Shown here: positions 1-64,000 of the stretch, piece by piece
Layout: each line of letters begins with the position of its first letter
How positions within the stretch are numbered: position 1 is the first letter of the stretch
Source of the DNA: a virus
Length of the DNA stretch: 64,000 nucleotides
Strand: one strand, 5' to 3'
IMG/VR virus record: IMGVR_UViG_3300025168_000034
Coordinates: 1 to 64,000 of that record
The notes under the pieces: generated by a model
The model's database searches: none
Seen by the model: only the letters and a program-made list of their open reading frames with translations
Told to the model about the DNA's origin: nothing
Translations under genes and position numbers: made by a program

Positions 1-43
1 CAAAGGCTATTATTATTAAAAGTGGGGTTTTATCATTCATCAT
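1..43 (-). CDS. Partial small protein at the window edge
   Basis: An ATGATG start at 43/40 opens a frame that runs off the left edge (14 codons seen, reading MMNDKTPLLIIIAF). The start overlaps the stop of the upstream gene by four bases, the same ATGA coupling used across this region. The hydrophobic run suggests a membrane protein. Too little is visible for a function. Confidence 0.45.
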   Translation of the reverse strand, partial: MMNDKTPLLIIIAF

Positions 44-237
44 CTTTGGTTTGGTTTAAGTTCTTCTTCAATTATCTTTACCATTTCATCAAATGTAACT
101 CCTTCTTCGTCTGCTCGTTGTTGTATGAATTTTGCTGGTAGATGTATATAATTTGCTTGACCTAATTTTTTCTTGTGAATTTCGTTAGCTGCTTTTAGTA
201 ACCTGCTGTTTAATTCCATATCTTCTTCTTTACTCAT
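40..237 (-). CDS. Hypothetical protein, 65 aa
   Basis: Start chosen at MSKEEDMEL (237), because it lies beside the stop of the upstream gene at 230; the longer frame to 282 would overlap that gene by 53 bases. The product is charged and mostly helical by composition, with an acidic C-terminal helix. No family is recognised. It belongs to a run of small coupled ORFs on the same strand. Confidence 0.65.
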   Translation of the reverse strand: MSKEEDMELNSRLLKAANEIHKKKLGQANYIHLPAKFIQQRADEEGVTFDEMVKIIEEELKPNQR

Positions 238-415
238 CTTTGTTTTGCTCCGTGTTGTCATTCGAGTTACGTTTAAGTGCATGCAACTCTTGATTGTTAA
301 ATAATGTTAAAAAGGTCCAGAATACGAGTTCATGTAACTCTTCCGGTTGCATTACATAGTTGTACAAAGTCATTCCCATGCACCCCAACACTAATAAGGT
401 ATAAAATATTTTCAT
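230..415 (-). CDS. Small single-pass membrane protein, 61 aa
   Basis: Residues 1-19 form a hydrophobic segment (MKIFYTLLVLGCMGMTLYNY) that could be a signal anchor; the rest is polar with a charged Asn-rich tail. The Cys at 12 sits in LGCMG, which is lipobox-like but with a short positive N-region, so membrane anchor or lipoprotein are both possible. No family recognised. Confidence 0.6.
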   Translation of the reverse strand: MKIFYTLLVLGCMGMTLYNYVMQPEELHELVFWTFLTLFNNQELHALKRNSNDNTEQNKDE

Positions 416-431
416 TTGCTCTTTCTTTTAG

Positions 432-617
432 TTACCATTCAAAATTCTTAGATTTCTTCGGCGGTGGGAATCTTCCCCAATTACCGTGACCATCATAATC
501 CATACTATCATCTACCTTAATCTTGTACTCCTTTTGCTCTTCCTTTACGCTAAACATAATAGAGAAGACATAGGTACAAAATATAATGAAGCCAATTATA
601 AACATAATCATATCCAT
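432..617 (-). CDS. Small membrane protein, 61 aa
   Basis: One hydrophobic helix (about residues 3-23, Ile/Phe rich) is followed by a charged tail that ends in a proline-lysine patch (PPPKKSK). Likely an inner-membrane protein with a soluble C-terminus. Function unknown. The gene sits four bases from the next small ORF upstream. Confidence 0.6.
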   Translation of the reverse strand: MDMIMFIIGFIIFCTYVFSIMFSVKEEQKEYKIKVDDSMDYDGHGNWGRFPPPKKSKNFEW

Positions 618-620
618 TAA

Positions 621-839
621 CTATCTTCTTTGTTTTAGTTTAATGTCATGCAACATGTCTATTCTTTCCACTGCATCAACTAGATTCCTCAACGCCTCCT
701 CTGCATTGTTATAGAAGTCTTGTGTCGAATGATCCCCAATGCCGGCTGGGTGATCTGATAGTAAGTTTAATGTTAGCTCTGCCTTTGACTTGTCTGCCTT
801 AGCAGAGTCCATCAACATATTCCATAATTCAATCTTCAT
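621..839 (-). CDS. Hypothetical helical protein, 72 aa
   Basis: The sequence is amphipathic and charged (MKIELWNMLMDSAKADKSKA near the start) with no membrane segment or metal motif. The start ATG at 839 lies inside the last codons of the 30-aa ORF upstream, an overlap of 11 bases. Not recognised. Confidence 0.6.
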   Translation of the reverse strand: MKIELWNMLMDSAKADKSKAELTLNLLSDHPAGIGDHSTQDFYNNAEEALRNLVDAVERIDMLHDIKLKQRR

Positions 840-921
840 CGTCTAGTGTGTTTGCGTATAGGATAGTTACTCCTATCATTATTATTATTGCTATTACCCA
901 ACTTGCTTTTGCTAGTTCCAT
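829..921 (-). CDS. Micro-membrane protein, 30 aa
   Basis: Reading ATG at 921 to TGA at 829 gives a 30-residue protein with one transmembrane helix rich in Ile and Val (from about residue 8 to 23) and an acidic end (TLDDED). It fills an otherwise empty gap and overlaps the next gene by 11 bases, which fits the local pattern. Such single-helix peptides are common in phages; no function can be assigned. Confidence 0.55.
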   Translation of the reverse strand: MELAKASWVIAIIIMIGVTILYANTLDDED

Positions 922-932
922 GTTACCTTTTG

Positions 933-1184
933 TTACTTGACCCAATCGTTGTATGCGTGTATGTACGCGTCTACGATTGACATTTCCCTGCCACCATTTT
1001 CAATTTCCTGCGCGACGGATCTTATGACCTCCTCTCGTAAACCATGCGCGTCGGCTTGTTGGAGGATCTCTTCGATTGCCTCCAAGTTGGATTGTTTTCT
1101 AACTTTTTTGATTTTGTCGTACAAGGGTTTGTTGACATTGTCCCATGCATCCATCCAGTCCCATTCTCTTCCGCTATTGATCAT
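933..1184 (-). CDS. Hypothetical protein, 83 aa
   Basis: A soluble, charged, helix-rich sequence with a Trp-rich N-terminus (GREWDWMDAWDNV). Its ATG overlaps the TGA of the upstream 58-aa ORF (bases 1181-1184). No known motif. Confidence 0.65.
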   Translation of the reverse strand: MINSGREWDWMDAWDNVNKPLYDKIKKVRKQSNLEAIEEILQQADAHGLREEVIRSVAQEIENGGREMSIVDAYIHAYNDWVK

Positions 1185-1357
1185 CTTAATTGTTTTTCTA
1201 TAAAGTAAATCATACCAATAAGAGTCGCATTACAGCCAGTCATATATTGGCTAGCTTCACCATCGTTTGAATCAATGCATTGATGATTTTCTTTTAGCTG
1301 ACGTTTTAACTCCTGGAGTATTAGTTTGTGTTTCTTAATCTTTTTCTTCTCACTCAT
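1181..1357 (-). CDS. Hypothetical protein, 58 aa
   Basis: ATG at 1357 to TGA at 1181 gives a lysine-rich N-terminus (MSEKKKIKKHKLILQ), a short coiled-coil-like stretch and a hydrophobic C-terminal part. Both ends overlap neighbours by ATGA junctions (1354-1357 and 1181-1184), which strongly supports translation. Family unknown. Confidence 0.6.
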   Translation of the reverse strand: MSEKKKIKKHKLILQELKRQLKENHQCIDSNDGEASQYMTGCNATLIGMIYFIEKQLR

Positions 1358-1644
1358 CTTTGTCCTTTTTTAGTTAGCCATGTTAGGGATCGTAACATCT
1401 GTGTTGGTATCTCTATTATCTGTCCAGCACAATCATTATACTTTCCCCAGTTCAATCCTTTCCTCTTGCTATGGTTCTTTGTTACTTCAAAGTATCCCCA
1501 CTTGTCATCATAACCCAAGAAGCGAGCTCTGAATGTTGGTGAGATGTTTGTTGCAGCTCTCTTGCCAATCATTGTGTCTAAGTCTTGCACTACATCTACT
1601 CTAGGTGTATTGCGTCTTCTTTGGTCTGGATAACAATTACTCAT
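1354..1644 (-). CDS. Hypothetical protein, 96 aa
   Basis: A basic, soluble protein with a Gly/aromatic central part (LGYDDKWGYFEVTKNH) that could be a small beta-barrel. It sits in an ATGA-coupled chain with both neighbours. No family recognised. Confidence 0.65.
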   Translation of the reverse strand: MSNCYPDQRRRNTPRVDVVQDLDTMIGKRAATNISPTFRARFLGYDDKWGYFEVTKNHSKRKGLNWGKYNDCAGQIIEIPTQMLRSLTWLTKKGQR

Positions 1645-1897
1645 AGTTTACTTGTTTTAAGCTCTTTGCCCATATTGCTCTAGCTATTCTGAAGTCTGAC
1701 AATACTCCTAGCTTCAAGTTATATTCCTTAGCAATCTGACTCAACGCTGGTGCTGCTTCTGATAGTTTAGTAGCTTGCTCGTATGCTGCAGGTGAAGGTA
1801 GTCCACTATACTCACAACGATTCAACTCTTCCATTGCTTTACCAAACGCCATATCAAATGCGTGGTCTTCCATGTCTTCTAGTTCTTCACTGCTCAT
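1637..1897 (-). CDS. Hypothetical protein, 86 aa
   Basis: An acidic N-terminus (MSSEELEDMEDHAFDMAFGK) is followed by alanine-rich helices. No membrane segment, no metal ligands. It overlaps the next gene downstream by 8 bases and the one upstream by 11. Confidence 0.65.
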   Translation of the reverse strand: MSSEELEDMEDHAFDMAFGKAMEELNRCEYSGLPSPAAYEQATKLSEAAPALSQIAKEYNLKLGVLSDFRIARAIWAKSLKQVNYE

Positions 1898-2192
1898 ATG
1901 TTGTGTCTGTTAAACTCATCTCTGCTAAATACGATCCGAGTATTTGATTGTCTTCTGTTAGAAAATCAATCTCTTTATTAATTGTAACAAGTCTATCCAT
2001 TACCTCTTGCCGCTCATCTTCCAATAGTTTGACGTACTGCTCTAGCTCTTGTATGTATTCATTCTTTGCGTTAGCTAGTACTTTTGAGTATTGTATTAAT
2101 CCAATACATCCTACCACAACAACAATCATCAAACCATGTCTCCACACGAAGCTCTTGAAGTCATTCCAATATAACTCTTTCCACTTTCTCAT
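1887..2192 (-). CDS. Membrane-anchored coiled-coil protein, 101 aa
   Basis: A short cytoplasmic N-terminus (MRKWKELYWNDFKSFVWRHG) leads into one transmembrane helix (about residues 21-36) and then a long heptad-type helix to the end. This topology matches inner-membrane spanins (type II, coiled coil in the periplasm), but an outer-membrane partner is not seen beside it, so a spanin role is only a possibility. Confidence 0.6.
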   Translation of the reverse strand: MRKWKELYWNDFKSFVWRHGLMIVVVVGCIGLIQYSKVLANAKNEYIQELEQYVKLLEDERQEVMDRLVTINKEIDFLTEDNQILGSYLAEMSLTDTTYEQ

Positions 2193-2464
2193 AGCAATCC
2201 TCCTTCATACAATGCTACTGCCACAAATGACGTTACAATTGCTCCAATAAACATTCCTATGAAAATTCCTCGTAAGAAAAATTTTTGGTGTGAATCTCCT
2301 AACGAACCTTGCTCCTCGTCATGCTTTTCAATTGCGAGTTCTACTAGACGTATGAGTGTATCCTTTCGCAATCTTCTGTCCAACTCTACTCCATACTTTC
2401 TAGCAAGGATTTCTAATTCTCTTTTACTCAACTTTGAGTAGTCTTTAATTACTGGTGCTTTCAT
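2189..2464 (-). CDS. SAP/HeH-like N-terminus with membrane anchor, 91 aa
   Basis: The start at 2464 (MKAPVIKDY) lies two bases past the stop of the small ORF upstream; a longer start at 2488 overlaps it by 23 bases. Residues 8-45 (LSKRELEILARKYGVEL, then LRKDTLIRLVELA) look like a helix-extension-helix/SAP-type nucleic-acid binding fold. A Gly/Ile-rich transmembrane helix ends the protein. It might tether DNA or RNA to the membrane; that is inference. Confidence 0.6.
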   Translation of the reverse strand: MKAPVIKDYSKLSKRELEILARKYGVELDRRLRKDTLIRLVELAIEKHDEEQGSLGDSHQKFFLRGIFIGMFIGAIVTSFVAVALYEGGLL

Positions 2465-2465
2465 G

Positions 2466-2561
2466 TTATTTGTTTTTACGTTTTTCATATGCCTTAATGG
2501 AAAGTCCTAGTATTAAGACACCCAGCATTGATAATAAAATAATTGTACTAATTGTATTCAT
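2466..2561 (-). CDS. Micro-membrane protein, 31 aa
   Basis: ATG at 2561 to TAA at 2466 encodes one hydrophobic helix (ILLSMLGVLILGLSI) followed by a basic tail (KAYEKRKNK). The gene fills the space between the vWA protein and the SAP-like protein and abuts the latter's start. Unknown function. Confidence 0.5.
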   Translation of the reverse strand: MNTISTIILLSMLGVLILGLSIKAYEKRKNK

Positions 2562-2616
2562 ATTAACTTATTTAGTGGAGGAGGACTTATCACCACTCTG
2601 GTTGCCTCCTTGTTGT

Positions 2617-4755
2617 TTACTTATTCATTAACTCTTTGTTCAAGTGAGTAGCAATCGCAGCTGCATTACTAGCATCTGGAAGAGCTTTACTCTGCTTCAC
2701 TCCGTACATCTCTTTGAATTGAAAGAATCCATTTCTATCAGGATCTCCAAAGAAGAAACCTACATGTTTGATTCCCAACTCATTGTTGATTCTCTTTACT
2801 TGTTTCTTAGTATGGTAGCGAGCGTTATATCCTCCGTAGTTACCACACCCTGGAGCTCCATCACAGATATTGATTAAGTAGCTATCACACTCTTCGTTAG
2901 AAGGAATTAGTAAGTTCTTCTTGATCATAGCTTCTAAACATAATCCCTCTGGAGTCATTGAGTTACAATCGTAGATGTTAAGTAGGTTAGTTAAGTGACC
3001 TAGTCTGTTAGTTCTACTATCGTAAATGATAGAGACAACTGGAGTATCATTCTGATCAGTTTCTCTCATACTCACTTGAAGCTCTAATCCATCAATCATG
3101 CTAACTGCTTTTCCAATTGCAGCAGCCATCTTGATTGAGTTTTTCCATCTCTCACCTCCCATAGATCCAGATGCATCTATCGTTAAGTGAATGTTAGCTT
3201 TCTTGTACTTCTCAATATGAATCTGACTAAAGATATTCTCGATACCATAACCAGCATGAGCAAGTCTCTTGTTATCAATTCTTCCACTTCTTAGTCTAGT
3301 AGTCTCTAACGATCTTGACTCTCTACGAGTAAGAAGTTTTCTTCCAAGCATAGCTCCTAACTGAAGACCTTCGTTTACTTGAGTCTCATTCAGCTTAGTT
3401 CCTTGACGTGAACCATAACTTAATCTATTCAATCCAGCTGGACCTTCATAGGCGCTAATTACTTTCTGAGCATCTGACTGCTCTTTAGTAATCTTATCAC
3501 TGTAGGAGCTTTTGAACTCATCTTTAACTCTAAGCTCTGCAAGAAACTCATTAGCTATTGTAACAGTAGCCAACTTAGCAGTCTCTTTGTCTAATCTGTA
3601 AATCAAACAATCAGTCTTCTGATTACCATCTCCAACTGGAACAAAGTCTACTTCTGAATCTTGTAGTTGAATGATCTTCTTAGAAACACTCTTAGCGATC
3701 TGTTTCTTGTTAGTCTGCTGATTCACTTGTTGTTTAGCTTCTTCAAGAGCTTTCTGAACCTTAGCTTCTTCTTGAGGAGTTAGATCTTGCATTTCTGGAC
3801 CTTCATTTCCTTCCTCATCATCAGTACCACCCTCTGCTCCAGGAGCTTCTTCATCACCTTCAGATCCTTCACTCTCAGTCTCTTCCTCTTCCTCTTCTTC
3901 TTCTTCGTCAGAAGAATCTGGACCTGGACCTGATTGAGTGTCTTGCTCTTCTTGCTCTTCGTTATTCTCACCTGCTCCTGACTGCTCTTCCTCTTCTTGA
4001 CTCTGTGCCTCTTCGATAATTTCGTTAATCCTAGCGACAACTTTCTTAGCAAGCTCTAAAGCAGCTTCAGTGTCTTTCAAACGACTAATGTTATTAACAT
4101 CAATCAACTTCGTTATCTCAGTAAGACCGACAATTCTTCTAGAATCATAAGCTGGATTCATCATGTTGATAATGTGAGCGAAGAAGTTCTCCATAGTAGG
4201 AGTACAATACTTAGGACTCTTTAACATCTTAGCAATGTCTTTGTTTCTAAAGTAGTGATCATACATCTTATGATAATAGCCTTTGTAACCTGGACAATTC
4301 TTAAAGACGATAGTATCAATCCTACGATCTTCAATCCAGTTTAACATATCTTTGATCTCCATTTTATCTCCGTGGCTACCTTCATAGTTACTTATGAAGT
4401 CTGTAAGCACTTCTTTCTGAGTATGTTTAAGGTGACTAGCTTCGTGAAGAGCTAGACCAGCAGTAACATCGAAGTTCTTATCGTTGATGTTACCAGCAAT
4501 AGTTACATGGTTAAAGTCTGTGTAAGACTCAGTACCTTTAAAGTAAACTGGAACATCTTTTTGAGATAGAATCTTTACGAAGTTACCAATAGCTTTCTGA
4601 TAGTTGCGAAGCTTAATAGCTTTTACAACACTACTAGCCTGACTCCTACCATCGAGAGTAACATTAGCAGCTCCTCTGTCAAGCCAGAAGCCTGCATAGC
4701 TGTGATCTTTTTCGACCTTTGCTTTTCTTTTCTTGTTGTTAAATATAATTGCCAT
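2617..4755 (-). CDS. CobT-like metallopeptidase and vWA-domain protein
   Basis: A 712-residue protein with three parts. Near residue 104 is a zinc-peptidase-type helix (LALHEASHLKH, an HExxH signature). From roughly 250 to 330 there is a very acidic, low-complexity Glu/Asp linker. The C-terminal 190 residues form a von Willebrand A domain with a MIDAS motif (DASGSMGG, about residue 526). This architecture is the phage version of the CobT-type partner of MoxR/CobS AAA+ ATPases, which remodel metal- or protein-bound targets. No AAA+ partner is visible in this window. It heads its own transcript: a promoter-like motif and a 45-base leader nearly identical to the one at 54,629 lie directly upstream. 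Confidence 0.8.
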   Translation of the reverse strand: MAIIFNNKKRKAKVEKDHSYAGFWLDRGAANVTLDGRSQASSVVKAIKLRNYQKAIGNFVKILSQKDVPVYFKGTESYTDFNHVTIAGNINDKNFDVTAGLALHEASHLKHTQKEVLTDFISNYEGSHGDKMEIKDMLNWIEDRRIDTIVFKNCPGYKGYYHKMYDHYFRNKDIAKMLKSPKYCTPTMENFFAHIINMMNPAYDSRRIVGLTEITKLIDVNNISRLKDTEAALELAKKVVARINEIIEEAQSQEEEEQSGAGENNEEQEEQDTQSGPGPDSSDEEEEEEEEETESEGSEGDEEAPGAEGGTDDEEGNEGPEMQDLTPQEEAKVQKALEEAKQQVNQQTNKKQIAKSVSKKIIQLQDSEVDFVPVGDGNQKTDCLIYRLDKETAKLATVTIANEFLAELRVKDEFKSSYSDKITKEQSDAQKVISAYEGPAGLNRLSYGSRQGTKLNETQVNEGLQLGAMLGRKLLTRRESRSLETTRLRSGRIDNKRLAHAGYGIENIFSQIHIEKYKKANIHLTIDASGSMGGERWKNSIKMAAAIGKAVSMIDGLELQVSMRETDQNDTPVVSIIYDSRTNRLGHLTNLLNIYDCNSMTPEGLCLEAMIKKNLLIPSNEECDSYLINICDGAPGCGNYGGYNARYHTKKQVKRINNELGIKHVGFFFGDPDRNGFFQFKEMYGVKQSKALPDASNAAAIATHLNKELMNK

Positions 4756-4831
4756 ATTGTGATTATTTGTTAGTGTTAATTATCTCTCTCTTTACATAGT
4801 AAAGAACACCCTTTTTTATCGTCTTTGCAAC
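4756..4831 (-). promoter_or_regulatory. Promoter-like motif, palindrome and leader before the vWA gene
   Basis: On the minus strand TTGCAA (4830-4825) is followed after 17 bases by GTTCTT (4807-4802). The perfect palindrome CTTTACTATGTAAAG-type element occupies 4790-4804 and overlaps the second hexamer, as an operator would. A 45-base AT-rich leader then runs to the ATG at 4755. The same leader recurs at 54,629-54,677. Confidence 0.6.
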
Positions 4832-4842
4832 AGTTTGTCCAA

Positions 4843-5055
4843 TTATTTTTCTCTAATTTTATCAATTAATTGAAAAAAACCTATACCAGCTAATGTAGCA
4901 ATGACAAGATAACCAAATGCAATGTGTGGATAAATCATTATCATATGCAATGACCACACTAATACCTTTATCGCAAAACTAACTAATACCATGGAAGCAA
5001 CAATCATAGTAACCCACATGCAACAGTTCTTAAAAAATTCTATATGCTTTTTCAT
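4843..5055 (-). CDS. Small two-helix membrane protein, 70 aa
   Basis: Two hydrophobic helices (about residues 12-32 and 38-60) flanked by basic ends (MKKHIEFFKN and DKIREK). No motif beyond this. Likely an inner-membrane protein of unknown role, next to another small membrane ORF of similar type. Confidence 0.6.
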   Translation of the reverse strand: MKKHIEFFKNCCMWVTMIVASMVLVSFAIKVLVWSLHMIMIYPHIAFGYLVIATLAGIGFFQLIDKIREK

Positions 5056-5060
5056 TTTCT

Positions 5061-5249
5061 TTACTCTTTAATTAAAATCCATAACGTACCTACTCCCATT
5101 ATGACTAGAAACAAAGCCACTGGGATCCATAGTGGTGAAGTAACCCACCACCATGACCAATCAATATTATCTGTTAGCTTGAGGGTCAGAAACACTAAGA
5201 ATAGTGCTTCTGCTATACCAATACCTCCGTAGTTGTTTTTCTTTTCCAT
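5061..5249 (-). CDS. Small two-helix membrane protein, 62 aa
   Basis: An N-terminal hydrophobic helix after MEKKNNYGGIG and a second helix at the C-terminus are separated by a Trp-rich turn (WSWWWV). The ATG overlaps the stop of the 139-aa gene upstream. Function unknown. Confidence 0.6.
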   Translation of the reverse strand: MEKKNNYGGIGIAEALFLVFLTLKLTDNIDWSWWWVTSPLWIPVALFLVIMGVGTLWILIKE

Positions 5250-5668
5250 TATTTTAATCCGATTAGTTCTTGTTCTAACTCTAACTCCATGTCTTCTGCC
5301 ATCTCTTTCAATCGATAGCTAGCTGCATTTTCAAGCTCGTTAATAACTTCTGCATCAACATCCTTCATTGGATATCCCATTCCGAATCCATAACAAGTAA
5401 CATACTGTTGAATGCTTCTCAACTCTTCAGTTTGGACATCTGTGTATTCTCTTTCTAAGAAAGGCTCAATCTCGTAGCCATGCTCTTCAGCTTCGATCTC
5501 ACAAGTATTCTCATCATATTCGAGCTTGGCTTGTTCCATTGCCTCATTCCACTTCTTGAGTATCTGAGTCTTAATATCTTCACCAACCTTCTCATTGTGA
5601 GCATACATCTCTTTGCTCCATGGTTTTGTGATCTCGATTCCGTACTTAACTTCTTTTGCTTTTTTCAT
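5249..5668 (-). CDS. Hypothetical acidic protein, 139 aa
   Basis: A Glu-rich, probably all-helical soluble protein with no membrane segment or recognised motif. It is the first gene after a promoter-like motif at 5726-5755 and leads the short chain of small membrane genes downstream. Confidence 0.65.
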   Translation of the reverse strand: MKKAKEVKYGIEITKPWSKEMYAHNEKVGEDIKTQILKKWNEAMEQAKLEYDENTCEIEAEEHGYEIEPFLEREYTDVQTEELRSIQQYVTCYGFGMGYPMKDVDAEVINELENAASYRLKEMAEDMELELEQELIGLK

Positions 5669-5725
5669 AACTTTGATTTTACTAGTGAAGATCTTAGAGC
5701 TCCCTGCCCCTGCATCTCTATACTA

Positions 5726-5755
5726 AAGACCACCCTTTTTTTCCAGACTAGCAAC
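5726..5755 (-). promoter_or_regulatory. Promoter-like motif
   Basis: On the minus strand GTTGCTA is followed, after a 17-base spacer containing a run of A and GGGT, by GGTCTT and then TAGTATAGAG. It is closest to the copy at 4802-4831, sharing AAAAAAGGGT before the second hexamer, but has only half of the palindrome. It would drive the 139-aa gene. Confidence 0.5.
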
Positions 5756-5780
5756 AGTTTAGTAAAAAAAATAAAAAAAA

Positions 5781-5921
5781 TTACATCACATTCTTTTGGA
5801 ATCTAGCTCTCTTCGGCTTTCTATTCTTTTGTGGTCTTCTTTCATCTTTGGTCTTAATACCCATCGATCTTCTCCAATCCTGGAGGCATTGTAATCTTGC
5901 TTTAGCGCTCATTTTGCTCAT
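5781..5921 (-). CDS. Small basic protein, 46 aa
   Basis: ATG at 5921 (or at 5912, MSAKARLQ) to TAA at 5781 gives a strongly Arg/Lys-rich peptide with a central WRRSMG and a C-terminal RKPKRARFQ stretch, likely to bind nucleic acid. It overlaps the end of the membrane protein upstream by 11-20 bases. No family recognised. Confidence 0.55.
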   Translation of the reverse strand: MSKMSAKARLQCLQDWRRSMGIKTKDERRPQKNRKPKRARFQKNVM

Positions 5922-6387
5922 TATTTATTTGTTTTTGTTTTGTAAGTCGTTTGTATTTGTATAGCATCAATCCGTGAAATAATACTAAACACGCTATTGC
6001 TAAGATCTCAGCGAATAACATATCATAAAACACAAGTATCGTGCAAGCAAGATAAGGTTTTAAGATCCACTTAAAGTGGTTGGTTGTTGTTAATGGCACA
6101 ACACACGCTAGGAAGAAACATACAGCCATCCAGTTGTGAATTGCTAAATAATCTTCAACAGAAAAGCCTATTAGCAACACTAAGAATGCTGCAGGGATTT
6201 TCCATTTCTCCGAATCAAATAGATAATAAGCTGTTATGATATTTGATAGTATAAATAGTGGTTGGAGTGGTGTGTTCCAGTATTCTGAATACGAATGTTC
6301 CCAACCATAAGTAGCTACACACACGAGTGGTGCAACTAGCGCTAATAACAAAGCTGATGTTCTAACAGATAGTTCTCCTTTACTCAT
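5902..6387 (-). CDS. Multi-pass membrane protein, 161 aa
   Basis: About five hydrophobic segments (from residue 8 onward, including TSALLLALVAPLVCVATYGW) are joined by short loops; the C-terminus is polar (KQKQINNEQNER). Topology suggests an inner-membrane protein. No transporter or holin signature can be named. Confidence 0.6.
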   Translation of the reverse strand: MSKGELSVRTSALLLALVAPLVCVATYGWEHSYSEYWNTPLQPLFILSNIITAYYLFDSEKWKIPAAFLVLLIGFSVEDYLAIHNWMAVCFFLACVVPLTTTNHFKWILKPYLACTILVFYDMLFAEILAIACLVLFHGLMLYKYKRLTKQKQINNEQNER

Positions 6388-6389
6388 AG

Positions 6390-6617
6390 TTAAAATGGAA
6401 GTTTAGTCTGTGCTTCATCTTCCTTCTTAACATCCAATAGGTGTTGATACGTATCTGTTGATATTTGTAATTCTACTTGTCTGTGAGCAAAGTATCCTGA
6501 TCTGTCTGGATCTGCTTCTCCCAATGTCCATACGACATCCTCAAAATCTCCTTTCATAAATGCATCAAAGTGACTATCTCTGACTTTGATTGTGATTGAT
6601 TTTATTTCTGGCTTCAT
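6390..6617 (-). CDS. Hypothetical protein with LPF C-terminal tip, 75 aa
   Basis: A small soluble protein with beta-strand-like sequence and an N-terminal KSITIKVRDSHFD. The last residues EAQTKLPF recall the Pro-Phe tip of SSB-type C-termini, although the acidic cluster is weak. Unknown function. Confidence 0.6.
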   Translation of the reverse strand: MKPEIKSITIKVRDSHFDAFMKGDFEDVVWTLGEADPDRSGYFAHRQVELQISTDTYQHLLDVKKEDEAQTKLPF

Positions 6618-6645
6618 AACTTAAATTTATATAACTATACTCTTT

Positions 6646-6879
6646 CTAATCCAGAAAGTCAACAAGCTCATCGTACTTTCCTACCTCAATATATATTGGT
6701 GTTTGATCACCTACATGCGCTCCCCACACATTGTATTCGAGATACTCAATAGCATCTTCGTGAGTCATATCCATATCATAAACTGAAATGGTTATCATCT
6801 TTTGTCTGTCGTATACAAACCTCTGCGAATAAGGCTCTAAGCCAATAATCGCTGCATCGTATCCATCTGGTTTCATCAT
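6646..6879 (-). CDS. Hypothetical acidic protein, 77 aa
   Basis: The start at 6879 (MMKPDGYDA) gives a four-base ATGA overlap with the transglycosylase gene; the longer start at 6906 would overlap it by 31. The sequence is rich in Asp, Glu and Tyr and could be a small alpha/beta fold. Not recognised. Confidence 0.6.
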   Translation of the reverse strand: MMKPDGYDAAIIGLEPYSQRFVYDRQKMITISVYDMDMTHEDAIEYLEYNVWGAHVGDQTPIYIEVGKYDELVDFLD

Positions 6880-7409
6880 ATCATTTCGTTTTGTACTTTG
6901 TTCCAATAACCTTTAGTGGAAGCATAGGTCATTCCTCTAGGTCCTCCATTCCAACATCTAGCTATATCTTCAAGATTATTAAGCTTATAAAATCTAGCAA
7001 AAATTTTGAGCATCTGTATTGATTCTGAACGTGACCATCTATCTTGAAGTTCATAAGTTTTTTTGATTCCTAACCTCTTACAAATACGATTAACTTCTTT
7101 AACCATAATTGGTCGGATCTGTAAACAACCTACAGCATCTTCTGATGCACAATAAGCTGAATCATTATCTCTGCTCTCAACCTGAATCATTGCATAAATC
7201 AAACTATCTATAGATGGTGGTGCAGTAACAATTGTAATTTGATCTACAACTTTTACAGTATCAGGTAATACTTCATCTGTCTTGATTGGATTGGAGTGAT
7301 CATGATTGCAATCTTCATGTTGATTGGGACTACTTTCATGCATTCGACCATACAATGCGATTGCAAAGTAGGAGGTGATTACGATAGGTACTATTACTTT
7401 CATTTTCAT
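6876..7409 (-). CDS. Lytic transglycosylase, SLT type
   Basis: A peptidoglycan-cleaving lysozyme-fold enzyme of the SLT family. The start at 7409 (MKMKVIVPIVITSYFAIALY) gives a short positive N-region and a transmembrane signal anchor. The catalytic domain shows the family's motifs in order: MIQVESRD with the catalytic Glu, GCLQI in place of GLMQI, and RCWNGG as the AYN-G-type motif. Two cysteines near the active site (AYCASEDAVGC) could form a disulphide in the periplasm. It may act in lysis or as a virion wall-penetrating enzyme. Neighbours are small membrane proteins. Confidence 0.8.
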   Translation of the reverse strand: MKMKVIVPIVITSYFAIALYGRMHESSPNQHEDCNHDHSNPIKTDEVLPDTVKVVDQITIVTAPPSIDSLIYAMIQVESRDNDSAYCASEDAVGCLQIRPIMVKEVNRICKRLGIKKTYELQDRWSRSESIQMLKIFARFYKLNNLEDIARCWNGGPRGMTYASTKGYWNKVQNEMI

Positions 7410-7420
7410 GTTTTTGTATT

Positions 7421-7777
7421 TTATTTCCAAAAAACCTGCACTGCCATTAAAGCACACGCAAGCACTAAACTAACTAATGTCTTTGTATTTATACCTTCGT
7501 CATTAAACACATACACAAGTGCTGCAAATATTATTACTCCTGTACCAAAGCTGAAAATCCTGCTAGGCCATAGAGCACCATCAAATGCTAAGTATAGGTA
7601 CTTAGTAGCATATAGGTAAAAAAACGAAATAGGAATTGATGGTATGATAATCATAAACCATTCATGCTTCTTGCACCATTCCCAAAAGAACTGACTATTG
7701 AGCTGAAACCATGCTGAAGCTTGTGCTGCTGCCATAAACAGCAATCCAATTATTAGTGATCTAATATCCATTAACAA
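7421..7777 (-). CDS. Three-to-four-helix membrane protein, 118 aa
   Basis: Hydrophobic helices at about 5-20, 39-56, 68-84 and 97-114 with short loops; no enzymatic motif. Its size and position directly upstream of a transglycosylase make a holin possible, but nothing in the sequence shows it. Confidence 0.6.
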   Translation of the reverse strand: MLMDIRSLIIGLLFMAAAQASAWFQLNSQFFWEWCKKHEWFMIIIPSIPISFFYLYATKYLYLAFDGALWPSRIFSFGTGVIIFAALVYVFNDEGINTKTLVSLVLACALMAVQVFWK

Positions 7778-8208
7778 CCTTCTAAATAAGTTTCTAATAC
7801 ATCTCTCATTTCAAAGAACAGCTCTTTGGCATCTCTGTCTGGATTCTCAAACCATATCTGACAATATTTGCCAATCTCATCCAGTGCCATTGTAGAAGAG
7901 GTTTGCCAAAATAATTCTGCATCTTGACCGCTTTGCAGCATGGTGTCTAAGAACATAAACACCTTTGTATATGGTGAAATAAACTCATCTGCGATTCCAT
8001 CTTTACTATAAGGACCAAATTCATCTAGCTGCTTTACGTTGTCTTCTGGTTCATATATCATCTGCCAAACGTAATCAGCATAGAGTTGATCATTCACAAA
8101 GTGAATTGAATTCAAATCCTGCTGTCCTTTGAAAGCTTTTACGTTTTTGAGAGCTTCAGGAGAAACCCTCTCTGGATACTCCAACCATTCAGTTATATTT
8201 ATTGCCAT
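7771..8208 (-). CDS. Hypothetical acidic protein, 145 aa
   Basis: A soluble acidic protein with many aromatic residues (VWQMIYEPEDN, AELFWQTSS, CQIWFENPD). No metal or nucleotide motif. It overlaps the gene below by 7 bases and shares one base with the gene above. Confidence 0.65.
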   Translation of the reverse strand: MAINITEWLEYPERVSPEALKNVKAFKGQQDLNSIHFVNDQLYADYVWQMIYEPEDNVKQLDEFGPYSKDGIADEFISPYTKVFMFLDTMLQSGQDAELFWQTSSTMALDEIGKYCQIWFENPDRDAKELFFEMRDVLETYLEGC

Positions 8209-8558
8209 TACTTTTTGTATTTATCAAATTCAAATGTTGGATTACTTTGCTCTAATTCAATCTGACGATCTCTTAGTGTGGTTCCTAAATCCTTGTCATT
8301 AGGTGTTGCTTTAATTGTACGACTAATGGTGATAACTCCTGATCTCGTAGGTAACTTAACACCAAATGCAGACTCAACTTCCTTGTCAGATAAAACATCT
8401 GCACTCACCACACTTCCTGGTTCTAATTGATTGTAGGGTGATTCTTTTATTACATAGAAGAGACGAACATCTCCATTTGTAAATCCGGTAGGAATAAATT
8501 TTAATACTTCATCTGTCTGAAGTAGATTGTAGATTGTTGCTGTGCTTAACTTGTCCAT
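8208..8558 (-). CDS. Hypothetical protein, 116 aa
   Basis: A soluble protein with likely beta-strands (RSGVITISRTIKAT) and a charged C-terminus. It is the first gene after the promoter-like motif at 8579-8608. Family not recognised. Confidence 0.65.
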   Translation of the reverse strand: MDKLSTATIYNLLQTDEVLKFIPTGFTNGDVRLFYVIKESPYNQLEPGSVVSADVLSDKEVESAFGVKLPTRSGVITISRTIKATPNDKDLGTTLRDRQIELEQSNPTFEFDKYKK

Positions 8559-8578
8559 ATGTTTAATTTATTTGATTA

Positions 8579-8608
8579 AATATACGGACTTTATATCGAT
8601 TTTGCAAC
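8579..8608 (-). promoter_or_regulatory. Promoter-like motif, near-consensus copy
   Basis: GTTGCAA and TATATT are separated by 17 bases (AATCGATATAAAGTCCG) on the minus strand, 20 bases upstream of the start at 8558. This is one of the best copies of the repeated motif: TTGCAA AATCGA-ATAAA-CCG TATATT. Confidence 0.65.
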
Positions 8609-9139
8609 TTATGCCTTAACTGTTTTTATTATAATGTCAGGGTATTTGTCTTGAAGCTTGGCGACTGCATCTACATTCTTCTGTGAATCATCAATAAAGA
8701 ATATCTTGTTGTATCCTTTCTTGATTTCATTTTCAATGTATTGAGCTTTTTTTTGCGGGTTAGCATCGCCTACTGGTATTATGTATGGATCAATGTTGTG
8801 CTGTGTCTTGAAGAAGTGTTTCATTGGATATCCTTGTGCACGTGCTGTGAGTATGGTTACTTTGTTTTGTGCATTAGCCATAGCTTTCTTCAACATCTTC
8901 ATGTTACGATCAATAGTCTGTGGATTCTTTAGCATACTGTTAAAGTCTTTGAAATCAAACTTATCTCCAGGATCCTCTTCATAGGTAGCATATTCAGCTG
9001 GATCTAGTTTTAGTTTGGTGCCATCTGATTTTGTCACATATATGAATGCTTCGGATGTAGCTAATGTGTCATCAAAGTCAAATATGACAAGTCGTTTGCC
9101 AAGCTGCTTTTCATTTAGTATTTCTGCTAGTTTGATCAT
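8609..9139 (-). CDS. HAD-family phosphatase with capsid-targeting-like leader
   Basis: Begins MIKLAEILNE, one variant of the leader shared across this block; in T4 the prohead protease gp21 cuts after L/I-x-E, so mature protein would start at Lys11. The rest is a HAD fold with motif I FDFDDTL (about residues 20-26), motif II near ILTARA and motif III/IV as FFIDDS. It resembles phage HAD proteins related to the Swiss-army-knife RNA-repair type. Substrate unknown. It overlaps the next gene by four bases and would be the last gene of the leader block. Confidence 0.75.
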   Translation of the reverse strand: MIKLAEILNEKQLGKRLVIFDFDDTLATSEAFIYVTKSDGTKLKLDPAEYATYEEDPGDKFDFKDFNSMLKNPQTIDRNMKMLKKAMANAQNKVTILTARAQGYPMKHFFKTQHNIDPYIIPVGDANPQKKAQYIENEIKKGYNKIFFIDDSQKNVDAVAKLQDKYPDIIIKTVKA

Positions 9140-9381
9140 TTTAATCTAAAAAATTCTTCTGGTTTAACATTGCCGTCAATTAATGGAGAATACTTCCACG
9201 CAATAGACATAGCTTTCTTCAGAGCTGTAAGTTCCTTTTTAACCTTTGGATAGTCAGCTGGGTCACCAATTTTCTTTTTTAGATAGGCATCTTCGAGCCA
9301 TTCATAAGTTGTATTTACTGTACCAAAGTCTTTTGGATTGTAGTTCGTGCTTTCGTTCAATATATCTTTTAATTTAATCAT
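9136..9381 (-). CDS. Small leader-bearing protein, 81 aa
   Basis: Starts MIKLKDILNES, so predicted cleavage after Glu10 would leave about 71 residues. The remainder is lysine-rich and helical, with no known motif (KKKIGDPADYPKVKKELT). It overlaps both neighbours by four bases. The short basic nature would fit a DNA-bound internal head protein, as in T4 IPs, but this is inference. Confidence 0.7.
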   Translation of the reverse strand: MIKLKDILNESTNYNPKDFGTVNTTYEWLEDAYLKKKIGDPADYPKVKKELTALKKAMSIAWKYSPLIDGNVKPEEFFRLK

Positions 9382-10460
9382 CCTTTCTTCCAGCCTCCTC
9401 CAGCTGCTTTATATTTTTTAGCTGCCCATCCATTAGCATACGCAGATGGATACACATCAAATTTCTTTTTAGCTTGCGACTTGTAGTAGGACCATTTCGA
9501 CGGATCGGTTGGTATGTTCTTCTCTAAAAACAACTCAAGCTTTTCAGTTACTTTTGTTTTCACGTTTATTGGTTTATTTCCCTGTCCTGGTTGTTTCTTT
9601 CCTCCCTTACCAGCTTTGTTTTGTGCTGCTCGCTTTCTACGAGTAGCTGATTCTTTCTCTTTCTTACTCATGCCTCTTGCTTTAGCAGCAGGAACACATT
9701 TAGCATATCCTCTCTTCTTACCACTTGTTCCACATTCTGGATGTTTACCGGACTTGTCCTTCTTTCCAATGTTGACCCACTTCTGTTTGAACCACTTACG
9801 AAGATCTTCTGATACGTCTTGCTTTTTGAGCTTATCTCTGTTAGCTTTAGCCCAATCCATCCATATACTCTTGATACGTGACCAATCAGCTTTCTCTGTA
9901 CCTTTTTTGCCAGAGTTTTCAAAGTTCTTAATATTTTCTGTATGCCACTCTTCCATAGCCTGATCGAGTGTTATACTCTTATGCACTGCTCGTGTCACAA
10001 GTCCTTGCACATAGGCAGGAATCTCATCAGCTTGTGTGAGATAGTTTTCATATGTGTCGTAGTCTTGATTAGGATCGTGCGCAACAATAAACATATCATC
10101 AAAGCTTTGCTGACCGATATGTTCTAATTCATGTCTCAATGTTTCGTATACCTCTGCTTCTAATCCACTTAATGCTTGAGGAAACTCAGTAGGCTTATAC
10201 TGTACAACTATGTTTAAATCACCTGGCATGTCTACAGTACCACCTTCACCATAGGCTGTTATATCGTAAGCATAATCTAAATTTGGTCGTTCTTTATAGG
10301 ATATTTCTAAGTCAAATGCTCCTCGCTCTTTTCCACGATCTAGGATATAAAGTTCATCATAGTTTTTGAAAGATCCAATTGTTGGTTTGAGTGCTTTAAA
10401 CAATCCTTCAGCTGCTTGATCTAGCTCATTTTCTAACAATATATTTTTTAGCTTCATCAT
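9378..10460 (-). CDS. Leader-bearing HExxH metallopeptidase with basic C-terminal domains
   Basis: Opens with MMKLKNILLEN (leader, L-L-E cleavage site). Residues about 25-150 form a metallopeptidase-like domain with LRHELEHIGQ (HExxH type) and a later acidic helix. From about residue 215 a conserved phage domain follows: DLRKWFKQKWVNIG, then paired Cys (HPECGTSG and AKCVPAAKA) and a long Arg/Lys-rich stretch (TRRKRAAQNKAGKGGKK), similar to the DUF5872-type domain of phage virion proteins. The end (AKKYKAAGGGWKKG) is another small basic repeat seen in phage proteins. It could be a virion-packaged, DNA-bound protease. Confidence 0.75.
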   Translation of the reverse strand: MMKLKNILLENELDQAAEGLFKALKPTIGSFKNYDELYILDRGKERGAFDLEISYKERPNLDYAYDITAYGEGGTVDMPGDLNIVVQYKPTEFPQALSGLEAEVYETLRHELEHIGQQSFDDMFIVAHDPNQDYDTYENYLTQADEIPAYVQGLVTRAVHKSITLDQAMEEWHTENIKNFENSGKKGTEKADWSRIKSIWMDWAKANRDKLKKQDVSEDLRKWFKQKWVNIGKKDKSGKHPECGTSGKKRGYAKCVPAAKARGMSKKEKESATRRKRAAQNKAGKGGKKQPGQGNKPINVKTKVTEKLELFLEKNIPTDPSKWSYYKSQAKKKFDVYPSAYANGWAAKKYKAAGGGWKKG

Positions 10461-11215
10461 TTCTTTTTTCCACTTTTCATGTTAGCACACCAGTGGTACA
10501 TCTTTCCCTTCTCGCCTCCATGCTTCTTAGCTCTAGCTCGTAGATCAGTTACCGATCCTTTGCAGCTAGCTCCTGCACGTTTAACTCTACCTGGACTACT
10601 CTTAGCTTTCTCATTAAGTCCAAGTTTTGATAACACTCTTTGAAAGAAGCTTTTGACTTCTTTTGGTGGTATTGGATCACCATTCCCATCTATAGTGTTG
10701 ATCTTAATATTCTTCTCTTTGCACAACTTTATGCAATCTTTCATGTCTAAGTAATACAGCTTATCATTAGTCCACTCCTTTTGATCTTTATACTCTATGA
10801 TAATGTCAAAGCTTATTACATATTTGCTAAGTAGCACATCAAATTTCTTTTTAGACACAATACGCTCTTCTGCTTCAAAATTCTGCTTTCCTGCCTTTGT
10901 AAGGCTTCCCTTCTCAAATCCTTTTTGAGCATATGGTTTAATAGAAAATTCATTACTCATCTTATTTCCATCAAAAGTAAACCTACATGGAATATTTGAA
11001 CCAACCTGTGTTAAGAATCTCGACTCTTTGTGAAAGTTTTTATCACGAGTGAATGATATTGCATAAAAAGGATCATCCAAAGAACCTAATGCTCCACCTT
11101 CATCACTTTTAAGTTTCCCTGACTTGACAATGTCTATAGCTCTAGAGTAGCTGGTATAGTGGTATATGATTCCTACTTGCTTAGCTTCAAATAATATGTC
11201 TTTAAGCTTAATCAT
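10457..11215 (-). CDS. Leader-bearing ART-like protein with basic Cys tail
   Basis: Begins MIKLKDILFEAK. After the leader, IIYHYTSYSRAIDIVKSGKL recalls the start of ADP-ribosyltransferase-fold domains (H-Y-T followed by a helix and SGKL), including DarT-like and related families; a catalytic Glu is not certain (ERIVSKK region is a candidate). The last 50 residues, from SPGRVKRAGASCKGSV to MYHWCANMKSGKKK, are a small basic two-Cys domain that recurs in phage virion proteins. T4 also packages ART enzymes (Alt) through the same kind of leader, so an injected ART is an attractive reading, not proved. Confidence 0.65.
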   Translation of the reverse strand: MIKLKDILFEAKQVGIIYHYTSYSRAIDIVKSGKLKSDEGGALGSLDDPFYAISFTRDKNFHKESRFLTQVGSNIPCRFTFDGNKMSNEFSIKPYAQKGFEKGSLTKAGKQNFEAEERIVSKKKFDVLLSKYVISFDIIIEYKDQKEWTNDKLYYLDMKDCIKLCKEKNIKINTIDGNGDPIPPKEVKSFFQRVLSKLGLNEKAKSSPGRVKRAGASCKGSVTDLRARAKKHGGEKGKMYHWCANMKSGKKK

Positions 11216-11637
11216 ATTCTATTTATTTTCATATAGTAGATGCCATCCTTCTCTCCTAGGACTTCTCCACCTAACTTCTTCCAGAAGCCTATTGCTCCGT
11301 CTGGGCCAGCTGTTGTGTATAGTGTTATGTGTTGTGTGTTTGGACTATCTTTGAAGATCTTCTGTATCACTTGTTTTCCTATACCTTGTCTGTATTGCAT
11401 TATTGCCATCCCGCCATACATGAATATTGAGTTGGGTGATGATGGTCCCTTGCCTTTCTGCTTGATTCGGTCCATCGGATCAAACGGTATAGTTCCTGTG
11501 TCTTCTATATGAAATACTCCGACCTTTTGACGTCCTGAGAATACGAAATGAGCTCCAGTACCTAACTCTTTCTTTTTAGTGGTATCGTTCTTGTAGCTGA
11601 TCGTAGCTTCAAATAATATGTCTTTAAGCTTGATCAT
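11212..11637 (-). CDS. Leader-bearing GNAT-type acetyltransferase
   Basis: Start at 11637 (MIKLKDILFEAT); a longer in-frame start adds only MRIL. The core is a GNAT fold: a hydrophobic strand MYGGMAIMQYRQGIGKQVIQ holds the acetyl-CoA pyrophosphate loop Q-x-x-G-I-G, followed by helix and the late strand GAIGFWKKLGGEV typical of the family. It would transfer an acetyl group from acetyl-CoA to an unknown amine, perhaps a host protein after injection. It overlaps the genes on both sides. The 24 bases of its start are nearly identical to those of two neighbours. Confidence 0.75.
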   Translation of the reverse strand: MIKLKDILFEATISYKNDTTKKKELGTGAHFVFSGRQKVGVFHIEDTGTIPFDPMDRIKQKGKGPSSPNSIFMYGGMAIMQYRQGIGKQVIQKIFKDSPNTQHITLYTTAGPDGAIGFWKKLGGEVLGEKDGIYYMKINRI

Positions 11638-12208
11638 TAGGATTCTCAAATTTTGGTTGAATAAGAAAGTAGTCGTTGAATACTCTCACTCCATATGGCT
11701 TACTAAGTTTTGGTAGATTCTTTTTAATGAATGCTAGATATAGTTTACCTCTTCTGGTATCCACACCATCTGTTGAATCCACATCATCATCACCACCATC
11801 TAATGATTTTATAGGAGCTACTTCTAGGTTATGTATATACCAATGCTCTTGCCATTCTTCTATGAAATCAAACACAATGTCTTTTATTGTTGACATCACT
11901 CGGTATTGTTCTCCTAGGTTTGTGTCATCTAAACTAAACCCACCTCCTGGTGTCTTCACATGAAAATCTACTTCTGATTGGATTGTTCCGGGAGTGCGCA
12001 TCACATCAAGATCAATACTGACGACATACTGAGTTTGTTTATCTGTAGTGAATTCATACTCAATCATGTTAGCATCATATGATTCATACGGCATGTTAGA
12101 ATCACTACCTTTATACTCTTCTGCAGATTTTCCAAGAGTTCGTTTAAATGCAAATGGCTTTGCAGACGCATCACCTATCTCATATAATATGTCTTTAAGC
12201 TTTATCAT
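11624..12208 (-). CDS. Leader-bearing hypothetical protein, 194 aa
   Basis: MIKLKDILYEIG leader, then IGDASAKPFAFKR, which matches a segment inside the next protein (REIGDGSAKAFPWQ). Both then have a beta-rich domain and end with RRGKLYLAFIKKNLP or a close variant. The two genes therefore share a homologous domain of about 150-180 residues. No catalytic motif is evident. It may be structural or a binding domain of an internal head protein. Confidence 0.7.
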   Translation of the reverse strand: MIKLKDILYEIGDASAKPFAFKRTLGKSAEEYKGSDSNMPYESYDANMIEYEFTTDKQTQYVVSIDLDVMRTPGTIQSEVDFHVKTPGGGFSLDDTNLGEQYRVMSTIKDIVFDFIEEWQEHWYIHNLEVAPIKSLDGGDDDVDSTDGVDTRRGKLYLAFIKKNLPKLSKPYGVRVFNDYFLIQPKFENPNDQA

Positions 12209-13164
12209 GGTAAGTGTATTACGTAAGCATCACCTTGAGCTCCAGATGGCTGTCTTTCTACTCTTGCTCCAGGCACTTGTTTTTGTATGTATGCTTTATA
12301 GAGATTTGATCTCCTACTATCTTCTTTTTCTGATCTTCCTTCCTCTTTTGTTGTGTTAAACGATATCTTTTTAGGTTCTAAAGCATGCTCCATTTCACCA
12401 TATAAATCCTTATCGTTTATGTGCATATCGAATGTTGAGTCTAAAAAGTCTTTGACAATCTCTACAACTGTAGCCATTACTCTAAATGCTCCAATTCCTG
12501 TCACTACTCCATAGTTTGCTGATTGCGATATGTTGAATGATGAGCTGCTTCCTAATGGTCCAAATGCTAGATCCCACTCATTGGTTCCTGCATGTACGAA
12601 GCTTACATAATAATCTCCTTTATCTGTTTTGAATGTATATCCAAAATCCTGACTATCTGCAGCTGGATGCTCTTCGTGATACTGCCATGGGAATGCTTTT
12701 GCAGATCCATCACCTATCTCTCTCAACATAGGCATCAGCTTAGCCATATCTGCAGAGTCTGTTGGCATCTCTTCTTTTCCTACTTCCTTTTCATCAGTGG
12801 GAATGTCTTCATACATGCTTATGGTATCTCCTGACATCTCCCAAGGACCCCAGTGCTTTGCTTTGAGTATCCATTTTAGTGATTCATCTGTATCGTAGTA
12901 CTTATTATCTTCCTTACGAACACCTCCGATAGCATAGTATAAATCTTTAGGGATTTCTAACTCTCTTCCATTAGAATGATCTAATACTGTGTCGTTTGTT
13001 TCTACCCAAGCATGACCAAATCTCTTACCTTCCAATGCTCCTTGTCCATTCACCATTCCATGTACTAACGTATGACCATCACGTAATTTTGTCATAAGTC
13101 TGCCAGCTGCTTGATAGCAATCTCCTTTTGCAACTTCTAGTAATATGTTGTTAAGTTTAATCAT
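12205..13164 (-). CDS. Leader-bearing papain-fold-like hydrolase fused to EIGD domain
   Basis: MIKLNNILLEVA leader (cleavage L-L-E). Residues 12-90 contain GDCYQAAGRLM, then GHAWVE and VLDHSNG, an ordered Cys, His and Asp/Asn like a papain or transglutaminase-type triad; similar domains occur in many marine phage proteins. Residues about 145-319 are the EIGDxSAKxF domain shared with the gene below. If active, the first domain could cut amide bonds or deamidate. Packed with the leader proteins, four-base overlap at both ends. Confidence 0.7.
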   Translation of the reverse strand: MIKLNNILLEVAKGDCYQAAGRLMTKLRDGHTLVHGMVNGQGALEGKRFGHAWVETNDTVLDHSNGRELEIPKDLYYAIGGVRKEDNKYYDTDESLKWILKAKHWGPWEMSGDTISMYEDIPTDEKEVGKEEMPTDSADMAKLMPMLREIGDGSAKAFPWQYHEEHPAADSQDFGYTFKTDKGDYYVSFVHAGTNEWDLAFGPLGSSSSFNISQSANYGVVTGIGAFRVMATVVEIVKDFLDSTFDMHINDKDLYGEMEHALEPKKISFNTTKEEGRSEKEDSRRSNLYKAYIQKQVPGARVERQPSGAQGDAYVIHLP

Positions 13165-13343
13165 TCAAATTTTCTTCTATGCTTTGCACGTTGATCTTCT
13201 AACACATATTCAACTACATCTCTTTTACCGCAATGTGGACAATTCAAATGTTCAATATCTTCAGCTTCATTAATCTTCCACTCTCCTTTACAAGAGCTGC
13301 ATTTATAAATGTATGTGTGTCGGATAAATACTTTGTGACTCAT
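13161..13343 (-). CDS. Zinc-ribbon protein, 60 aa
   Basis: Two CxxC pairs (CSSCKGEW and CPHCGKRD) 20 residues apart form a zinc ribbon; the C-terminus is basic (KHRRKFE). The start at 13343 (MSHKVFIR) couples by ATGA to the 18-aa ORF upstream; a start at 13364 is also open. It lacks the leader of its neighbours, so it is probably expressed with them but not targeted to the head. Confidence 0.7.
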   Translation of the reverse strand: MSHKVFIRHTYIYKCSSCKGEWKINEAEDIEHLNCPHCGKRDVVEYVLEDQRAKHRRKFE

Positions 13344-13396
13344 ATTGCTGTATCGGGATACCAATCTTCGTCATCCCATTCGTTTGGTTGTTTCAT
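13340..13396 (-). CDS. Micro-ORF, 18 aa, acidic
   Basis: Reads MKQPNEWDDEDWYPDTAI. Both ends overlap the neighbouring genes by four bases (ATGA), bridging an otherwise 50-base gap, which is the main support. The WDDEDW core is very acidic. Too short for a family call; it could simply keep translation coupled. Confidence 0.5.
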   Translation of the reverse strand: MKQPNEWDDEDWYPDTAI

Positions 13397-13866
13397 TTTA
13401 TTGGTCCCCCTCCGACCCAAGCATCACAAGTTCTAGCTCCTGCACACTTAAACCAAAAGAATTCACAAAAACCTATATTTGCATTTTTAACTATTGTCTT
13501 ACCATCTGTTCCAATGGCTTTTTCAATCTTAGCAAGTGTAGCTTTCTTCTGATCAAATGCTCCACAATTACCACACCTTGATTGTTTAGCAGCCTCTACT
13601 GTGGTATTCCATAGCTCAGCTTTGTCTTCCCAAAAAGGTTTAGATCCTTTCTCGTCGTCTGGATTAAGTGGTCCATAGCTGTATTCTTTAACTGTACGAT
13701 TTCTGTTTAGAGTATTGAGATCTAAATCAGTAATTGAATCCTCAGGCTTGCCATCTTTGTTACCAATCTCCTTTTCTTTTTTTAAAGCAGCAGGAGTATT
13801 GTATCCATCATAATCTGATAGCTTTCCTTCAAGGACAATATCTTTTACTATTCCTTTAAGTTTCAT
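13393..13866 (-). CDS. Leader-bearing cysteine-rich protein, 157 aa
   Basis: The N-terminus MKLKGIVKDIVLEGK carries a leader variant ending I-V-L-E. The C-terminal 65 residues hold a Cys set (CGNCGAF, then GFCEFFWFKCAGARTCDAW) ending in GGGPIK. This CxxC...C...C...RTCxxW pattern is known from phage structural proteins and resembles a small metal or Fe-S binding fold. A virion protein is likely. Stop and next start share a base with the gene above. Confidence 0.7.
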   Translation of the reverse strand: MKLKGIVKDIVLEGKLSDYDGYNTPAALKKEKEIGNKDGKPEDSITDLDLNTLNRNRTVKEYSYGPLNPDDEKGSKPFWEDKAELWNTTVEAAKQSRCGNCGAFDQKKATLAKIEKAIGTDGKTIVKNANIGFCEFFWFKCAGARTCDAWVGGGPIK

Positions 13867-14438
13867 CAGAATTTACCTATCATTATTTTAGTTACTGGCT
13901 TTCCGTTAATTTGTCTTGTGTACCATCCATTGCCCGGCGCTTTGCCTTTAGGATGTTTTCCATGCCATGTTGTTTCTTGAGACCTTCTATCACCTAATAC
14001 TTTACGTACTTGTGCTTCATCGTCTACAGTTGGCACTCCACCTTTTCCTACAAATGAATCATATGCAGGTCCTGATACTTCTACATAGTTTCCAGGAGTT
14101 TTAAGTTCAGCTGATTTCCTTTGTAGGAGATTCTTGATATTCCCTCGTTCACCATCGTGTCCCATTCCAGTATGTTTAACACCGAATGGAGTCTTTTTTC
14201 CAAAGTAAACTACATCAATTTCAGGATCTGCATCTATATCAGCAACTCTCCAGAATTTGAGATTTGGATCTTTCATATCTTCTGGCTTCTTGTACTTGAG
14301 ATGTCCGCCAATATTAGCATAGGCATTTGCAACAAGATTATAGAGATCTTGTTTGAGATCATCTACATCTGCTGGAGAAGGAGTTACGTATTTACCTTTT
14401 GGTAAATCTAATTCCTTTAGAATATCTTTTAACTTCAT
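13866..14438 (-). CDS. Leader-bearing hypothetical protein, 190 aa
   Basis: MKLKDILKELDL opens the first gene of the leader block (I-L-K-E then Leu). The rest is a soluble alpha/beta sequence with VDVVYFGKKTPFGVKHTGMG and a basic end (TKIMIGKF); no known family. Its ATG is two bases after the element GACTATTTATAA (14,452-14,441), so any transcript starting from a promoter there would have almost no leader. Confidence 0.7.
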   Translation of the reverse strand: MKLKDILKELDLPKGKYVTPSPADVDDLKQDLYNLVANAYANIGGHLKYKKPEDMKDPNLKFWRVADIDADPEIDVVYFGKKTPFGVKHTGMGHDGERGNIKNLLQRKSAELKTPGNYVEVSGPAYDSFVGKGGVPTVDDEAQVRKVLGDRRSQETTWHGKHPKGKAPGNGWYTRQINGKPVTKIMIGKF

Positions 14439-14452
14439 ACTTATAAATAGTC
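14439..14452 (-). promoter_or_regulatory. GACTATTTATAA element
   Basis: Minus-strand GACTATTTATAA ends two bases before the ATG of the first leader gene. The same 12-mer, or one mismatch, precedes the genes starting at 17,339, 44,502 and 57,201. Read on the plus strand it is TATAAATAGTC, which contains the T4 late -10 sequence TATAAATA in the opposite direction. Role unknown: late promoter, translation element or antisense promoter. Confidence 0.4.
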
Positions 14453-14902
14453 TTCAAAAATCTTTATAGGAGTTCTGTGACCGTGATCTTTCAAGTGGTA
14501 ACGAAGCTGACCTTTCTTGATGCTCTTTCTGAGTAGCTTAGCTGTCTCAGTAGGATCAATCACATCATCTTCACTTCCATTAATCATCACACCGACCACT
14601 TCATTAGGTCCTTCGTAGACTCCCTCAGGCTCAAACTTTCGACTATGGAGAGCAGGATTAAGAAGCACAACTGGTGTCTTTGTAAAAGTAGCAATCATGT
14701 AAGCAAAATAGCCTCCCATACTACTACCAATAATAATATCAGGCTCAAATCCTCGAACCAAATCTAACATCTGTTGAAACAACTTAGGATTGTGATAGTC
14801 CATTTCTGGAGCAATCACCTCATACTTGCTAGCAAGGAAGTCAACCTTTGGCCCTCCTTGCCCACTCTCTAAACCGTGAAAATAAATTACTTTTTGTTTC
14901 AT
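14441..14902 (-). CDS. YqiA-like alpha/beta-hydrolase (esterase)
   Basis: A 153-residue single-domain hydrolase like the YqiA/UPF0227 family. The nucleophile elbow is GSSMGGY (about residue 60), an Asp-bearing strand follows (NGSEDDVIDP), and the catalytic His lies in KDHGHRT near the end. The opening YFHGLESG is the family's first motif. It would hydrolyse small acyl esters. A strong promoter-like motif and palindrome precede it. Confidence 0.8.
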   Translation of the reverse strand: MKQKVIYFHGLESGQGGPKVDFLASKYEVIAPEMDYHNPKLFQQMLDLVRGFEPDIIIGSSMGGYFAYMIATFTKTPVVLLNPALHSRKFEPEGVYEGPNEVVGVMINGSEDDVIDPTETAKLLRKSIKKGQLRYHLKDHGHRTPIKIFEDYL

Positions 14903-14912
14903 TTCTCTCTCT

Positions 14913-14954
14913 CTTTACATTGTAAAGATCAGAATAAATATTCGATTTTGCAAC
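14913..14954 (-). promoter_or_regulatory. Promoter-like motif with overlapping palindrome
   Basis: TTGCAA (14,953-14,948), 17 bases, GATCTT (14,930-14,925), then the palindrome CTTTACAATGTAAAG at 14,927-14,913, sharing bases with the second hexamer. The arrangement is the same at 4,790-4,831, 54,663-54,704 and 55,097-55,138. The ATG of the esterase is 11 bases downstream. Confidence 0.6.
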
Positions 14955-14971
14955 AGTTGAAGGGGATTATT

Positions 14972-15898
14972 TTACCACCATTTGCTTCCTTGAGCTTTCT
15001 TATTTTTCCTTCTAGGTGGAGGAGGTGGAGGTTCATTAACAGCACTTGGTGGGGATGGTTCTGGAGTTGGGGCTTTAACCCTCTCGGCTTTACTCTCCTC
15101 CTGATTACCATCACCCGCTAGTGCCTTATTGGCTGAGATTAATAGCATGATAGCCAATGGATCAAATACGATAATGAATAATAAGATAAACCAATTTACT
15201 ACTTTGTCAGTGGGTTGGTTTGTTATACTAGCAACATACTTCAGTGGTCCTATCTCAGCTGCTACATCTGAGTTAGTCTCTAAATCTAATACTCGCAAAT
15301 CAATTGCTGTTACACTATCATTCAATACATCTTGTTTTATTGCTAAAGTGTCACGTCTTGCTTGTTGTGATTCTAGTTGTTGTTTGATGATCTTTCTTGT
15401 AGATGATGATTGTGTTGTGATTACCTGACCCTCTGAATTAGTATATTGCACAACATTGTTTCCTAAACCTTCACTTAGTTGTATGATTTGAGTGTTAATG
15501 TCTTGCTGTTCCTTATTGATATCTAAAACCTGCTGTTTGTATCTGTCACGTTTCTTGATTTGCACTTCAACTTGTTTATCAACGGCTTGCATCTTATATG
15601 CTGTCTCTTGGTATGCTGATACCAGGAATCCATATATTCCTAATGATGTGATACCCATTAAGACAATCATTGCTGATACAAAGTAGATCTTACGAACCCA
15701 ATGGATAGTCTTCCAAAAGCGTTCAAGATAGGCAGCTGTAATTACTTTGGATGCTTCTAATATTCCAGCCATTATTATGACAGCTGTTGTCTGAGCTGAA
15801 AAGAGTTTGCTTATTCCAAACACACTATAATACGCAGCTGTGGAAGCTAATGATAGTGCAGCTACCAATACAAGAAGTGGTAGTAGTTTATGTTTCAT
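14972..15898 (-). CDS. Four-helix membrane protein with coiled coil and proline tail
   Basis: Start at 15898 (MKHKLLPLLVLVAALSLAST), just after CTATTTATATAAG; a longer start at 15925 adds nine residues that overlap this element. Four hydrophobic segments: about 6-25, 32-50, 72-95, and one near 235-260. Between the third and fourth lies a long heptad-rich region of about 130 residues (KQVEVQIKKRDRYKQQVL...). The tail is proline-rich and basic (PPPPPPRRKNKK). Proteins of this layout occur in phages of marine bacteria; role unknown. Confidence 0.65.
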   Translation of the reverse strand: MKHKLLPLLVLVAALSLASTAAYYSVFGISKLFSAQTTAVIIMAGILEASKVITAAYLERFWKTIHWVRKIYFVSAMIVLMGITSLGIYGFLVSAYQETAYKMQAVDKQVEVQIKKRDRYKQQVLDINKEQQDINTQIIQLSEGLGNNVVQYTNSEGQVITTQSSSTRKIIKQQLESQQARRDTLAIKQDVLNDSVTAIDLRVLDLETNSDVAAEIGPLKYVASITNQPTDKVVNWFILLFIIVFDPLAIMLLISANKALAGDGNQEESKAERVKAPTPEPSPPSAVNEPPPPPPRRKNKKAQGSKWW

Positions 15899-15950
15899 CT
15901 TATATAAATAGGGGGGAAAACACAATTAGACACGCTTAACGGTTTGTTAA

Positions 15951-16283
15951 TTATCCTTTGAGCAATTGCTTAGTTGAAACCTTATCGTCCCAACAAGCTT
16001 GCACTTTGTTATCTAGTTTATCGAATCGAGAGTCAGTGTGTGAAATTGCCTGCTCAACTCGCTCATCTAAATCCCGACTCAACTGATCACGATCAGTATT
16101 GTGTATGTTCATTAGAGTTTGCTCGACCATGGTTATGTCTCTGTGGGTACTTGCAAATTTCTCATCATAGTCTCTGAGTTTCGCGTTTAACTTCGCCACC
16201 TTGATAGCAGCCCAAACAGCCATTCCAGCTACTGCCAGAACAACCACAAAAGCTATACCTAAAGTAAAATAAAGTGTTTCCAT
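15951..16283 (-). CDS. Membrane-anchored coiled-coil protein, 110 aa
   Basis: One N-terminal transmembrane helix (about residues 5-27, rich in Val and Ala) is followed by a helical, heptad-like region with many charged residues. The shape is that of an inner-membrane spanin-like or scaffold protein. The neighbour at 14,972 also combines helices with a coiled coil. Confidence 0.6.
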   Translation of the reverse strand: METLYFTLGIAFVVVLAVAGMAVWAAIKVAKLNAKLRDYDEKFASTHRDITMVEQTLMNIHNTDRDQLSRDLDERVEQAISHTDSRFDKLDNKVQACWDDKVSTKQLLKG

Positions 16284-16319
16284 ATTTTCTATTTGTTAGT
16301 GGTCAAGCGTGTCATTGTG

Positions 16320-16742
16320 TTATATATCTAAGCTCCCACTATCGGGATCTAGATCGTCAGCATCTCCGCCAAAGGATCTTAAAGCGGAAAGAAAAGCAAG
16401 CATGGCTGACATCTTGCTAGTTTTTTTATTCAGTAAATAATCGACATAATCCTTAACCCAATCATCAACTGGGAATCCTAGATCATATAAGTCGTGAATG
16501 GCATGCGATACGGTTTTGTCGTGATATCTATTCATCAAGAACATAAACAATTCACCGTTGTTTTCTTTTCTGTCTACCTCAAGCCTGTAATCCATAAAAG
16601 CGCCATATCGTATTTTAAAAGCTGTTCCTTCATCAAAATCTATAGCAATTTCAAAACAACCCTTTCCAGGATTATCTTCATAATCATATATAGGTGTAAT
16701 CACCTTTACATCATCTGCACTAAACTTTAAAGGATCTTCCAT
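16320..16742 (-). CDS. Hypothetical acidic protein, 140 aa
   Basis: Acidic soluble protein with beta-strand-like N-terminal part (CFEIAIDFDEGTAFKIRYG) and Asp-rich end (GGDADDLDPDSGSLDI). No known motif. The ATG overlaps the stop of the next gene by one base. Confidence 0.65.
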   Translation of the reverse strand: MEDPLKFSADDVKVITPIYDYEDNPGKGCFEIAIDFDEGTAFKIRYGAFMDYRLEVDRKENNGELFMFLMNRYHDKTVSHAIHDLYDLGFPVDDWVKDYVDYLLNKKTSKMSAMLAFLSALRSFGGDADDLDPDSGSLDI

Positions 16743-16954
16743 TATGACATTCTATTGTGTTTTACTAAAACTTCTTCCAACACACCTCTTACAGTTGGAC
16801 GAGGCCATTTGTATTCTGTTTGTAAGGCTAATTCGATAGCATCATATATAATGCTAGCTACATCATGCTTATCTTCAATATTCTCTAACGTCTCTCGGAT
16901 GTATGTTCTAGTGAACGTCTGACGATATGCTTCGTGTCGATCATCAACTCCCAT
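16742..16954 (-). CDS. Hypothetical protein, 70 aa
   Basis: Helical, with several Arg and Glu residues and HDVASIIYDAIELAL in the middle. No motif. Neighbouring starts and stops overlap by one base on both sides. Confidence 0.6.
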   Translation of the reverse strand: MGVDDRHEAYRQTFTRTYIRETLENIEDKHDVASIIYDAIELALQTEYKWPRPTVRGVLEEVLVKHNRMS

Positions 16955-17175
16955 TACAACTTTATATCTTTTAAACGATCAAACTCGGCTGCTGCTTTTG
17001 GGTCTTTAAAGATTGCTATACCCTGCATTGCATCATCTGCTGATGTTCCAGTATGTACTGGTCTTGCAGCATATGCTGATGTTGTTGAGTGTTGGACACA
17101 CGTTCTTGTGTTGGGTAATATTTTAAGTCTTCCTAAAGGAATTTCAACTCCACAGACTATACATCTTCTTTCCAT
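16954..17175 (-). CDS. DksA/TraR-type zinc-finger protein, 73 aa
   Basis: Begins with a zinc-finger segment MERRCIVCGVEIPLGRLKIL followed by RTCVQH, which matches the C4-type finger of DksA/TraR small proteins (CxxC, 17 residues, C) with His as a possible fourth ligand. In phages such small proteins can bind RNA polymerase's secondary channel; here this is inference, since the coiled-coil arm of DksA is absent. Confidence 0.65.
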   Translation of the reverse strand: MERRCIVCGVEIPLGRLKILPNTRTCVQHSTTSAYAARPVHTGTSADDAMQGIAIFKDPKAAAEFDRLKDIKL

Positions 17176-17339
17176 TTGTTATTTTGATTTTGTTTTCGAT
17201 TGTATGCTTTTTTGTTTTTGTGCACCTTATGGGTGGGGATCGAGTACATCCCCAACTCCACTAAGGCTTGTCTGTATGCGCCACTGAGGCTCTTGAATTT
17301 GTCCGTACTACTCTCTTTATGTTTTTCAACTCGTTTCAT
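17157..17339 (-). CDS. Small basic protein, 60 aa
   Basis: Very Lys-rich (KVHKNKKAYNRKQNQNNKWK near the C-terminus). The GACTATTTATAA element ends two bases before the ATG. It overlaps the zinc-finger gene by 19 bases. Likely a nucleic-acid binder; no family. Confidence 0.6.
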   Translation of the reverse strand: MKRVEKHKESSTDKFKSLSGAYRQALVELGMYSIPTHKVHKNKKAYNRKQNQNNKWKEDV

Positions 17340-17359
17340 AATTATAAATAGTCAAATAA

Positions 17360-17611
17360 TCACAATTGTGGACATTCACAAAACTTCTTGGCTGCTAACT
17401 CTTTGCGGATTTTCGTTATGTAAAGGATGAAATCCATTGCTTCTTCTTGAGCGTGTTCTAACCATTGGTCTATGGATAGATCATCACGATCCATTGTAGC
17501 GTTATATTTCTCGTAGCCTTTAGCTGCTCTGTCGGCAAACTTCTGGCGTACTTCTTCTACTACAGAATCGGTAGAGAAGCGGTCAAGGTTTATATGGTCT
17601 AATGGATCCAT
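17360..17611 (-). CDS. MazG-like nucleotide pyrophosphatase, 83 aa
   Basis: A short all-helical protein with the MazG/dUTPase-type signature: KYNATMDRDDLS, then QWLEHAQEEAMDFILYI, where the EExxD acidic cluster would bind Mg2+ and the triphosphate. Such phage enzymes hydrolyse dNTPs or alarmone-like nucleotides. Only one domain, at the short end for the family. Confidence 0.7.
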   Translation of the reverse strand: MDPLDHINLDRFSTDSVVEEVRQKFADRAAKGYEKYNATMDRDDLSIDQWLEHAQEEAMDFILYITKIRKELAAKKFCECPQL

Positions 17612-17612
17612 A

Positions 17613-17822
17613 TTATACAGACTTTTCTACTACTCCCACAATCCTAGATACTCCTGCTGCAACTATCTCAAAGTCGTGTGTTCCGTCTTTTGATAAAGAT
17701 TCAGTCATCCTAGCTTCTGCTTCGGTTACTGACATAGCATCTACTAGATACCTTTCTGTCAACTTTTTTACTCCACCTTTTCCGTTGTCGGTAAGGATTT
17801 TAACTGTTACTGTAAAATACAT
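17613..17822 (-). CDS. Hypothetical protein, 69 aa
   Basis: Beta-strand-like sequence (MYFTVTVKILTDNGKGGVKK) followed by AEARMTESL helix and a hydrophobic strand; reminiscent of small ferredoxin-like folds. No family can be named. The ATG is next to the structured region at 17,845-17,935. Confidence 0.6.
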   Translation of the reverse strand: MYFTVTVKILTDNGKGGVKKLTERYLVDAMSVTEAEARMTESLSKDGTHDFEIVAAGVSRIVGVVEKSV

Positions 17823-17844
17823 ATATTTGGTTTTTGGTTTTTAA

Positions 17845-17935
17845 TGTTAAAAAAAGGCAGAGGTGGGCTCCTTAGTCTTCGGCTGATGCCGGTCTTAGCC
17901 ATACTAGCGTCTGCGTTTTCACGTGCCTTTTATTC
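17845..17935 (-). ncRNA. Candidate structured RNA or complex terminator
   Basis: A GC-rich island in AT-rich DNA. On the minus strand AGGCA at the 5' end can pair with TGCCT at the 3' end, directly followed by a run of seven T. Inside, CGGC-ATCA-GCCG forms a tight hairpin, and GGCT can pair with the downstream GGAGCC region only partly. The layout suits a small RNA of about 80 bases with an intrinsic terminator, or a branched terminator. On the plus strand TGCCTTTTATT also gives a T-rich end. It does not fold as a tRNA by eye. Confidence 0.4.
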
Positions 17936-17936
17936 T

Positions 17937-18185
17937 TTAGTGTACAATATAAATCATCTCTTGCCCTTTCTTCTCTCCATCAGTCCATGTGGCAATTCCA
18001 TGAGCTTTACGAACTCTCTGTAGAATATGTTTAGCATCTAATGCTGTAATATTCTTGAATGATAAAGTGTTTTGAATACACTTGCTCTTCTTAGGCTTCA
18101 TTTTTGGAGTCTCTTTTGTACCAACATTCACCGGAGTTACCTCTCTAAATATTGGTTGTTCTAAATGGACAGTTAATCTTGTCAT
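17937..18185 (-). CDS. Hypothetical basic protein, 82 aa
   Basis: N-terminus MTRLTVHLEQPIFREVTPVN, a basic Lys/Pro run in the middle and a C-terminal KHILQRVRKAHGIATWTDG. No motif recognised. It ends just before the GC-rich structured island, which would terminate or extend its transcript. Confidence 0.65.
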   Translation of the reverse strand: MTRLTVHLEQPIFREVTPVNVGTKETPKMKPKKSKCIQNTLSFKNITALDAKHILQRVRKAHGIATWTDGEKKGQEMIYIVH

Positions 18186-18201
18186 ATCTTATTGTTTTAA
18201 T

Positions 18202-19110
18202 TTAGACTAATATACGCTCTTTATTTCGATATTGCAACACTGCAACCTCTTTTTTCTTACATTCAAACATAATATCTATGTCATGCCCATAAGCATCTAC
18301 ACTCTCGTAGATCATATCTGCATGAGCTTGAGCTTTAACAGAAGAGTCTTCGTTAAGTTTCCTAGATGAAGAATAATGCACTACTGGAGTAATATCTTTT
18401 GGCCATGTGCTAATAGCTAATTCCAAAGCTTGTTGATGAGTCATATCACCTGAGTGACATGTGTGGTGATGGTAATCGAATACTAATGGTATGCCACACT
18501 CCTCATGAGCTCTCATAAGATCGGCAATCGTATACATAGATTCTTTGTCGTCGTTCTCTAACGTAATACGTTTCTTTGTACCCTCGTCTAATCTGTGAAA
18601 GTTCTTGATCCATCTACCTAATGTGATATCCTTCTCACCGTATGTAGCACCTACATGTATGTTGATCTTGTTATATGGACTAGGCTCGAATCCCATAAGA
18701 TCGAATACTTCTGAGTGATGGTTAAGATCGTAAATTGTACGCTCTACTACTTCTGGTTTGATAGATCCTAGAATATTGAAAGGACCTGGATGAAAGGATA
18801 ATCGATGTCCATTCTTCTTAGCATAGTTACCTATAGCTTTTAACAACATACAAGCCTTGTCATATTGTGGTAAGTCAGAAAACTTATACTCACTACTCCA
18901 AGGAAAGATATCTGAACCTATCCTAAAAAACTTAAAGCCATTACGTTCGTTCCATTGAAGGATCTTGAAAAGATCTCTAAGATTTTGTAAGCCTAACTCG
19001 CCTACATATTCTAAGCCACCTTTCTGCCAAGTAGCTTTGCGACAAGTTCTACCTGAGTAGATTCCTTCCTTACGCAACTCCATATTGATACATGCATATC
19101 CGTACTCCAT
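18202..19110 (-). CDS. uvsE: UV damage endonuclease, UVDE/UvsE family
   Basis: A TIM-barrel endonuclease of 302 residues that nicks DNA 5' of UV photoproducts. Family features are present in order: MEYGYACINMEL start, FRIGSDIFPWSS, a conserved RLSFHPGPF with a metal-ligand His, INIHVGATYGEK, ITLENDD with the metal Glu, LVFDYHHHTCH with His ligands, and VHYSS. Full length for the family. It offers light-independent repair, useful in surface water. A promoter-like motif lies just upstream at 19,130-19,159. Confidence 0.85.
   Translation of the reverse strand: MEYGYACINMELRKEGIYSGRTCRKATWQKGGLEYVGELGLQNLRDLFKILQWNERNGFKFFRIGSDIFPWSSEYKFSDLPQYDKACMLLKAIGNYAKKNGHRLSFHPGPFNILGSIKPEVVERTIYDLNHHSEVFDLMGFEPSPYNKINIHVGATYGEKDITLGRWIKNFHRLDEGTKKRITLENDDKESMYTIADLMRAHEECGIPLVFDYHHHTCHSGDMTHQQALELAISTWPKDITPVVHYSSSRKLNEDSSVKAQAHADMIYESVDAYGHDIDIMFECKKKEVAVLQYRNKERILV
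18209..18238 (-). promoter_or_regulatory. Promoter-like motif inside the end of the UV endonuclease gene
   Basis: GTTGCAA (18,238-18,232), 17 bases with TATCGAAATAAAGAGCG, TATATT (18,214-18,209). It lies almost wholly within the last codons of the upstream gene and 24 bases from the ATG at 18,185, so the coding sequence has been shaped around it. Confidence 0.6.
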
Positions 19111-19129
19111 AACTAATTAATTTTACTTA

Positions 19130-19159
19130 AATATCAGGAATTAATATCGATTATGCAAC
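19130..19159 (-). promoter_or_regulatory. Promoter-like motif before the UV endonuclease
   Basis: GTTGCAT, 17 bases (AATCGATATTAATTCCT), GATATT, then TAAG, on the minus strand; the start codon is 20 bases downstream. Closely matches the repeated consensus. Confidence 0.6.
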
Positions 19160-19164
19160 TTTTT

Positions 19165-19590
19165 TTACCATTTTCCTTGAGGACAGTAGTCGTGCAAGCT
19201 TCGTACTTTTGCGCTAAGATTACATCCACAATCTGTACATTTCATGCCTTGGATGTTTGCTGTACGATTATCAACTACTACAGAGTATATTCCTGTTTTT
19301 TGTGCTGAAGGGCATTGAGCACATATAGCTGCTCGCTTCATTGCCATCTCTTCTACTTCTTTGCTTGGGAAAGCTAGATTCTTAAATCCTGATACGATGT
19401 TTGCTAATACAATAGGTGGCTTATCCTTTCGTGGTATCTTGCTTTTGGTTATCAGTCGTTCTAGAAGGGATACAAGTACAGCAGGCCACAACACAACTAA
19501 CTTTAACCAGAAATACCATTTAGACTTTCTAGTCTTTTTGCTGAGATGTTGCTTCTCCCAATATACAATATATCCAAAAAACTTTTTCAA
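19165..19590 (-). CDS. Membrane-associated zinc-ribbon protein, 141 aa
   Basis: A hydrophobic helix at about 27-44 (WYFWLKLVVLWPAVLVSLLE) divides a basic N-terminus from a cytoplasmic or extracytoplasmic C-terminal domain with CAQCPS, then CTDCGCNLS and DYCPQGKW. The Cys pairs form a zinc ribbon typical of a short protein family in flavobacterial and other phages. Function unknown. It overlaps the next gene by four bases. Confidence 0.65.
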   Translation of the reverse strand: MKKFFGYIVYWEKQHLSKKTRKSKWYFWLKLVVLWPAVLVSLLERLITKSKIPRKDKPPIVLANIVSGFKNLAFPSKEVEEMAMKRAAICAQCPSAQKTGIYSVVVDNRTANIQGMKCTDCGCNLSAKVRSLHDYCPQGKW

Positions 19591-20231
19591 AACGAGTCTT
19601 TCAAGTCTTTAATCATCTGAAGCTTTTCTTCTTCAGTAAGAATATCCATAGTAGAGAGTGCATCTAAACTATCGTTATTTTCTAACAACTCTTCTGCCTT
19701 ATCTGGTGCTTCTGTTACATTCACCTTCAATTCTACTTTTCCTAGATTACCAACATTTACAAAATAGCAGTTATAACATAACACTTCTAAATTCTCTAAC
19801 CGCAAATCTTTTTTATTACCATTAGTTGTGTTTAATACTAAAGGTACTTTAAGATCGGTAGGACGTTTCTGGCAAAAGCCACAATTAGAACACTCTTCCG
19901 GAAAGTATCCATTTGCTATCAATCTAGCTAGTAGTTTCTGACGTGGGTAGTTTGGATGTTTACCTAATAAGATTTCATCAAGGCTTGTTCTTTTGCTAGA
20001 AGATCCTATTTTTGAAATACCTACACCTGACTTATTGTAGTGTGCATCAAAGAGTGTGATACCTTCCTTGTTCTTATATTGTTTAGCAAACTTGCGATAT
20101 AATGGATAGCTGACTCTCAAGTATTCTGCAGCTGCTTTGTTGGATCGAGTTACCTTCATTGCTTGCTCAATCTGACTTTGGAGCAGCATGGTAGTTCTCG
20201 CTTTTCGATTTCTTCTCTTTGACATAACCAA
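19587..20231 (-). CDS. HTH plus HNH-type zinc protein, 214 aa
   Basis: The N-terminal part (QAMKVTRSNKAAAEYLRVSY) reads like a helix-turn-helix; the middle contains ECSNCGFCQKRPTDLK, a strand, LRLENLEVLCYNCYF, the layout of an HNH nuclease with two structural CxxC pairs. The usual catalytic LDHxxG is replaced by LNTTNGN, so the first His of the HNH triad seems missing; cutting is therefore doubtful and a DNA-binding role is possible. The C-terminus is acidic. Confidence 0.65.
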   Translation of the reverse strand: MVMSKRRNRKARTTMLLQSQIEQAMKVTRSNKAAAEYLRVSYPLYRKFAKQYKNKEGITLFDAHYNKSGVGISKIGSSSKRTSLDEILLGKHPNYPRQKLLARLIANGYFPEECSNCGFCQKRPTDLKVPLVLNTTNGNKKDLRLENLEVLCYNCYFVNVGNLGKVELKVNVTEAPDKAEELLENNDSLDALSTMDILTEEEKLQMIKDLKDSF

Positions 20232-20237
20232 TAAATT

Positions 20238-20723
20238 TTATAGCTTATCGAGTAGTTGTTTTACATTAGTGCATTTTTCATATTGCTCTACTCCAATATA
20301 GTATTTGAGTGCAGTCTTCAGTCCATCTTTCCATCCCGATCTTTCAGCTGTTAGATATGTGCTTGTACCATTCAACTCAAACAATCTCACTTCTGGTAAA
20401 TTCATATATAATCCTTCTTCCATAGCCTCTATTATTCTATCAAACACAAACCCACTCTTATCATCAAAAAAGTCCTTAGCTTCATCTTCGTCTAGGACTG
20501 GAATGTTTGGTATTTCTGAGTACTTAAAATCTGAGGATTGTTCTTTTGCAGACTTTATGTTGATTTCTACAGTATCATATAGATCAGCTAGATTCCATAT
20601 GATCTTGTCTCGTTCCTTTATGGTACTTGCTACTGATGAATGAACAATCTCTTTACCGTCTACAACATTAATACGATGTTGAGTGCCTTTGCTCGATTCT
20701 ACTACAGTTACAACTATCTTCAT
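20238..20723 (-). CDS. Hypothetical acidic protein, 161 aa
   Basis: Soluble protein with beta-strand start (MKIVVTVVESSKGTQHRINV) and Asp/Glu-rich central part; the C-terminal part is helical. The start is preceded by a variant of the GACTATTTATAA element (CTACTTATAAGC). No family. Confidence 0.6.
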   Translation of the reverse strand: MKIVVTVVESSKGTQHRINVVDGKEIVHSSVASTIKERDKIIWNLADLYDTVEINIKSAKEQSSDFKYSEIPNIPVLDEDEAKDFFDDKSGFVFDRIIEAMEEGLYMNLPEVRLFELNGTSTYLTAERSGWKDGLKTALKYYIGVEQYEKCTNVKQLLDKL

Positions 20724-20740
20724 GCTTATAAGTAGTTTCG

Positions 20741-20899
20741 TTATCGAGATATTGCGTAGATTTTGAGAAATTCTTTTAGTGGTAAGTGTTTAAGTTTGGC
20801 AAAGAATAAGGCAGCCTGATATCGATTTGGTGCTCCTATGTTTGCAATTGGTTGTTTTTCTTTATCTAGTCTTGAATAAAAGTAGTGTAAATTTTCCAT
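20741..20899 (-). CDS. Small conserved phage protein, 52 aa
   Basis: ATG at 20,899 to TAA at 20,741 encodes a compact protein starting MENLHYFYSRLDKEKQ, with IGAPNRYQAALFFAKLKHL and ending LKEFLKIYAISR. This pattern (NIGAP...A..FAKLKHL.LK.FLKIY) is one I have seen in small proteins of marine phages, so conservation supports it. Function unknown. A promoter-like motif is at 20,919-20,947. Confidence 0.65.
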   Translation of the reverse strand: MENLHYFYSRLDKEKQPIANIGAPNRYQAALFFAKLKHLPLKEFLKIYAISR

Positions 20900-20902
20900 A
20901 TG

Positions 20903-21142
20903 TTATCGTTTGATGTGTAATATACTAATTTTTTCTAAGAATTCCGACACTCCTATCGTTTGATTTTGATCTGTTTTAATTTGCAGAGTAGGTAATGCTT
21001 CAGGAGCCTTCTCTACTAAAGTCATCAATATTCTAAGACCAGTTCCAGGCCAAAAGTTTCCTAAAGATTCCTCACCCAATAAATTTGCTTCGTTGAGTGT
21101 GTCTGCTTCTGAATCGTTAGGCATTAGTATGTAGTATTGCAT
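20903..21142 (-). CDS. Hypothetical protein, 79 aa
   Basis: Mixed alpha/beta sequence with MQYYILMPNDSEADTLNEAN at the start and KTDQNQTIGVSEFLEKIS near the end. No motif. It shares one base with the glycosyltransferase gene upstream, so it is the last gene of the glycan island. Confidence 0.6.
   Translation of the reverse strand: MQYYILMPNDSEADTLNEANLLGEESLGNFWPGTGLRILMTLVEKAPEALPTLQIKTDQNQTIGVSEFLEKISILHIKR
20919..20947 (-). promoter_or_regulatory. Promoter-like motif
   Basis: TCGGAA, 17 bases, TATATT (20,924-20,919) on the minus strand, within the 3' end of the 79-aa gene and 20 bases from the ATG of the 52-aa gene. The first hexamer is a weaker variant. Confidence 0.45.
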
Positions 21143-22428
21143 TAGTGTATAGTGTAAAGGTGTTCTTGTTTGATAGCTGGATTGTTTACAGAGATTTGTT
21201 CTTTAGACCTGTCTATTTTTTTATTTATGTATATTTTGAATGGTCCATATTCATAGACATCTTCATCATAATGTTCAACCATCTCCTGCATGTTCATTAA
21301 GAATGTGGCCTCATCTTCTGATTGTGATAACTTGTTAATATCAAACTCGATAAGAACATCGCTAACAATTCTATCTGCTGTGGAAGGCATTTTAACAAAA
21401 TCGTCAACACTCTCTTTATTGTATATGTATCCATACGTATGCCAATCTTCGTCTGAGATATTGAGTAGTTTGTTTGCAATGCTGTGTGCTTGTGAAAAGT
21501 TTTGATCAAATAGTTGATATGTTTCTGACTCTGTCGTATATATGGTATTGAAGAAAGACAGTATGCTAACAGTAAAGTTTGGGTTTGGATGTGTGCCTTT
21601 AATTTGAGCATCTATCTTGTAATAAGGTTTGGTTTCAGTTGTGTGTTCAAACTTTCCCCACTTTCTTTGAAATCTACACATCTCTATATAGTCAGCTTGA
21701 TTTTGAAGTTGTAAGCGTTCTTGTGCTTCTTTATTTTCTTTATTGAACCACTCAGGTCCTCTACTAGATGTGCATGTGAAATGATACACCAATGCTCTCC
21801 AGGTTTGTTTAATTTGCACTCCATTCCGTACAAGTCTGGTTAGGATATCTGTATCTTCTCGTGAGCGTCTAAACATAGTATCGTGACCACCAATCTCATT
21901 CCACACTGCTTTATACATTGTGAATGGTGCAAAGAAGTATTCTGTAAACCTATCCTCCTTCAAACTCTCAGCTAACTTTGTAAACTTATCTAACTCAAAC
22001 TTAGTAGGATCTAATCCAAAGTCGTGTGTGTGCTTTTCTCCTGAGCTTGGATGTAGTGGTGGTTCTATTCTAGTAGAACAAAGCACAGTGTTAGGTTCTA
22101 TAGCCTTCCACACCTCAACGTCATAGTTCTTGCATATCACCATATCAGATTGCAAATAGGAGACGCATGGATTACTAGCTTGCTCAAACATCTCATTGAT
22201 GTTTCTTGCATACCCATAGCAGATGGGTAGGTTATTTTTTAAGATCTTGAGATTAGGAAAATCAGCTTTTTGTTCTAATAACCATTCAAAAGTACCTTGA
22301 TTGTCGCTATCAATAAATACCAAAATCTCATGATCTGTGTGTGAGAGGTTTTGCTTTAGAGACTTGAATAATAACTTAGTGTGGTTAAGCTCATTGCGAG
22401 CTGTGTTTATGCAGAAGGTTATGTTCAT
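21142..22428 (-). CDS. Glycosyltransferase, GT2-like (GT-A fold)
   Basis: A 428-residue enzyme that should add a sugar from a nucleotide-sugar donor. Residues 1-200 carry a GT-A domain: ITFCINTARNELN at the start, the strand ILVFIDSDNQG, an SDM metal motif in YLQSDMVIC, and FTMYKAVWNEIGGHD as the acceptor-side motif of GT2 enzymes. The C-terminal 200 residues are not recognised. It is the last of about seven transferases in the island. Confidence 0.75.
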   Translation of the reverse strand: MNITFCINTARNELNHTKLLFKSLKQNLSHTDHEILVFIDSDNQGTFEWLLEQKADFPNLKILKNNLPICYGYARNINEMFEQASNPCVSYLQSDMVICKNYDVEVWKAIEPNTVLCSTRIEPPLHPSSGEKHTHDFGLDPTKFELDKFTKLAESLKEDRFTEYFFAPFTMYKAVWNEIGGHDTMFRRSREDTDILTRLVRNGVQIKQTWRALVYHFTCTSSRGPEWFNKENKEAQERLQLQNQADYIEMCRFQRKWGKFEHTTETKPYYKIDAQIKGTHPNPNFTVSILSFFNTIYTTESETYQLFDQNFSQAHSIANKLLNISDEDWHTYGYIYNKESVDDFVKMPSTADRIVSDVLIEFDINKLSQSEDEATFLMNMQEMVEHYDEDVYEYGPFKIYINKKIDRSKEQISVNNPAIKQEHLYTIH

Positions 22429-22429
22429 G

Positions 22430-23254
22430 TTATTTCATTTTATTATATACTTTTTTGATAGCATCTCTCATTGAGTGTGTCTTTACTGGAATATAAAAAT
22501 GATCTCCAACATAGCTTTTTGTTGTTTTATTTTTCTTAGGAGTGCCGACTTTATAGTCTGAAAGCTCATTGATCATTTCAAGAATATCGCTAAGCCAATA
22601 CTTTTCAAGGTAGACACAATCAATAGAGTTCATACGCCATTGTTTTGTAGGATATCTTGCAGTGGTCTTTTTTGTTTCAGTACGTTGCGCTTCTAAATGG
22701 TACCTAATGAGTGACACTAAATCTTCCATAAAAAAGAAATCCATCATCTTATCTTGATGCAATTCAAAATCCTTATGATCTATATATCGTTGGATATTGT
22801 TCTTAATGAATCTAGTATCCAACTCATTATGATCAAACACTCCCCAAAGTCTTAAATTTAAGTAGTTAGGATTGTGTTTCATCAAGTCGCTTATGATTGC
22901 CTTACTCAAACCATATGGATCTGTAGGGTTGTTCTTTCCAGCACCTGTTCCAAAATGTATTAATCTTGTGAAGCAATCTTTGTTTGCCATTAAATTGTAA
23001 TACATTTTTAAGTTGTCAACTAAAACACTATCGTCATCTTCCTTGAATCTACTACCTCCACTAACAGCTGTGTGTATTACACAATCAAACTTTATATTAA
23101 GCTCTGTGCATTTATTAAAGAATAAATCACACGCTTCTCTATCTCTAAGATCAAAGTTAACTCGATGTTGTGCTGTAACCTCAAAATCATCCTTCAAGTC
23201 TTTGTATAAACTACTCCCTATGTAGCCATTAGCTCCCGTGATTAATATTTTCAT
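22430..23254 (-). CDS. NAD-dependent sugar epimerase/dehydratase, extended SDR
   Basis: GANGYIGSSL is the Rossmann dinucleotide-binding Gly motif at residues 6-16; YGLSKA holds the YxxxK catalytic pair (about 120). Extended-SDR layout of 274 residues, at the short end. Probably modifies an NDP-sugar, precise reaction unclear. Sits between a glycosyltransferase and the TPP enzyme subunits. Confidence 0.75.
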   Translation of the reverse strand: MKILITGANGYIGSSLYKDLKDDFEVTAQHRVNFDLRDREACDLFFNKCTELNIKFDCVIHTAVSGGSRFKEDDDSVLVDNLKMYYNLMANKDCFTRLIHFGTGAGKNNPTDPYGLSKAIISDLMKHNPNYLNLRLWGVFDHNELDTRFIKNNIQRYIDHKDFELHQDKMMDFFFMEDLVSLIRYHLEAQRTETKKTTARYPTKQWRMNSIDCVYLEKYWLSDILEMINELSDYKVGTPKKNKTTKSYVGDHFYIPVKTHSMRDAIKKVYNKMK

Positions 23255-23256
23255 GT

Positions 23257-23793
23257 TTATTTAGTTTTACAATAATCAGCAAACTCTACTAGGATAGTAT
23301 TTACACCGTCAGTACGGTTCAGTGCTTTTTCATAAGCAGGCACTATGTCTTCTGGTTCAATCAACTCCATTACTTCGGTATTGTTAGTCATTGATCTGAA
23401 GGCTTCAGAGAAGTTTCCTTTGTGTTGACATTGAGGGTCAACTGGATGCTCGCTACCAACAGCAACTCTTATTATAACTCTTGGTGTGAGTTTGCCATTT
23501 GACATCTGCGAGAACTTATCTAAGTGATTGACAATTTGATCAGTTCCCATTAATAAAAAGTTCCACCTTGGATATGTGGATATAGGAATCATACCCTCTA
23601 TCGCCATTCCGTTTGCTAATCCGGATTGAAGATACTCAGCTACTGGTAACTCTAACCTTCTTGATTGATCAATATGTTTTAGGGAATCAAACAATCCAGT
23701 TCCTTCGTATTCAACAGCTTGCCCTATAAACATAGTAGCAGGATGCTCAGCCAATAAACTCATTGCTTTTTGTATTTCTGTATAGTATTTCAT
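23257..23793 (-). CDS. TPP-dependent enzyme, E1-beta/transketolase C-terminal-like subunit
   Basis: 178 residues that match the beta (pyrimidine-binding) half of two-subunit TPP enzymes such as the E1 of 2-oxoacid dehydrogenases: an acidic residue that activates TPP in ELPVAEYLQSGLANGMAIEG and a Rossmann-like core (RVIIRVAVGS). It stops before the full E1-beta C-terminal domain, so it is shorter than usual. Its partner gene at 23,797-24,426 carries the PP-binding half. Confidence 0.75.
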   Translation of the reverse strand: MKYYTEIQKAMSLLAEHPATMFIGQAVEYEGTGLFDSLKHIDQSRRLELPVAEYLQSGLANGMAIEGMIPISTYPRWNFLLMGTDQIVNHLDKFSQMSNGKLTPRVIIRVAVGSEHPVDPQCQHKGNFSEAFRSMTNNTEVMELIEPEDIVPAYEKALNRTDGVNTILVEFADYCKTK

Positions 23794-23796
23794 AAA

Positions 23797-24426
23797 CTAA
23801 AATTGTACTCTTAATCCAGCACCTGCGTGTGGATATTTGTTGTTATCGTATTGGTAATATATTAAATTCTTTTGTTCAACAATTCCTCCTTCATATTCCT
23901 TTTCTAAGAAGTATGGAGTAGTTCGTTGCCAAATTTCTGGAGTAGGTGTGCATACAGACTTTTTATTATCTTCAATTATAAAAGTAATTGGAAGATCTTT
24001 ATTCAAAGAGTATTTGTAGGCTTCATGAAAATGTCCAGTCTCTGCACTCATGTCACCAACCCAACACCAAACTCTATTCTTTTTCTTTTGTAACTTTATA
24101 GCTAATGCTATGCCAGCTGCGATTGAAGGGATCCCACCAACAATCGAACTGCATATGAATTTATATTCCGGTAGATTGGCTACCATAGACTTGCCATCTC
24201 TAATATTAGATTCTAGCACTTCAGGCGGTATGCCTTTAAGTAGTCCTTGATAATGATTTCGCCAAGTACAACACACCCAATCGTTTTCAATATCTATTTT
24301 TTTGAATATCTCTAAGATTTGATCTTCATTACCGTGATAAAGATGTATGGGTGCAGAAATTTCACCACTATTAAAAGCATCTCCTATTCTTTTTTCAAAT
24401 GCTATTAGTTCCTTTTTGTCTATCAT
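23797..24426 (-). CDS. TPP-dependent enzyme, E1-alpha-like subunit
   Basis: Residues 80-170 hold a TPP-binding motif GDMSAETGHFHEAYKYS followed by an Asn (IIEDNKK), the GDG(X)nNN-type site with Mg2+ ligands. The start (IDKKELIAFEKRIGDAF) and FICSSIVGGIPSIAAG match E1-alpha of dehydrogenases or transketolase-like enzymes. At 209 residues it is short. In a sugar island it more likely makes a branched or chain-extended sugar than feeds central metabolism. Its ATG overlaps a 26-codon ORF. Confidence 0.75.
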   Translation of the reverse strand: MIDKKELIAFEKRIGDAFNSGEISAPIHLYHGNEDQILEIFKKIDIENDWVCCTWRNHYQGLLKGIPPEVLESNIRDGKSMVANLPEYKFICSSIVGGIPSIAAGIALAIKLQKKKNRVWCWVGDMSAETGHFHEAYKYSLNKDLPITFIIEDNKKSVCTPTPEIWQRTTPYFLEKEYEGGIVEQKNLIYYQYDNNKYPHAGAGLRVQF

Positions 24427-24503
24427 ATCCTAACCTTATCTTTTGTTTTAATACCCTCACCGATTAAGGTGTCTATCGTATACTCTAAGCCTCTTTTTAC
24501 CAT
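24423..24503 (-). CDS. Possible 26-aa bridging ORF
   Basis: ATG at 24,503 to TGA at 24,423 reads MVKRGLEYTIDTLIGEGIK then TKDKVRI. It overlaps the upstream stop by 7 bases and shares an ATGA with the E1-alpha start. It may be a real coupling peptide or a remnant of a gene fragment. The evidence is positional only. Confidence 0.35.
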   Translation of the reverse strand: MVKRGLEYTIDTLIGEGIKTKDKVRI

Positions 24504-25459
24504 ATAAACTTGTGTTTGTAATACTCTACTATACTCTTTATTTCCCATTTAAACAACTTTCTCGGCTTCCAACCGAGTGATCTAAGTTTAGAATCATCTA
24601 ACGAGTATCGCACATCTTGACCTGGTCTGCTGTAAGAGTAATCTATATATTTATTCTCCTTCTTTCCATCGGAAATATCAACACCCATAGAATCAAAAAC
24701 GCTACGTACTGTATCGAAGTTTGTTTGCTCAAACCCACCAGCTATATTATATATCTCACCAATCGTTCCTTTTTCAATCAATGCAATAACAGCTTCTGCT
24801 GTATCGTCTGCGTGTAACCAGTTCCTATAAGGCTTTCCATAATTATGTAGAGGCACTTTGCGACCGAGATTAGCTAGCTTGACAGTTTTAGGAATCAATT
24901 TCTCAACATACTGACCTATGCCATAGTTGTTGGTTGGTCTCAAAATCATATAAGGAATCTTGTGCGTACGACCCCAAGCTGTTATTAACATATCAGCAGC
25001 TGCTTTTGTGGCAGAGTATGGATTACTTGGTTTAAGAAGAGCGTCTTCTGTATGACTACCTTCATCAATATCACCATAAACCTCATCTGTACTAAAGTGT
25101 ATCAGTACTGGTTTCTTATCCTGCTCACCTCTATGATTCTTAATTAATTCTAAAAGGTTGTGTACTCCATCGATATTTGATTTTACAAACTCACTGCTAC
25201 TTGCTATGCTGTTACCAACATGTGTTTCAGCAGCTGTGTTGATTACATAATCACAATCATACAGAAAGTATAGGTCGTTTATATCACAATCTACAAATGA
25301 AAAGTTAGGATCTTTTTTAAACTCTTTAAGTATTGTTTTGTTTGCTGCGTAAGTCATCTTATCAACTCCCTTGACATACCATCCCTTCTCTAAACACTTA
25401 CGTGTAACATAAGATCCTATAAATCCTAAACATCCAGTTACGTATACTATTTTTTTCAT
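24497..25459 (-). CDS. dTDP-glucose 4,6-dehydratase-like enzyme
   Basis: Extended SDR of 320 residues. The Rossmann motif TGCLGFIGSYV starts at residue 8; HFSTDEVYGD is the characteristic T-D-E dehydratase triad motif and YSATKAAAD has the catalytic YxxxK; RPTNNYGIGQYVEKLIPK and YNIAGG are family motifs. It would make an NDP-4-keto-6-deoxy-sugar; the nucleotide is not certain. It lies among Gmd, ColD-like and other sugar enzymes. Confidence 0.8.
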   Translation of the reverse strand: MKKIVYVTGCLGFIGSYVTRKCLEKGWYVKGVDKMTYAANKTILKEFKKDPNFSFVDCDINDLYFLYDCDYVINTAAETHVGNSIASSSEFVKSNIDGVHNLLELIKNHRGEQDKKPVLIHFSTDEVYGDIDEGSHTEDALLKPSNPYSATKAAADMLITAWGRTHKIPYMILRPTNNYGIGQYVEKLIPKTVKLANLGRKVPLHNYGKPYRNWLHADDTAEAVIALIEKGTIGEIYNIAGGFEQTNFDTVRSVFDSMGVDISDGKKENKYIDYSYSRPGQDVRYSLDDSKLRSLGWKPRKLFKWEIKSIVEYYKHKFIW

Positions 25460-25461
25460 AA

Positions 25462-26442
25462 TTATCCTACTCTATATTTTTTTAACCAATACTCTATCAT
25501 TTCATCTAACATTGTTTCAAATGTATAGCTGTGTTTCCAACCCAACTCTTTCTCTGCTTTTGAGCAATCACCCTTTAAGAATCGTAACTCTTCTGATCTA
25601 TAATATTTCTCATCCTGAGTGACATGCTCATTCCAATCCAAATCTAATTTACCAAATACATACTCAACTAAATCTTTTACTGTGTGAGATACTCCAGTTG
25701 AGCATACAAAGTCGTCTGGATGGTTGTGTTGAAGCATTAGCCACATTGCATGCACATAATCCTTTGCATGTCCCCAATCTCTACTAGCATCCAAGTTTCC
25801 AAGTGCTAATTGGTTTGTTAATCCTAGTTTGATTCTAACGGCTTCCTTTACCACTTTGTTAGTTACAAAGTTTGTACCACGTCTTGGTGATTCGTGATTA
25901 AATAATATTCCGTTTGATATGAATAATCCGTAAGCATTTCTATAGTTTCTGCATATGTTATAACCAAACACCTTCGCACAACCGTATGGTGATACTGGAT
26001 TAAGAGGTGTTGTTTCTCTTTGATATCCATCATCATCTATATTGTTGCCAAACATCTCTGAACTACTAGCTTGATACATTTTTGCTTCTGGACATGTTAA
26101 GCGAATCGCTTCTAATAAGTTTAGTGTTCCCATTGCAATAGAATCTGTTGTATATATTGGTTGGTCAAAACTAATCTTTACATGCGATTGTGCAGCAAGG
26201 TTGTATATCTCATCAGGTTTACACTTCTGTAATACACGTATAAGTGATGACATATCTGTCATGTCGGCATACTCTAAGTTAATTTGTTTGAATAACTTGT
26301 CTGGAATACGAGCTGTTTGATTTTCTGATACAGAGTTGCGTTTTAGTATTCCCCACACCTCATAACCCTTCTCTACCAATAATTCTGTCAGATAGGATCC
26401 GTCTTGCCCATTAATTCCAGTTATTAACGCTACTTTACTCAT
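25462..26442 (-). CDS. gmd: GDP-mannose 4,6-dehydratase
   Basis: A 326-residue Gmd: GINGQDGSYLTELL at the start, LAAQSHVKISFDQP, YQASSSEMFG, TPLNPVSPYGCAKVFGYN with the catalytic YxxxK, ESPRRGTNFVTNKV, and LDASRDWGHAKDYVHAMW are all typical Gmd motifs. It converts GDP-D-mannose to GDP-4-keto-6-deoxy-D-mannose, the branch point to GDP-fucose, GDP-colitose and GDP-perosamine. The next two genes choose between these. Confidence 0.9.
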   Translation of the reverse strand: MSKVALITGINGQDGSYLTELLVEKGYEVWGILKRNSVSENQTARIPDKLFKQINLEYADMTDMSSLIRVLQKCKPDEIYNLAAQSHVKISFDQPIYTTDSIAMGTLNLLEAIRLTCPEAKMYQASSSEMFGNNIDDDGYQRETTPLNPVSPYGCAKVFGYNICRNYRNAYGLFISNGILFNHESPRRGTNFVTNKVVKEAVRIKLGLTNQLALGNLDASRDWGHAKDYVHAMWLMLQHNHPDDFVCSTGVSHTVKDLVEYVFGKLDLDWNEHVTQDEKYYRSEELRFLKGDCSKAEKELGWKHSYTFETMLDEMIEYWLKKYRVG

Positions 26443-27589
26443 ATTTGTTTATTATGTCTATTATTAAATTCATGTCTTTCTTTGTAAGATCTTGATGGTT
26501 AGGAATATAAAACCCTTGTGCTTCTAGTAATTCACAGTTTGGTAAAAATGGCTTCCAATGTTTGTTCATCCACATTGGTTTATTTGCCATGTTGCCTGCA
26601 ATCAATGGTCTTACTTCAACATCTGCAGCTAATAAGTCTCTGATAATATCATCTCGACGAGAATGTACAATTGGTATTGCAAAACTAGAAACATAGTCTC
26701 CAGGCTTTTCTTCTAACTCGAGATAGTTAGCTTTCAGTTTTTCTTTGTAGTATTCAAAGTTATTGTTACGTTGTCGTGCATAACGATCTAACTTATCTAT
26801 AGCTCGCAATCCTATAAATGCTTGGAGGTCTGTAGATCTCAAGTTCATCCCTGGAACATAGAAATTATATAGAGCATCAAAATCAGTACATCCATGCTGT
26901 TCTCTCAACTTCTTCTGTTTTTCTCTTGGTAAATCTCGATCCCATCCATGACTTCTCATCATTAATAACAAATGATAAAAATCTTCATCATCTGTATTTA
27001 TAAAGCCGCCTTCAATTGTTGATAGATGATGACCAAAATACATTGAGAAAAAGGATGCAAGTCCAAACGATCCTAAATGCTGTTGTTGGTACTTAGATCC
27101 CATACTCTCACAAACATCCTCTAATAGAATTACACCATATTTAGCACACAACTTTGTTATCTCTAACATATTAGGGACTAACCCTAGTGGTGACACTAAA
27201 ATAAATGTAGCAGGATTTTCACGTCGAAATATTGCTTCTAACGATTCTAAATCACACGACAAATCACTTAAATTACAATCACACATTGTGACATCGTAAC
27301 CTAACAACATAGGTGAACTTACATCCGTAGCCCAACTCAACGCAGGCACTACTATTTTATTGTTTTTTAGCTTACCTGATTCTTTTAATGCTGCTAATGT
27401 TAATAAGATAGAAGAAGATCCAGAATTAACAAATACTGAATATTTTGTTCCTATTTTTTTTGCCCATTTTTCTTCCAACTGTTTGGTTAATTCACCTTTA
27501 GTAAGTCTTGGTATCGGGTCTTGCTGTAACCATTCGACAAGTGCATTGATGTCTTGTCTATCTATTGTATCGCTAACTAATTTTATCAT
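26435..27589 (-). CDS. colD: ColD-like GDP-4-keto-6-deoxymannose 3-dehydratase
   Basis: A 384-residue DegT/DnrJ/EryC1-family PLP enzyme. The key point is at residues 183-194: where aminotransferases have the PLP-Schiff-base Lys, this has MYFGHHLSTIEGG, a His at about 188. In E. coli ColD a His in this place acts as the base for a C3 dehydration rather than transamination. VNSGSSS and LLEDVCESMG are the PLP-binding motifs. With Gmd and the SDR next door this predicts GDP-colitose. A perosamine-type aminotransferase is ruled out by the absence of Lys. Confidence 0.85.
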   Translation of the reverse strand: MIKLVSDTIDRQDINALVEWLQQDPIPRLTKGELTKQLEEKWAKKIGTKYSVFVNSGSSSILLTLAALKESGKLKNNKIVVPALSWATDVSSPMLLGYDVTMCDCNLSDLSCDLESLEAIFRRENPATFILVSPLGLVPNMLEITKLCAKYGVILLEDVCESMGSKYQQQHLGSFGLASFFSMYFGHHLSTIEGGFINTDDEDFYHLLLMMRSHGWDRDLPREKQKKLREQHGCTDFDALYNFYVPGMNLRSTDLQAFIGLRAIDKLDRYARQRNNNFEYYKEKLKANYLELEEKPGDYVSSFAIPIVHSRRDDIIRDLLAADVEVRPLIAGNMANKPMWMNKHWKPFLPNCELLEAQGFYIPNHQDLTKKDMNLIIDIINKYE

Positions 27590-28463
27590 ATACTTTTTTT
27601 ATACCTTCTTCGTATGGAGTAAATTCAAATTCTGGAAATAATGATAACATCTTATCTATGCTAACATCTTTTCTGTATTGACCGTCAAGCTCTGGCTTAT
27701 CGTACTTAATATAGTAATTTTTACCCAAAGAAGCTAAAGCTTTTTCAGCTAATTCATGAATTGATTGGTTCTCTGGATAAGCTATGTTGAAGTTTTCAGT
27801 TATATCATTTTCAATGGTCAACTTAATAATCCTAGCTAGATCTCCTGCATACATGAATTGACGAAGTGGTCTACCAGTTCCTAGCAAATTCAATTGGCTA
27901 TCACTTGTCTTGATCTTTTTTAAGAGTGCAGTAATGAAATGCATCTTCTTATCGTTTTCAAAATTATCATACTCACTATATAGATTGCATGGTGTGATGT
28001 AGTTATACTTTGTATCATATTGCTTGTTGTATGCTTTAATCTGCACCGCTAGAGCTCTTTTGGCATATCCATAACTAAAATTAGTTTCTGCTGGAGGTCC
28101 TGAGAATAAGTCCTTTTCTTGCATCGGGTATGATTGCATTTTGTCTGGATAGATGCATGTGCTTAATATTCCTACAAATCTTTTGACACTATACTCGTGA
28201 CACACCTTAACAATATTAGTATTCATCAATACATTATCGTCAAAATATTCTGCAGGCTTTGCTATGTTATCTTGAATACCACCAACCTTAGCAGCTAAAT
28301 GAACAACTACATCAGGTGTGTATGAGGATATCAACCATCGAACCTTTCCAATATCTGTAAGATCACAATCCTTACTACCAACGTATATTGCATCAGGAAT
28401 CACTTCTTTGAGATGCTTACCTACTGTACTCGTACCGCCGGTCACTAATATTCTTTTATTCAT
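27573..28463 (-). CDS. ColC/Fcl-like GDP-sugar epimerase-reductase
   Basis: An SDR of the GDP-L-fucose synthase type, 296 residues: TGGTSTVGKHL motif, HLAAKVGGIQDN, ILSTCIYPD, and YGYAKRA with the catalytic Tyr and Lys, NLYSEYDNF. Fcl enzymes and ColC both do C5 epimerisation and C4 reduction of a 4-keto-6-deoxymannose sugar. Beside the ColD-like gene ColC activity (GDP-L-colitose synthesis) is the best inference; GDP-fucose synthesis is the alternative. Confidence 0.75.
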   Translation of the reverse strand: MNKRILVTGGTSTVGKHLKEVIPDAIYVGSKDCDLTDIGKVRWLISSYTPDVVVHLAAKVGGIQDNIAKPAEYFDDNVLMNTNIVKVCHEYSVKRFVGILSTCIYPDKMQSYPMQEKDLFSGPPAETNFSYGYAKRALAVQIKAYNKQYDTKYNYITPCNLYSEYDNFENDKKMHFITALLKKIKTSDSQLNLLGTGRPLRQFMYAGDLARIIKLTIENDITENFNIAYPENQSIHELAEKALASLGKNYYIKYDKPELDGQYRKDVSIDKMLSLFPEFEFTPYEEGIKKVYDKIS

Positions 28464-29467
28464 AGCGTTTTAAATTCGTTTAAATGTTGTTCAATCTCAA
28501 TATAATTTACTTCTTCTAAAAACATATTACCAGGTCTTTTTGTCAATACACAATTTAGTTTATCGCTAATATTTTTTTTGTCTTGCTTTAATGCATTAAT
28601 CATTTGATCAGTATTAGGTACTGACAAATCTTTATATATAGCTTTTAAGGTACTACCAATCTCAGTTAGATCTGCTTTATCTATATATCCTCTTTTGTAT
28701 GAAATATAATTTGCAATATCCATTCCCAAAGACACAGCTACACCATGTGGCACTTTGTTATTTGTACAAGACTCAATAGCATGTCCAAACGTATGGCCAT
28801 AGTTTAAGATTAATCTCTCCTTCTTATCAAACTCATCTAATTCAACAAAGCCACGTTTAATCTCCAAACACCTTGCGGTGAGTTTTTTTGGTGAGTTTTT
28901 ATTAAGTACAAAAAACAAATAATCTTCACGGCTCGATACTAAGAAGAAATGCAACATCTCACCTAATCCGGATAACATATCTGCTTCTGGTAGAGTGTCC
29001 AGAAAACTACTACACACAATAACTTTGTTAGGTGGATAAAAATTCCCTAGTTGATTTTTGTATGTATTAAAGTTTATTGAAGTCTTGCCTCCAATACAAC
29101 TATCACCTTGAGCTAGTAAGGTTGTTGGGTAGAATACCCAATCAACACCTCGAAATATTATTGAAGAGATAAACCCAACTGCATCTTGAGTAATCCCTCC
29201 GCCTACTGCAATCAGCTTATTTCTTTTGGTAAACGGTGTCTCAGGCACTTTATATATTAGATCGAGTATATCAGCAATCTTAGAAAACTCTTTAGTCTGC
29301 TCAGACACATCTAACAAGATATATGAACCTACATCACTCAGAGCTGATGTAAAAACATTTGAATCAACAATTATGATATCTCCTGGATTGTATACGGTTT
29401 TGATAGACTTGATGAAGTCTGTTTCAAATTGTACTTGGTAGTCTCGTATTGATGATTTTATATTCAT
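28460..29467 (-). CDS. Sugar-phosphate cyclase-like (AroB family) enzyme
   Basis: A 335-residue protein with the dehydroquinate-synthase-type layout: VGGGITQDAVGFISS NAD motif, CIGGKTSINF then KNQLGNFYPP, GLGEMLHFF with the metal Glu, LNYGHTFGHAIE with metal His, and HGVAVSLGM with the third ligand. Where AroB has Glu-Val-Ile-Lys this has Glu-Met-Leu-His, changing a substrate-binding Lys. The family also includes EEVS and DOIS, which cyclise sugar phosphates to cyclitols. Its neighbours (SDR, SIS, class III aminotransferase) fit a cyclitol or aminocyclitol pathway. Confidence 0.75.
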   Translation of the reverse strand: MNIKSSIRDYQVQFETDFIKSIKTVYNPGDIIIVDSNVFTSALSDVGSYILLDVSEQTKEFSKIADILDLIYKVPETPFTKRNKLIAVGGGITQDAVGFISSIIFRGVDWVFYPTTLLAQGDSCIGGKTSINFNTYKNQLGNFYPPNKVIVCSSFLDTLPEADMLSGLGEMLHFFLVSSREDYLFFVLNKNSPKKLTARCLEIKRGFVELDEFDKKERLILNYGHTFGHAIESCTNNKVPHGVAVSLGMDIANYISYKRGYIDKADLTEIGSTLKAIYKDLSVPNTDQMINALKQDKKNISDKLNCVLTKRPGNMFLEEVNYIEIEQHLNEFKTL

Positions 29468-30138
29468 GTGATTGAAAAGCCTCCGTCTATTATAATATTT
29501 TGTCCAGTAATATATGTGTTTAGGTCGCTACATAAAAATATGACAGCATTAGCTATCTCTTGTGGAGTAGCCATTCTTTTCATAGGTACCTTAGATACTA
29601 ATTCTGATATCTGTGAGTCTGTTAGTATGCTTCTTGTCAGCTTTGTGTCTGTAAAGCCTGGTGAGATTGTATTGACTTGTATGTTGTACTCTGCTAACTC
29701 AGCTGCTAATGTCTTGGTCATTCCTATTAATGCAGATTTTGATGTAGTGTAGCATAACCTTTTTGCTACTGTTTTATCTCCCCATATTGAAGCTATGTTT
29801 ATTATCTTTCCTCCACCACTTCTTTTCATATGTTTAGATACGTGTTGTGATATTATGAATGGAGCTTTAACATTTACTTGCATAATAGTATCAAAGTCGT
29901 GCTCCTTAATGTCATGCAAGTTATCAATCTTATTAATGCCAGCACAGTTAATACAGATATCAATGTTAGGTAGATCAGCTAGTAGTTGTTTAATTGACGT
30001 GTCTGATCTAAGATCATAATCTTCTGATCCTATGCTCGTAACACTGCCTCGATTGCAGTTGAAGGAATTGACTATAGCTTTGCCAATCCCTCCACTGCCT
30101 CCAGTTACTAATATATTTTTATCTGCAAAGTTGAACAC
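29464..30138 (-). CDS. Short-chain dehydrogenase/reductase
   Basis: A classical SDR: TGGSGGIGKAI cofactor motif, NCAGINK (NAG), a Ser in IINIASIWGD, YTTSKSALIG with the YxxxK pair, and ISPGFTDT. Best start is GTG at 30,138, overlapping the TAG of the SIS gene by one base and giving VFNFADKNILVTGG, the normal SDR N-terminus; an ATG at 30,210 would add 24 atypical residues and overlap by 73. Likely oxidises or reduces a sugar or cyclitol hydroxyl in this pathway. Confidence 0.75.
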   Translation of the reverse strand: MFNFADKNILVTGGSGGIGKAIVNSFNCNRGSVTSIGSEDYDLRSDTSIKQLLADLPNIDICINCAGINKIDNLHDIKEHDFDTIMQVNVKAPFIISQHVSKHMKRSGGGKIINIASIWGDKTVAKRLCYTTSKSALIGMTKTLAAELAEYNIQVNTISPGFTDTKLTRSILTDSQISELVSKVPMKRMATPQEIANAVIFLCSDLNTYITGQNIIIDGGFSIT

Positions 30139-30749
30139 TATTTTAGTGGGTTTCTTGCTAATGGTTGAGATGTACCCTTCCTTACTACCTCTTCTTTTAT
30201 AGAAGGACACTCAGCACCACATGCGTGAATAAGATCGTAGAATAATATTAGCGAAAGAACCTCTACAGTGTGAAAGTATTTACAATCTAAAACCACATTG
30301 TTAATTTTATCTCCTAATACACCTCTATCTTGCCCAGCTATCATTGCTGTCTTGTATCCATTCTTCTCAGCCCAATGACAACAAGACACTACATTCTTTG
30401 AACCGCCAGAACATGATAAGGCTACAATCATAGCGTCATCCTTCATCTTTCCAGTCTTTCTTTGTAGCTCAAGCCAACTCAAAAAGAGATTGTTATATCC
30501 ATAATCATTCGCGATGCTTGTCATTAAGCATTGACTCTCAAGCGTTGAGATGCTTTTTTGGATACCTGCCTTTGCAAACAAACGAGTACAATCGTCAGCG
30601 GCATGGTTAGCAACAGCCCACAACCCTCCATTTGCAACAAGGTATATGTCACTACTCGAAGCAAAGTCTTTTTCAAACTTCTTCCATTGCTTTGTGATTA
30701 ATGTTGCTTCTAACTTTTCTTCTATGTTTTCAAAATCAATATTTGCCAT
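30138..30749 (-). CDS. SIS-domain sugar isomerase/aminotransferase-like protein
   Basis: A single-domain SIS protein of the GmhA type: LVANGGLWAVANHAADDCTR in the N-terminal helix, then VALSCSGGSKNVV, the phosphosugar-binding Ser/Gly loop, and YKTAMIAGQ. GmhA converts sedoheptulose 7-phosphate to heptose 7-phosphate; other SIS proteins act on ketose or aldose phosphates. As the upstream substrate supply for the cyclase, such an isomerase is plausible. A promoter-like motif lies 20 bases upstream. Confidence 0.75.
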   Translation of the reverse strand: MANIDFENIEEKLEATLITKQWKKFEKDFASSSDIYLVANGGLWAVANHAADDCTRLFAKAGIQKSISTLESQCLMTSIANDYGYNNLFLSWLELQRKTGKMKDDAMIVALSCSGGSKNVVSCCHWAEKNGYKTAMIAGQDRGVLGDKINNVVLDCKYFHTVEVLSLILFYDLIHACGAECPSIKEEVVRKGTSQPLARNPLK

Positions 30750-30768
30750 TTGTTTTCTTTTTATTTGT

Positions 30769-30797
30769 AATATACTTATTTTTTATCATTATTCCTA
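30769..30797 (-). promoter_or_regulatory. Promoter-like motif inside the glycan island
   Basis: TAGGAA, 17 bases, TATATT (30,774-30,769) on the minus strand, in the gap between the aminotransferase and the SIS gene. It would start a transcript for the SIS, SDR, cyclase and colitose genes. Confidence 0.5.
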
Positions 30798-31961
30798 CTA
30801 TAAACTCCTTCTTATTAAAGATAATGCATCTCTAATTGTTCCCCATGTAATATTCAAATTCGGTCTTAATCTAACAGACATCTCTCCAGTTGGATTACAT
30901 ATCATACCATTCTCATACAGCTTCTTAACAAAGCTATCTCTGTATATTTTTCTGTTGAAGTCAAACGCCAACAATAAACCTATTTGTCTCACATTTGTTA
31001 TTTGAGGCATCTCTCTTAATCCATCAGCTAATAGGTTCCCCATTGTTGTAGCATTATCTAAAAGGTTGTCTTTTTCTATTGCTTTGATAATATACTTACA
31101 TCTAATCATGTCTAATAAGTCTCCATCAAATGTGACTGATAATCGCTTTGGTACTTCAAAAACCTTATTGTGTGTGTTTTTCACCATTATTCCTGATACT
31201 TGTGATTTCTTACCAAAAGCAATAATGTCAGGCTCTATACCTAAATGATCGCAATACCACACCTTACCAGATGCTCCAAAGCCAGTTTGAACTTCATCAA
31301 AAATTAATGGAATATCTTTTTCTGTACACAACTCTCTTAGCTGGAGAAGTTGGTGTTGTGGTAAATAATTATCACCATACGTAGATTGTATTGGTTCAAT
31401 GATAATTCCATGTATGCGTGATGTGTTTCTCCATGGGCTACGAATGTGTTTGATTGCTTGCTTTATAGAATCAACTTGAGGCCATGCTTGTGCGCCAGGT
31501 AAACTTCCTTGTCTCACATCTACTCCTTGGAATCTTGTAGTAAGTATGTTTCCTACAGAATTGATACCATGAAAGCTGTTCTTAATTGAAAGTATATATC
31601 CTTTGGGGTTAGGTCCTTTGTGCCACATAGCTGCTTTAACAGCTGCTTCGTTGGCTAATGCTCCTGTGCATGTAAAAGCGTAATTTGAGTAACCTTCTCG
31701 AGATGTAAAGTTTTTAAAGTGTTCATAGAAGGACTCGTATTCATCAGAAAGCATTTCACAGTTTACGATTTTAAGCTTTGATACTCTCTTCACCTCCTCT
31801 TCAAACGACTTATCGAATACTGGATGGTTATATCCTATTGGAAGAGATGAGTACATACCCATGAAGTCGAGGTAGTATTTGTTTGTGGTTTTATCAAACA
31901 CATAGCTACCTTTGCTTTTGTCAAAGTCAATCTTAATATTAAATGCGCTTGTTTTACTCAT
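30798..31961 (-). CDS. Class III aminotransferase
   Basis: 387 residues with a fold-type I PLP site: TCTGALANEAAVKAA, SFHGINSVG, EPIQSTYGDNY, IFDEVQTGFGASGKV and IIAFGKKSQVSG with the Schiff-base Lys. The FGKKSQV motif is like that of lysine 6-aminotransferases, but the island points to a sugar or cyclitol substrate. Class III enzymes are the normal aminators of keto-cyclitols and some keto-sugars. Confidence 0.8.
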   Translation of the reverse strand: MSKTSAFNIKIDFDKSKGSYVFDKTTNKYYLDFMGMYSSLPIGYNHPVFDKSFEEEVKRVSKLKIVNCEMLSDEYESFYEHFKNFTSREGYSNYAFTCTGALANEAAVKAAMWHKGPNPKGYILSIKNSFHGINSVGNILTTRFQGVDVRQGSLPGAQAWPQVDSIKQAIKHIRSPWRNTSRIHGIIIEPIQSTYGDNYLPQHQLLQLRELCTEKDIPLIFDEVQTGFGASGKVWYCDHLGIEPDIIAFGKKSQVSGIMVKNTHNKVFEVPKRLSVTFDGDLLDMIRCKYIIKAIEKDNLLDNATTMGNLLADGLREMPQITNVRQIGLLLAFDFNRKIYRDSFVKKLYENGMICNPTGEMSVRLRPNLNITWGTIRDALSLIRRSL

Positions 31962-33060
31962 ATATGTGATCTACGTCATCTCTACTAACTGCTAATCTTA
32001 TTGCTTGTTCTGATCCTACAGCTGTGATCTTGTGTTTTTTATTTCGCTCTATGAAAACTATATCTCCTTTCTTAACAACCATAGTATCTCCTTCCACAAA
32101 CCATTCCCACTCTCCTTTTATGATGTACCACCACTCATCCCAATCATTATGATAATGTAATCGATTTCCTTCACCTGGCATCTGTCCAATTAAGGTAGCT
32201 CTGTTAGATTTTGAGTTTATTACTGTGTGTGACCAAGACTCATCATCCGGATTATTACCTATGATACTCTGTACTTTTGTGACTTCTTTATTGTAATCGT
32301 GTAGGTTATTATTAACAACACCGTCTTGGGTTAGTACACGTTCTACATTGTGATCATAGACCTTTCCTGGTTTGTAATATTGAGGATCTTTTGGCTTTGC
32401 TGCTAGAATCGATTCAGCTAGCAGAAAATCATCCTCCTCGTCTATGTCGACTGTAGCATACCCATCTAACTCAAAGAATCCTATATTGCCATCACCTCCA
32501 TGATATCCGCAACCATACTTCTCCATATTTTTTTTATAATTTTCATATGTCCAAGACATTAAAGAGCAGGCATATGCATAGACTGGTTCTAGTAATTGGC
32601 TTGGTGGTGATGGTTTTTTTTGATCAAAGTTGATTGGTTGATTATCATACACTGATTCTATTTTGACTTTTTTGGTAGATACTAGTGTTGTATATTGCTT
32701 AGCTTGATTTACAAAATCCTTAACTTGCGACGAAGTGATGAAAGGTGATGTTGCAAGTATCTGTATTAGAGTATCTCCTTCTACACTATTCATAAAGTCT
32801 AATGTGAAATCGTCATTTGTTGCTTCATCTGTAGATAGATGGGCTGGTCTTTTGTAGAACTTCACACCATACTCCTCAGCTATCTCTGCAAAAATATCTG
32901 ACTCTGAATTGATATATATTTCATCAAACACATTTGCTTCTTTAGCAGCTTGTATTGCATAACTAACTAGAGGAACATTACCTAATAGTCTTAGATTCTT
33001 ATTGGGTATCCGTTTACTTCCCAGTCTAACGGGGATCATTGCTATAACTTTTTTATTCAT
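31954..33060 (-). CDS. Cytidylyltransferase (NeuA-like) fused to a cupin
   Basis: 368 residues, two domains. Residues 1-230 are a CMP-sugar synthetase: AMIPVRLGSKRIPNKNLRLL is the CTP-binding start, then YINSESDI, LILA-type middle strand (IQILATSPF) and VDIDEEDDFLLAE with Asp for metal. Residues about 270-368 are a cupin with HYHNDWDEWWYIIKGEWEW and GDIVFIERNKKHKI, the usual His-x-His and Glu positions. It should make CMP-activated acidic or other sugars; the cupin could be an isomerase. A cupin fused to NeuA is unusual. Confidence 0.8.
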   Translation of the reverse strand: MNKKVIAMIPVRLGSKRIPNKNLRLLGNVPLVSYAIQAAKEANVFDEIYINSESDIFAEIAEEYGVKFYKRPAHLSTDEATNDDFTLDFMNSVEGDTLIQILATSPFITSSQVKDFVNQAKQYTTLVSTKKVKIESVYDNQPINFDQKKPSPPSQLLEPVYAYACSLMSWTYENYKKNMEKYGCGYHGGDGNIGFFELDGYATVDIDEEDDFLLAESILAAKPKDPQYYKPGKVYDHNVERVLTQDGVVNNNLHDYNKEVTKVQSIIGNNPDDESWSHTVINSKSNRATLIGQMPGEGNRLHYHNDWDEWWYIIKGEWEWFVEGDTMVVKKGDIVFIERNKKHKITAVGSEQAIRLAVSRDDVDHIYE

Positions 33061-34778
33061 TATTTGTTGTTTATAAACTCATTCATTAAATAATCATCTA
33101 ACGTGAGTGTTCCGTAATGCTCATCTACCATTTTTCTAAAATAATCAATCTGTGGTTGTTGATGATGTATATCCATTCGTAGCTGTTCTACAGAGGGTTC
33201 TTTATTTTCTGTAGAGCTGAAATTGCCTATTGCTGAAGCTGCATCGTGATATGTATCATTGTACACTTTTCCAAAAGTATTCATATTGAAAAAAGTCATA
33301 CCGGTGATGAATAGCTCTTTGACATCATAATTTAACAAGGTTATGACACCCATCAACCCTGTGTTAGCAGTTGTTCCGATTTCATTAAAGCATTTGAATA
33401 AATAACCATCAGATACATCGTGCCAATCCACTTTTAGATCTTGCATAAAATCATATATCGATTGGATATTCCACATTAACACCATTGGACACACAACATA
33501 CTTTAGAGATTTTACAAACTCCACATTATTAGACATTGCATTCTGCTTATAGTGATTCAGGCAATTCATAACTATATCCGTTCGTTGTCCATAGTCTTCC
33601 CAATCACTCTCTGGCATATCATATGCTTGATTAACCCTCACAACTACATCATAAGAATCTATTAATTTACCTAAACCCTTTCCTTTAAGGTGAGGAGATG
33701 GACAGACATATGCTACCCGCTTTCCTTTTACCAACTCGTTAAGCTTTTCATCGAGCTTATAATCTCGAAAGCTATTTACAAAAGGTCCTCGAGAGCCTAA
33801 ATCAAAAAGCTGATCAGCTGGGGTTGGTGTAGATGATTGCCATTCCGGTGGATTAATGCTAAGAGGTATGTTTGTTATATTGTTCAAAGTGTTTCCCCAC
33901 CAATTATCATTATCAATTAAACTCACTCTACACTCGATAAGCTCTTTGTGGTGTATCGGTGGTATCTCCCACGGAAAGATAGGAAATCGACCTATACTCT
34001 CTCCGTTGAACCATCTTAGATCTGTAGTAAAGGACTCTACATTAATCTTATTGGTATCAATAACTTCGCCTGATAATAATAAGCTGTTTAGATACTCAAC
34101 ACTATACACTTCTTCGTACCTATTCAATGAGTTGTTAGTGTGTATTTGTTTTACTACTTCTGTGTGGTGAAACAAATTATATGTATAGTCTTGGAATATA
34201 GGAGATTTTGAACCTGCTATCTCTAGCTCGACTGGTGTGTTGATCTTGTTGTCAGTTTGTATTAATTCTAATACATCTTTCTTTCTGTGAATAACACTAC
34301 TCGCATTAAAGGGATATTTTAGTGCCAACTCTTCGATAGAGCTAGATCCTTTGGTACTTTTGTTAATAGTGTAATAAGCTTCTTCTTGCTTATCCCACCA
34401 CTGCTTATTAAATAAAGTAGGGTCAAGTCCAAAACAATACTTACCAGCGCTATTAAGTGTTTTTAAAGACTTATCACACTGATCAAGGTTTAATGATTTA
34501 AAGTATATAGTATCATCTACCTCAAGCATTACATTGTCTGATTGTATTTCATTACTTAATATTGCTGTAAGTGTTTGTTGGAAGCCATAAACACTCTCGT
34601 CTACAAAAATAACATTGTTAAATATGTTGTTAAGTTTTTGATACCCTTCAAGATACTGTTTATTAGAGTACCCAAACTGGACGTATATATTGTCTACTCC
34701 AGTCACATACCTCTCTATCGTCTCAAGTGATGTGTGTAACTGAAAAGCTCTATCTTTTGAAAAAATTAAAATATCCAT
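33060..34778 (-). CDS. Bifunctional transferase: GT-A-like plus GT29-like
   Basis: A 572-residue fusion. Residues 1-330 start MDILIFSKDRAFQLHTSLET like other GT-A proteins that carry out capsular or phage glycan synthesis. Residues about 350-572 resemble the GT29 sialyltransferase fold: KGKGLGKLIDSYDVVVRVN (motif L-like), TANTGLMGVITLLNY (motif S-like) and HDAASAIGNFS as a motif VS-like His. Placed beside a CMP-sugar synthetase, the C-terminal part probably uses CMP-activated sugar. Confidence 0.7.
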   Translation of the reverse strand: MDILIFSKDRAFQLHTSLETIERYVTGVDNIYVQFGYSNKQYLEGYQKLNNIFNNVIFVDESVYGFQQTLTAILSNEIQSDNVMLEVDDTIYFKSLNLDQCDKSLKTLNSAGKYCFGLDPTLFNKQWWDKQEEAYYTINKSTKGSSSIEELALKYPFNASSVIHRKKDVLELIQTDNKINTPVELEIAGSKSPIFQDYTYNLFHHTEVVKQIHTNNSLNRYEEVYSVEYLNSLLLSGEVIDTNKINVESFTTDLRWFNGESIGRFPIFPWEIPPIHHKELIECRVSLIDNDNWWGNTLNNITNIPLSINPPEWQSSTPTPADQLFDLGSRGPFVNSFRDYKLDEKLNELVKGKRVAYVCPSPHLKGKGLGKLIDSYDVVVRVNQAYDMPESDWEDYGQRTDIVMNCLNHYKQNAMSNNVEFVKSLKYVVCPMVLMWNIQSIYDFMQDLKVDWHDVSDGYLFKCFNEIGTTANTGLMGVITLLNYDVKELFITGMTFFNMNTFGKVYNDTYHDAASAIGNFSSTENKEPSVEQLRMDIHHQQPQIDYFRKMVDEHYGTLTLDDYLMNEFINNK

Positions 34779-36433
34779 TAAACTAAATCTTTTAAGTACT
34801 TATTGTAAAATTTATCATTATCCTCATACCAATCTAAAGCTCTTTCGTAATTTTCTTGAATTGCAGCTTTTTTGGATTCATAAATAGGAGTTTTTTCAAG
34901 GTCTTGGATAATAGTCACCAATTCTTTAGTTGTGTCGAAGGTTATAATACCATCTGGATTAAACCACTGTTGTATATTTGGACAGCCATGATAGATAGGA
35001 ATAACTCCAGCTAACATACAATCAAGTAGCTTTTCTGTAAAGTAGTTTTTCATCTTAGCATTCTCCATTGCTATTGAAAATTCATAGTCCTTTAATCCTT
35101 CTAATTTAGAAGCTATGGGATTAATATCTCGTCCAAAAGCATCAACATTGAGCCTCTGTTTCTGCATCTCTGCTAGACATTCTAATCTAAACTCATGCCC
35201 CTTTACCATACTTTTCTTGGAGGTAATGAAGGATGTCTTTTTAGATTTTTTATAAACCTGAAACTGAGTTGTATCTAGTTCTATTGGTAAAAGATTCCAT
35301 TGTGAAATCTCTGTGATTGGTTTAAATTTAAAGTTTGGTAAATTGTGTAGCGACTCATGCCACCCAAGCACCCTATCAAACTTTCCGTATTCTGTTTGTA
35401 TTGTATCATACAAAAGCTCTTGATTAAACAGGTGTGGACCTTCAGCTATAACTGCTACAATAGGCTTATCCTCATCAACTTCAATTGATCCATTCAAGTA
35501 TTTTAGAATACTATCATCTTGCAAAACTGTCAAATCAAACTCACCTTTTGACAGATTGTATGTGTAGGAAAAGTCTTTAGGAATTGTATGTCGCTCTCTA
35601 TAATCTCCAAAAGCATTTACTTGTGGCAACTTTTCGCCACTCAACTCTTCTCTAACAGCTACTCTCTTGAATTTTTTTCTATTTCGTATTTCTATTTCAT
35701 ACTTTTCATTCTCTTTCGAATCTCTAAAAGAGCCATCCTTTAAAGGCCTTACTCGGTCAGGATCGTTATTAAACATTACAGTAGGATATTGTAGATTCAC
35801 TATCTTCTCTGAAGGTACCATCTCCATCATAGAGAATTGGAGCTGTAGATCAATTGCATGTTTATATATCTCATTATCGATGTTTGAGATTGCATTTTCA
35901 ACTTTAAATTGCTTATGTACAAACCATCTAAACGAGTGTAGGTGACCTGCTCTCCACATGTCCTTTCTATATAGAGCATGTTTATGCACAAACGGATCAT
36001 AATCGCTATTTTGTGGATTAGGCATGACAATCTCTGTGCCACCATTCCATACACGCATACCACCGTAGGTTAGCCAACAATCGGTTTCATTATATGTTTG
36101 GTTGAGTTGTTCTAATACTGTTGGAGTAGCAAACCAATCATCACCACAAAGCTCTACTAGGATTTCATTTTCATCCCTACCATCCATAAACTCATAAGGG
36201 TGTTTAATGTAGTTTGTTGGAGAGTCTAAGTTTTTTTTATTGTTAATAATGTGAAATCTACTATCATTACCAACTAAATCAGTTACTATCTGTAGGGTGT
36301 TGTCTGTAGATGCATCATTAACATATATTACCTCATAATTAGTATATGTTTGTTCTAAAATACTTTCCAAGTGAGTTTCCGCCCACTCCTCATTGTTGTA
36401 TGAACAACATAAGATTATAAATTTATTTTTCAT
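34778..36433 (-). CDS. Bifunctional transferase: GT2 plus GT10 (fucosyltransferase-like)
   Basis: A 551-residue fusion. The first 240 residues are a GT2 domain: FIILCCSYNNEEWAETHLES, VNDASTDNTL and LVELCGDDWFAT with the DxD-like motif. Residues about 330-551 resemble GT10 alpha-1,3/4-fucosyltransferases, with KNYFTEKLLDCMLAGVIPIY and then HGCPN near the end. GT10 enzymes use GDP-fucose; GDP-colitose is the same sugar class, so the enzyme may transfer the product of the ColD/ColC genes. Confidence 0.8.
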   Translation of the reverse strand: MKNKFIILCCSYNNEEWAETHLESILEQTYTNYEVIYVNDASTDNTLQIVTDLVGNDSRFHIINNKKNLDSPTNYIKHPYEFMDGRDENEILVELCGDDWFATPTVLEQLNQTYNETDCWLTYGGMRVWNGGTEIVMPNPQNSDYDPFVHKHALYRKDMWRAGHLHSFRWFVHKQFKVENAISNIDNEIYKHAIDLQLQFSMMEMVPSEKIVNLQYPTVMFNNDPDRVRPLKDGSFRDSKENEKYEIEIRNRKKFKRVAVREELSGEKLPQVNAFGDYRERHTIPKDFSYTYNLSKGEFDLTVLQDDSILKYLNGSIEVDEDKPIVAVIAEGPHLFNQELLYDTIQTEYGKFDRVLGWHESLHNLPNFKFKPITEISQWNLLPIELDTTQFQVYKKSKKTSFITSKKSMVKGHEFRLECLAEMQKQRLNVDAFGRDINPIASKLEGLKDYEFSIAMENAKMKNYFTEKLLDCMLAGVIPIYHGCPNIQQWFNPDGIITFDTTKELVTIIQDLEKTPIYESKKAAIQENYERALDWYEDNDKFYNKYLKDLV

Positions 36434-37301
36434 ATGACTTAATTGTCTTTTTTATACCTGATTGTATATCGTGTTTAGCGCACCATCCAGTGAGTTGTAG
36501 TTTACTATTATCACCACATAGATGGTTTGTGTAGGAATTCTTTCTGTCCTTGGTAGCGTCAAAAGTAATAGTGTGTTCGAGTCCTAAATAGTCATCGTCA
36601 AACTCTTGTTTTATTGTATTGACTACATCCCTAACCACATACTCCTTTCCGGAACATATGTTGAATATACCGGTATGTTTACCTGATAATAGTTGATCAA
36701 CAGCGCTCGTAAAGTCATCTATATACAAGTAATCTGCTACTGAATTACAAGAATTGAGAGTAAGGTTTTGGCGGTCAATGCATGCTTGAACTGTCATAGG
36801 GATTAACCTACTCTGTACGTCACCTGGTCCGTATACATAACAAGGACGCAGCCACAACCATTTAAAATTATTGACCTCACACAAGGTTCTTGTAAACAGT
36901 TTAAGAATATTCTTAGATGCACCATAGTAGTTGTTAGCATACTCCGGGTCTTCTTCTGTTATGCTTGTTTTGTTGATTCCATACTCTGCAAACGATCCTA
37001 CACCTACAAAGTGTAAATTCTTTAGTTGAGAGAATACTCTACCTAATTCGATAGCTATATTAATGTTGCTAAATTGCTCGTAACTATTGACACCGTTAAA
37101 GTTGTTACCATCAGACCATCCATTGTATATAAAGATGTCAGGTTGATATTCTAAAATCTCTTCTCCAACTGTAGTTAGGTTGTTATGCCTTATACTGACA
37201 GATCGTATGTCATATTTTTTTGATAAATGGATTGCTAGACTCTTTCCTAAGAATCCACTAACCCCACTAATCATTATTTTAAGTTTATCTGACTTCTCCA
37301 T
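36423..37301 (-). CDS. NAD-dependent epimerase/dehydratase, extended SDR
   Basis: 292 residues with SGVSGFLGKSL, FVGVGSFAEYG and YYGASKNI, which gives the YxxxK pair, and PCYVYGPGD. It resembles NDP-sugar epimerases. The start is at 37,301 (MEKSDKLKIMISG), overlapping the gene above by 28 bases; a later Met at 37,274 would remove the first strand. Exact reaction unknown. Confidence 0.75.
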   Translation of the reverse strand: MEKSDKLKIMISGVSGFLGKSLAIHLSKKYDIRSVSIRHNNLTTVGEEILEYQPDIFIYNGWSDGNNFNGVNSYEQFSNINIAIELGRVFSQLKNLHFVGVGSFAEYGINKTSITEEDPEYANNYYGASKNILKLFTRTLCEVNNFKWLWLRPCYVYGPGDVQSRLIPMTVQACIDRQNLTLNSCNSVADYLYIDDFTSAVDQLLSGKHTGIFNICSGKEYVVRDVVNTIKQEFDDDYLGLEHTITFDATKDRKNSYTNHLCGDNSKLQLTGWCAKHDIQSGIKKTIKSYEK

Positions 37302-38251
37302 TCCTTCAAATCGTAGTGTTTTTTATAATTTCTTTTTGCTTTGATTACACAATCTGTGTAAAAATCGTAATCATTGCTTAGCCTTTGTGCTAACTTTCTA
37401 GCTGAATCAACGTCTTCTACATCAACACACAAGTCTGGATGACACAATCTTTGTGTATCAACGTGTTTGTTACCTATACAAGGTATGCCAAAGTATGCAC
37501 AATTTAGGCTAAATGTGCCTGCTGCAATAGTTGGCATAAGATGTACAGCATACTTGAATGTTGATAACTCTTTCATCCAATCGATCCAGCTCAATCTAGG
37601 TAGATGTTGTAGGTTTGGTACATATCCTTCACCGTCACGTTTTGCATGAGACTCTTGAGCCCAGATTGGTGCTTTGAATTCATCTGCAACAACGTAGCTT
37701 TGAAAGCCTCCATACCATCTTGCAAAGTTTCCTCCAATAATCACCTTGTTTTCTGTCTTAGGCTCTATATTACTAATAAGCTTTTCGATCATTAATGTAG
37801 GTATTGTTTGTACCTTTTGACCTGGCACTAACCCTTTATAAAATCTCGTATCATATTCGTTGTGAGCATATATTGTATCGACATCAGTTAGCATATTGTA
37901 GAAATTAAACTGATCATGCACTTCTAATTCTGTGAACATCCAAGCCGGTCCTTCTTGTATATAATGGATTTGCTTGTTGTTCTTTTTCAAGACCTCGAGC
38001 CAGTTTGAGTTTAAAAGCTCAGAGTGTGGATTAGGTGAGTTAGCTATTTTTGCTCCAACTGCATTTAGATTAAGCTGTCCTTTAGGGAATATAACAAACA
38101 CATGATCACAATCTTTAATACTTGCATACTCATATATGTTTGTGTGTGTTGCGTCTAATGCATGCATCCATGCAAACTCCGTTCTCATATTAGTATGATC
38201 ACTAGCAATCTTACCACTAAACCCCATCTCTGTAACGAACGCTATTTTCAT
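37274..38251 (-). CDS. Glycosyltransferase-like protein, GT-B type
   Basis: 325 residues with MKIAFVTEMGFSGKIASDHT, a strand-helix start as in GT-B enzymes, and a second Rossmann-like half. In the C-terminal half SLNCAYFGIPCIGNKHVD is a late-GT-B-type donor-site segment that varies between families, and DLCVDVEDVDSARKLA follows. No CAZy family can be named. It sits between an epimerase and an aminotransferase-like dehydratase, so a transferase role is likely. Confidence 0.6.
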   Translation of the reverse strand: MKIAFVTEMGFSGKIASDHTNMRTEFAWMHALDATHTNIYEYASIKDCDHVFVIFPKGQLNLNAVGAKIANSPNPHSELLNSNWLEVLKKNNKQIHYIQEGPAWMFTELEVHDQFNFYNMLTDVDTIYAHNEYDTRFYKGLVPGQKVQTIPTLMIEKLISNIEPKTENKVIIGGNFARWYGGFQSYVVADEFKAPIWAQESHAKRDGEGYVPNLQHLPRLSWIDWMKELSTFKYAVHLMPTIAAGTFSLNCAYFGIPCIGNKHVDTQRLCHPDLCVDVEDVDSARKLAQRLSNDYDFYTDCVIKAKRNYKKHYDLKEWRSQINLK

Positions 38252-39405
38252 TTTGCAAAAAACTCTTTTATTTTATCACACACATAATCAACATCGTCAA
38301 CTGTCATACCGTGATGAGCACCTAACAAGAATCCATTAGCCATAATGAGGTCTGAATTTGTAAAATCTTGCAAATACTCTCTATAGATTGGATGTCTAGT
38401 AACATTACCAGCAAAGGTAACTCTAGTCTGTATATTGTTATCTTCTAAGAATGTTAACAACTCAAGACGTCTATCACACTGTAAAGGTACTGCTAGCCAG
38501 TTTGGTTTTATACTATCGTCTGGCAATATAAGCTCTTTAACATCTTTAAGGTTTTCTATATATCTTTCAACATTATCTCTCCTTATCTTTTCAAACTTTT
38601 TAAACCTTTCGAGTTGTACTAATCCAAAAGCTGCGTTCATCTCTGAGCATTTCATGTTGTATCCAAGTACGTCATATAGAAATTTGTGATCGTAAGCAAT
38701 ACCATCTACTTCGTGATTAAAGCGATCTGACATTAACTCTGAGTTGTCTCCCATTCTTCCCCAATCACGATATTGTAGAGCTCTGTTTACATGCTTCTTG
38801 TCGTTAAACATAACCATACCTCCTTGACCTCCAGCTGTAATGACATGACTAGCATAAAAGCTGGTCGTAGACACATCCGATTCTTCTGTGTATGTAATTG
38901 TATCTGCTGAATCTTCTATGACTTTAATGTCATATCTTCTTAGAGCTTGTAGTTTTTGCTTTAACTTAACCCAATCAGGTTTGTTTCCTATTAAATTTGG
39001 AACCATAATAGCTTTAACTTTAGATTCCGTATCCTTAGATACAATGTCAATAATATCTTCCACTGTTGGCACATAGGATTGCAATCCTACATCACAAAAA
39101 ACTGGCTCGAAGCCTAACTGTATAATTGGAGCTAATGTTGTTGAAAACGTACATGCTGGTGTTATCACCTGACATCCTTTAGGTAAGTCTAATGCTGCTA
39201 ATGCTAACAGACATGCTGATGATCCTGAGTTCACAAACACTCCATATTTCTTACCAAAACGCTTAGCTATTTGCTCTTCAAACTCAATAGACTTAGGTCC
39301 AAATCCAGCTAGCCATCCATCACGGAGACACTGTTCTACTGCTTTAATTTCTTCCTCTCCATAAGATTCAAACTTGTTAGGAGCGTACCATACTTTCTTT
39401 CTCAT
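38248..39405 (-). CDS. DegT-family PLP dehydratase-like enzyme with His for Lys
   Basis: A 385-residue DegT/DnrJ/EryC1 protein. At residue 187 the catalytic Lys is again absent, with SFYASHVITAGGQGG; the same His occurs in RfbH/E1-type 3-dehydratases and in ColD. VNSGSSACLLAL and VIEDSADTITY are PLP-site motifs. It therefore probably removes the C3 hydroxyl of an NDP-4-keto-6-deoxy sugar, rather than aminating it, and may act in a second pathway (CDP- or dTDP-sugar). Its donor is not known. Confidence 0.75.
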   Translation of the reverse strand: MRKKVWYAPNKFESYGEEEIKAVEQCLRDGWLAGFGPKSIEFEEQIAKRFGKKYGVFVNSGSSACLLALAALDLPKGCQVITPACTFSTTLAPIIQLGFEPVFCDVGLQSYVPTVEDIIDIVSKDTESKVKAIMVPNLIGNKPDWVKLKQKLQALRRYDIKVIEDSADTITYTEESDVSTTSFYASHVITAGGQGGMVMFNDKKHVNRALQYRDWGRMGDNSELMSDRFNHEVDGIAYDHKFLYDVLGYNMKCSEMNAAFGLVQLERFKKFEKIRRDNVERYIENLKDVKELILPDDSIKPNWLAVPLQCDRRLELLTFLEDNNIQTRVTFAGNVTRHPIYREYLQDFTNSDLIMANGFLLGAHHGMTVDDVDYVCDKIKEFFAK

Positions 39406-40034
39406 ATTGTGTTGTAAAATTTATTTTGACGTTCTTGTCGTTGTATCGACTTAGGATGATGTAAGCAATACTCTGGATTGCCTGGCATATGTCCAAATTT
39501 TTTGTAGCCAACCAATCTTTCATGAACCGGCTTTATCCATTTAATGTCTGGTGAGTTTTTGTATAAGCGCATTTGATGATCAGGAAAATTAACCCACCCT
39601 CGTTCACTCACCTGCCATCCCCACTTTGCTATATGCTCTTGTGTTAATCCGCTGACTGTGTTAATTCGTGACAACCAGTACGCTTCAACATCTGGGTTGT
39701 CTGATATTACATAAGGGATTGCTTCCATCAAGTAGTCGTCTGGATACTCGTCTGCATCTAATTGGAGTATCCAATCTCCAGAACAGAGACTGTTTAAGTA
39801 ATTCTTGTGTTTAGCAAAGTTTTTGTTTAGAGGATGATATGCTCGAATCACATTATCATCGATACACTCTTCAGCGAATGCTTCTACATAATCCTTTATC
39901 TCTTGTGTGTGATTTGTTTCATCTACTAAAATAACGATCTCATCTTCAGGTGACTTCCATTTCAATAAATACTTGGTGAGGTTTTTTATTTCTTCAATCT
40001 CGTTACATACGGGGACAGCATAACTAATTTTCAT
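39402..40034 (-). CDS. Glycosyltransferase, GT2 family
   Basis: 210 residues: MKISYAVPVCNEIEEIKNLT, VDETNHTQEI, ILQLDADEYPDD with the DxD metal motif, and an acceptor part (SERGWVNFPDHQMRLYKN, then VHERL). This is the short GT2 form seen in LPS and phage glycan clusters, with GT-A fold and divalent metal. It follows a promoter-like motif at 40,041. Confidence 0.8.
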   Translation of the reverse strand: MKISYAVPVCNEIEEIKNLTKYLLKWKSPEDEIVILVDETNHTQEIKDYVEAFAEECIDDNVIRAYHPLNKNFAKHKNYLNSLCSGDWILQLDADEYPDDYLMEAIPYVISDNPDVEAYWLSRINTVSGLTQEHIAKWGWQVSERGWVNFPDHQMRLYKNSPDIKWIKPVHERLVGYKKFGHMPGNPEYCLHHPKSIQRQERQNKFYNTI

Positions 40035-40040
40035 AACTAC

Positions 40041-40069
40041 AATATACTAAATTAAATCCTATTAAACAA
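40041..40069 (-). promoter_or_regulatory. Promoter-like motif
   Basis: TTGTTT, 17 bases, TATATT (40,046-40,041) on the minus strand, seven bases before the ATG of the GT2 gene, too close for a normal leader. The first hexamer lies inside the last codons of the upstream gene. This is a weaker copy, supported by spacing and the TATATT. Confidence 0.45.
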
Positions 40070-40559
40070 GGTCTTCGTTAATAATAAATCCAGCATGCTT
40101 ACAAGCATCATAAAATTGAGTTGATGCAAATTTCTCTTTTTGAGACATATCAACTCTCTTTTTGTAATACTCGCCATTAGATCCTGGTATTGGATATTTT
40201 TCTCTTTCACTATCTTTAACATCTACAGATGGAGCAGTAGTCCACCACCAATCTAACTTACTGTTTCCATCTGGAAAAATAATTCCAACATTTGGAAAGT
40301 TGAGAACAAGTGGATACCATACTAAGTTTTTATCATCGATCCATCTAAGATCCTTGATAAGTTTTGCAGTATTTTCTTCGTATTGAATTATAGTTGGGCT
40401 CCCTTCTACATTCAAAGATGTAGTGGTATAGCCACAATCAATACACATGTAGCTTGTTGCTTTTGAGCCATCAGGCAGTTCTGTGTGTTCTTTAAAACAC
40501 CTATGGCCTCCACAGTGTTTGCATATTACCTTTTCAGGTTGTTCATCTTGTTGGTACAT
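40062..40559 (-). CDS. Zinc-ribbon protein, 165 aa
   Basis: N-terminal zinc ribbon: CKHCGGHRC at residues 12-20 and CIDCGYTTTS at 38-47. The rest is beta-rich with many aromatic residues (SKLDWWWTTAPS) and a helical end (FYDACKHAGFIIN). Such proteins are common in phages; role unknown. Confidence 0.7.
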   Translation of the reverse strand: MYQQDEQPEKVICKHCGGHRCFKEHTELPDGSKATSYMCIDCGYTTTSLNVEGSPTIIQYEENTAKLIKDLRWIDDKNLVWYPLVLNFPNVGIIFPDGNSKLDWWWTTAPSVDVKDSEREKYPIPGSNGEYYKKRVDMSQKEKFASTQFYDACKHAGFIINEDLV

Positions 40560-40791
40560 ATTCTATATTGTATGATAGTCCGTTATTATTATCGCTCACT
40601 CCATGTTTTACATTATCAAATATTGCCATGGAGCTACGCACGACAAATTGACTATACTCTTCTGAGTTTTGTAATAATTCTTGTTTCCATTCACAATCGT
40701 GATTTGCTGATGTGAACCAGTTTATAAAGTGATCATGCGTCCATTTAGTATAACACTTTATGTAATATTTTATGTATTGTTCTTTCTTCAT
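40543..40791 (-). CDS. Hypothetical protein, 82 aa
   Basis: Soluble helical protein rich in Tyr, Asn and His (MKKEQYIKYYIKCYTKWTHD at the start). It overlaps the zinc-ribbon gene by 17 bases and is coupled by ATGA to the transferase above. No family. Confidence 0.6.
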   Translation of the reverse strand: MKKEQYIKYYIKCYTKWTHDHFINWFTSANHDCEWKQELLQNSEEYSQFVVRSSMAIFDNVKHGVSDNNNGLSYNIEYVPTR

Positions 40792-42122
40792 GATTCTACT
40801 TTTTTGAGTTTAGGAAGTTTCATTTTAGGTTCTGCTTTTCTGAGTTTAGGAAGTTTCAATGAAACCTCAGTAGGAGTGTTTGATGTGATCTTGTCAAGAT
40901 GTTCTTTTAGTTTTTCTTCCATATGCTTCATTGCAAAGTTTTCTTTTATAAACTTAGCTTGACGTTTAGCTAAAACGTTGAGGTTCTTTTGATTTTTCTT
41001 ATCACAAACATACTTGAAGGCATCTGCTGCATGATTATAATTAACAGAAAACCACTGACTTTCTGGTAAAATTACATCATCCCATACAGCTGAAGGATGT
41101 ACGTTTGTTAGCTGTCCTTCCAATCTAATGCTATGTTTTAAGAAGTCGACTTGGCCACTCCAGTTAGGAGCTATGATAATTTTTTCAGATAAACTTGCTT
41201 CTGCTAAAGGTCTTCCAAAACCTTCTCCTTTGGTAAAAGTGACATGCGCTTTTACTTTTGGATGATTGTAGAGTGAGTTCATTTCATCATTAGTCAAATC
41301 TCCATGTACAAGATATATGTTTGGTAAATTTTTTCCACCATTAACACTTGTACATATCTGTTCAATTCTATTAATCATCTGATCTCGATCAACAGGAGAG
41401 AAGTCAGCTGCTGATGTTTTCATTATCAACGCAGGCTTGTTATGTCTTGCTTTATCTTTAAAAGTTTCCAAAAAACTCTTAATCATACCAGAGATGTTTT
41501 TACGATCTTCGCCAAAATCACCTTTCAGCCAATGACCTACAAATAAGAAAGCAAAGTCTTCTTTCACTTGTTTTAATTGATCATCTATTGACTTGTGTAT
41601 TTCTTTAGTTTTAAAGTAGGTTGTAAGATCGACCCCTTCTAACAACACTTCAACTGGAACCTGACATTTAATTGTTCCAACCTTCTGTTTGGTTTGATTG
41701 TCTATTTTTTCAAACGCTGTGCTCTGTAGTACATTTTTAGAATGTTCGGATGATGTCAATACTAAATCCATTTTATTCATTCCTTCAATCCATGGAGCTG
41801 CACACATTGTAGTCTCAATGCCTGCTGTAATTCCTATATTGACTTTGCCAATTTTCTGAAACTCATTAGGTACTGTGATTTGTATAAACACTTCTGGCTG
41901 TTTAGGTAAATTAGGGTCCGCAAGACATCTATTGAGTATCTCTACGTCTCTTTCATCTTCGGTATTTAGAAAGTTTTGTGGTGTTGTTCCCCAACGTGTA
42001 GGCCATATCTTAACATCATACTTATCTAATGCAATAAGTGCGTGTGCTACGTCTCGTGATCTTGCGCCATATCCAGATACTGTATTGACTGGCGCCATTA
42101 ATAATAATAGTGGTTTTTCCAT
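40788..42122 (-). CDS. Glycosyltransferase, GT4-like
   Basis: 444 residues, GT-B fold. The C-terminal donor site has KGEGFGRPLAEASLSE, the EGFGxxxxEA signature of GT4 enzymes, followed by IIAPNWSGQ. The N-terminal half has GYGARSRDVAHAL, the acceptor-side Gly-rich loop. The C-terminus ends with a repeat, LKLPKLRKAEPKMKLPKL, of unknown role. It should transfer a hexose to the growing glycan. Confidence 0.8.
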   Translation of the reverse strand: MEKPLLLLMAPVNTVSGYGARSRDVAHALIALDKYDVKIWPTRWGTTPQNFLNTEDERDVEILNRCLADPNLPKQPEVFIQITVPNEFQKIGKVNIGITAGIETTMCAAPWIEGMNKMDLVLTSSEHSKNVLQSTAFEKIDNQTKQKVGTIKCQVPVEVLLEGVDLTTYFKTKEIHKSIDDQLKQVKEDFAFLFVGHWLKGDFGEDRKNISGMIKSFLETFKDKARHNKPALIMKTSAADFSPVDRDQMINRIEQICTSVNGGKNLPNIYLVHGDLTNDEMNSLYNHPKVKAHVTFTKGEGFGRPLAEASLSEKIIIAPNWSGQVDFLKHSIRLEGQLTNVHPSAVWDDVILPESQWFSVNYNHAADAFKYVCDKKNQKNLNVLAKRQAKFIKENFAMKHMEEKLKEHLDKITSNTPTEVSLKLPKLRKAEPKMKLPKLKKVES

Positions 42123-42124
42123 AA

Positions 42125-43624
42125 CTAAAGTGCTATTCCTGTTTTCTTGTTTTTACTCTTTTTTATCTCTGCATGTACATTATAAACTGTAAAGCGTGGT
42201 TGTGGTGTAAAATTGTCTATGCATAACTGCATTGCATCTCCTACAGTTTTACACATATGTTCTGCTGTGAATCCTGCTTCTTCACTCATTGCCCAAGCTC
42301 GACCTCTAGCCCCACATTCAGCACGTACATCTGCTGGAGTCTCCCACCACTTATATAGTGCTTTAGCTACATCTCTTGGATCACATCTATCGTCAAATAT
42401 GTATGGTGTTTGAGGAGAACCTTGAAGGTTAATACTTGCTGGGAATACTGGATTAACCCATCTTCCGTGTTTTTTGTATCTACCTTGATGGTTGCTACCA
42501 AAATCTTCATCGAAGTCGATCCAGTTACCTTTTTCATCTTCAAAGCGACATTGATCCTGCAATCCTCCAGTCACATTGTTTACGATAGGTGTTCCAGTAA
42601 GCATTGCTTCTGTACTACTAAGTCCCCAACCTTCGTTAGATGCAATGTTTGGTACTACATCTGCAATGTTATAAAACATGTTAAGCTCTTGCAGTGATAC
42701 TTTCACATTAGTGATCACTATCAAATGTTCAATTTCTGGACAGACGTTTTTAATGACTGCAGGAAGATCAGTACCATTACCATCTACAGCGTCTGTGTGT
42801 AATAGTAATCGAATCTTTTCTGCTTGCTCTGGATCTTCTTTCTTTATCTTATCATACATCAACTTGAATGAAAGAATTAAATCAGAAGTCATCTTACGTC
42901 GTATGTTTCTGTTGTTATGAAATACAATAAAATTCACATCTTTGTTGTGATTCTCTCCAAACAACTTTGCTCTCAGTTCTGTCGTTTCATGCTTAGCTAG
43001 TGGATAAAACCTCTGTTCGTTGATGCCGTGAGGTGCATAGCACACCTTTGGTAGAGTACTTTCGTACAAACGATCAGCAACATTAGGCATATCAAGATCT
43101 ATGTAATTCTCTTTACCACCCAATACAATCTTTGCGATGTTGTTGGATTGCTTGCTGATGCCCATCAAAAGGTCACAGCTTTGATAGAATGGTTTGTTGT
43201 AATGTGGTGCTGGAAGATCATCCCATATATGGTAGTAGAATATAGGTAAGTTCTGTCTAATCTCTGCTGACATTCTGTATAGCCAGTTCCAATATCTTGG
43301 ATCAGTGAAGTGGATAATTGCATCAATTTTATGCTTATCTACTAATCCTCTAACTACTTCTGGATTGCCATATCCATCAAAAGGATACACAAACACACAA
43401 GAGTCTTGAATGCCTTGTTGTTTGTTAATATCTTCCGACAAGTCAAATATCTTACCTGCCTCTGGATGTTTTATGGCTGCGCCTAGTTGGAAAAAATTGA
43501 ATCGATGAGCATTACCAATAATAATCTCACGCGTCATTGTACCTATACCTGATGGTATTCTACAATCGTCTGCTAAAAATAGGATATTCTTTCTATCCTC
43601 TTGCTTAATATAACCTTCTTTCAT
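42125..43624 (-). CDS. Glycosyltransferase, GT4-like
   Basis: 499 residues, GT-B fold. ILFLADDCRIPSGIGTMTRE at the start is the acceptor loop; SNEGWGLSSTEAMLTGTPIV carries the GT4 E-x7-E motif. It is the first gene of the glycan island by transcription direction. A promoter-like motif lies upstream at 43,644-43,672. Confidence 0.85.
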   Translation of the reverse strand: MKEGYIKQEDRKNILFLADDCRIPSGIGTMTREIIIGNAHRFNFFQLGAAIKHPEAGKIFDLSEDINKQQGIQDSCVFVYPFDGYGNPEVVRGLVDKHKIDAIIHFTDPRYWNWLYRMSAEIRQNLPIFYYHIWDDLPAPHYNKPFYQSCDLLMGISKQSNNIAKIVLGGKENYIDLDMPNVADRLYESTLPKVCYAPHGINEQRFYPLAKHETTELRAKLFGENHNKDVNFIVFHNNRNIRRKMTSDLILSFKLMYDKIKKEDPEQAEKIRLLLHTDAVDGNGTDLPAVIKNVCPEIEHLIVITNVKVSLQELNMFYNIADVVPNIASNEGWGLSSTEAMLTGTPIVNNVTGGLQDQCRFEDEKGNWIDFDEDFGSNHQGRYKKHGRWVNPVFPASINLQGSPQTPYIFDDRCDPRDVAKALYKWWETPADVRAECGARGRAWAMSEEAGFTAEHMCKTVGDAMQLCIDNFTPQPRFTVYNVHAEIKKSKNKKTGIAL

Positions 43625-43643
43625 GTGTGTTTACTTATAACTT

Positions 43644-43672
43644 ATAATACGACTTTTTTTTTGTTTTTGCTA
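43644..43672 (-). promoter_or_regulatory. Promoter-like motif upstream of the glycan island
   Basis: TAGCAA, 17 bases (AAACAAAAAAAAAGTCG), TATTAT (43,649-43,644), 19 bases before the ATG at 43,624. It would be the main start for the whole sugar island. Confidence 0.5.
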
Positions 43673-44113
43673 ATTAACTATTGTAATTTTTACCATTTGG
43701 CTACCTGACATCTTTTGCAACATCTTGATAGCAGCTCTAGCTTTGAGAGTCTTCTCTTGTGCCATATTCTTGGCAGTTGTCATTGCTTGAGCTTCTCCTA
43801 TACTTTTAGAGTTTTTTACAAGTGCATCAACCCACGATTGTGCATCTCTATCTTGAAAACCTCCTAGACCAAAACTACCATCACGCATACTACTCATGGG
43901 TGGTGATTTAGGTACATAGTCTTGTTTAAGAGCATCGTATCTGAACATTTTTTGTGAGACTCCTTGGAATCGTTTTTCATTTACAATTTTGATTAGTTGT
44001 CCTTTTGGAAATGTCATTCTCCATGCACCTCCTCCAATTTCAAATCTGTTAGTGACTTCAAAATAACCCTCAGGCCATTCAACAGCTTCGTTTAGTAAAT
44101 TCTTTAGTTTCAT
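43670..44113 (-). CDS. Leader-bearing hypothetical protein, 147 aa
   Basis: Begins MKLKNLLNEAVE, an L-L-N-E leader variant as in the block at 8,609-14,438. The rest is a soluble domain with GGGAWRMTFPKGQLIKIVNE and a helical end (SIGEAQAMTTAKNM). No family recognised. It is coupled by ATGA to the metallopeptidase above, so the pair may form a second internal-protein locus. Confidence 0.7.
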   Translation of the reverse strand: MKLKNLLNEAVEWPEGYFEVTNRFEIGGGAWRMTFPKGQLIKIVNEKRFQGVSQKMFRYDALKQDYVPKSPPMSSMRDGSFGLGGFQDRDAQSWVDALVKNSKSIGEAQAMTTAKNMAQEKTLKARAAIKMLQKMSGSQMVKITIVN

Positions 44114-44502
44114 TTGTATTTTGTATTATCTGTCCAATCTCTGAATAACATAGCGCTTCGTTCGTAAGCTTCTCTCTCCATCTCGCGAAGATGCTTATTG
44201 CTTTGTGCATAACCATCTCCAGCTCCTTGCATTTTTTCTTCATCCAAATCACCTCTCAAGTTTTGTTCGTGATGGATCAACTCATGAGCTAATGTCTTGA
44301 GTATATCTTTCTCATGTCTTCCGTTAGTGTATAGTGTGATTGTTTGATTTGCTGGCTCGTAATGTCCAGTTGGATGTAAGTGTGCAGGTCCTTGGTGTTG
44401 CATGTTACTCAACTTGACTTTAGGTAATGAGTCGCATCCACAACCATTCTCGGTCATATACTTACACATTTCTGCCATGCTCTTTTTTAAAGACTCTTCC
44501 AT
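44110..44502 (-). CDS. HExxH metallopeptidase, phage SprT-like, 130 aa
   Basis: The active-site helix is TLAHELIHHEQNLRG, HExxH with a third ligand expected downstream. The domain layout (CGCDSLPKVKLSN, then HPTGHYEPANQTITLYTNGR) matches a family of short marine-phage metallopeptidases. It has no leader of its own. The start is two bases after GACTATTTATAA, so the gene belongs to the set preceded by this element. Confidence 0.75.
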   Translation of the reverse strand: MEESLKKSMAEMCKYMTENGCGCDSLPKVKLSNMQHQGPAHLHPTGHYEPANQTITLYTNGRHEKDILKTLAHELIHHEQNLRGDLDEEKMQGAGDGYAQSNKHLREMEREAYERSAMLFRDWTDNTKYK

Positions 44503-44516
44503 GATTATAAATAGTC
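44503..44516 (-). promoter_or_regulatory. GACTATTTATAA element
   Basis: Minus-strand GACTATTTATAATC directly precedes the ATG at 44,502, with the same spacing as at 14,439-14,452 and 17,340-17,353. Confidence 0.4.
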
Positions 44517-44517
44517 A

Positions 44518-44922
44518 CTAATTAATTACAACAACTTTTTTCTTATGTTTGTTAGCAGCTTTGATTAGGTTACCAAGTTTACGATCTGTTCCATTTGTGT
44601 CATCAAACACCAAGAGCCTATCAATGTACCTTGCATACGTGTTGTTACGTAGAAAGAAGTTTTTGACGTTGTAAGTCTTATTGTAGAAAGACTCATTCAT
44701 CATACTGTATAGTGTTGGTGGAGTGTGAGGTAGATTGGCTTCTTGATAATTGCAACCAAACTCTAAAGCAAACTTGCGAATGTGTTTATCAGCTCCGTGT
44801 TTGTCTCCAATTCCAATAAGCATTACATCTTCTTTCAACTCTTGCTTTATCTTAAAAATCATCTGTTTGATTTTAACTCTATTCTCGAAGGTTGTTGAAC
44901 CCGTTATTCCTAATTTCACCAT
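44518..44922 (-). CDS. SLOG-superfamily (YspA/DprA-like) nucleotide-binding protein
   Basis: 134 residues with a Rossmann-like fold: KLGITGSTTFENRVKIKQMI, then GIGDKHGADKHIRKFALEFG with the Gly-rich loop and helix that define SLOG domains, and a C-terminal strand. These proteins sense or process nucleotide-derived ligands (ADP-ribose, cyclic nucleotides) and in bacteria often accompany antiphage systems. The gene overlaps the M15 gene by 44 bases; both frames look real. Confidence 0.7.
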   Translation of the reverse strand: MVKLGITGSTTFENRVKIKQMIFKIKQELKEDVMLIGIGDKHGADKHIRKFALEFGCNYQEANLPHTPPTLYSMMNESFYNKTYNVKNFFLRNNTYARYIDRLLVFDDTNGTDRKLGNLIKAANKHKKKVVVIN

Positions 44923-45376
44923 ATGTTTCTGTGTGCCATTGTCCTATTGATCTGTCTAAGAGGTTTTCTACATGACCTGGTTCGTAATTGTGTTGTCTTC
45001 TAAATCCTGAGCTCCATCCATGCTCTTCAAATCTTTTTATCACCTTTATCCACATCCATCTCCAGTACTCTGTTTGTTTTGCTTCTTTCCATGTTTGCAT
45101 TTTGCTATCATAAAACAAACAAAAATCCAAAGCCAGTCCATAGTTGTGAGGACTGTATCCAGGTCTATTAATAGTTAAAAGTGTTCCCGGAATCGTTCTT
45201 CCGTATTTATAAATAGTAGTCTGCTCTTCCAGACTTCTTCGGCCACATATAATATGCAAAGGTATTCTATCTTTAATGCAAGAGTTGTACACTTGTATTG
45301 CGGATTTAGTTAGTTGAGGATTAAGAGTGTTGATTCTATTTATAGAAGTCGTTTGTGTAAACTCTTTAGTTGTCAT
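44879..45376 (-). CDS. M15-family peptidase (endolysin-type)
   Basis: 165 residues with the M15 zinc site: GRRSLEEQTTIYK, GYSPHNYGLALDF (the S-x-H-N-x-G-x-A-x-D motif with His and Asp ligands) and NYEPGHVENL (third ligand His). These are L-Ala-D-Glu or D-Ala-type peptidoglycan endopeptidases in phage endolysins. No signal peptide is seen, so it may need a holin. Its C-terminus extends 44 bases over the start of the SLOG gene. Confidence 0.85.
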   Translation of the reverse strand: MTTKEFTQTTSINRINTLNPQLTKSAIQVYNSCIKDRIPLHIICGRRSLEEQTTIYKYGRTIPGTLLTINRPGYSPHNYGLALDFCLFYDSKMQTWKEAKQTEYWRWMWIKVIKRFEEHGWSSGFRRQHNYEPGHVENLLDRSIGQWHTETYGEIRNNGFNNLRE

Positions 45377-46212
45377 TTAGGCTTCCTACAATACTTACAC
45401 CACCTATCTTTACACTTAGGAATATCAATATTGAGATCCATGTTATATGTACCGTCATCATTGAAGGCTTCATCTATAAACTCTTGCAAAAGATTTCCAA
45501 TCTTATTAATAGTCGGTTTTCCATTAGCAGGAGCAAATGTTTGTATACGTTTCATAGGCCATTCAGAATCCTCATTGATCTGTCTACGTAGTATAATGTA
45601 CTCTACGTCAATAAGATCTTCACTAACATTAAACTGTTTAGCATAAAACTTCTTATACAATATTAATTGTGCAGTCTTTTTATGATCTTTCTTCTGATAC
45701 TTATTCCAACCTCTTGTCGAAGTTTTAAGGTCAATGATTGTAATACGTCCATCTCGTTTATCACGTATTATGACGTCAACAAATCCTTTGAATACAAGAT
45801 TATTAACCAAGCCTACTTTCAACTCAGTCTCTATTCCTAATAACTCATGATGTGATGAGAAGTGTTGTCTTCGTTTACTTTTGAAGTACTTTAGAATCTC
45901 TACACCATCTTGATAGAATGATTGTAGTTCTTCAGGAGTAGAAAAGTGACCAGTCTTCTTGGCAGCTTCTCCATACAAAGTAACTAAACGACTTTGAAGG
46001 TCGGACGCTAAATCAATCTCGTCCGCCTTCTTAGCCGTAGTGGAGTACATAACTGTCAAATAATTTTGCAGAACCTCATGCATTGCAGTCCCGAAGATAG
46101 TGTGAATGCTTTGCTCAAATACTCTTTTGTTAAGTGCATATTCGTTGTACCATCTAATCTTACAACTCATGAACATTGAAAACTGTGAGTAGGAAATTGA
46201 ATTTTCTGCCAT
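45373..46212 (-). CDS. PD-(D/E)XK nuclease, RecB/Cas4-like
   Basis: 279 residues. The nuclease core is present: GTAMHEVLQ (motif I His), GFVDVIIRDKRDGRITIIDL with active-site Asp residues, then KTSTRGW with the catalytic Lys. SYSQFSMFMSCKIRWYNEYA matches the N-terminal part of phage and Cas4/AddB-like exonucleases. Four Cys (CKDRWCKYC plus an early Cys) may bind an Fe-S cluster. It is expected to be a DNA exonuclease used in replication or recombination. Confidence 0.8.
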   Translation of the reverse strand: MAENSISYSQFSMFMSCKIRWYNEYALNKRVFEQSIHTIFGTAMHEVLQNYLTVMYSTTAKKADEIDLASDLQSRLVTLYGEAAKKTGHFSTPEELQSFYQDGVEILKYFKSKRRQHFSSHHELLGIETELKVGLVNNLVFKGFVDVIIRDKRDGRITIIDLKTSTRGWNKYQKKDHKKTAQLILYKKFYAKQFNVSEDLIDVEYIILRRQINEDSEWPMKRIQTFAPANGKPTINKIGNLLQEFIDEAFNDDGTYNMDLNIDIPKCKDRWCKYCRKPK

Positions 46213-46238
46213 TGTAACTTTGTTTTGTAACCTATATA

Positions 46239-46268
46239 ACTATACTCCTTTTTTATCGTTTATGCAAC
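46239..46268 (-). promoter_or_regulatory. Promoter-like motif
   Basis: GTTGCAT, 17 bases (AAACGATAAAAAAGGAG), TATAGT (46,244-46,239), 26 bases before the start of the PD-(D/E)XK gene at 46,212. Good match to the repeated consensus. Confidence 0.55.
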
Positions 46269-46270
46269 AT

Positions 46271-46525
46271 TTAACCTGCAAGTATTCCTGGTCCACTGTT
46301 ATCATCTTCATCATCTGGAAGATCCTTTGGAAGAAACTCCTTGTTGATGTGTCCACACTTTACACAAGCAAATGCTTGTATTGGTACCAACATCTCTTCA
46401 CCACTCGGTGATGCTATTGCTGATATTTGTCTAAGTTTAAAGACTGTTTGAAATGTGTCGTGTCCACATGCTTCGCACACATAAGGTGTGCTTGCAGATA
46501 AATCTACGTTTGGTTGTTGTTGCAT
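46271..46525 (-). CDS. Zinc-ribbon protein, 84 aa
   Basis: Two CxxC pairs (VCEACGHDTF near residue 17 and ACVKCGHIN at 52) with a basic strand between. The C-terminus is acidic. A small phage zinc ribbon of unknown role. Confidence 0.65.
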   Translation of the reverse strand: MQQQPNVDLSASTPYVCEACGHDTFQTVFKLRQISAIASPSGEEMLVPIQAFACVKCGHINKEFLPKDLPDDEDDNSGPGILAG

Positions 46526-46528
46526 ATT

Positions 46529-46873
46529 TTACCTTTTACCACCATAGTATTCTGTTCCATGGCCTTCTGTTATTAGTTGTTTATTGATTGAATGGTCGTC
46601 AACACGAATGTCTCCTAAGCATCTTCCAAACTTACCGACTCCATGTGATACTAATATAAATTCGTTATCAATATCTTCAAGGAGTTCGATTAATCTAGCC
46701 TTTGCAGCCAATCCTCTTTTCTTTTCTTCTAAGTCTCTGGTACGAGATTCTGGAGCGTTGATACCATGCATTCTTATTCTGACCTTTTTCCAAGTATCAA
46801 ATCCTAAGTCTATCATGGCATCAACTGTGTCACCATCTACAACTCGTAATGTTTTTGCGTTGTATTCGTACAT
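46529..46873 (-). CDS. Staphylococcal-nuclease-like (thermonuclease) protein
   Basis: 114 residues with an OB-fold nuclease signature: VVDGDTVDAMIDLGF (metal Asp), RIRMHGINAPESRT (catalytic Arg and Glu), and NKQLITEGHG (a late Gln/Leu motif). It would cut DNA or RNA with Ca2+. The start lies at the stop of the GroEL gene. No signal peptide is visible. Confidence 0.8.
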   Translation of the reverse strand: MYEYNAKTLRVVDGDTVDAMIDLGFDTWKKVRIRMHGINAPESRTRDLEEKKRGLAAKARLIELLEDIDNEFILVSHGVGKFGRCLGDIRVDDHSINKQLITEGHGTEYYGGKR

Positions 46874-48483
46874 TACATCATGTATTGTGGTTTCTTCTCC
46901 TCTTCTTCAGCTTCTGGATTGATACCTACGACACACTCAGTTGTAAGTAATGTTCCTGCTGCTGAAGCAGCTAATTCTAATGCAGTCAATGTTACTTTGG
47001 CTGGATCAATAATACCAGCATCGAACATGTTTACAAACTCATCATTCCTAGCATCATAGCCAGCATCATCGTTAGATGGAATCATCTGACGAATAGCTTC
47101 AGGACTCTTTCCTGCATTTCTAACGATAGCGTTGAATGGTTCAAAGCATGCTTTGCTGACTATGCTATGTCCCATACTTTGATCTGGATGATCAGTTTCA
47201 CATACAAAGTTTTCAGCAGCTTGGGATAATCCAATTCCACCTCCAGCAATGATGCCATCTTCGACTGCAGCTCTTGTAGCACATAAAGCATCATCAACTC
47301 TGTCTGCCTTTTCTTGAAGTTCAATCTCTGTAGCAGCTCCTACATTAATAACAGCTACACCTCCAATAAGCTTGCTCATTCTGCTTTGGTGCATTTGTTT
47401 ATCGAAATCACTTTCTGCACTCTCGTATTGGGATGTGATCTGCTCTACTCTCTCTTCGATAGCTTTCTCGTCACCTCCACCATCTACAATAACAGTCTCG
47501 TTCTGATTAACAGTTACAGTTTTAGCTGTTCCTAACATGTCAGCAGTTAGCTTCTCTAGCTTCATACCCTTCTGTGTTGATATCACTTGACCTCCAGTAA
47601 GAGTAGCGATGTCTTCTAGGTATTGTAATTTTCTGTCTCCAAATCCTGGAGCCTTAACTGCACAAACTTGAAGAATTCCTCTAGCTTTGTTTACGATCAT
47701 GGCTGCCAATGCTTCACCATCTACATCATCTGCGATGATTAATAGTGGTTTGTTTTGTTTGCTACAATTCTCTAGCAAAGCTAAAACCTCTTTTACACTA
47801 CTGATCTTTTTATCACACAATAAGATTAGTGGATCTTTCAATGTACACATCATTGTGTCATTATTTGTAACAAAGTATGGTGAAACATAACCTTTTTCAA
47901 ACTGCATTCCTTCAACTATCTCTAAAGTAGTTTCAGCAGTCTTGCTCTCTTGTACTTGAATGACACCATCCTTACCAACATTATCCATAGCTTCTGCTAT
48001 AATAGTTCCAATTGGTTCATCATTATTAGCTGAGATAGTTGCCACTTGTTTGATCATATCATTCGTAACTACTTCTTTAGCATTTTTACGAATATTCTTA
48101 ATGATCTCCTTTGCAGCTGCTTCCATTCCTCTCTTCAATTCTACTGGATTCATTCCAACCATTACGGCTTTCAATCCTTCATTGTACATGTAGGATGCTA
48201 AGATTGTTGCAGTAGTTGTTCCATCTCCAGCTCTCTTTGCAGCTCTCATTGAAACCTCTTTAATTACTTCTGCTCCAAGGTTTTCGAGTGAGTCTTCTAG
48301 TTTGATTTCCTTTGCTACTGATACTCCATCTTTTGTAATTGAAGGTGGTGCACCTTCTTTCTCGATTATAACATTTCGTCCACATGGACCTAGTGTTGTT
48401 TCAACAGCTTTGGATAACTTGTTGACGCCAGTACGGATTCTCTCTCTTCCGTCTTCTCCGAATTCTAAAACTTTACTTTTCAT
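46873..48483 (-). CDS. groEL: GroEL chaperonin
   Basis: A full-length 536-residue Hsp60 subunit of the double-ring chaperonin. Equatorial motifs are intact: TLGPCGRNVIIEKEG, SITKDGVSVAKEI, GDGTTTATILASYM (ATP-Asp), ATEIELQEKADRVDDALCATRAAVEDGIIAGGG in parts, and an apical domain with DDVDGEALAAMIVNKARG. The C-terminal tail ends KKPQYMM instead of the Gly-Gly-Met repeat. A phage-encoded full groESL pair is rare; it probably folds capsid or glycan-enzyme subunits in a host that may lack a matching chaperone. Bases 48,473-48,483 overlap GroES. Confidence 0.9.
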   Translation of the reverse strand: MKSKVLEFGEDGRERIRTGVNKLSKAVETTLGPCGRNVIIEKEGAPPSITKDGVSVAKEIKLEDSLENLGAEVIKEVSMRAAKRAGDGTTTATILASYMYNEGLKAVMVGMNPVELKRGMEAAAKEIIKNIRKNAKEVVTNDMIKQVATISANNDEPIGTIIAEAMDNVGKDGVIQVQESKTAETTLEIVEGMQFEKGYVSPYFVTNNDTMMCTLKDPLILLCDKKISSVKEVLALLENCSKQNKPLLIIADDVDGEALAAMIVNKARGILQVCAVKAPGFGDRKLQYLEDIATLTGGQVISTQKGMKLEKLTADMLGTAKTVTVNQNETVIVDGGGDEKAIEERVEQITSQYESAESDFDKQMHQSRMSKLIGGVAVINVGAATEIELQEKADRVDDALCATRAAVEDGIIAGGGIGLSQAAENFVCETDHPDQSMGHSIVSKACFEPFNAIVRNAGKSPEAIRQMIPSNDDAGYDARNDEFVNMFDAGIIDPAKVTLTALELAASAAGTLLTTECVVGINPEAEEEEKKPQYMM

Positions 48484-48781
48484 TCTTTTCTTTTAGTTTT
48501 GAGATTACATCTCGTTCTTGAATAACATGATACTCTTCATTATCGAATTCGATAGTTTGAGCTGCAAATCGTTGATATAGGATTATATCGCCAGGCTTCA
48601 TAGTGGTTTCGATAAACATATCGGTACCAGCCCAAAATCCTTTTCCTACGGCAACAACTTTTGCTGTGAGTGATTTCTTGTCGTCAACATCAGGTAAATA
48701 AATACCTCCAGATGACATTTCTTCTTGATCTACTGGTAAGCATATTAGCTTATCACCGATCGGTTCAAATTGATCTTGCAT
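48473..48781 (-). CDS. groES: GroES co-chaperonin
   Basis: 102 residues: the mobile loop is EEMSSGGIYLPD, followed by the beta-barrel VVAVGKGFW and a roof/edge strand. The start MQDQFEPIGDKLICLP matches the family. It caps the GroEL ring. It overlaps GroEL by 11 bases and has a promoter-like motif at 48,811-48,840, so both form one transcript. Confidence 0.85.
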   Translation of the reverse strand: MQDQFEPIGDKLICLPVDQEEMSSGGIYLPDVDDKKSLTAKVVAVGKGFWAGTDMFIETTMKPGDIILYQRFAAQTIEFDNEEYHVIQERDVISKLKEKNEK

Positions 48782-48810
48782 ATAACTTTTAGTGTTTATG
48801 TGTTTGGTTT

Positions 48811-48840
48811 AATATACGGCTTTTATACTTATAAAGCAAC
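48811..48840 (-). promoter_or_regulatory. Promoter-like motif before groES
   Basis: GTTGCTT, 17 bases ending AAAAGCCG, TATATT (48,816-48,811) on the minus strand, about 30 bases from the groES start. It follows immediately after the end of the Hsp20 gene. Confidence 0.55.
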
Positions 48841-49310
48841 TATAAAATCTCAATTTTATGAGATACTTCTACTTTAGGCTCCTTCTTTGGTAATGTTAAA
48901 TCTAACACTCCATTATGAAAAGTTGCTTTTGCTTTAGAGCAATCTAGTACCTCTTCATTCACATTCCAGCTTCGTCTGAATGAGCTTCTTTTTAGCTCTC
49001 GAAGTACTACGACACCAGTGTCTTCTAAGTCTTGTGCTTTTGCTCCACTAACTGTTAAGACACCATCTTTATATTCGATGTCAACATCTTCTTTAGTGAG
49101 CCCAGCAACTTCAGCAGTTATTACTACTCTGTCGTCGTAATCGGTAATGTTTACTTTTGGATAAGATCCCTTTGCAAATAAGTCTACTCCAAACTCTTGG
49201 GAAAATTGTGGGAAATTTGTTTGGATGATTTTGTCGAACATGCTGTCAAAAGCGTCGACGAAGTTTGATCTGTGGTTGTGGAATACAACCGGAGTTAATC
49301 TAGTTTTCAT
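48840..49310 (-). CDS. Hsp20/alpha-crystallin small heat-shock protein
   Basis: 156 residues with the alpha-crystallin domain: KVNITDYDDRVVITAEVAGL, then DVDIEYKDGVLTVSG, and VLDCSKAKATFHNGVLDLTL. The N-terminus (LTPVVFHNHRSN) and the short C-terminal tail with IEIL (the I-x-I-type motif) are typical. It prevents aggregation of unfolded proteins, and works beside GroEL/GroES here. Preceded by a GACTATTTATA-type element upstream at 49,370. Confidence 0.85.
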   Translation of the reverse strand: MKTRLTPVVFHNHRSNFVDAFDSMFDKIIQTNFPQFSQEFGVDLFAKGSYPKVNITDYDDRVVITAEVAGLTKEDVDIEYKDGVLTVSGAKAQDLEDTGVVVLRELKRSSFRRSWNVNEEVLDCSKAKATFHNGVLDLTLPKKEPKVEVSHKIEIL

Positions 49311-49401
49311 TTTAGATAATTTTTAGTTAAACAATTAAATTAAAACAACCCATCTTGTGGCGTTGCTCTGACTATAAATAGTATGCTGTTTATGAAAACA
49401 G

Positions 49402-49950
49402 TTATTTTATTCTGATAGTTATATCATGAGGTGCTTCTTCATCACCACCAAAGTAAGGGTATAGGTAGTATCTCTTATAAGCCTCGGAGCACTTTCGATC
49501 TACTACAACTTCAATGCCATCCACACCCAAGATGTAAGAATCTTCTGTGAACGTAATTGTACAGTAGTACGATGTGTTTAGTTCTATTGTTGTGATTCGT
49601 TCAAAGCTGAATTTGCTATCCTCTCTCTTATACCACAAGATCTCGAGACTGTCATTTAGCCATCTCCAACCAAATCGTATTGAGTTTTTTGAATGAGATG
49701 TTCCGCAGTCACTTAAACCATACAGCTTATTTACATCGTATTGATTGGTAGGGTCGTTTGTTGTGTATTGTGCTGATTCGTCGAATATAGCCTCAAAGCT
49801 TAGATAGTTGCTTTTAGTTGTGCAGTATGCTGTGTTGGATCGATGACGACCTTCTTTAATTGTGAATACTCTATAGCCGTTGGAATCTATTTTTTTGCAT
49901 GATATAACACATAACATTAAAACTATGAAACTGAGGTTTTTTATATTCAC
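49402..49950 (-). CDS. Lipoprotein, beta-rich, 182 aa
   Basis: Signal peptide MNIKNLSFIVLMLCVISC with a lipobox (L-C-V-I-S-C variant) followed by Lys-Lys, the Bacteroidota pattern for lipoprotein N-termini. The mature domain is beta-strand rich (YLSFEAIFDE, TTIELNTSYYCTITF) and could be a jelly-roll lectin-like fold. It would sit on the host envelope and could block superinfection or adsorption. Confidence 0.7.
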   Translation of the reverse strand: MNIKNLSFIVLMLCVISCKKIDSNGYRVFTIKEGRHRSNTAYCTTKSNYLSFEAIFDESAQYTTNDPTNQYDVNKLYGLSDCGTSHSKNSIRFGWRWLNDSLEILWYKREDSKFSFERITTIELNTSYYCTITFTEDSYILGVDGIEVVVDRKCSEAYKRYYLYPYFGGDEEAPHDITIRIK

Positions 49951-50462
49951 CTTTTTTCTTTTTTATCCCAAGAATGGATTGGCCATCGCCATCCTACATT
50001 AAGGATGTGTATATATTCACCTCTTCCCCAATATCCAGTACCCATCTCTAAACAAAAAGTAAAGAATCCTAAGTCTTTCATTTTGATATGATACTGAGCA
50101 TAAAGCATACCTGGATTAAGTCTTACACCTAGAGTGATACTGGCATTTTCTATACCTCCATGATCGTAGTAAGATCCCATACCAAATTTTGCAGTCCATA
50201 TGTCTGGAAAAGAAACTCCTGCTGACATATCAATTAAACTATAACCACCAAAATCAAACACATAGCCCACGCCTAGTGATTGAAATGTTAGATTGTCAAT
50301 CTCCCAACCCTCTGTACTAAAGGTAGGAATAATTGGTTTTCCGCCTGAAACACCAATGCCGGTGTTTGCTTCAACGTATATTTGATTGTCCGGACGAAAT
50401 ACTCTAGTTTGTCCAAGGAGGATTGTAGGGATTAGTAGTAGTGCAAGTAATAGATGTCTCAT
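49947..50462 (-). CDS. Secreted outer-membrane-type beta protein, 171 aa
   Basis: Signal peptide MRHLLLALLLIPTILLGQTR, probably cut at G|Q as in many Bacteroidota proteins. The rest alternates hydrophobic and polar residues with aromatic girdle residues (YWGRGEYIHILNVGWRWP), like a small outer-membrane beta-barrel of about 8 strands. It overlaps the lipoprotein by four bases. A joint role in modifying the host surface is plausible. Confidence 0.65.
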   Translation of the reverse strand: MRHLLLALLLIPTILLGQTRVFRPDNQIYVEANTGIGVSGGKPIIPTFSTEGWEIDNLTFQSLGVGYVFDFGGYSLIDMSAGVSFPDIWTAKFGMGSYYDHGGIENASITLGVRLNPGMLYAQYHIKMKDLGFFTFCLEMGTGYWGRGEYIHILNVGWRWPIHSWDKKEKR

Positions 50463-50514
50463 GTAGTAAGTTAGTTGTAATAATCATAGTCATTGTAGTT
50501 CTCTATAACTTGTT

Positions 50515-50530
50515 ACAATAAATAGTCTAT
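50515..50530 (-). promoter_or_regulatory. GACTATTTATTG element
   Basis: A one-to-two-mismatch copy of the repeated element in the 90-base gap between the DNA polymerase and the exported protein, about 50-65 bases before the ATG at 50,462. The rest of the gap holds nothing else recognisable. Confidence 0.3.
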
Positions 50531-50552
50531 ATGAAACACCTAACACCTATTA

Positions 50553-52799
50553 TTACACGTGACCTTCTGCGAAATCTGTTGCTATATTTGGTTCTGCAAT
50601 TAATCCAGTCTCAATTGAAACAGTATTCTCCATACAATCCTTTGTAATCTCACAAGCTTTCTCTGCATGCTCTGCTGATGCGTTTACTACAAATTCATCA
50701 TGTATCTGTAGCATTATATAAGCATCGATGTTATGCTTTTGAAACTCTTCATGAATTCTAATGGCAGATCTGTTCATGATTGAAGCTGCAAGAGATTGGA
50801 TCTGGAAGTTCTTAGCATTGTTAAGGCCGTTCTTATATTCCATTCTCAACTGCTGAAGCTCTTTCTCGTTACCAGCCTTGCGTGCATTCTCTTTCATGCC
50901 TTTGAATACCCACGGCTTGATCAAATTGTCTTCAAATTTCTCATAAATGTACTTGACTTTATCAAGATGTCTAATTCTACCAGTCTTGTTTACAATCTTA
51001 CCTACCGTGTTTGCACGAAGGTGGGTATCATTCATCCACTTTGCTAACTCTGGAAAACCATCTAAGTATCCGTTGATCATTTTCTGAGCTTCTTTGATGT
51101 GGATGTTAAGTTGTTTACCAATCTGCCATGCACCAGCTCCATAAGGAATAGCTAGTGCAATCGACTTAGCTCTCTGTCTAAGGTCAGGTCTGAGTTTCTT
51201 GAGATAGTTATCATCTGATTTGATAGCAGACATACCTTCAAGCTTCCATGCTTGTATTGCTACTCTACTATATAGATCTTCACCATTCTTGAATACGTTG
51301 ATTAGTCCTGGATCATTGCTCACACTTGCAAACACTCTTGGCTCCAAACTACTCTGGTCACATATGACTAAACGTCTATCGTCTTCTGACTTAACAAACT
51401 TACGGACAATGTTATTGTACTTCAATACGAGTGGACTAGCCTCACCAGGTTCTAGGATTCTAGGTAACTGTTGGCTGTCGGAGCTGAATCGTCCACTCGT
51501 AGTTCCATGTTGTTTCACATAGAAGTAGTACCTTCCATCCTCAGATCGTTCTGTGAATCGATCAATGTAGGAAGATTTGATCTTGTTAAGTTTGTTGTAA
51601 TCTTTCATCTTAGCAGCCCACTCATAATCCTTAGATATATGGTCAACCAAGCCTTCGTTGAATTGATTATTACCTTTACGTGTTTTGCTTAACGGCTTTA
51701 TTCTGAGATAGTCAAAGCATAATTCACCAAGTTGTTTCTTACTACTGATGTTAATGAGTCCACCTTCTTTCTCTTTTAAGAGATCCAGACTAACTCTCAT
51801 GCTGTCCATAGGATCCAGATGTTCAGTATCACCATCTGCAAGAAACTGATCAACACCATCTTCATTCTTCATCATGCCTCTATTCTTGTAGTCTAAAAGC
51901 TTCTTAGCAAAGTTACCTCTTTTCTTTGGTGGAAAGGATTCGTGAGCTCTTTCTAAAGCCCATCTCTTAGCTTCTGGTAGTTTCATCAAAGCATCTACAA
52001 CTTCTTTCTCAAGTCTCGTAATGTCTTTTGTAATCTGACTATCCATATCATTGATCAAATCCATATCAAGCATAGATCCTTTCTCTTCCATCTGAATAGT
52101 TACTGTACGATATAGAGGCATCACCTCATCTGTAAAGAAGAAGTCCCATAGGTTTTCCTCTTTTAGTAGTGGCAGATAGTGAGTCATTACACGTAATGTA
52201 AGATCGGTATCAGCTGCAGCGTATTCTCCAATGATCTGCATGTCAGCTTTGTATAATTCGTAGTTAGTCTTGGTAGTCTGACCTCCATTGGCTTTTATAG
52301 ATTCTTTCAATTTGATCTGCTCTTCGTTAGCTTCCTTCTCAGCATCTATACCTAACTCGTTCTGAAGCTCTATTGCAATATCCTTCAAACCAAATGGACC
52401 ATCTTCTTTAAGAGTGTGACGTAGTAGCATAGTATCACAATAAAGTGAATCACGCAAATCTATACCATAGCAGTTTAGAGTATAGCGAACATCAAAAGAT
52501 GCATTATGCATTACTAACTTCTTACCGACAAGCAGCTTGATTAGCTTAACAGCAATATCCTCACACCTCTTACCTTCGATAGTAAGATTATCAATAGTTT
52601 GTGTGTCGTTGTTCCAAATCTTAGTTGGAAAATAGTAACCTTCATTGAGGTTAGCAGAAACAGAGAAACCTATGATATCTCCTTGTCGAGGATTAACACT
52701 GGTTGTCTCAGTATCATATGCAATTATGTTTCCTTGTGTGATGTAGTTGGCTAGCTCTACTACACCAGCTGCATCTGTGATTATTTTGTAACTCTTCAT
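50553..52799 (-). CDS. polA: DNA polymerase, family A, with 3'-5' exonuclease
   Basis: 748 residues. The 3'-5' exonuclease domain starts with IIAYDTETTSVN (Exo I, residues 26-34) and HNASFDVRY (Exo II). The polymerase domain has motif A VICDQSSLEPRVF, motif B RQRAKSIALAIPYGAGAW (about residue 550), and motif C MLQIHDEFVV (about 705). No 5'-3' exonuclease domain. The residue equivalent to E. coli Phe762 is Leu: K-S-I-A-L-A-I-P-Y-G. Main replicative polymerase is likely. Confidence 0.9.
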   Translation of the reverse strand: MKSYKIITDAAGVVELANYITQGNIIAYDTETTSVNPRQGDIIGFSVSANLNEGYYFPTKIWNNDTQTIDNLTIEGKRCEDIAVKLIKLLVGKKLVMHNASFDVRYTLNCYGIDLRDSLYCDTMLLRHTLKEDGPFGLKDIAIELQNELGIDAEKEANEEQIKLKESIKANGGQTTKTNYELYKADMQIIGEYAAADTDLTLRVMTHYLPLLKEENLWDFFFTDEVMPLYRTVTIQMEEKGSMLDMDLINDMDSQITKDITRLEKEVVDALMKLPEAKRWALERAHESFPPKKRGNFAKKLLDYKNRGMMKNEDGVDQFLADGDTEHLDPMDSMRVSLDLLKEKEGGLINISSKKQLGELCFDYLRIKPLSKTRKGNNQFNEGLVDHISKDYEWAAKMKDYNKLNKIKSSYIDRFTERSEDGRYYFYVKQHGTTSGRFSSDSQQLPRILEPGEASPLVLKYNNIVRKFVKSEDDRRLVICDQSSLEPRVFASVSNDPGLINVFKNGEDLYSRVAIQAWKLEGMSAIKSDDNYLKKLRPDLRQRAKSIALAIPYGAGAWQIGKQLNIHIKEAQKMINGYLDGFPELAKWMNDTHLRANTVGKIVNKTGRIRHLDKVKYIYEKFEDNLIKPWVFKGMKENARKAGNEKELQQLRMEYKNGLNNAKNFQIQSLAASIMNRSAIRIHEEFQKHNIDAYIMLQIHDEFVVNASAEHAEKACEITKDCMENTVSIETGLIAEPNIATDFAEGHV

Positions 52800-52805
52800 A
52801 CGCTT

Positions 52806-52834
52806 AATATACGTTTTTTATTTCGATTTTCCTA
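52806..52834 (-). promoter_or_regulatory. Promoter-like motif before the DNA polymerase
   Basis: TAGGAA, 17 bases (AATCGAAATAAAAAACG), TATATT (52,811-52,806) on the minus strand, seven bases before the polymerase ATG. The middle AATCGAAATAAA is almost identical to the copy at 18,209. Confidence 0.55.
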
Positions 52835-52996
52835 ATCATCTTTGTTTTGGTTTGTATATAATTCCACTAAAGTTAGTGCAATGGCTAATAACACCACAGT
52901 CTCAAACCCAAGTTCACTTTTCATAAGGTGAAACCCTGCGAACACCATTAGAATATTTATTACTCTTACTATTATATCTATTATCCTATCACTCAT
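52832..52996 (-). CDS. Small membrane protein, 54 aa
   Basis: ATG at 52,996 to TAG at 52,832 gives two hydrophobic helices (MSDRIIDIIVRVINILMVFA and TVVLLAIALTLVELY) with a short link containing HLMKSELG. Its stop falls inside the promoter-like motif of the polymerase. Unknown role. Confidence 0.55.
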   Translation of the reverse strand: MSDRIIDIIVRVINILMVFAGFHLMKSELGFETVVLLAIALTLVELYTNQNKDD

Positions 52997-53006
52997 CTTC
53001 TTTTTG

Positions 53007-53111
53007 TTAGTTTAAAAAAATCATTAATAATGTGACAAATACAATTGCTAGTAGCAAGGCTTTAGGGTTTACATGTGCATTTTCAGGATCTCCAATTCTG
53101 TCATCAAACAT
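53007..53111 (-). CDS. Micro-membrane protein, 34 aa
   Basis: ATG at 53,111 to TAA at 53,007: an acidic N-terminus (MFDDRIGDPENAH) then one helix (ALLLAIVFVTLLMIFL). Single-pass; unknown function. Confidence 0.5.
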   Translation of the reverse strand: MFDDRIGDPENAHVNPKALLLAIVFVTLLMIFLN

Positions 53112-53119
53112 CTTATTCC

Positions 53120-53341
53120 TTATTTATCCATGAACCGAAGCTCCGTTTTATAAATGGTACTATCTTCTATTTTTTTGTCTATAGCTCTGACAGTTCTTCC
53201 TATGTCTATTAAGTCATTGGTTATATGATGTTGTCTTTTATTAAGATCTTCCCAATGGTATTCTTGATCCCATTTTATAAGGACAAGAATAATAAGATTT
53301 ATTAGTGATATTCCAGTTATTATTAATATTGCTGTAATCAT
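53120..53341 (-). CDS. Small membrane-anchored coiled-coil protein, 73 aa
   Basis: N-terminal helix (MITAILIITGISLINLIILV) followed by a charged helical domain (LNKRQHHITNDLIDIGRTVR). Signal-anchor topology, 73 residues. No family. Confidence 0.6.
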   Translation of the reverse strand: MITAILIITGISLINLIILVLIKWDQEYHWEDLNKRQHHITNDLIDIGRTVRAIDKKIEDSTIYKTELRFMDK

Positions 53342-53357
53342 TTTATTTGTTTTTGGT

Positions 53358-53567
53358 TTAATATAATTCTCCGTGTAATTTTTTTTCTAATTCTTTTGTG
53401 AGAAGCTCCTCTGTAAAATAAATTAAAAGTGCAATTCTAAATCCGAAACGAAATGAATTTACAATACTGAAAGGTTCGTTGTATGTTTCATATATTAATC
53501 CTGGAAGGAAAACTATTGCGGTGATTTGTACTAATTTCAGTAAAATGTATTCTATTTTATTTTTCAT
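53358..53567 (-). CDS. Small membrane protein, 69 aa
   Basis: Two hydrophobic helices (about 8-24 and 34-50) and a Lys/Glu-rich end (LLTKELEKKLHGELY). Role unknown. Confidence 0.6.
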   Translation of the reverse strand: MKNKIEYILLKLVQITAIVFLPGLIYETYNEPFSIVNSFRFGFRIALLIYFTEELLTKELEKKLHGELY

Positions 53568-53585
53568 TTCTTTTCGTTTACCATA

Positions 53586-53813
53586 TTACAAATTAAATTT
53601 ATCTAACTCCATCTTAGCTCTTTGGAGTGCTAGGTTATACTCATCAGATGATACCATCTTTGCTCCATAATAACCAGTCGTTACAATCTCACTATTATCA
53701 AACTTCTGTGCCATTAACGCTCTAGCATCTAGTTTATTATCTGCTTTTACATAACCAAGTATATCTTCTGGTCTACCATAATCATCTGTACTATACACTT
53801 TATAAATCTCCAT
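53586..53813 (-). CDS. Hypothetical protein, 75 aa
   Basis: Starts MEIYKVYSTDDYGRPEDILG and has a helix ARALMAQKFDN. A small soluble protein with Tyr-rich sequence, no motif. Confidence 0.6.
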   Translation of the reverse strand: MEIYKVYSTDDYGRPEDILGYVKADNKLDARALMAQKFDNSEIVTTGYYGAKMVSSDEYNLALQRAKMELDKFNL

Positions 53814-53818
53814 ATCTC

Positions 53819-54628
53819 TTATTTTTGGTAATCTGTAACGTAATCAACAATGTTTTCAACTCTTACTCGATCATAAGTGCAAGTGTGAGTCATACCTCTG
53901 AAGTCATTAGATGCTACTTCTATTGTGGCACTCTTACCGGAAGCAGATTTCTTTGTGATCTTGATGTGTGTAGGAGCCCAGATAGTTTTCTTGTAACCAT
54001 ATTCAAAAGTGTGAGCACCTTCTTTGATATCAACTCCAGTAGTTGTTAGTGTTTTGATCAAATTCTTTTGAGCTTTTTCTTCCTCTTCTTCTTTCAGTAC
54101 TCGAATGTGCATCTCTAACTCATGAATCTCTTCTTGAAGAATGTTATAAGTATTTTCGAAAAACATGAATGTATCAACCATTTTAGAAACCATCTCTTCT
54201 TTTGTGTCCTCTATACATTGAGCAACAAGACCGAAGAATGCAAGCTGTTTAAGATTGTCTCCGTTAGTAATCATATCTCCATTACCATAGCGACTGTGAA
54301 TATTAAACTCAACTCCTAGCTCAAACTTACCTTCTTTTTTAGCTCTCCACTCAAGTAGGTTTTTAAATTTAACTTGATTCCAGTTGTTATTGTTGAAGGT
54401 AATTTCAAAAGGAATAAAAGGAGTCTCCGCCTTAGTATGGTAGGTTGTGTAACCTAACTCAGGTCTCACTGTAATATCATTGTCACCCATATTAAAGTAG
54501 ACACCTTGTGGTTTGAAGAATTTCTCAATCATAGTTTCTTTAGCTACTCTCATAGCCTCCATATAAACTTTTGACTGCTTCTCTCTTAACTCGACGATTT
54601 GATTGTTAATTTTTTCGATTTTTTTCAT
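53819..54628 (-). CDS. Hypothetical coiled-coil protein, 269 aa
   Basis: Helical N-terminus (KIEKINNQIVELREKQSKVY), a beta-rich centre, a Glu-rich coiled coil around 170-200 (LEMHIRVLKEEEEEKAQKN) and a basic beta domain at the end. No family recognised. Its promoter, palindrome and 45-base leader are near copies of those of the vWA gene at 4,756, so the two may be expressed together, and could work together. Confidence 0.65.
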   Translation of the reverse strand: MKKIEKINNQIVELREKQSKVYMEAMRVAKETMIEKFFKPQGVYFNMGDNDITVRPELGYTTYHTKAETPFIPFEITFNNNNWNQVKFKNLLEWRAKKEGKFELGVEFNIHSRYGNGDMITNGDNLKQLAFFGLVAQCIEDTKEEMVSKMVDTFMFFENTYNILQEEIHELEMHIRVLKEEEEEKAQKNLIKTLTTTGVDIKEGAHTFEYGYKKTIWAPTHIKITKKSASGKSATIEVASNDFRGMTHTCTYDRVRVENIVDYVTDYQK

Positions 54629-54704
54629 TTTGTGATTATTTGTTAGTATTAATTATCTTTCCCTTTACATAGTAAAGGTCAGGACTTTATTCCGTGTTTG
54701 CAAC
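54629..54704 (-). promoter_or_regulatory. Promoter-like motif, palindrome and duplicated leader
   Basis: TTGCAA (54,703-54,698), 17 bases, GACCTT (54,680-54,675), then the palindrome CTTTACTATGTAAAG (54,677-54,663) and a leader to the ATG at 54,628. From the palindrome to the start codon, only about five of 49 bases differ from 4,756-4,804. Confidence 0.65.
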
Positions 54705-54710
54705 TTTTTT

Positions 54711-55082
54711 CTAATGTTTTTGAATTAAATTATCATAATGATTAGCTACCCAACCATACTTTTCTATACTATCTTCATAGAATGAATCATCTCCATACAT
54801 GAAATAAGCATCGGCTTGATCTAACCATCTCAATGCTGTCTCTTTATCAGCACCTAATGCCATAACATCTGCAATGGCTTTTTCCACAACTGCAGATTCT
54901 AATTCAGCTTCTCGCTCAGACTCTTCAAATAAATCATTAACAAAATCTGTTAACTCTTGAAACGTGAAAGCTTCAAAGTTATAAGTACGAGGACGAAATC
55001 CATACACATCTTTGTATAGATCTGAGATCCACATTAAACAGTCGTTGAAGTCTTCTTGAGTTGTTATCTTGAAATTTTTCAT
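54711..55082 (-). CDS. Hypothetical acidic protein, 123 aa
   Basis: Acidic, Tyr/Trp-rich soluble protein (KNFKITTQEDFNDCLMWISD at the start, VADVMALGADKETALRWLDQ region). No motif. Preceded by the palindrome-type promoter at 55,097-55,138. Confidence 0.65.
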   Translation of the reverse strand: MKNFKITTQEDFNDCLMWISDLYKDVYGFRPRTYNFEAFTFQELTDFVNDLFEESEREAELESAVVEKAIADVMALGADKETALRWLDQADAYFMYGDDSFYEDSIEKYGWVANHYDNLIQKH

Positions 55083-55096
55083 ATCTATCTCTTTTT

Positions 55097-55138
55097 CTTT
55101 ACATTGTAAAGATCAGGACAAATATTCAATTATGCAAC
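55097..55138 (-). promoter_or_regulatory. Promoter-like motif with overlapping palindrome
   Basis: GTTGCAT, 17 bases (AATTGAATATTTGTCCT), GATCTT (55,114-55,109), overlapping CTTTACAATGTAAAG (55,111-55,097). The remaining part of the gap, 55,139-55,230, is very A/T-rich and holds nothing else recognised. Confidence 0.6.
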
Positions 55139-55230
55139 GCTTTATAGGAAAAAAATTGAAAAAAAAATTTTACGTGGGATTATGATTTAGTGATGTTAAA
55201 GTTTAATCGCCTAGTTTTGCATTATCCAAA

Positions 55231-57201
55231 TTATTTTGTAGTATATGTAATAACATAAGTTGATTTTCCAGATGTAACAGTTAGTGTATTGTTGGTAAAC
55301 TGTGCTGTGGTTGATAGAGTTTCTAGACCATTAGTTAATCTAAATGGTCCATTTGGAGATGTTTCTGCATCAGTTGCAGTAAGTGTAATGGTTGTTTTTG
55401 AAGCGTATTGTAAAGTTCTTGTTCCCAACTGAACCTTGTTAGTCATTGTTACAGTTTCTCCACCATTTTCCGTTAGTTGATATGTACCACTACTAGCTAT
55501 GTGATGCGTATCAAAACTATTAATTTGAAATCTTCGAGCCGCATCTTTACTAGATATATTAGTCCATTGAGCTTCATTAGTAAAATCAGCAATATGTGCT
55601 GTTAATGTTTTCGAACCTCCCTGAGGAGTTATTGAATATTCATATCTACTTGTTGATGAATTATATGCTATTTCATAATTAGTACTTCCAAGCTTGCTAC
55701 TCAGTGTAGCAGATGTAGATGTTTGATTTGCTGCTATTGAAGCTGTAAATGGTTGTATAGGTGCAGTTGCCCATTGTTTTCCATCATACTCTTGTAACGT
55801 ATAACTACTTGCAGTTGGTAAATATTTTGCTTCGTCTTTTAATTCAGATGATAATACTTGGAATCCAGGATTAGCCAATGTTATTTCATACACTTTACCG
55901 GCTGATGCCGTAACTTGTGTTGCTATGATAGTTGGTGCTGCTTTTGGAAAAGTAGCTGCTACTGTTGGATTAAATGGTCCAGACTCATTGTTTAAGAATT
56001 GTCCTCTTCTTATTTCAGTTCCTACTACAAACATTTGACCTGGGGCTTCTTTAAATTCAAGCGTAACAACATCTTCACCTTTTTCTTGCATTGTGTAAGT
56101 CATTCCACCTAATTGAAAAAATTCACGAGAAGGTTTTTTAGATGTATTAGCATCTGTTTCATTTGCTTTGCCATCTTCTATTTGAGCTAAACTACTTTGT
56201 TGGGTTTCTATTAATTCAAATACAGGAACAAATCCAGCTGATGCACCTTGTGCTAATCTATCTGCTTGTACAGCATAATCTTCTTTTACGCCTCTGTTAA
56301 CTGCTTGGATTTGGGTCGTTAAGTAGTTAGCATTATATAATTCAGATCTTGATAACTCACCTAATTGTTCACGTACACTGTTTAGTGATGATTTGATAGT
56401 TCGTCTAGCCGAGGTATCAAGACTACCAGTTGTTGTCCAAGCATTACCATCAGGAAGTTTAACTTTATCGAAAAGAGTTTCAGGATCAATTTCGGTTTTA
56501 GCTCCTCTTGTACTTTGTATTTGTCGAGCTATAGATTTATATCCTTCTACCTTTGCATTATTAGTTGTAAAGTTTGTAGAGTCTGCTCCTTTTACTGCAC
56601 TACCTACCATCTCGGTAACACTCTCTAAATAGGTTGCTATTGATTGAGCTGCTACTGCTGCTTGACTGTCAGCTAGTATGGATTCTGCTACGTAGTCTTT
56701 GTTGAGCATTACATCTTTATCTGCTACATCTAACTCTACTCCAAACAATGTGCTTGAGCTAACAAATAAAAGATCAATAGCTGTGTCAACAGTTAGGTTT
56801 GTATCTTCTTCTTTGAGGTGAAATGCTAATGTGGTTAATGGAGAAACTGTTGAGTATTCTGCAAAGCCTTTTAATTCACCAGTGAATGCTACTCCGGTAA
56901 TTGCATCGGTTCCTCCAATCACTGTTATTTCTTCAGTTGGAATTCCAGGTAAGGTGAATCGACCAGCGTTGTCTGTTACAGCATTTCCGGTTCCTGGAGA
57001 AGATACGGTTGCTCCTGATAAGGGTCCATCAGATGCATTACCACTAAATCCAACTCCTCCTGCAGCTCCGCCATACATGGCTTGGATTGCTTGAAGGTCA
57101 AGTAATTGTTTAGAGTTTTCTAAAAGGAATCTAGCCTTTTGTTCTCTAAGAGTTAGTTTTGTATTTTCTGGATTGCTTATAAATTGCTGCCATGTAATCA
57201 T
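55231..57201 (-). CDS. Virion-type beta-structural protein with CarboxypepD_reg-like domain, 656 aa
   Basis: The first 50 residues (MITWQQFISNPENTKLTLRE then QKARFLLENSKQLL) resemble N-termini of phage structural proteins. Residues about 58-100 form a carboxypeptidase-regulatory/CNA-B-like domain (PLSGATVSSPGTGNAVTDNA, then GRFTLPGIPT), followed by VSPLTTLAFHL. A long helical middle (to about residue 300) leads to repeated beta domains rich in Thr and Ser, ending ITLTATDAETSPNGPF. It could be a tail fibre, fibre anchor or capsid decoration. It follows the GACTATTTATAA element. Confidence 0.65.
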   Translation of the reverse strand: MITWQQFISNPENTKLTLREQKARFLLENSKQLLDLQAIQAMYGGAAGGVGFSGNASDGPLSGATVSSPGTGNAVTDNAGRFTLPGIPTEEITVIGGTDAITGVAFTGELKGFAEYSTVSPLTTLAFHLKEEDTNLTVDTAIDLLFVSSSTLFGVELDVADKDVMLNKDYVAESILADSQAAVAAQSIATYLESVTEMVGSAVKGADSTNFTTNNAKVEGYKSIARQIQSTRGAKTEIDPETLFDKVKLPDGNAWTTTGSLDTSARRTIKSSLNSVREQLGELSRSELYNANYLTTQIQAVNRGVKEDYAVQADRLAQGASAGFVPVFELIETQQSSLAQIEDGKANETDANTSKKPSREFFQLGGMTYTMQEKGEDVVTLEFKEAPGQMFVVGTEIRRGQFLNNESGPFNPTVAATFPKAAPTIIATQVTASAGKVYEITLANPGFQVLSSELKDEAKYLPTASSYTLQEYDGKQWATAPIQPFTASIAANQTSTSATLSSKLGSTNYEIAYNSSTSRYEYSITPQGGSKTLTAHIADFTNEAQWTNISSKDAARRFQINSFDTHHIASSGTYQLTENGGETVTMTNKVQLGTRTLQYASKTTITLTATDAETSPNGPFRLTNGLETLSTTAQFTNNTLTVTSGKSTYVITYTTK

Positions 57202-57219
57202 ATGATCAAGTTCTTTCTT

Positions 57220-57231
57220 ATAAATAGTCAG
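57220..57231 (-). promoter_or_regulatory. GACTATTTATAA element
   Basis: Minus-strand GACTATTTATAAG lies about 18 bases upstream of the ATG at 57,201, farther than the two-base spacing at the other copies. It is between the 25-aa ORF and the 656-aa gene. Confidence 0.35.
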
Positions 57232-57234
57232 ATG

Positions 57235-57312
57235 TTAATCTTCTTTGCCTAAATATTGTAAGCCAATAGCTAAAACAATAAGACATATAGCTGTTGGTAT
57301 AAGTACATCCAT
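57235..57312 (-). CDS. Micro-membrane protein, 25 aa
   Basis: ATG at 57,312 to TAA at 57,235 gives MDVLIPTAICLIVLAIGLQ followed by YLGKED: one membrane helix and an acidic end. Located between the stem-loop and the 656-aa gene. Low support beyond its composition. Confidence 0.4.
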   Translation of the reverse strand: MDVLIPTAICLIVLAIGLQYLGKED

Positions 57313-57321
57313 GCATATAAA

Positions 57322-57354
57322 TAGAGCCTTATATTAGGAAAACATAAGGCTCTA
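57322..57354 (-). terminator. Stem-loop after the TGT/DpdA-like gene
   Basis: An 11-bp perfect stem TAGAGCCTTAT / ATAAGGCTCTA with an 11-base loop, seven bases past the stop at 57,362. Only a weak T-rich tract follows (CTATTTATATG), so it may act as a terminator or as an mRNA 3' end stabiliser. It separates the 7-deazaguanine gene group from the structural gene. Confidence 0.5.
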
Positions 57355-57361
57355 GTTTGTG

Positions 57362-58174
57362 TTAAAGATCTGCTCGCAGCAGTTCTGGGATTCTGCATTG
57401 TAATCCTAAGAAAGCTATATTCTTTTCGATTAAGCTAAAGTCAATATCAGCAGGATTACTCAGATCAAACTCCTCCAAAAAGTTGTGAGGTGTTGGAGTT
57501 CTTGTCTCGTGATCCATACTAAAGTCTTGACCATGTACAGCTGCTAATACTGGATACACTGAATCTGTACTTCTCATCATCGCATGATCATAGTAAGCAA
57601 ACTCAGTTGGATCTCCTTGGCCTAGACAATGAATAGGCTTCTTGAGTAAATCTTTCTTTTTGAGATAATCGTAACACGCATGACGTGCCTCTTTGATTCC
57701 TTGATCATCTTCAAAATCATCAAGCCATGCATTAGGTACTGCTATTTTTGATAAGCCAATTACCTTAACCCAATTCTTATCTATACCCCACTGATAAGCT
57801 TCAATCCAATCCTCTTTAGTTTGTCCTTGAGGACAGAAGAAGATATCGATATTGTCAGATAATCCTTCTGCATCCATTCTTGCTTTGAAGTTTGTTGCAT
57901 TAGCAATTGTAGCTTGTTTGTCAAACAACACATCAGGTGCAATCACTTCATTTGGCATAAGCACTTTGCAGATACCAATCAACACATCTTCAGTAACTAA
58001 TGCTCTTTCAGCTGCGCTATTGTCAAGTGTTATAAATTTACCTTGCTCTTTTTGTTCGAGAATAAACTTTCTGTATTCTGGAAACTGTACCCATAAGTGT
58101 GCAAGAGCAAATATTCTATCTCCGAGCTTCATTGGCTCGAGGTTGCTTACAGGTGATATTACGTAATAATCCAT
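57362..58174 (-). CDS. TGT/DpdA-like enzyme (7-deazaguanine transferase)
   Basis: 270 residues with a TIM-barrel pattern reminiscent of tRNA-guanine transglycosylases and their DNA-acting DpdA relatives: FITLDNSAAE, with Asp in the substrate-recognition position; VIAPDVLFDKQATI; FFCPQGQTKEDWIEA; VIGLSKIAVP; PIHCLGQGDPTEF; MMRSTDSVYP then AAVHG. The four-Cys zinc site of full TGTs is not evident. With FolE, QueD and QueE next to it the simplest reading is base exchange that places a 7-deazaguanine in phage DNA. Confidence 0.65.
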   Translation of the reverse strand: MDYYVISPVSNLEPMKLGDRIFALAHLWVQFPEYRKFILEQKEQGKFITLDNSAAERALVTEDVLIGICKVLMPNEVIAPDVLFDKQATIANATNFKARMDAEGLSDNIDIFFCPQGQTKEDWIEAYQWGIDKNWVKVIGLSKIAVPNAWLDDFEDDQGIKEARHACYDYLKKKDLLKKPIHCLGQGDPTEFAYYDHAMMRSTDSVYPVLAAVHGQDFSMDHETRTPTPHNFLEEFDLSNPADIDFSLIEKNIAFLGLQCRIPELLRADL

Positions 58175-58175
58175 A

Positions 58176-58817
58176 TTATGTTCTACTTTGATCTATTAAT
58201 TGAAAAAATTCTTGTCTTGTTCCTATCTCATTTGTCCAGAAGTATCCAGACATTTGTGATGTCTTCATTACTGAGTCTTGTTTGATACCTCTACACTTCA
58301 CACAGTTGTGTTGTGATTCAACTACCACAGCTACACCTCTGTTTCCTACACATAACTTATCAACGTGATCGTGAATTTGCTTTGTTAAGCTTTCTTGTAT
58401 GTTTGGTCTACGAGAATAAAAATCTACAATACGATTAAGCTTACTCAAACCAACTACTAGATCCTCCTTCTCTTTACCTGGTATGTAAGCTACATGAGCT
58501 ACTCCTGAGAAAGTTAAGTTATGGTGTGCACACATACTCATTACTGGAATACGTGTTTGGCATATTAATCCGGTGTAGCCTTCGTCGTTAGGGAATGCAG
58601 TTACTTCAGGTGCTGGATTGATGGATCCTGCAATAAGATCATTAACCCATGCTTTCGCTACACGGTGAGGTGTACGATCGCTATGAGGATCAGCTTTCCA
58701 ATCAAAACCTAACGCTTCTAAAAATCCACCATAATACTCAGCAGCCTTTTTTATCATCTGCTCCTTCTCTTCGTTTGTACGAGGAAGATTCCCGTTCGCT
58801 TTTTTAATTAATTTCAT
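58176..58817 (-). CDS. folE: GTP cyclohydrolase I
   Basis: 213 residues of the FolE type: MSMCAHHNLTFSG with the zinc Cys and His pair, YIPGKEKEDLVVGLSKLNRI, RRPNIQESLTKQI, and a late ESQHNCVKCRGI with the second zinc Cys. It makes dihydroneopterin triphosphate, the entry point to 7-deazaguanine synthesis here (QueD and QueE downstream in the pathway) rather than folate, as no folate genes are near. Confidence 0.85.
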   Translation of the reverse strand: MKLIKKANGNLPRTNEEKEQMIKKAAEYYGGFLEALGFDWKADPHSDRTPHRVAKAWVNDLIAGSINPAPEVTAFPNDEGYTGLICQTRIPVMSMCAHHNLTFSGVAHVAYIPGKEKEDLVVGLSKLNRIVDFYSRRPNIQESLTKQIHDHVDKLCVGNRGVAVVVESQHNCVKCRGIKQDSVMKTSQMSGYFWTNEIGTRQEFFQLIDQSRT

Positions 58818-58820
58818 ATA

Positions 58821-59297
58821 TTAATTGTTGTTTATAATTTCTAATCGTTCTTCAAATATACTAAAAATCTTTTGACATTCCAACTCTATTGGTTTATTAT
58901 CTGCAACCTCAAAAGATTCAGTATCTTTGATATCGTCACGACGTTCATAACGCACTTTTCGTATGTGTTCGGATGTGTTTAACCATATTAGATGAGAGTC
59001 GGGATACCACTCAAGAATTTTATCTACGATTGTAGATTGTCTTATCCCATCTACAATAATAGGTCTTCTCTTAATGATACCTTTCTCCACACAAGTTGTT
59101 ATAGCATCTAACACTCCAACAACCTCTTCCGCAATACGCTCATCTAAATGTAGTGAGTTTTGTAACTTTGTTCGATCCTCACTTTTTATCAAATCCTTAA
59201 CAATGTTAGATACCGATATTCTGTAAGATGTTGATGCTTGAAACGAACTCTTCCCACTACATATACGTCCAAATAATAATATAACTTCTGCTTTCAT
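58821..59297 (-). CDS. Nucleotide kinase-like P-loop protein
   Basis: 158 residues after choosing the start at 59,297 (MKAEVILLFGRICSGKSS), which gives an ATGA overlap with the gene above; the longer frame adds 17 atypical residues. Walker A is GRICSGKSS; RRPIIVDGIRQSTIVD carries a Walker B-like Asp; a later VRYERRDD has Arg residues for phosphate. Resembles deoxynucleoside monophosphate kinases. It could phosphorylate a modified dNMP. Confidence 0.7.
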   Translation of the reverse strand: MKAEVILLFGRICSGKSSFQASTSYRISVSNIVKDLIKSEDRTKLQNSLHLDERIAEEVVGVLDAITTCVEKGIIKRRPIIVDGIRQSTIVDKILEWYPDSHLIWLNTSEHIRKVRYERRDDIKDTESFEVADNKPIELECQKIFSIFEERLEIINNN

Positions 59298-59635
59298 ATC
59301 TCTACAATTCCAAAAAATTCTCCATCCTCTGACACAGTGCATCGACAAAGACCAAAATAGTTTAACAAATCCTCCGCTATCATCTCACAGCTCATTCCTC
59401 CAAAGTTGCAACATCCATATGCTCCATCGTACCAAGTCTTAGCAATATATTTTTTAAGCTTATGTTTAAAATCTATAAACTCAATGTCTCTATCACCATG
59501 TGACACTTCTGCTCTACAACTTATCTGGAATGTGTGTCTGTGTAAATGTTTTAAATACTCAACATTTGGTAGTGGACAATCTTTCCACTGATGCAATCCT
59601 TCTACATCAACTCTTACCTCTATATATTTTTTCAT
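59294..59635 (-). CDS. QueD-like (6-carboxytetrahydropterin synthase family) paralogue
   Basis: 113 residues of the PTPS/QueD fold, short for the family. EGLHQWKDC and LKHLHRHTFQIS supply His residues at zinc-site positions and a Cys like that used for catalysis; EFIDFKHKLKKYI is the conserved strand-helix (D-F.L). This zinc-site arrangement is closer to canonical QueD than the protein at 61,879. It may make carboxytetrahydropterin, or have diverged. Confidence 0.65.
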   Translation of the reverse strand: MKKYIEVRVDVEGLHQWKDCPLPNVEYLKHLHRHTFQISCRAEVSHGDRDIEFIDFKHKLKKYIAKTWYDGAYGCCNFGGMSCEMIAEDLLNYFGLCRCTVSEDGEFFGIVEI

Positions 59636-59641
59636 AATTCT

Positions 59642-59671
59642 AATATACGGCTTTTATTGCAAAGATACAAC
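59642..59671 (-). promoter_or_regulatory. Promoter-like motif
   Basis: GTTGTAT, 17 bases ending AATAAAAGCCG, TATATT (59,647-59,642), six bases before the ATG of the QueD-like gene at 59,635. The second hexamer matches the consensus, the first is weaker. Confidence 0.5.
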
Positions 59672-59675
59672 TTTA

Positions 59676-59879
59676 TTAGTCTTCAATTAATTCTGGTTCT
59701 TCTTCGCTCTCTAAACACTTATCTCTTGCTAGATCCCAATCGAAGTCAAACTCCCCCTCGTAATATGCTTCTAAAAAGCTTTCTTTATCTTTCTTGTAGT
59801 GAGCTAACTGTTCTTCAGTCAACTCCACCTCTTCCCATCTGTAGTCCGTATATGTGACTAGCTTTCGTAACTTTGCCAT
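59676..59879 (-). CDS. Hypothetical acidic protein, 67 aa
   Basis: Start at 59,879 (MAKLRKLVTYTDYRWEEVEL), two bases from the stop of dCTP deaminase; the longer frame to 59,936 overlaps that gene. The rest is very acidic (LESEEEPELIED). No family. Confidence 0.6.
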   Translation of the reverse strand: MAKLRKLVTYTDYRWEEVELTEEQLAHYKKDKESFLEAYYEGEFDFDWDLARDKCLESEEEPELIED

Positions 59880-59880
59880 A

Positions 59881-60363
59881 CTACTTTTTGTCTTTGTCTT
59901 TTTGCCATTGACCATCGTACAACTCTGCTTCTGCATTCTCCATCATAATGATCTGAGCTACTCTAGCACCTTTTTCTAAAACAATAGTTTCAGTAGCTAT
60001 AAGCATACCACCCATCTCATCTACCTCAAATCCTGGATCGTAAACTCCTGATGTGATAACACCTCCTGATCTTAGAACAGAGGACCTATGCCTAATAAAA
60101 GCTGTGTGTTTGTCATCCAACTTACATCCTTGTTCAAAGGTGAGTGAATAGGTACCTGGTTCTAGTTGATATAGAAACTTACCATCATCATTAATGAATG
60201 GTGTAACTTCATCGTAATCAAATACAGTGGTTTTATCTTTCATAACCATACCACCATTTACTTTATTTATTGACTTTAAGGTTAAGTCATAACCAACTTG
60301 CGCTTTCTTTCCTTTGTCTTTTGTATCAAGCAAGGAAGCGACTCCATCTGCATTTAGTAACAT
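59881..60363 (-). CDS. dCTP deaminase/dUTPase-like protein
   Basis: 160 residues of the trimeric Dcd/dUTPase fold: FIRHRSSVLRSGGVITSGVY followed by DPG (motif 3-like, with active site) and the late Arg-rich strand (KGARVAQIIMMEN). It would make dUMP or dUTP from dCTP or hydrolyse dUTP, adjusting dNTP supply next to the modified-guanine genes. Confidence 0.8.
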   Translation of the reverse strand: MLLNADGVASLLDTKDKGKKAQVGYDLTLKSINKVNGGMVMKDKTTVFDYDEVTPFINDDGKFLYQLEPGTYSLTFEQGCKLDDKHTAFIRHRSSVLRSGGVITSGVYDPGFEVDEMGGMLIATETIVLEKGARVAQIIMMENAEAELYDGQWQKDKDKK

Positions 60364-60372
60364 ATTTGTATC

Positions 60373-60531
60373 TTATTTGTTTTGTGTATTAATACTTCTT
60401 TTTAAAACTGCAGCAATTAATAACATTGCTCCTCCTATTACCAACGCATGCATAAGAGTTGGTGATCCTTCATACTGACAACACTGCTCTCCGCATGCTC
60501 CCATAGTGTGTTTAATTAAATCTGTGTTCAT
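60373..60531 (-). CDS. Small membrane protein with Cys cluster, 52 aa
   Basis: ATG at 60,531 to TAA at 60,373: a Cys-rich N-terminus (MGACGEQCCQYEG) then a hydrophobic helix (ALVIGGAMLLIAAVL) and a basic end. Function unknown. Preceded by a promoter-like motif. Confidence 0.5.
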   Translation of the reverse strand: MNTDLIKHTMGACGEQCCQYEGSPTLMHALVIGGAMLLIAAVLKRSINTQNK

Positions 60532-60553
60532 ATTATTTGGTTTTATTTGTATT

Positions 60554-60582
60554 AATATACGGTTTATTATTCTATTTTCCTA
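60554..60582 (-). promoter_or_regulatory. Promoter-like motif
   Basis: TAGGAA, 17 bases, CCG TATATT (60,559-60,554) on the minus strand; the -35-like part overlaps the last codons of the 44-aa ORF. It would drive the 52-aa gene and dCTP deaminase. Confidence 0.5.
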
Positions 60583-60706
60583 ATTCTTTTATCTTTTCTT
60601 TAAGCTCATCAATCATTGCTTGAACCTCATCAGGCTCCATTGTAATAGCACAGCATGTGCCAACGTGTTCTGATATCTCTTCTAGTAACTCTAAAGCTTC
60701 TTCCAT
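60572..60706 (-). CDS. Small acidic protein, 44 aa
   Basis: ATG at 60,706 to TAG at 60,572: helical, acidic (MEEALELLEEISEHVGTCCA), with CC in the middle and Lys-rich end. The start shares a base with the QueE stop, so it is translationally coupled. No family. Confidence 0.55.
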   Translation of the reverse strand: MEEALELLEEISEHVGTCCAITMEPDEVQAMIDELKEKIKELGK

Positions 60707-61563
60707 CACACTCCTCGTTCTGTATCGAATGCTATGATGTGATCTCTACCAGTCATATTGTATCCCTCTCTTTCGCACATTCTGAATACTTTGGGATACA
60801 TTTCGATTAGTGTTACTCTCGTATCTCCGGCTGGCATCATATATGTCTTGTCTTTTGGAATATTCATCTCAACTCTGAAAGCTTCGATCTCCTCTAAGTT
60901 TTTATCTGTACCGTCCCATACTGGTTTGAAGTGATAGTCTGTGTGATAGTCTAAAGTCTTACGCATTGCGTCGTAATTCATTCTCAACTTGTTGTGTTGT
61001 TTTATCATACGCTCATCCGTTTCTTTACCAGATGGCGTCTTAGCGCCCAAAACGGGAACACTATTACTAAACTTAGGGCTAAGACTAATAAGCCCAATAG
61101 GATGATCAGTTGGTAAAAAGTGACTACCTTCAGTTTCAATAGTGATAAGAATACCTCTTTCATTTGCAAAGTGTGTTAATTCGTTTACTAGAGCTGGATG
61201 CATTGTTGGTGATCCTCCAGTTAACATCATTTCTTTTACGTGAGGATTGTCGTCATAAATTTTAATAATGTCGTTGAAGTTGAATGTACCTTTCTCTGGA
61301 TGAATACTTGTGTACCAAGAATCACACCATCCACCCTCACCAAAGTAACATCTGTGAGTACATCCAGTTGTTCTTACTGCAATAGTAGGTCTTCCGAATC
61401 TACTACCTTCAGACTGAACACATCTGTAAACTTCCACTATAGGTAGTACTTTATCGTAATTCTCAATACGTTTTAGTTGCTTTTCTTTTGTTGCTTGATA
61501 AGGTTTGTTCCTATCAAAATCGTAGTAATGCTTTGAGTGTTTTCTTGTGTCTTGCATGCTCAT
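60706..61563 (-). CDS. queE: 7-carboxy-7-deazaguanine synthase QueE
   Basis: 285 residues, radical-SAM QueE: PIVEVYRCVQSEGSRFGRPT is the substrate-side strand; the Fe-S cluster Cys are in TGCTHRCYFGEGGWCDSW (spacing C-x3-C-x7-C, not the common C-x3-C-x2-C); MMLTGGSPTMHP is the SAM-binding GGEP-like motif; ITIETEGS follows. It makes 7-carboxy-7-deazaguanine from carboxytetrahydropterin, the key step of the pathway. Confidence 0.85.
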   Translation of the reverse strand: MSMQDTRKHSKHYYDFDRNKPYQATKEKQLKRIENYDKVLPIVEVYRCVQSEGSRFGRPTIAVRTTGCTHRCYFGEGGWCDSWYTSIHPEKGTFNFNDIIKIYDDNPHVKEMMLTGGSPTMHPALVNELTHFANERGILITIETEGSHFLPTDHPIGLISLSPKFSNSVPVLGAKTPSGKETDERMIKQHNKLRMNYDAMRKTLDYHTDYHFKPVWDGTDKNLEEIEAFRVEMNIPKDKTYMMPAGDTRVTLIEMYPKVFRMCEREGYNMTGRDHIIAFDTERGV

Positions 61564-61566
61564 AAA

Positions 61567-61812
61567 TTAAAATGGTAAGTCATCAACCTTTGGTTCTGGT
61601 CTCTTTGGTGTATCTGGCTTTGGTGCAGGAGGGTTAAAATAGCTGTCTAAGAATTGTTTTGGATACATTAGTATCTTTCCTTCGTATGTAGGATTCTGTA
61701 TTTCTTTGCTTTCAATGCGTACACCTTGCTTAAACGCTTCTTCTGCAACTTTCTTACCTAGCTCTGCTCCTGCAGCTCTGTTTAAGTAATCGTATAATGA
61801 TAACATCTCCAT
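61567..61812 (-). CDS. Phage protein with SSB-like DDLPF tail, 81 aa
   Basis: Begins MEMLSLYDYLNRAAGAELGK, with KEIQNPTYEGKILMYP and a Pro/Lys-rich linker; it ends PKVDDLPF. The DDLPF tip is like that by which bacterial SSB recruits partner proteins. The first 65 residues match a small phage family of unknown function. It may bind the same partners as SSB. Confidence 0.65.
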   Translation of the reverse strand: MEMLSLYDYLNRAAGAELGKKVAEEAFKQGVRIESKEIQNPTYEGKILMYPKQFLDSYFNPPAPKPDTPKRPEPKVDDLPF

Positions 61813-61814
61813 AA

Positions 61815-61889
61815 CTAATCTTTTATGTATTCGTATACAAAATCTATATCACCAAACGTGGTTGTGTATGTCCAATAACTATCCTTCAT
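61815..61889 (-). CDS. Possible micro-ORF, 24 aa
   Basis: ATG at 61,889 to TAG at 61,815 reads MKDSYWTYTTTFGDIDFVYE plus YIKD. It overlaps the QueD-like stop by 11 bases and fills a 66-base gap. Short and acidic; support is positional. Confidence 0.4.
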   Translation of the reverse strand: MKDSYWTYTTTFGDIDFVYEYIKD

Positions 61890-62346
61890 AGATTGCTGTA
61901 TTTTTCTTGTTCTCAAAAAATTCCACTCTTGCGATACTCACTCTGCCTTCTGTCTCTTCTTGTACAAACGCGTTTAGCTTTTTGTATATAAACTCAGCAA
62001 ATCTCTCAGCGCCTACTGGACCATCCATTTCTCTTAATTGGATGATACCCTCATCATCTGCTTCTTGAAAATGAGTTAAGTATGGATCATCTTTTGCAAT
62101 TACAACTGTATGATCAAACATATAATCCATCCACTCTTTAGGAGACATTCCATCAATCTTAGTATTGGATCTTTTCATTCCTCCAAAGTCCCATACCCAA
62201 TTACGATGATCAAGATCACCCTCGAAGGTTACTTTAAACTCTATTGCATATCCATGTAAGAATCTGCAGTGTGTTGTTGTTGCTTGGTATTGACGAAATA
62301 CTGTACTGAATCCGTCAAAGATTTTTGTTGATTGAAATTTAGGCAT
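61879..62346 (-). CDS. queD: QueD-family protein (6-carboxytetrahydropterin synthase)
   Basis: 155 residues of the phage QueD type: KIFDGFSTVFRQYQATTTHC, RFLHGYAIEF, LDHRNWVWDFGGMK and FDHTVVIAKDDP, GAERFAEFIYKKL. The usual HGH zinc pair appears as HGY, so one canonical zinc ligand seems replaced. It should turn dihydroneopterin triphosphate into carboxytetrahydropterin for QueE, if active. Confidence 0.75.
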   Translation of the reverse strand: MPKFQSTKIFDGFSTVFRQYQATTTHCRFLHGYAIEFKVTFEGDLDHRNWVWDFGGMKRSNTKIDGMSPKEWMDYMFDHTVVIAKDDPYLTHFQEADDEGIIQLREMDGPVGAERFAEFIYKKLNAFVQEETEGRVSIARVEFFENKKNTAIYEG

Positions 62347-62794
62347 ATTGTTCTTTTGTTTGTTTACTTATACTACTATACAAAGAATAAAACGATTTTG
62401 CACCTTTTGTGTCCTGATCAAACGCTTCGGATAAACACTTATCCCAAACATCTATCTCAAAGTAATCTATTAATGCTAACTTGAAATCGAGCAAAATGTT
62501 TCCTTCTTCCCAGTTATAATCCTCCATCAGCTTATTATATCGCTTTCGATACCTACGCTCGATGTCTAGGTATCTGTGATCTTGTTCTGGGTTTGTGCCT
62601 TTGTAGGATTCTACAAATGCTTTGAGCTCTCTGTCTCTTGTTTTAAACTCTTCCTCAGCTTGACGTTTGTAGTCAGACTCATCAAAGTCACCATGCTCGA
62701 TCTGTTGTAAGATGAACGGTTTGAGTTTGTGAGCGTGTTTAGGATTTAGCTTCTTCTTTTTTGGATAACGTCTCCACCAATAAAATCTACTCAT
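62339..62794 (-). CDS. Hypothetical basic protein, 151 aa
   Basis: Begins MSRFYWWRRYPKKKKLNPKH, a basic segment, then a helix-rich charged domain (LDIERRYRKRYNKLMEDYNW) and an acidic end. Possibly nucleic-acid binding. Overlaps neighbours by about 8 bases. Confidence 0.6.
   Translation of the reverse strand: MSRFYWWRRYPKKKKLNPKHAHKLKPFILQQIEHGDFDESDYKRQAEEEFKTRDRELKAFVESYKGTNPEQDHRYLDIERRYRKRYNKLMEDYNWEEGNILLDFKLALIDYFEIDVWDKCLSEAFDQDTKGAKSFYSLYSSISKQTKEQYA
62375..62404 (-). promoter_or_regulatory. Promoter-like motif before QueD
   Basis: GTGCAA, 17 bases (AATCGTTTTATTCTTTG), TATAGT (62,380-62,375), inside the 3' part of the 151-aa gene and 29 bases before the QueD ATG. Confidence 0.5.
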
Positions 62795-62978
62795 ATTCTT
62801 CTATTATTTCAGCGTCTTGTATATGTTCACAGAAGTATAGTTTTCCCTCCTTGCGCAATACTAGATTGCACAGCAAATGTTCTTTCATTTCTACTGATGG
62901 AAAGTCGGGGTGATCAGTGAACTTTCGCTTCACTATATATAGTTCCCCTTTATAGTTTATAACCTCTTTATTAAACAT
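62787..62978 (-). CDS. Hypothetical protein, 63 aa
   Basis: Small soluble protein with beta-strand start (INYKGELYIVKRKFTDH) and one Cys-His pair near the end (FCEHIQ). No motif. The ATG follows the promoter-like motif at 62,984. Confidence 0.6.
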   Translation of the reverse strand: MFNKEVINYKGELYIVKRKFTDHPDFPSVEMKEHLLCNLVLRKEGKLYFCEHIQDAEIIEEYE

Positions 62979-62983
62979 ACCTA

Positions 62984-63013
62984 AATATACGGAATATTTA
63001 TTAGTAATCCAAC
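62984..63013 (-). promoter_or_regulatory. Promoter-like motif
   Basis: GTTGGAT, 17 bases ending ATTCCG, TATATT (62,989-62,984) on the minus strand, five bases before the ATG at 62,978. The CCG before TATATT matches the consensus. Confidence 0.5.
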
Positions 63014-63016
63014 TTA

Positions 63017-64000
63017 TTATTCTTCTTTAGATACCTCAGACTCCTTTTGTGGTGCCGCTTTGTATTCTATACGTGGTAACAAGTTACTCGAAAGATTAAA
63101 TACTTCAAAGCCACACTCCTGACTCCACAGATAATCAACTATATCGTTTATGCTTCCTTTTGCGTATATATAATCTCCATTGCTTGGTGCATCTTTTTTT
63201 CCAGCGTCACACGCTATAAAGCCTACAAATTTACTCTTTAAGCCATTGTAGTACTTGATTAAGTTTCCAAGACCCCAATACCTATTAACTTCTAACGGAT
63301 CTTTCCAGTTACATGTTATGTTTGATGGTGGTATCAAATTTGTAGCTTTCATCATGTCAACAACCAAAGCTTCAACCTCAGCTTCATTTCCATCTTCAGC
63401 AGCTTTAGCCAATGCAAAGGGAGCTGTTAATGATTTATCATTGTACATTATTCTAGTACCCTCCTCCAACGCATCTTCTTGCACTTTTCCACCGCTAACA
63501 GTAATGCCAATTTCGTTCAATCTTTTAATAAAATCCTGATTCGTAATGAGATTGACTCCTCCTGATGCTCCCAGCCTTGCACTCCATCCTTTAACTTCGA
63601 GTTCTCCAACTTTGTCAAGCTCTAAATCACCAGCTCCTTTTGGCTTTCTTATGTTTTGATACAATAAAGCCATCATAATCTCAGCCATTCCAACCCCTTT
63701 TACGCCCTCATCTTGTCCAGTATATTTAGACAATATATCGACCAACTCGTCAGTCATTCCAGTTTCCGCAAGGTCTTTTTTGAAGTTACCATAGTGGGAC
63801 TCTGGATTAAAATATTCTTGTTCACCCTTTCCTTTCTTATCTAAATAAGAAATAAATTTACTATACACGGAAGATGGTAGAGCTTTTAACATTTCTTGGA
63901 TTTCTAAGGATATCTTTTTTGGCATGTTGTAAACTACATTACCTTTCTTATCTATTTTCTCTTTAAATCCAGTTAGTTTAAATGTCTTTTTGAGTGGATC
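63017..64000 (-). CDS. C-terminal part of a large protein, open at the window edge
   Basis: A Met at 63,925 begins a 302-residue frame, but the 75 bases upstream to the window edge continue in the same frame without stop (FKLTGFKEKIDKKGNVVYN just before that Met), so the gene is probably longer and truncated here. Within the visible part LELDKVGELEVKGWSARLG and the preceding acidic residues loosely recall a PD-(D/E)XK nuclease core, and later residues GFIACDAGKKD are unassigned. No family call is safe. Confidence 0.6.
   Translation of the reverse strand, partial: DPLKKTFKLTGFKEKIDKKGNVVYNMPKKISLEIQEMLKALPSSVYSKFISYLDKKGKGEQEYFNPESHYGNFKKDLAETGMTDELVDILSKYTGQDEGVKGVGMAEIMMALLYQNIRKPKGAGDLELDKVGELEVKGWSARLGASGGVNLITNQDFIKRLNEIGITVSGGKVQEDALEEGTRIMYNDKSLTAPFALAKAAEDGNEAEVEALVVDMMKATNLIPPSNITCNWKDPLEVNRYWGLGNLIKYYNGLKSKFVGFIACDAGKKDAPSNGDYIYAKGSINDIVDYLWSQECGFEVFNLSSNLLPRIEYKAAPQKESEVSKEE

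Follow-up and report, generated by a model that had tools for sequence, protein, structure and literature searches.

A shared N-terminal leader in a T4-like phage that probably marks diverse predicted enzymes for packaging and injection

In a T4-like phage with a genome of 165.6 kb, a block of adjacent genes encodes proteins that begin with variants of one short leader, MIKLKDILxE. This leader is most probably a capsid-targeting propeptide: the cargo behind it would be packaged in the head, cut by a gp21-type protease and injected with the DNA. The initial annotation had already read the block as a set of packaged, cut and injected enzymes, and that reading is supported by an association with gp21, by the presence of the leader on a prohead core protein and by kept cleavage motifs, from which we infer packaging, cutting and injection. 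Late in infection, co-transcribed cargo would be made with MIKLKDILxE at its N-terminus, and the leader would dock it on the prohead core beside the core protein encoded next to gp21, which in relatives begins with this leader too. As the head matures, the serine protease of gp21 type would cut after the leader Glu, so that the enzymes lie free in the capsid alongside the DNA. In the next infection these would enter the host together with the DNA and, through the presumed target of each enzyme, disarm its defences or reprogramme it. The proposed cargo here comprises an ADP-ribosyltransferase-like protein, a phosphatase, peptidase-like and acetyltransferase-like proteins and an Ntn hydrolase; in relatives it would include zeta-toxin kinase, NUDIX, ART-PolyVal and RNase T proteins.

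Injected phage proteins are normally learned virion by virion, and the T4 CTS principle is known mainly from T-even phages. If the proposed reading is true, a ten-residue motif would flag, in many T4-like phages that have not been cultured, which proteins are injected, and some 90 body families, drawn from a small sample, would make a list for anti-defence testing. The T4 CTS principle would then be found scaled up, with enzymes as cargo and with a different leader.

The block lies at 8609-14438 in the 64-kb window analysed (positions 1 to 64,000 of IMG/VR record IMGVR_UViG_3300025168_000034), which is part of the phage genome. MIKLKDILxE variants open nine of its eleven consecutive minus-strand genes, all as first written; the leader is absent from an 18-aa micro-ORF (MKQPNEWDDEDWYPDTAI, 13340-13396) and from a zinc-ribbon protein, P8 (13161-13343), which is 95% identical to its counterpart in the syntenic relative L128. 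Leaders across the block are 9-13 residues long, and most of the genes have 4-bp overlaps and appear translationally coupled. Cutting at L/I-x-E, as in T4, had been proposed for the block; the strict T4 gp21 motif closes eight of the nine, while P9 ends in V-L-E. A search for further leader proteins had also been suggested, and one more minus-strand gene in the window (43670-44113) starts with MKLKNLLNE followed by 138 aa with no family assigned. The relaxed leader pattern gave six starts in the phage genome.

The bodies behind the leaders, all on the minus strand, were predicted as follows. P1 (8609-9139; leader MIKLAEILNE, 9110-9139) has a HAD-superfamily phosphatase body, an assignment borne out by matches to DUF2608 (1.9e-8) and phrog_415 (2.7e-9). 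Its homologs occur with the leader (L128, L277, L107, L132, L276) and without it (L027, L074, L086, L125, L094), and HAD homologs lacking the leader begin at the leader/body junction. P2 (9136-9381; MIKLKDILNE, 9352-9381) has a 71-aa body for which family searches gave no match. P3 (9378-10460; MMKLKNILLE, 10431-10460) carries a metallopeptidase-like body, in which the HExxH signature claimed earlier reads HELEH, and basic tails made of a phrog_23735-type module and a DUF5872-like YPSAYANG module, both of which recur in other proteins. P4 (10457-11215; MIKLKDILFE, 11186-11215) combines a predicted ADP-ribosyltransferase-fold body with a Lys/Cys-rich tail. Cys/Lys tail modules were enriched on leader proteins, a suggestive effect of small size.

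The ART-like assignment of P4 received support at the level of fold only. Its AF2 model (pLDDT 65, built from few sequences) matched Tpt1 best in the PDB (7yw4, E 1.6e-3, prob 1.00) and DarT next (7omv, E 0.049, prob 0.95); by sequence, the PDB gave only a weak DarT match (E 2.8). Residues H19, T21 and E116 are invariant in seven homologs. P5 (11212-11637; MIKLKDILFE, 11608-11637) is GNAT-like; the Acetyltransf_1 match behind this call is weak (E 0.035), and a homolog with 65% identity (L097) carries its own leader. P6 (11624-12208; MIKLKDILYE, 12179-12208) continues into a domain starting E|IGDASAKPF, with about 15 homologs in other phages. P7 (12205-13164; MIKLNNILLE, 13135-13164) has a hydrolase-like domain fused to another copy of the domain found in P6. 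The Cys-His-Asp hydrolase call agrees with conserved C16, H51 and D62, which are invariant in four homologs; a structure model from 4 sequences (pLDDT 36) was not used. Isolated phages gave no tblastn match to P1 or P7. P9 (13393-13866; leader MKLKGIVKDIVLE, 13828-13866) has a Cys-rich body and homologs bearing differing leaders, such as MIKLINILNE and MIKLKDILKE. P10 (13866-14438; MKLKDILKE, 14412-14438) has a basic body and a homolog, L073, that starts MIKLKDILTE. The bodies had been described as unrelated to one another, which does not hold throughout, P6 being homologous to P7 residues ~140-298 (E 3e-5 to 9e-4).

A chance origin of the shared leader is excluded, since its counts were compared with shuffled, scrambled and reversed controls that all gave zero. 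The exact leader DNA pattern occurs four times in the window and not once in 100 shuffles; in IMG/VR, at least 119 exact leaders were counted, compared with 0 matches to an equally degenerate pattern with scrambled residues; and the relaxed leader was present at least once in 14 of 14 large contigs searched, where the reversed pattern gave 0. The leader string had no match in the literature searched. The leader might instead be an element acting at the level of DNA or translation with no protein role, such as an N-terminus for fast translation or a shared ribosome-binding/start region that gene conversion has copied between genes. The leaders of P4, P5 and P6 are indeed near-identical also as DNA, and the 4-bp overlaps would suit such an element. 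However, synonymous sites in the leader are saturated (pS 0.79) while pN is only 0.10, so the peptide, and not the DNA alone, has been kept. For the metagenome leader set, where leaders were chosen by peptide, pN/pS was not used as evidence. Glu closes the leader in 60 of 81 starts that were not selected for Glu, compared with 16 of 218 other starts at the same loci, an approximately tenfold enrichment. Together with the retention of [LIV]xE at internal junctions, where a start is absent, and with the gp21 association, these results make a purely DNA-level origin extremely improbable. By itself, L-x-E is a weak motif and common among phage proteins.

The leader behaves as a portable tag common to many uncultured T4-like relatives, as supported by the sequences of 229 sampled leader proteins, which fell into 93 unrelated body families. 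Leader genes are also present in two cultured relatives, Microcystis phage Mel-JY01 and Flavobacterium phage immuto. In the close relative L128, a single gene that joins a leader, an HExxH body and the P4 tail stands in place of P5, P6 and the body of P4. Some bodies in relatives are lysozyme, M23 or cell-wall hydrolase domains, and part of the cargo may therefore act outside the cytoplasm. These bodies, and the leader on a prohead-core protein, would also fit a general virion tag by which proteins with structural or assembly roles, rather than injected effectors, attach to the growing particle at the core, neck or tail. We consider this unlikely: many of the bodies that can be recognised belong to intracellular enzymes or are conflict domains (zeta toxin, ART-PolyVal, NUDIX, RNase_T, 2'-5' RNA ligase and AAT-type hydrolase), and the fast turnover of cassettes fits host-specific effectors better than structural parts.

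The initial annotation had proposed a search for a gp21-like protease in the rest of the genome, whose absence, along with that of L/I-x-E sites, would have counted against packaging. The genome holds both: a Peptidase_S77 gene lies outside the window at 101586-102200 (E 5.9e-27), with catalytic His/Ser/Asp conserved and aligned with the T4 gp21 positions, and with portal, scaffold-like and gp23 genes as neighbours. S77 was detected on 37 of 81 leader contigs of any length compared with 2 of 50 random contigs (Fisher p 1e-7). Among contigs of at least 100 kb the figures were 12/12 and 1/7 (Fisher p 3e-4), the control here being seven contigs unmatched for phage type. As the 16-mer had yielded few control contigs, a 14-mer control was added. 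Many short leader contigs are without S77, but these are fragments. A 166-kb contig that has the Ntn gene and no S77 (G137) was rejected as a counter-example, because gp23 is absent along with S77 and the head module is thus missing.

The core protein adjoining gp21 ties the leader more closely to the prohead. In this phage it (101203-101586) has only a distant, leader-like start, MKTNILKQLSE, while being homologous (phmmer 3e-29 to 1e-22) to proteins led by MIKLKDILKE, MKLKDLLNE and MKKMKNLLSE; seven such leader-led homologs sit on gp21-bearing contigs. A short amphipathic N-terminus could also serve as a docking or localisation peptide inside the infected cell, for example by attaching to a complex of the phage or the host, without ever being cut or packaged. 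This is very unlikely, as it leaves unexplained the association with gp21, the presence of the leader on the core protein adjoining gp21, the L/I-x-E end and an Ntn hydrolase in which the Glu is immediately followed by the nucleophile Cys.

Interpreted as a capsid-targeting propeptide, the leader has close parallels in T4, where the internal proteins are packaged into the head, cut and then injected; each of Ip1-3 inhibits a different GmrSD enzyme (PMC9026906, PMC3012670, PMC12373910). As in IPI, IPII and IPIII, about ten N-terminal residues ending in the Glu of L/I-x-E are common to unrelated proteins, the genome has a gp21-family protease, and the bodies are diverse with high turnover. In the T4 CTS, residues 4 and 7 act in targeting and residues 8 and 10 in processing (PMC9026906); the present leader has L, I, L and E at these positions. 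MKTYQEFIAE and MIKLKDILxE share their length and key positions but only M1 and E10 are identical, so that the likeness is positional. Unlike the T4 proteins, which are small inhibitors, the cargo here consists mostly of predicted enzymes, with another leader sequence, nine leader genes in one operon and others elsewhere, a leader that relatives also carry on the core protein next to gp21, and internal [LIV]xE junctions. The block had been presented as a candidate for an undescribed system; given the known T4 CTS/internal-protein logic (PMC9026906, PMC3012670, PMC12373910) it is not wholly so, though its leader is different and its scale much larger.

Other systems offer partial likenesses. T4 Alt, an ADP-ribosyltransferase packaged in the head, has an N-terminal propeptide of 6 residues that ends in ITE (PMC5694885), and P4 would likewise be an ART-fold protein behind a short gp21-type propeptide, with a fold closest to DarT/Tpt1 and a different leader. 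In the giant phages phiKZ and SPN3US, packaged ejection proteins lose their propeptides to the head protease, which cuts after S/A-x-E (PMC5694885, PMC10052503); cutting after a Glu motif is predicted here too, whereas those propeptides mostly exceed 100 residues compared with 9-13. Polyvalent proteins and MuF-fused effectors carry similar domains, including ART-PolyVal and NUDIX, that are predicted to be injected (PMC9503650), but in these the effectors form part of a single large protein or are joined to MuF, while here separate genes are each tagged.

Two kinds of junction specifically indicate a cut behind the leader Glu. First, a C45-type Ntn hydrolase encoded at 158124-158996 of the genome has [LI]xE directly before the nucleophile Cys in every homolog. 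It matches NF040521 (E 9e-9, below the curated cut-off; homologs 4e-12 and 5e-12) and PF03417 (4.6e-4), its Cys14 aligns with the nucleophile Cys of cellular C45-type enzymes, and a sequence search against the PDB found nothing. For at least this one cargo enzyme, the N-terminal nucleophile would be gained only by a cut at [LI]xE|C. Tag cutting in the head might then double as an activation switch, with the hydrolase idle in the producing cell and active only in the capsid, and the tag might define a large pool of injected phage enzymes, most of them undescribed, for which sequence alone would suffice to draw up a list, a proposal that we regard as evenly poised; if true, it would be a natural case in which head maturation may activate an enzyme. 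Second, the P6-type domain also occurs fused internally, as in P7, where a leader-like MAKLMPMLRE (12718-12747, minus strand) directly precedes it and forms a predicted internal gp21 site. In these fusions the targeting part has decayed, but all six copies (6/6) retain [LIV]xE in front of the domain.

The leader block at 8609-14438 comprises eleven consecutive minus-strand genes, mostly with 4-bp overlaps, and reading of the sequence bore out the initial annotation that nine of them begin with variants of MIKLKDILxE, exactly as listed there. The leaderless members are an 18-aa micro-ORF (13340-13396, minus strand) and a zinc ribbon (13161-13343, minus strand). A strict DNA pattern for the leader matched 4 times in the window versus 0 times in 100 shuffles. 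Across the window leaders, synonymous sites have reached saturation (pS 0.79) with little nonsynonymous change (pN 0.10); the leader DNA of products P4, P5 and P6 is near-identical. Just upstream of the operon, a UPF0227/YqiA-like alpha/beta hydrolase (14441-14902) lacks the leader and is kept in the syntenic close relative L128. The leader motif is essentially a virus feature, because the strict pattern occurs in at least 119 stretches of IMG/VR, a lower bound on its abundance there, where the same residues scrambled gave 0 matches, versus nine stretches in bacterial and archaeal genomes totalling 257 Gb, three of them Flavobacteriales MAG contigs. The Microcystis phage Mel-JY01 carries three leader genes with ART-like bodies at 60276-62718 (L143:10276-12718; MIKLKSLLQE, MIKLKSLLKE, MIKLMSLVTE) and, being cultured, offers a ready test case.

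The initial annotation proposed that the tagged proteins are packaged with the DNA and injected at infection, their leader being cut by a gp21-type protease, a reading that absence of such a protease would have undermined. The protease is present: within the 165,609-bp virus record, of which the window is bases 1-64000, a cluster at 97-106 kb encodes a portal (phrog_213), the gp23 major capsid protein (phrog_138), an acidic scaffold-like protein and a gp21 homolog (101586-102200; Peptidase_S77, 5.9e-27) whose His, Ser and Asp positions are kept in alignment with T4 gp21. Judged by gp23 and gp21, Flavobacterium phage immuto and Mel-JY01 (about 52-54%) come out as the closest isolates. S77 was present on 37 of 81 leader-bearing contigs searched and on 12/12 of those ≥100 kb, compared to 2/50 random-DNA-word control contigs and 1/7 at ≥100 kb (Fisher p = 1e-7 for all; 3e-4 for ≥100 kb, where the control is seven contigs unmatched for phage type).

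In single-leader genomes, the leader gene can lie close to gp21 (0.9 kb away in contig G012, 1.2 kb in G068). Here, the gene directly after gp21 (101203-101586, MKTNILKQLSE...) has family matches by phmmer of 3e-29 to 1e-22, and its relatives in other phages start MIKLKDILKE, MKLKDLLNE or MKKMKNLLSE, with a second, internal MKLTSLLNE in the L122 member. In T4, the neighbours of gp21 on either side are core-protein genes whose products are cut by gp21. The leader proteins at L122:2575-3393 and L139:4001-4585 carry, further inside, another leader or [LIV]xE site and look as if they were small polyproteins for gp21 cutting. A block before the terminase (genome 107972-114258, L004) shows short N-termini ending near xxE (MKKLDKLIE, MELKKLLSE, MNDLSKFLVDSILNE) and includes a 757-aa cytidylyltransferase-like protein; nucleotidyltransferase-like genes lie at a similar position in immuto and Mel-JY01. 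Chryseobacterium phage MA9V-1 (OR050627.1) has a weak S77 match (126606-126944, 6e-8) within a 1349-aa open frame, possibly a protease fused into a very large protein.

In T4, the first ten residues of IPIII are enough for head targeting; within the capsid targeting sequence (CTS), targeting depends on residues 4 and 7 and processing on 8 and 10, and gp21 cleaves after L/I-x-E (PMC9026906). The window leader shares its length, key positions and protease family with the CTS but differs in sequence, and is predicted to function like it. Cutting after the leader Glu is supported, at the sequence level, by Glu10 enrichment, internal [LIV]xE sites and an [LI]xE-Cys junction in an Ntn hydrolase. Among starts picked only by MIKLxx[ILVM][ILVM], with exact-pattern matches excluded, residue 10 is Glu in 60/81, versus 16/218 other starts in the same loci, and many of the non-Glu10 leaders have Glu shifted one or two places. 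The P6 domain, which begins E↓IG(D/E) (arrow, putative cut), is fused internally in window P7, L128, L135, L137, L139 and L140; at these six junctions (MLRE, MLKE, TLTE, VLNE, IVNE, IVTE) the targeting residues are mostly lost and [LIV]xE is kept.

Elsewhere in the genome, one leader protein is a C45/AAT-type Ntn hydrolase (MIKLRNLLHELNE↓CVIARC...; 158124-158996, L006:18624-19496; NF040521, 9e-9; PF03417, 4.6e-4). In every homolog, including that of MA9V-1, [LI]xE directly precedes the same Cys, with N-termini otherwise different. The phage Cys aligns with that of cellular relatives, in which it either follows Gly behind a long propeptide or comes after the initiator Met. Ntn hydrolases require the nucleophile Cys at the N-terminus, and cleavage of the [LI]xE↓C bond would therefore yield active enzyme; the hydrolase may instead cut this bond itself. 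Relative to the T4 CTS, the new parts are a distinct leader, its scale, a cargo of predicted enzymes, a core protein that bears the leader, the internal sites and, possibly, activation of an Ntn hydrolase by the head protease.

Functions of individual window cargo are predictions. P1 is assigned as a HAD phosphatase by family and profile matches, in agreement with the HAD phosphatase of the initial annotation, and the ART-like fold listed there is likely for P4, since H19, T21 and E116 are invariant and the first matches of the P4 model (pLDDT 65) are Tpt1 and DarT, pointing to an ADP-ribosyltransferase fold. P7 keeps Cys16, His51 and Asp62, and in P3 a HELEH motif is accompanied by basic tails. 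Among the other products, P6 and P7 are acidic and P4, P5 and P10 basic; basic charge would suit packing with DNA, by analogy with T4 internal proteins, whose lysines touch DNA phosphates (PMC3012670).

T-even internal proteins are described as highly diverse with the CTS alone in common (PMC3012670), and Ip1-3 each block one distinct GmrSD enzyme (PMC12373910). Single-linkage BLAST of the window's nine leader proteins together with 220 of other loci, 229 in all, gave 93 body families. Among the bodies recognised in relatives are zeta toxin, ART-PolyVal (1.3e-27), NUDIX, RNase_T, 2'-5' RNA ligase, RimK, phosphoribosyltransferase, M23 peptidase and lysozyme; some bodies, namely lysozymes and wall hydrolases, may have their site of action outside the cytoplasm. 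The HAD body of P1 is found with the leader in five other loci and leaderless in five, with an identical start point. In L128, which has 88% DNA identity to the window on one flank, one gene stands in for the body of P4, all of P5 and P6, and half of P7, encoding a leader, an HExxH body and a P4-type tail (92% identical to that of P4); the other, second half of P7 is divergent there. Cargo is swapped between a constant leader and a constant tail. Short Cys/Lys-rich tail modules (YAKCVP, RCRKG, PNCV, YPSAYANG), possibly DNA-binding packing modules, turn up repeatedly at many loci, both on leader proteins and on further phage proteins, and in the window form the tails of P3 (9378-9800) and P4 (10457-10610).
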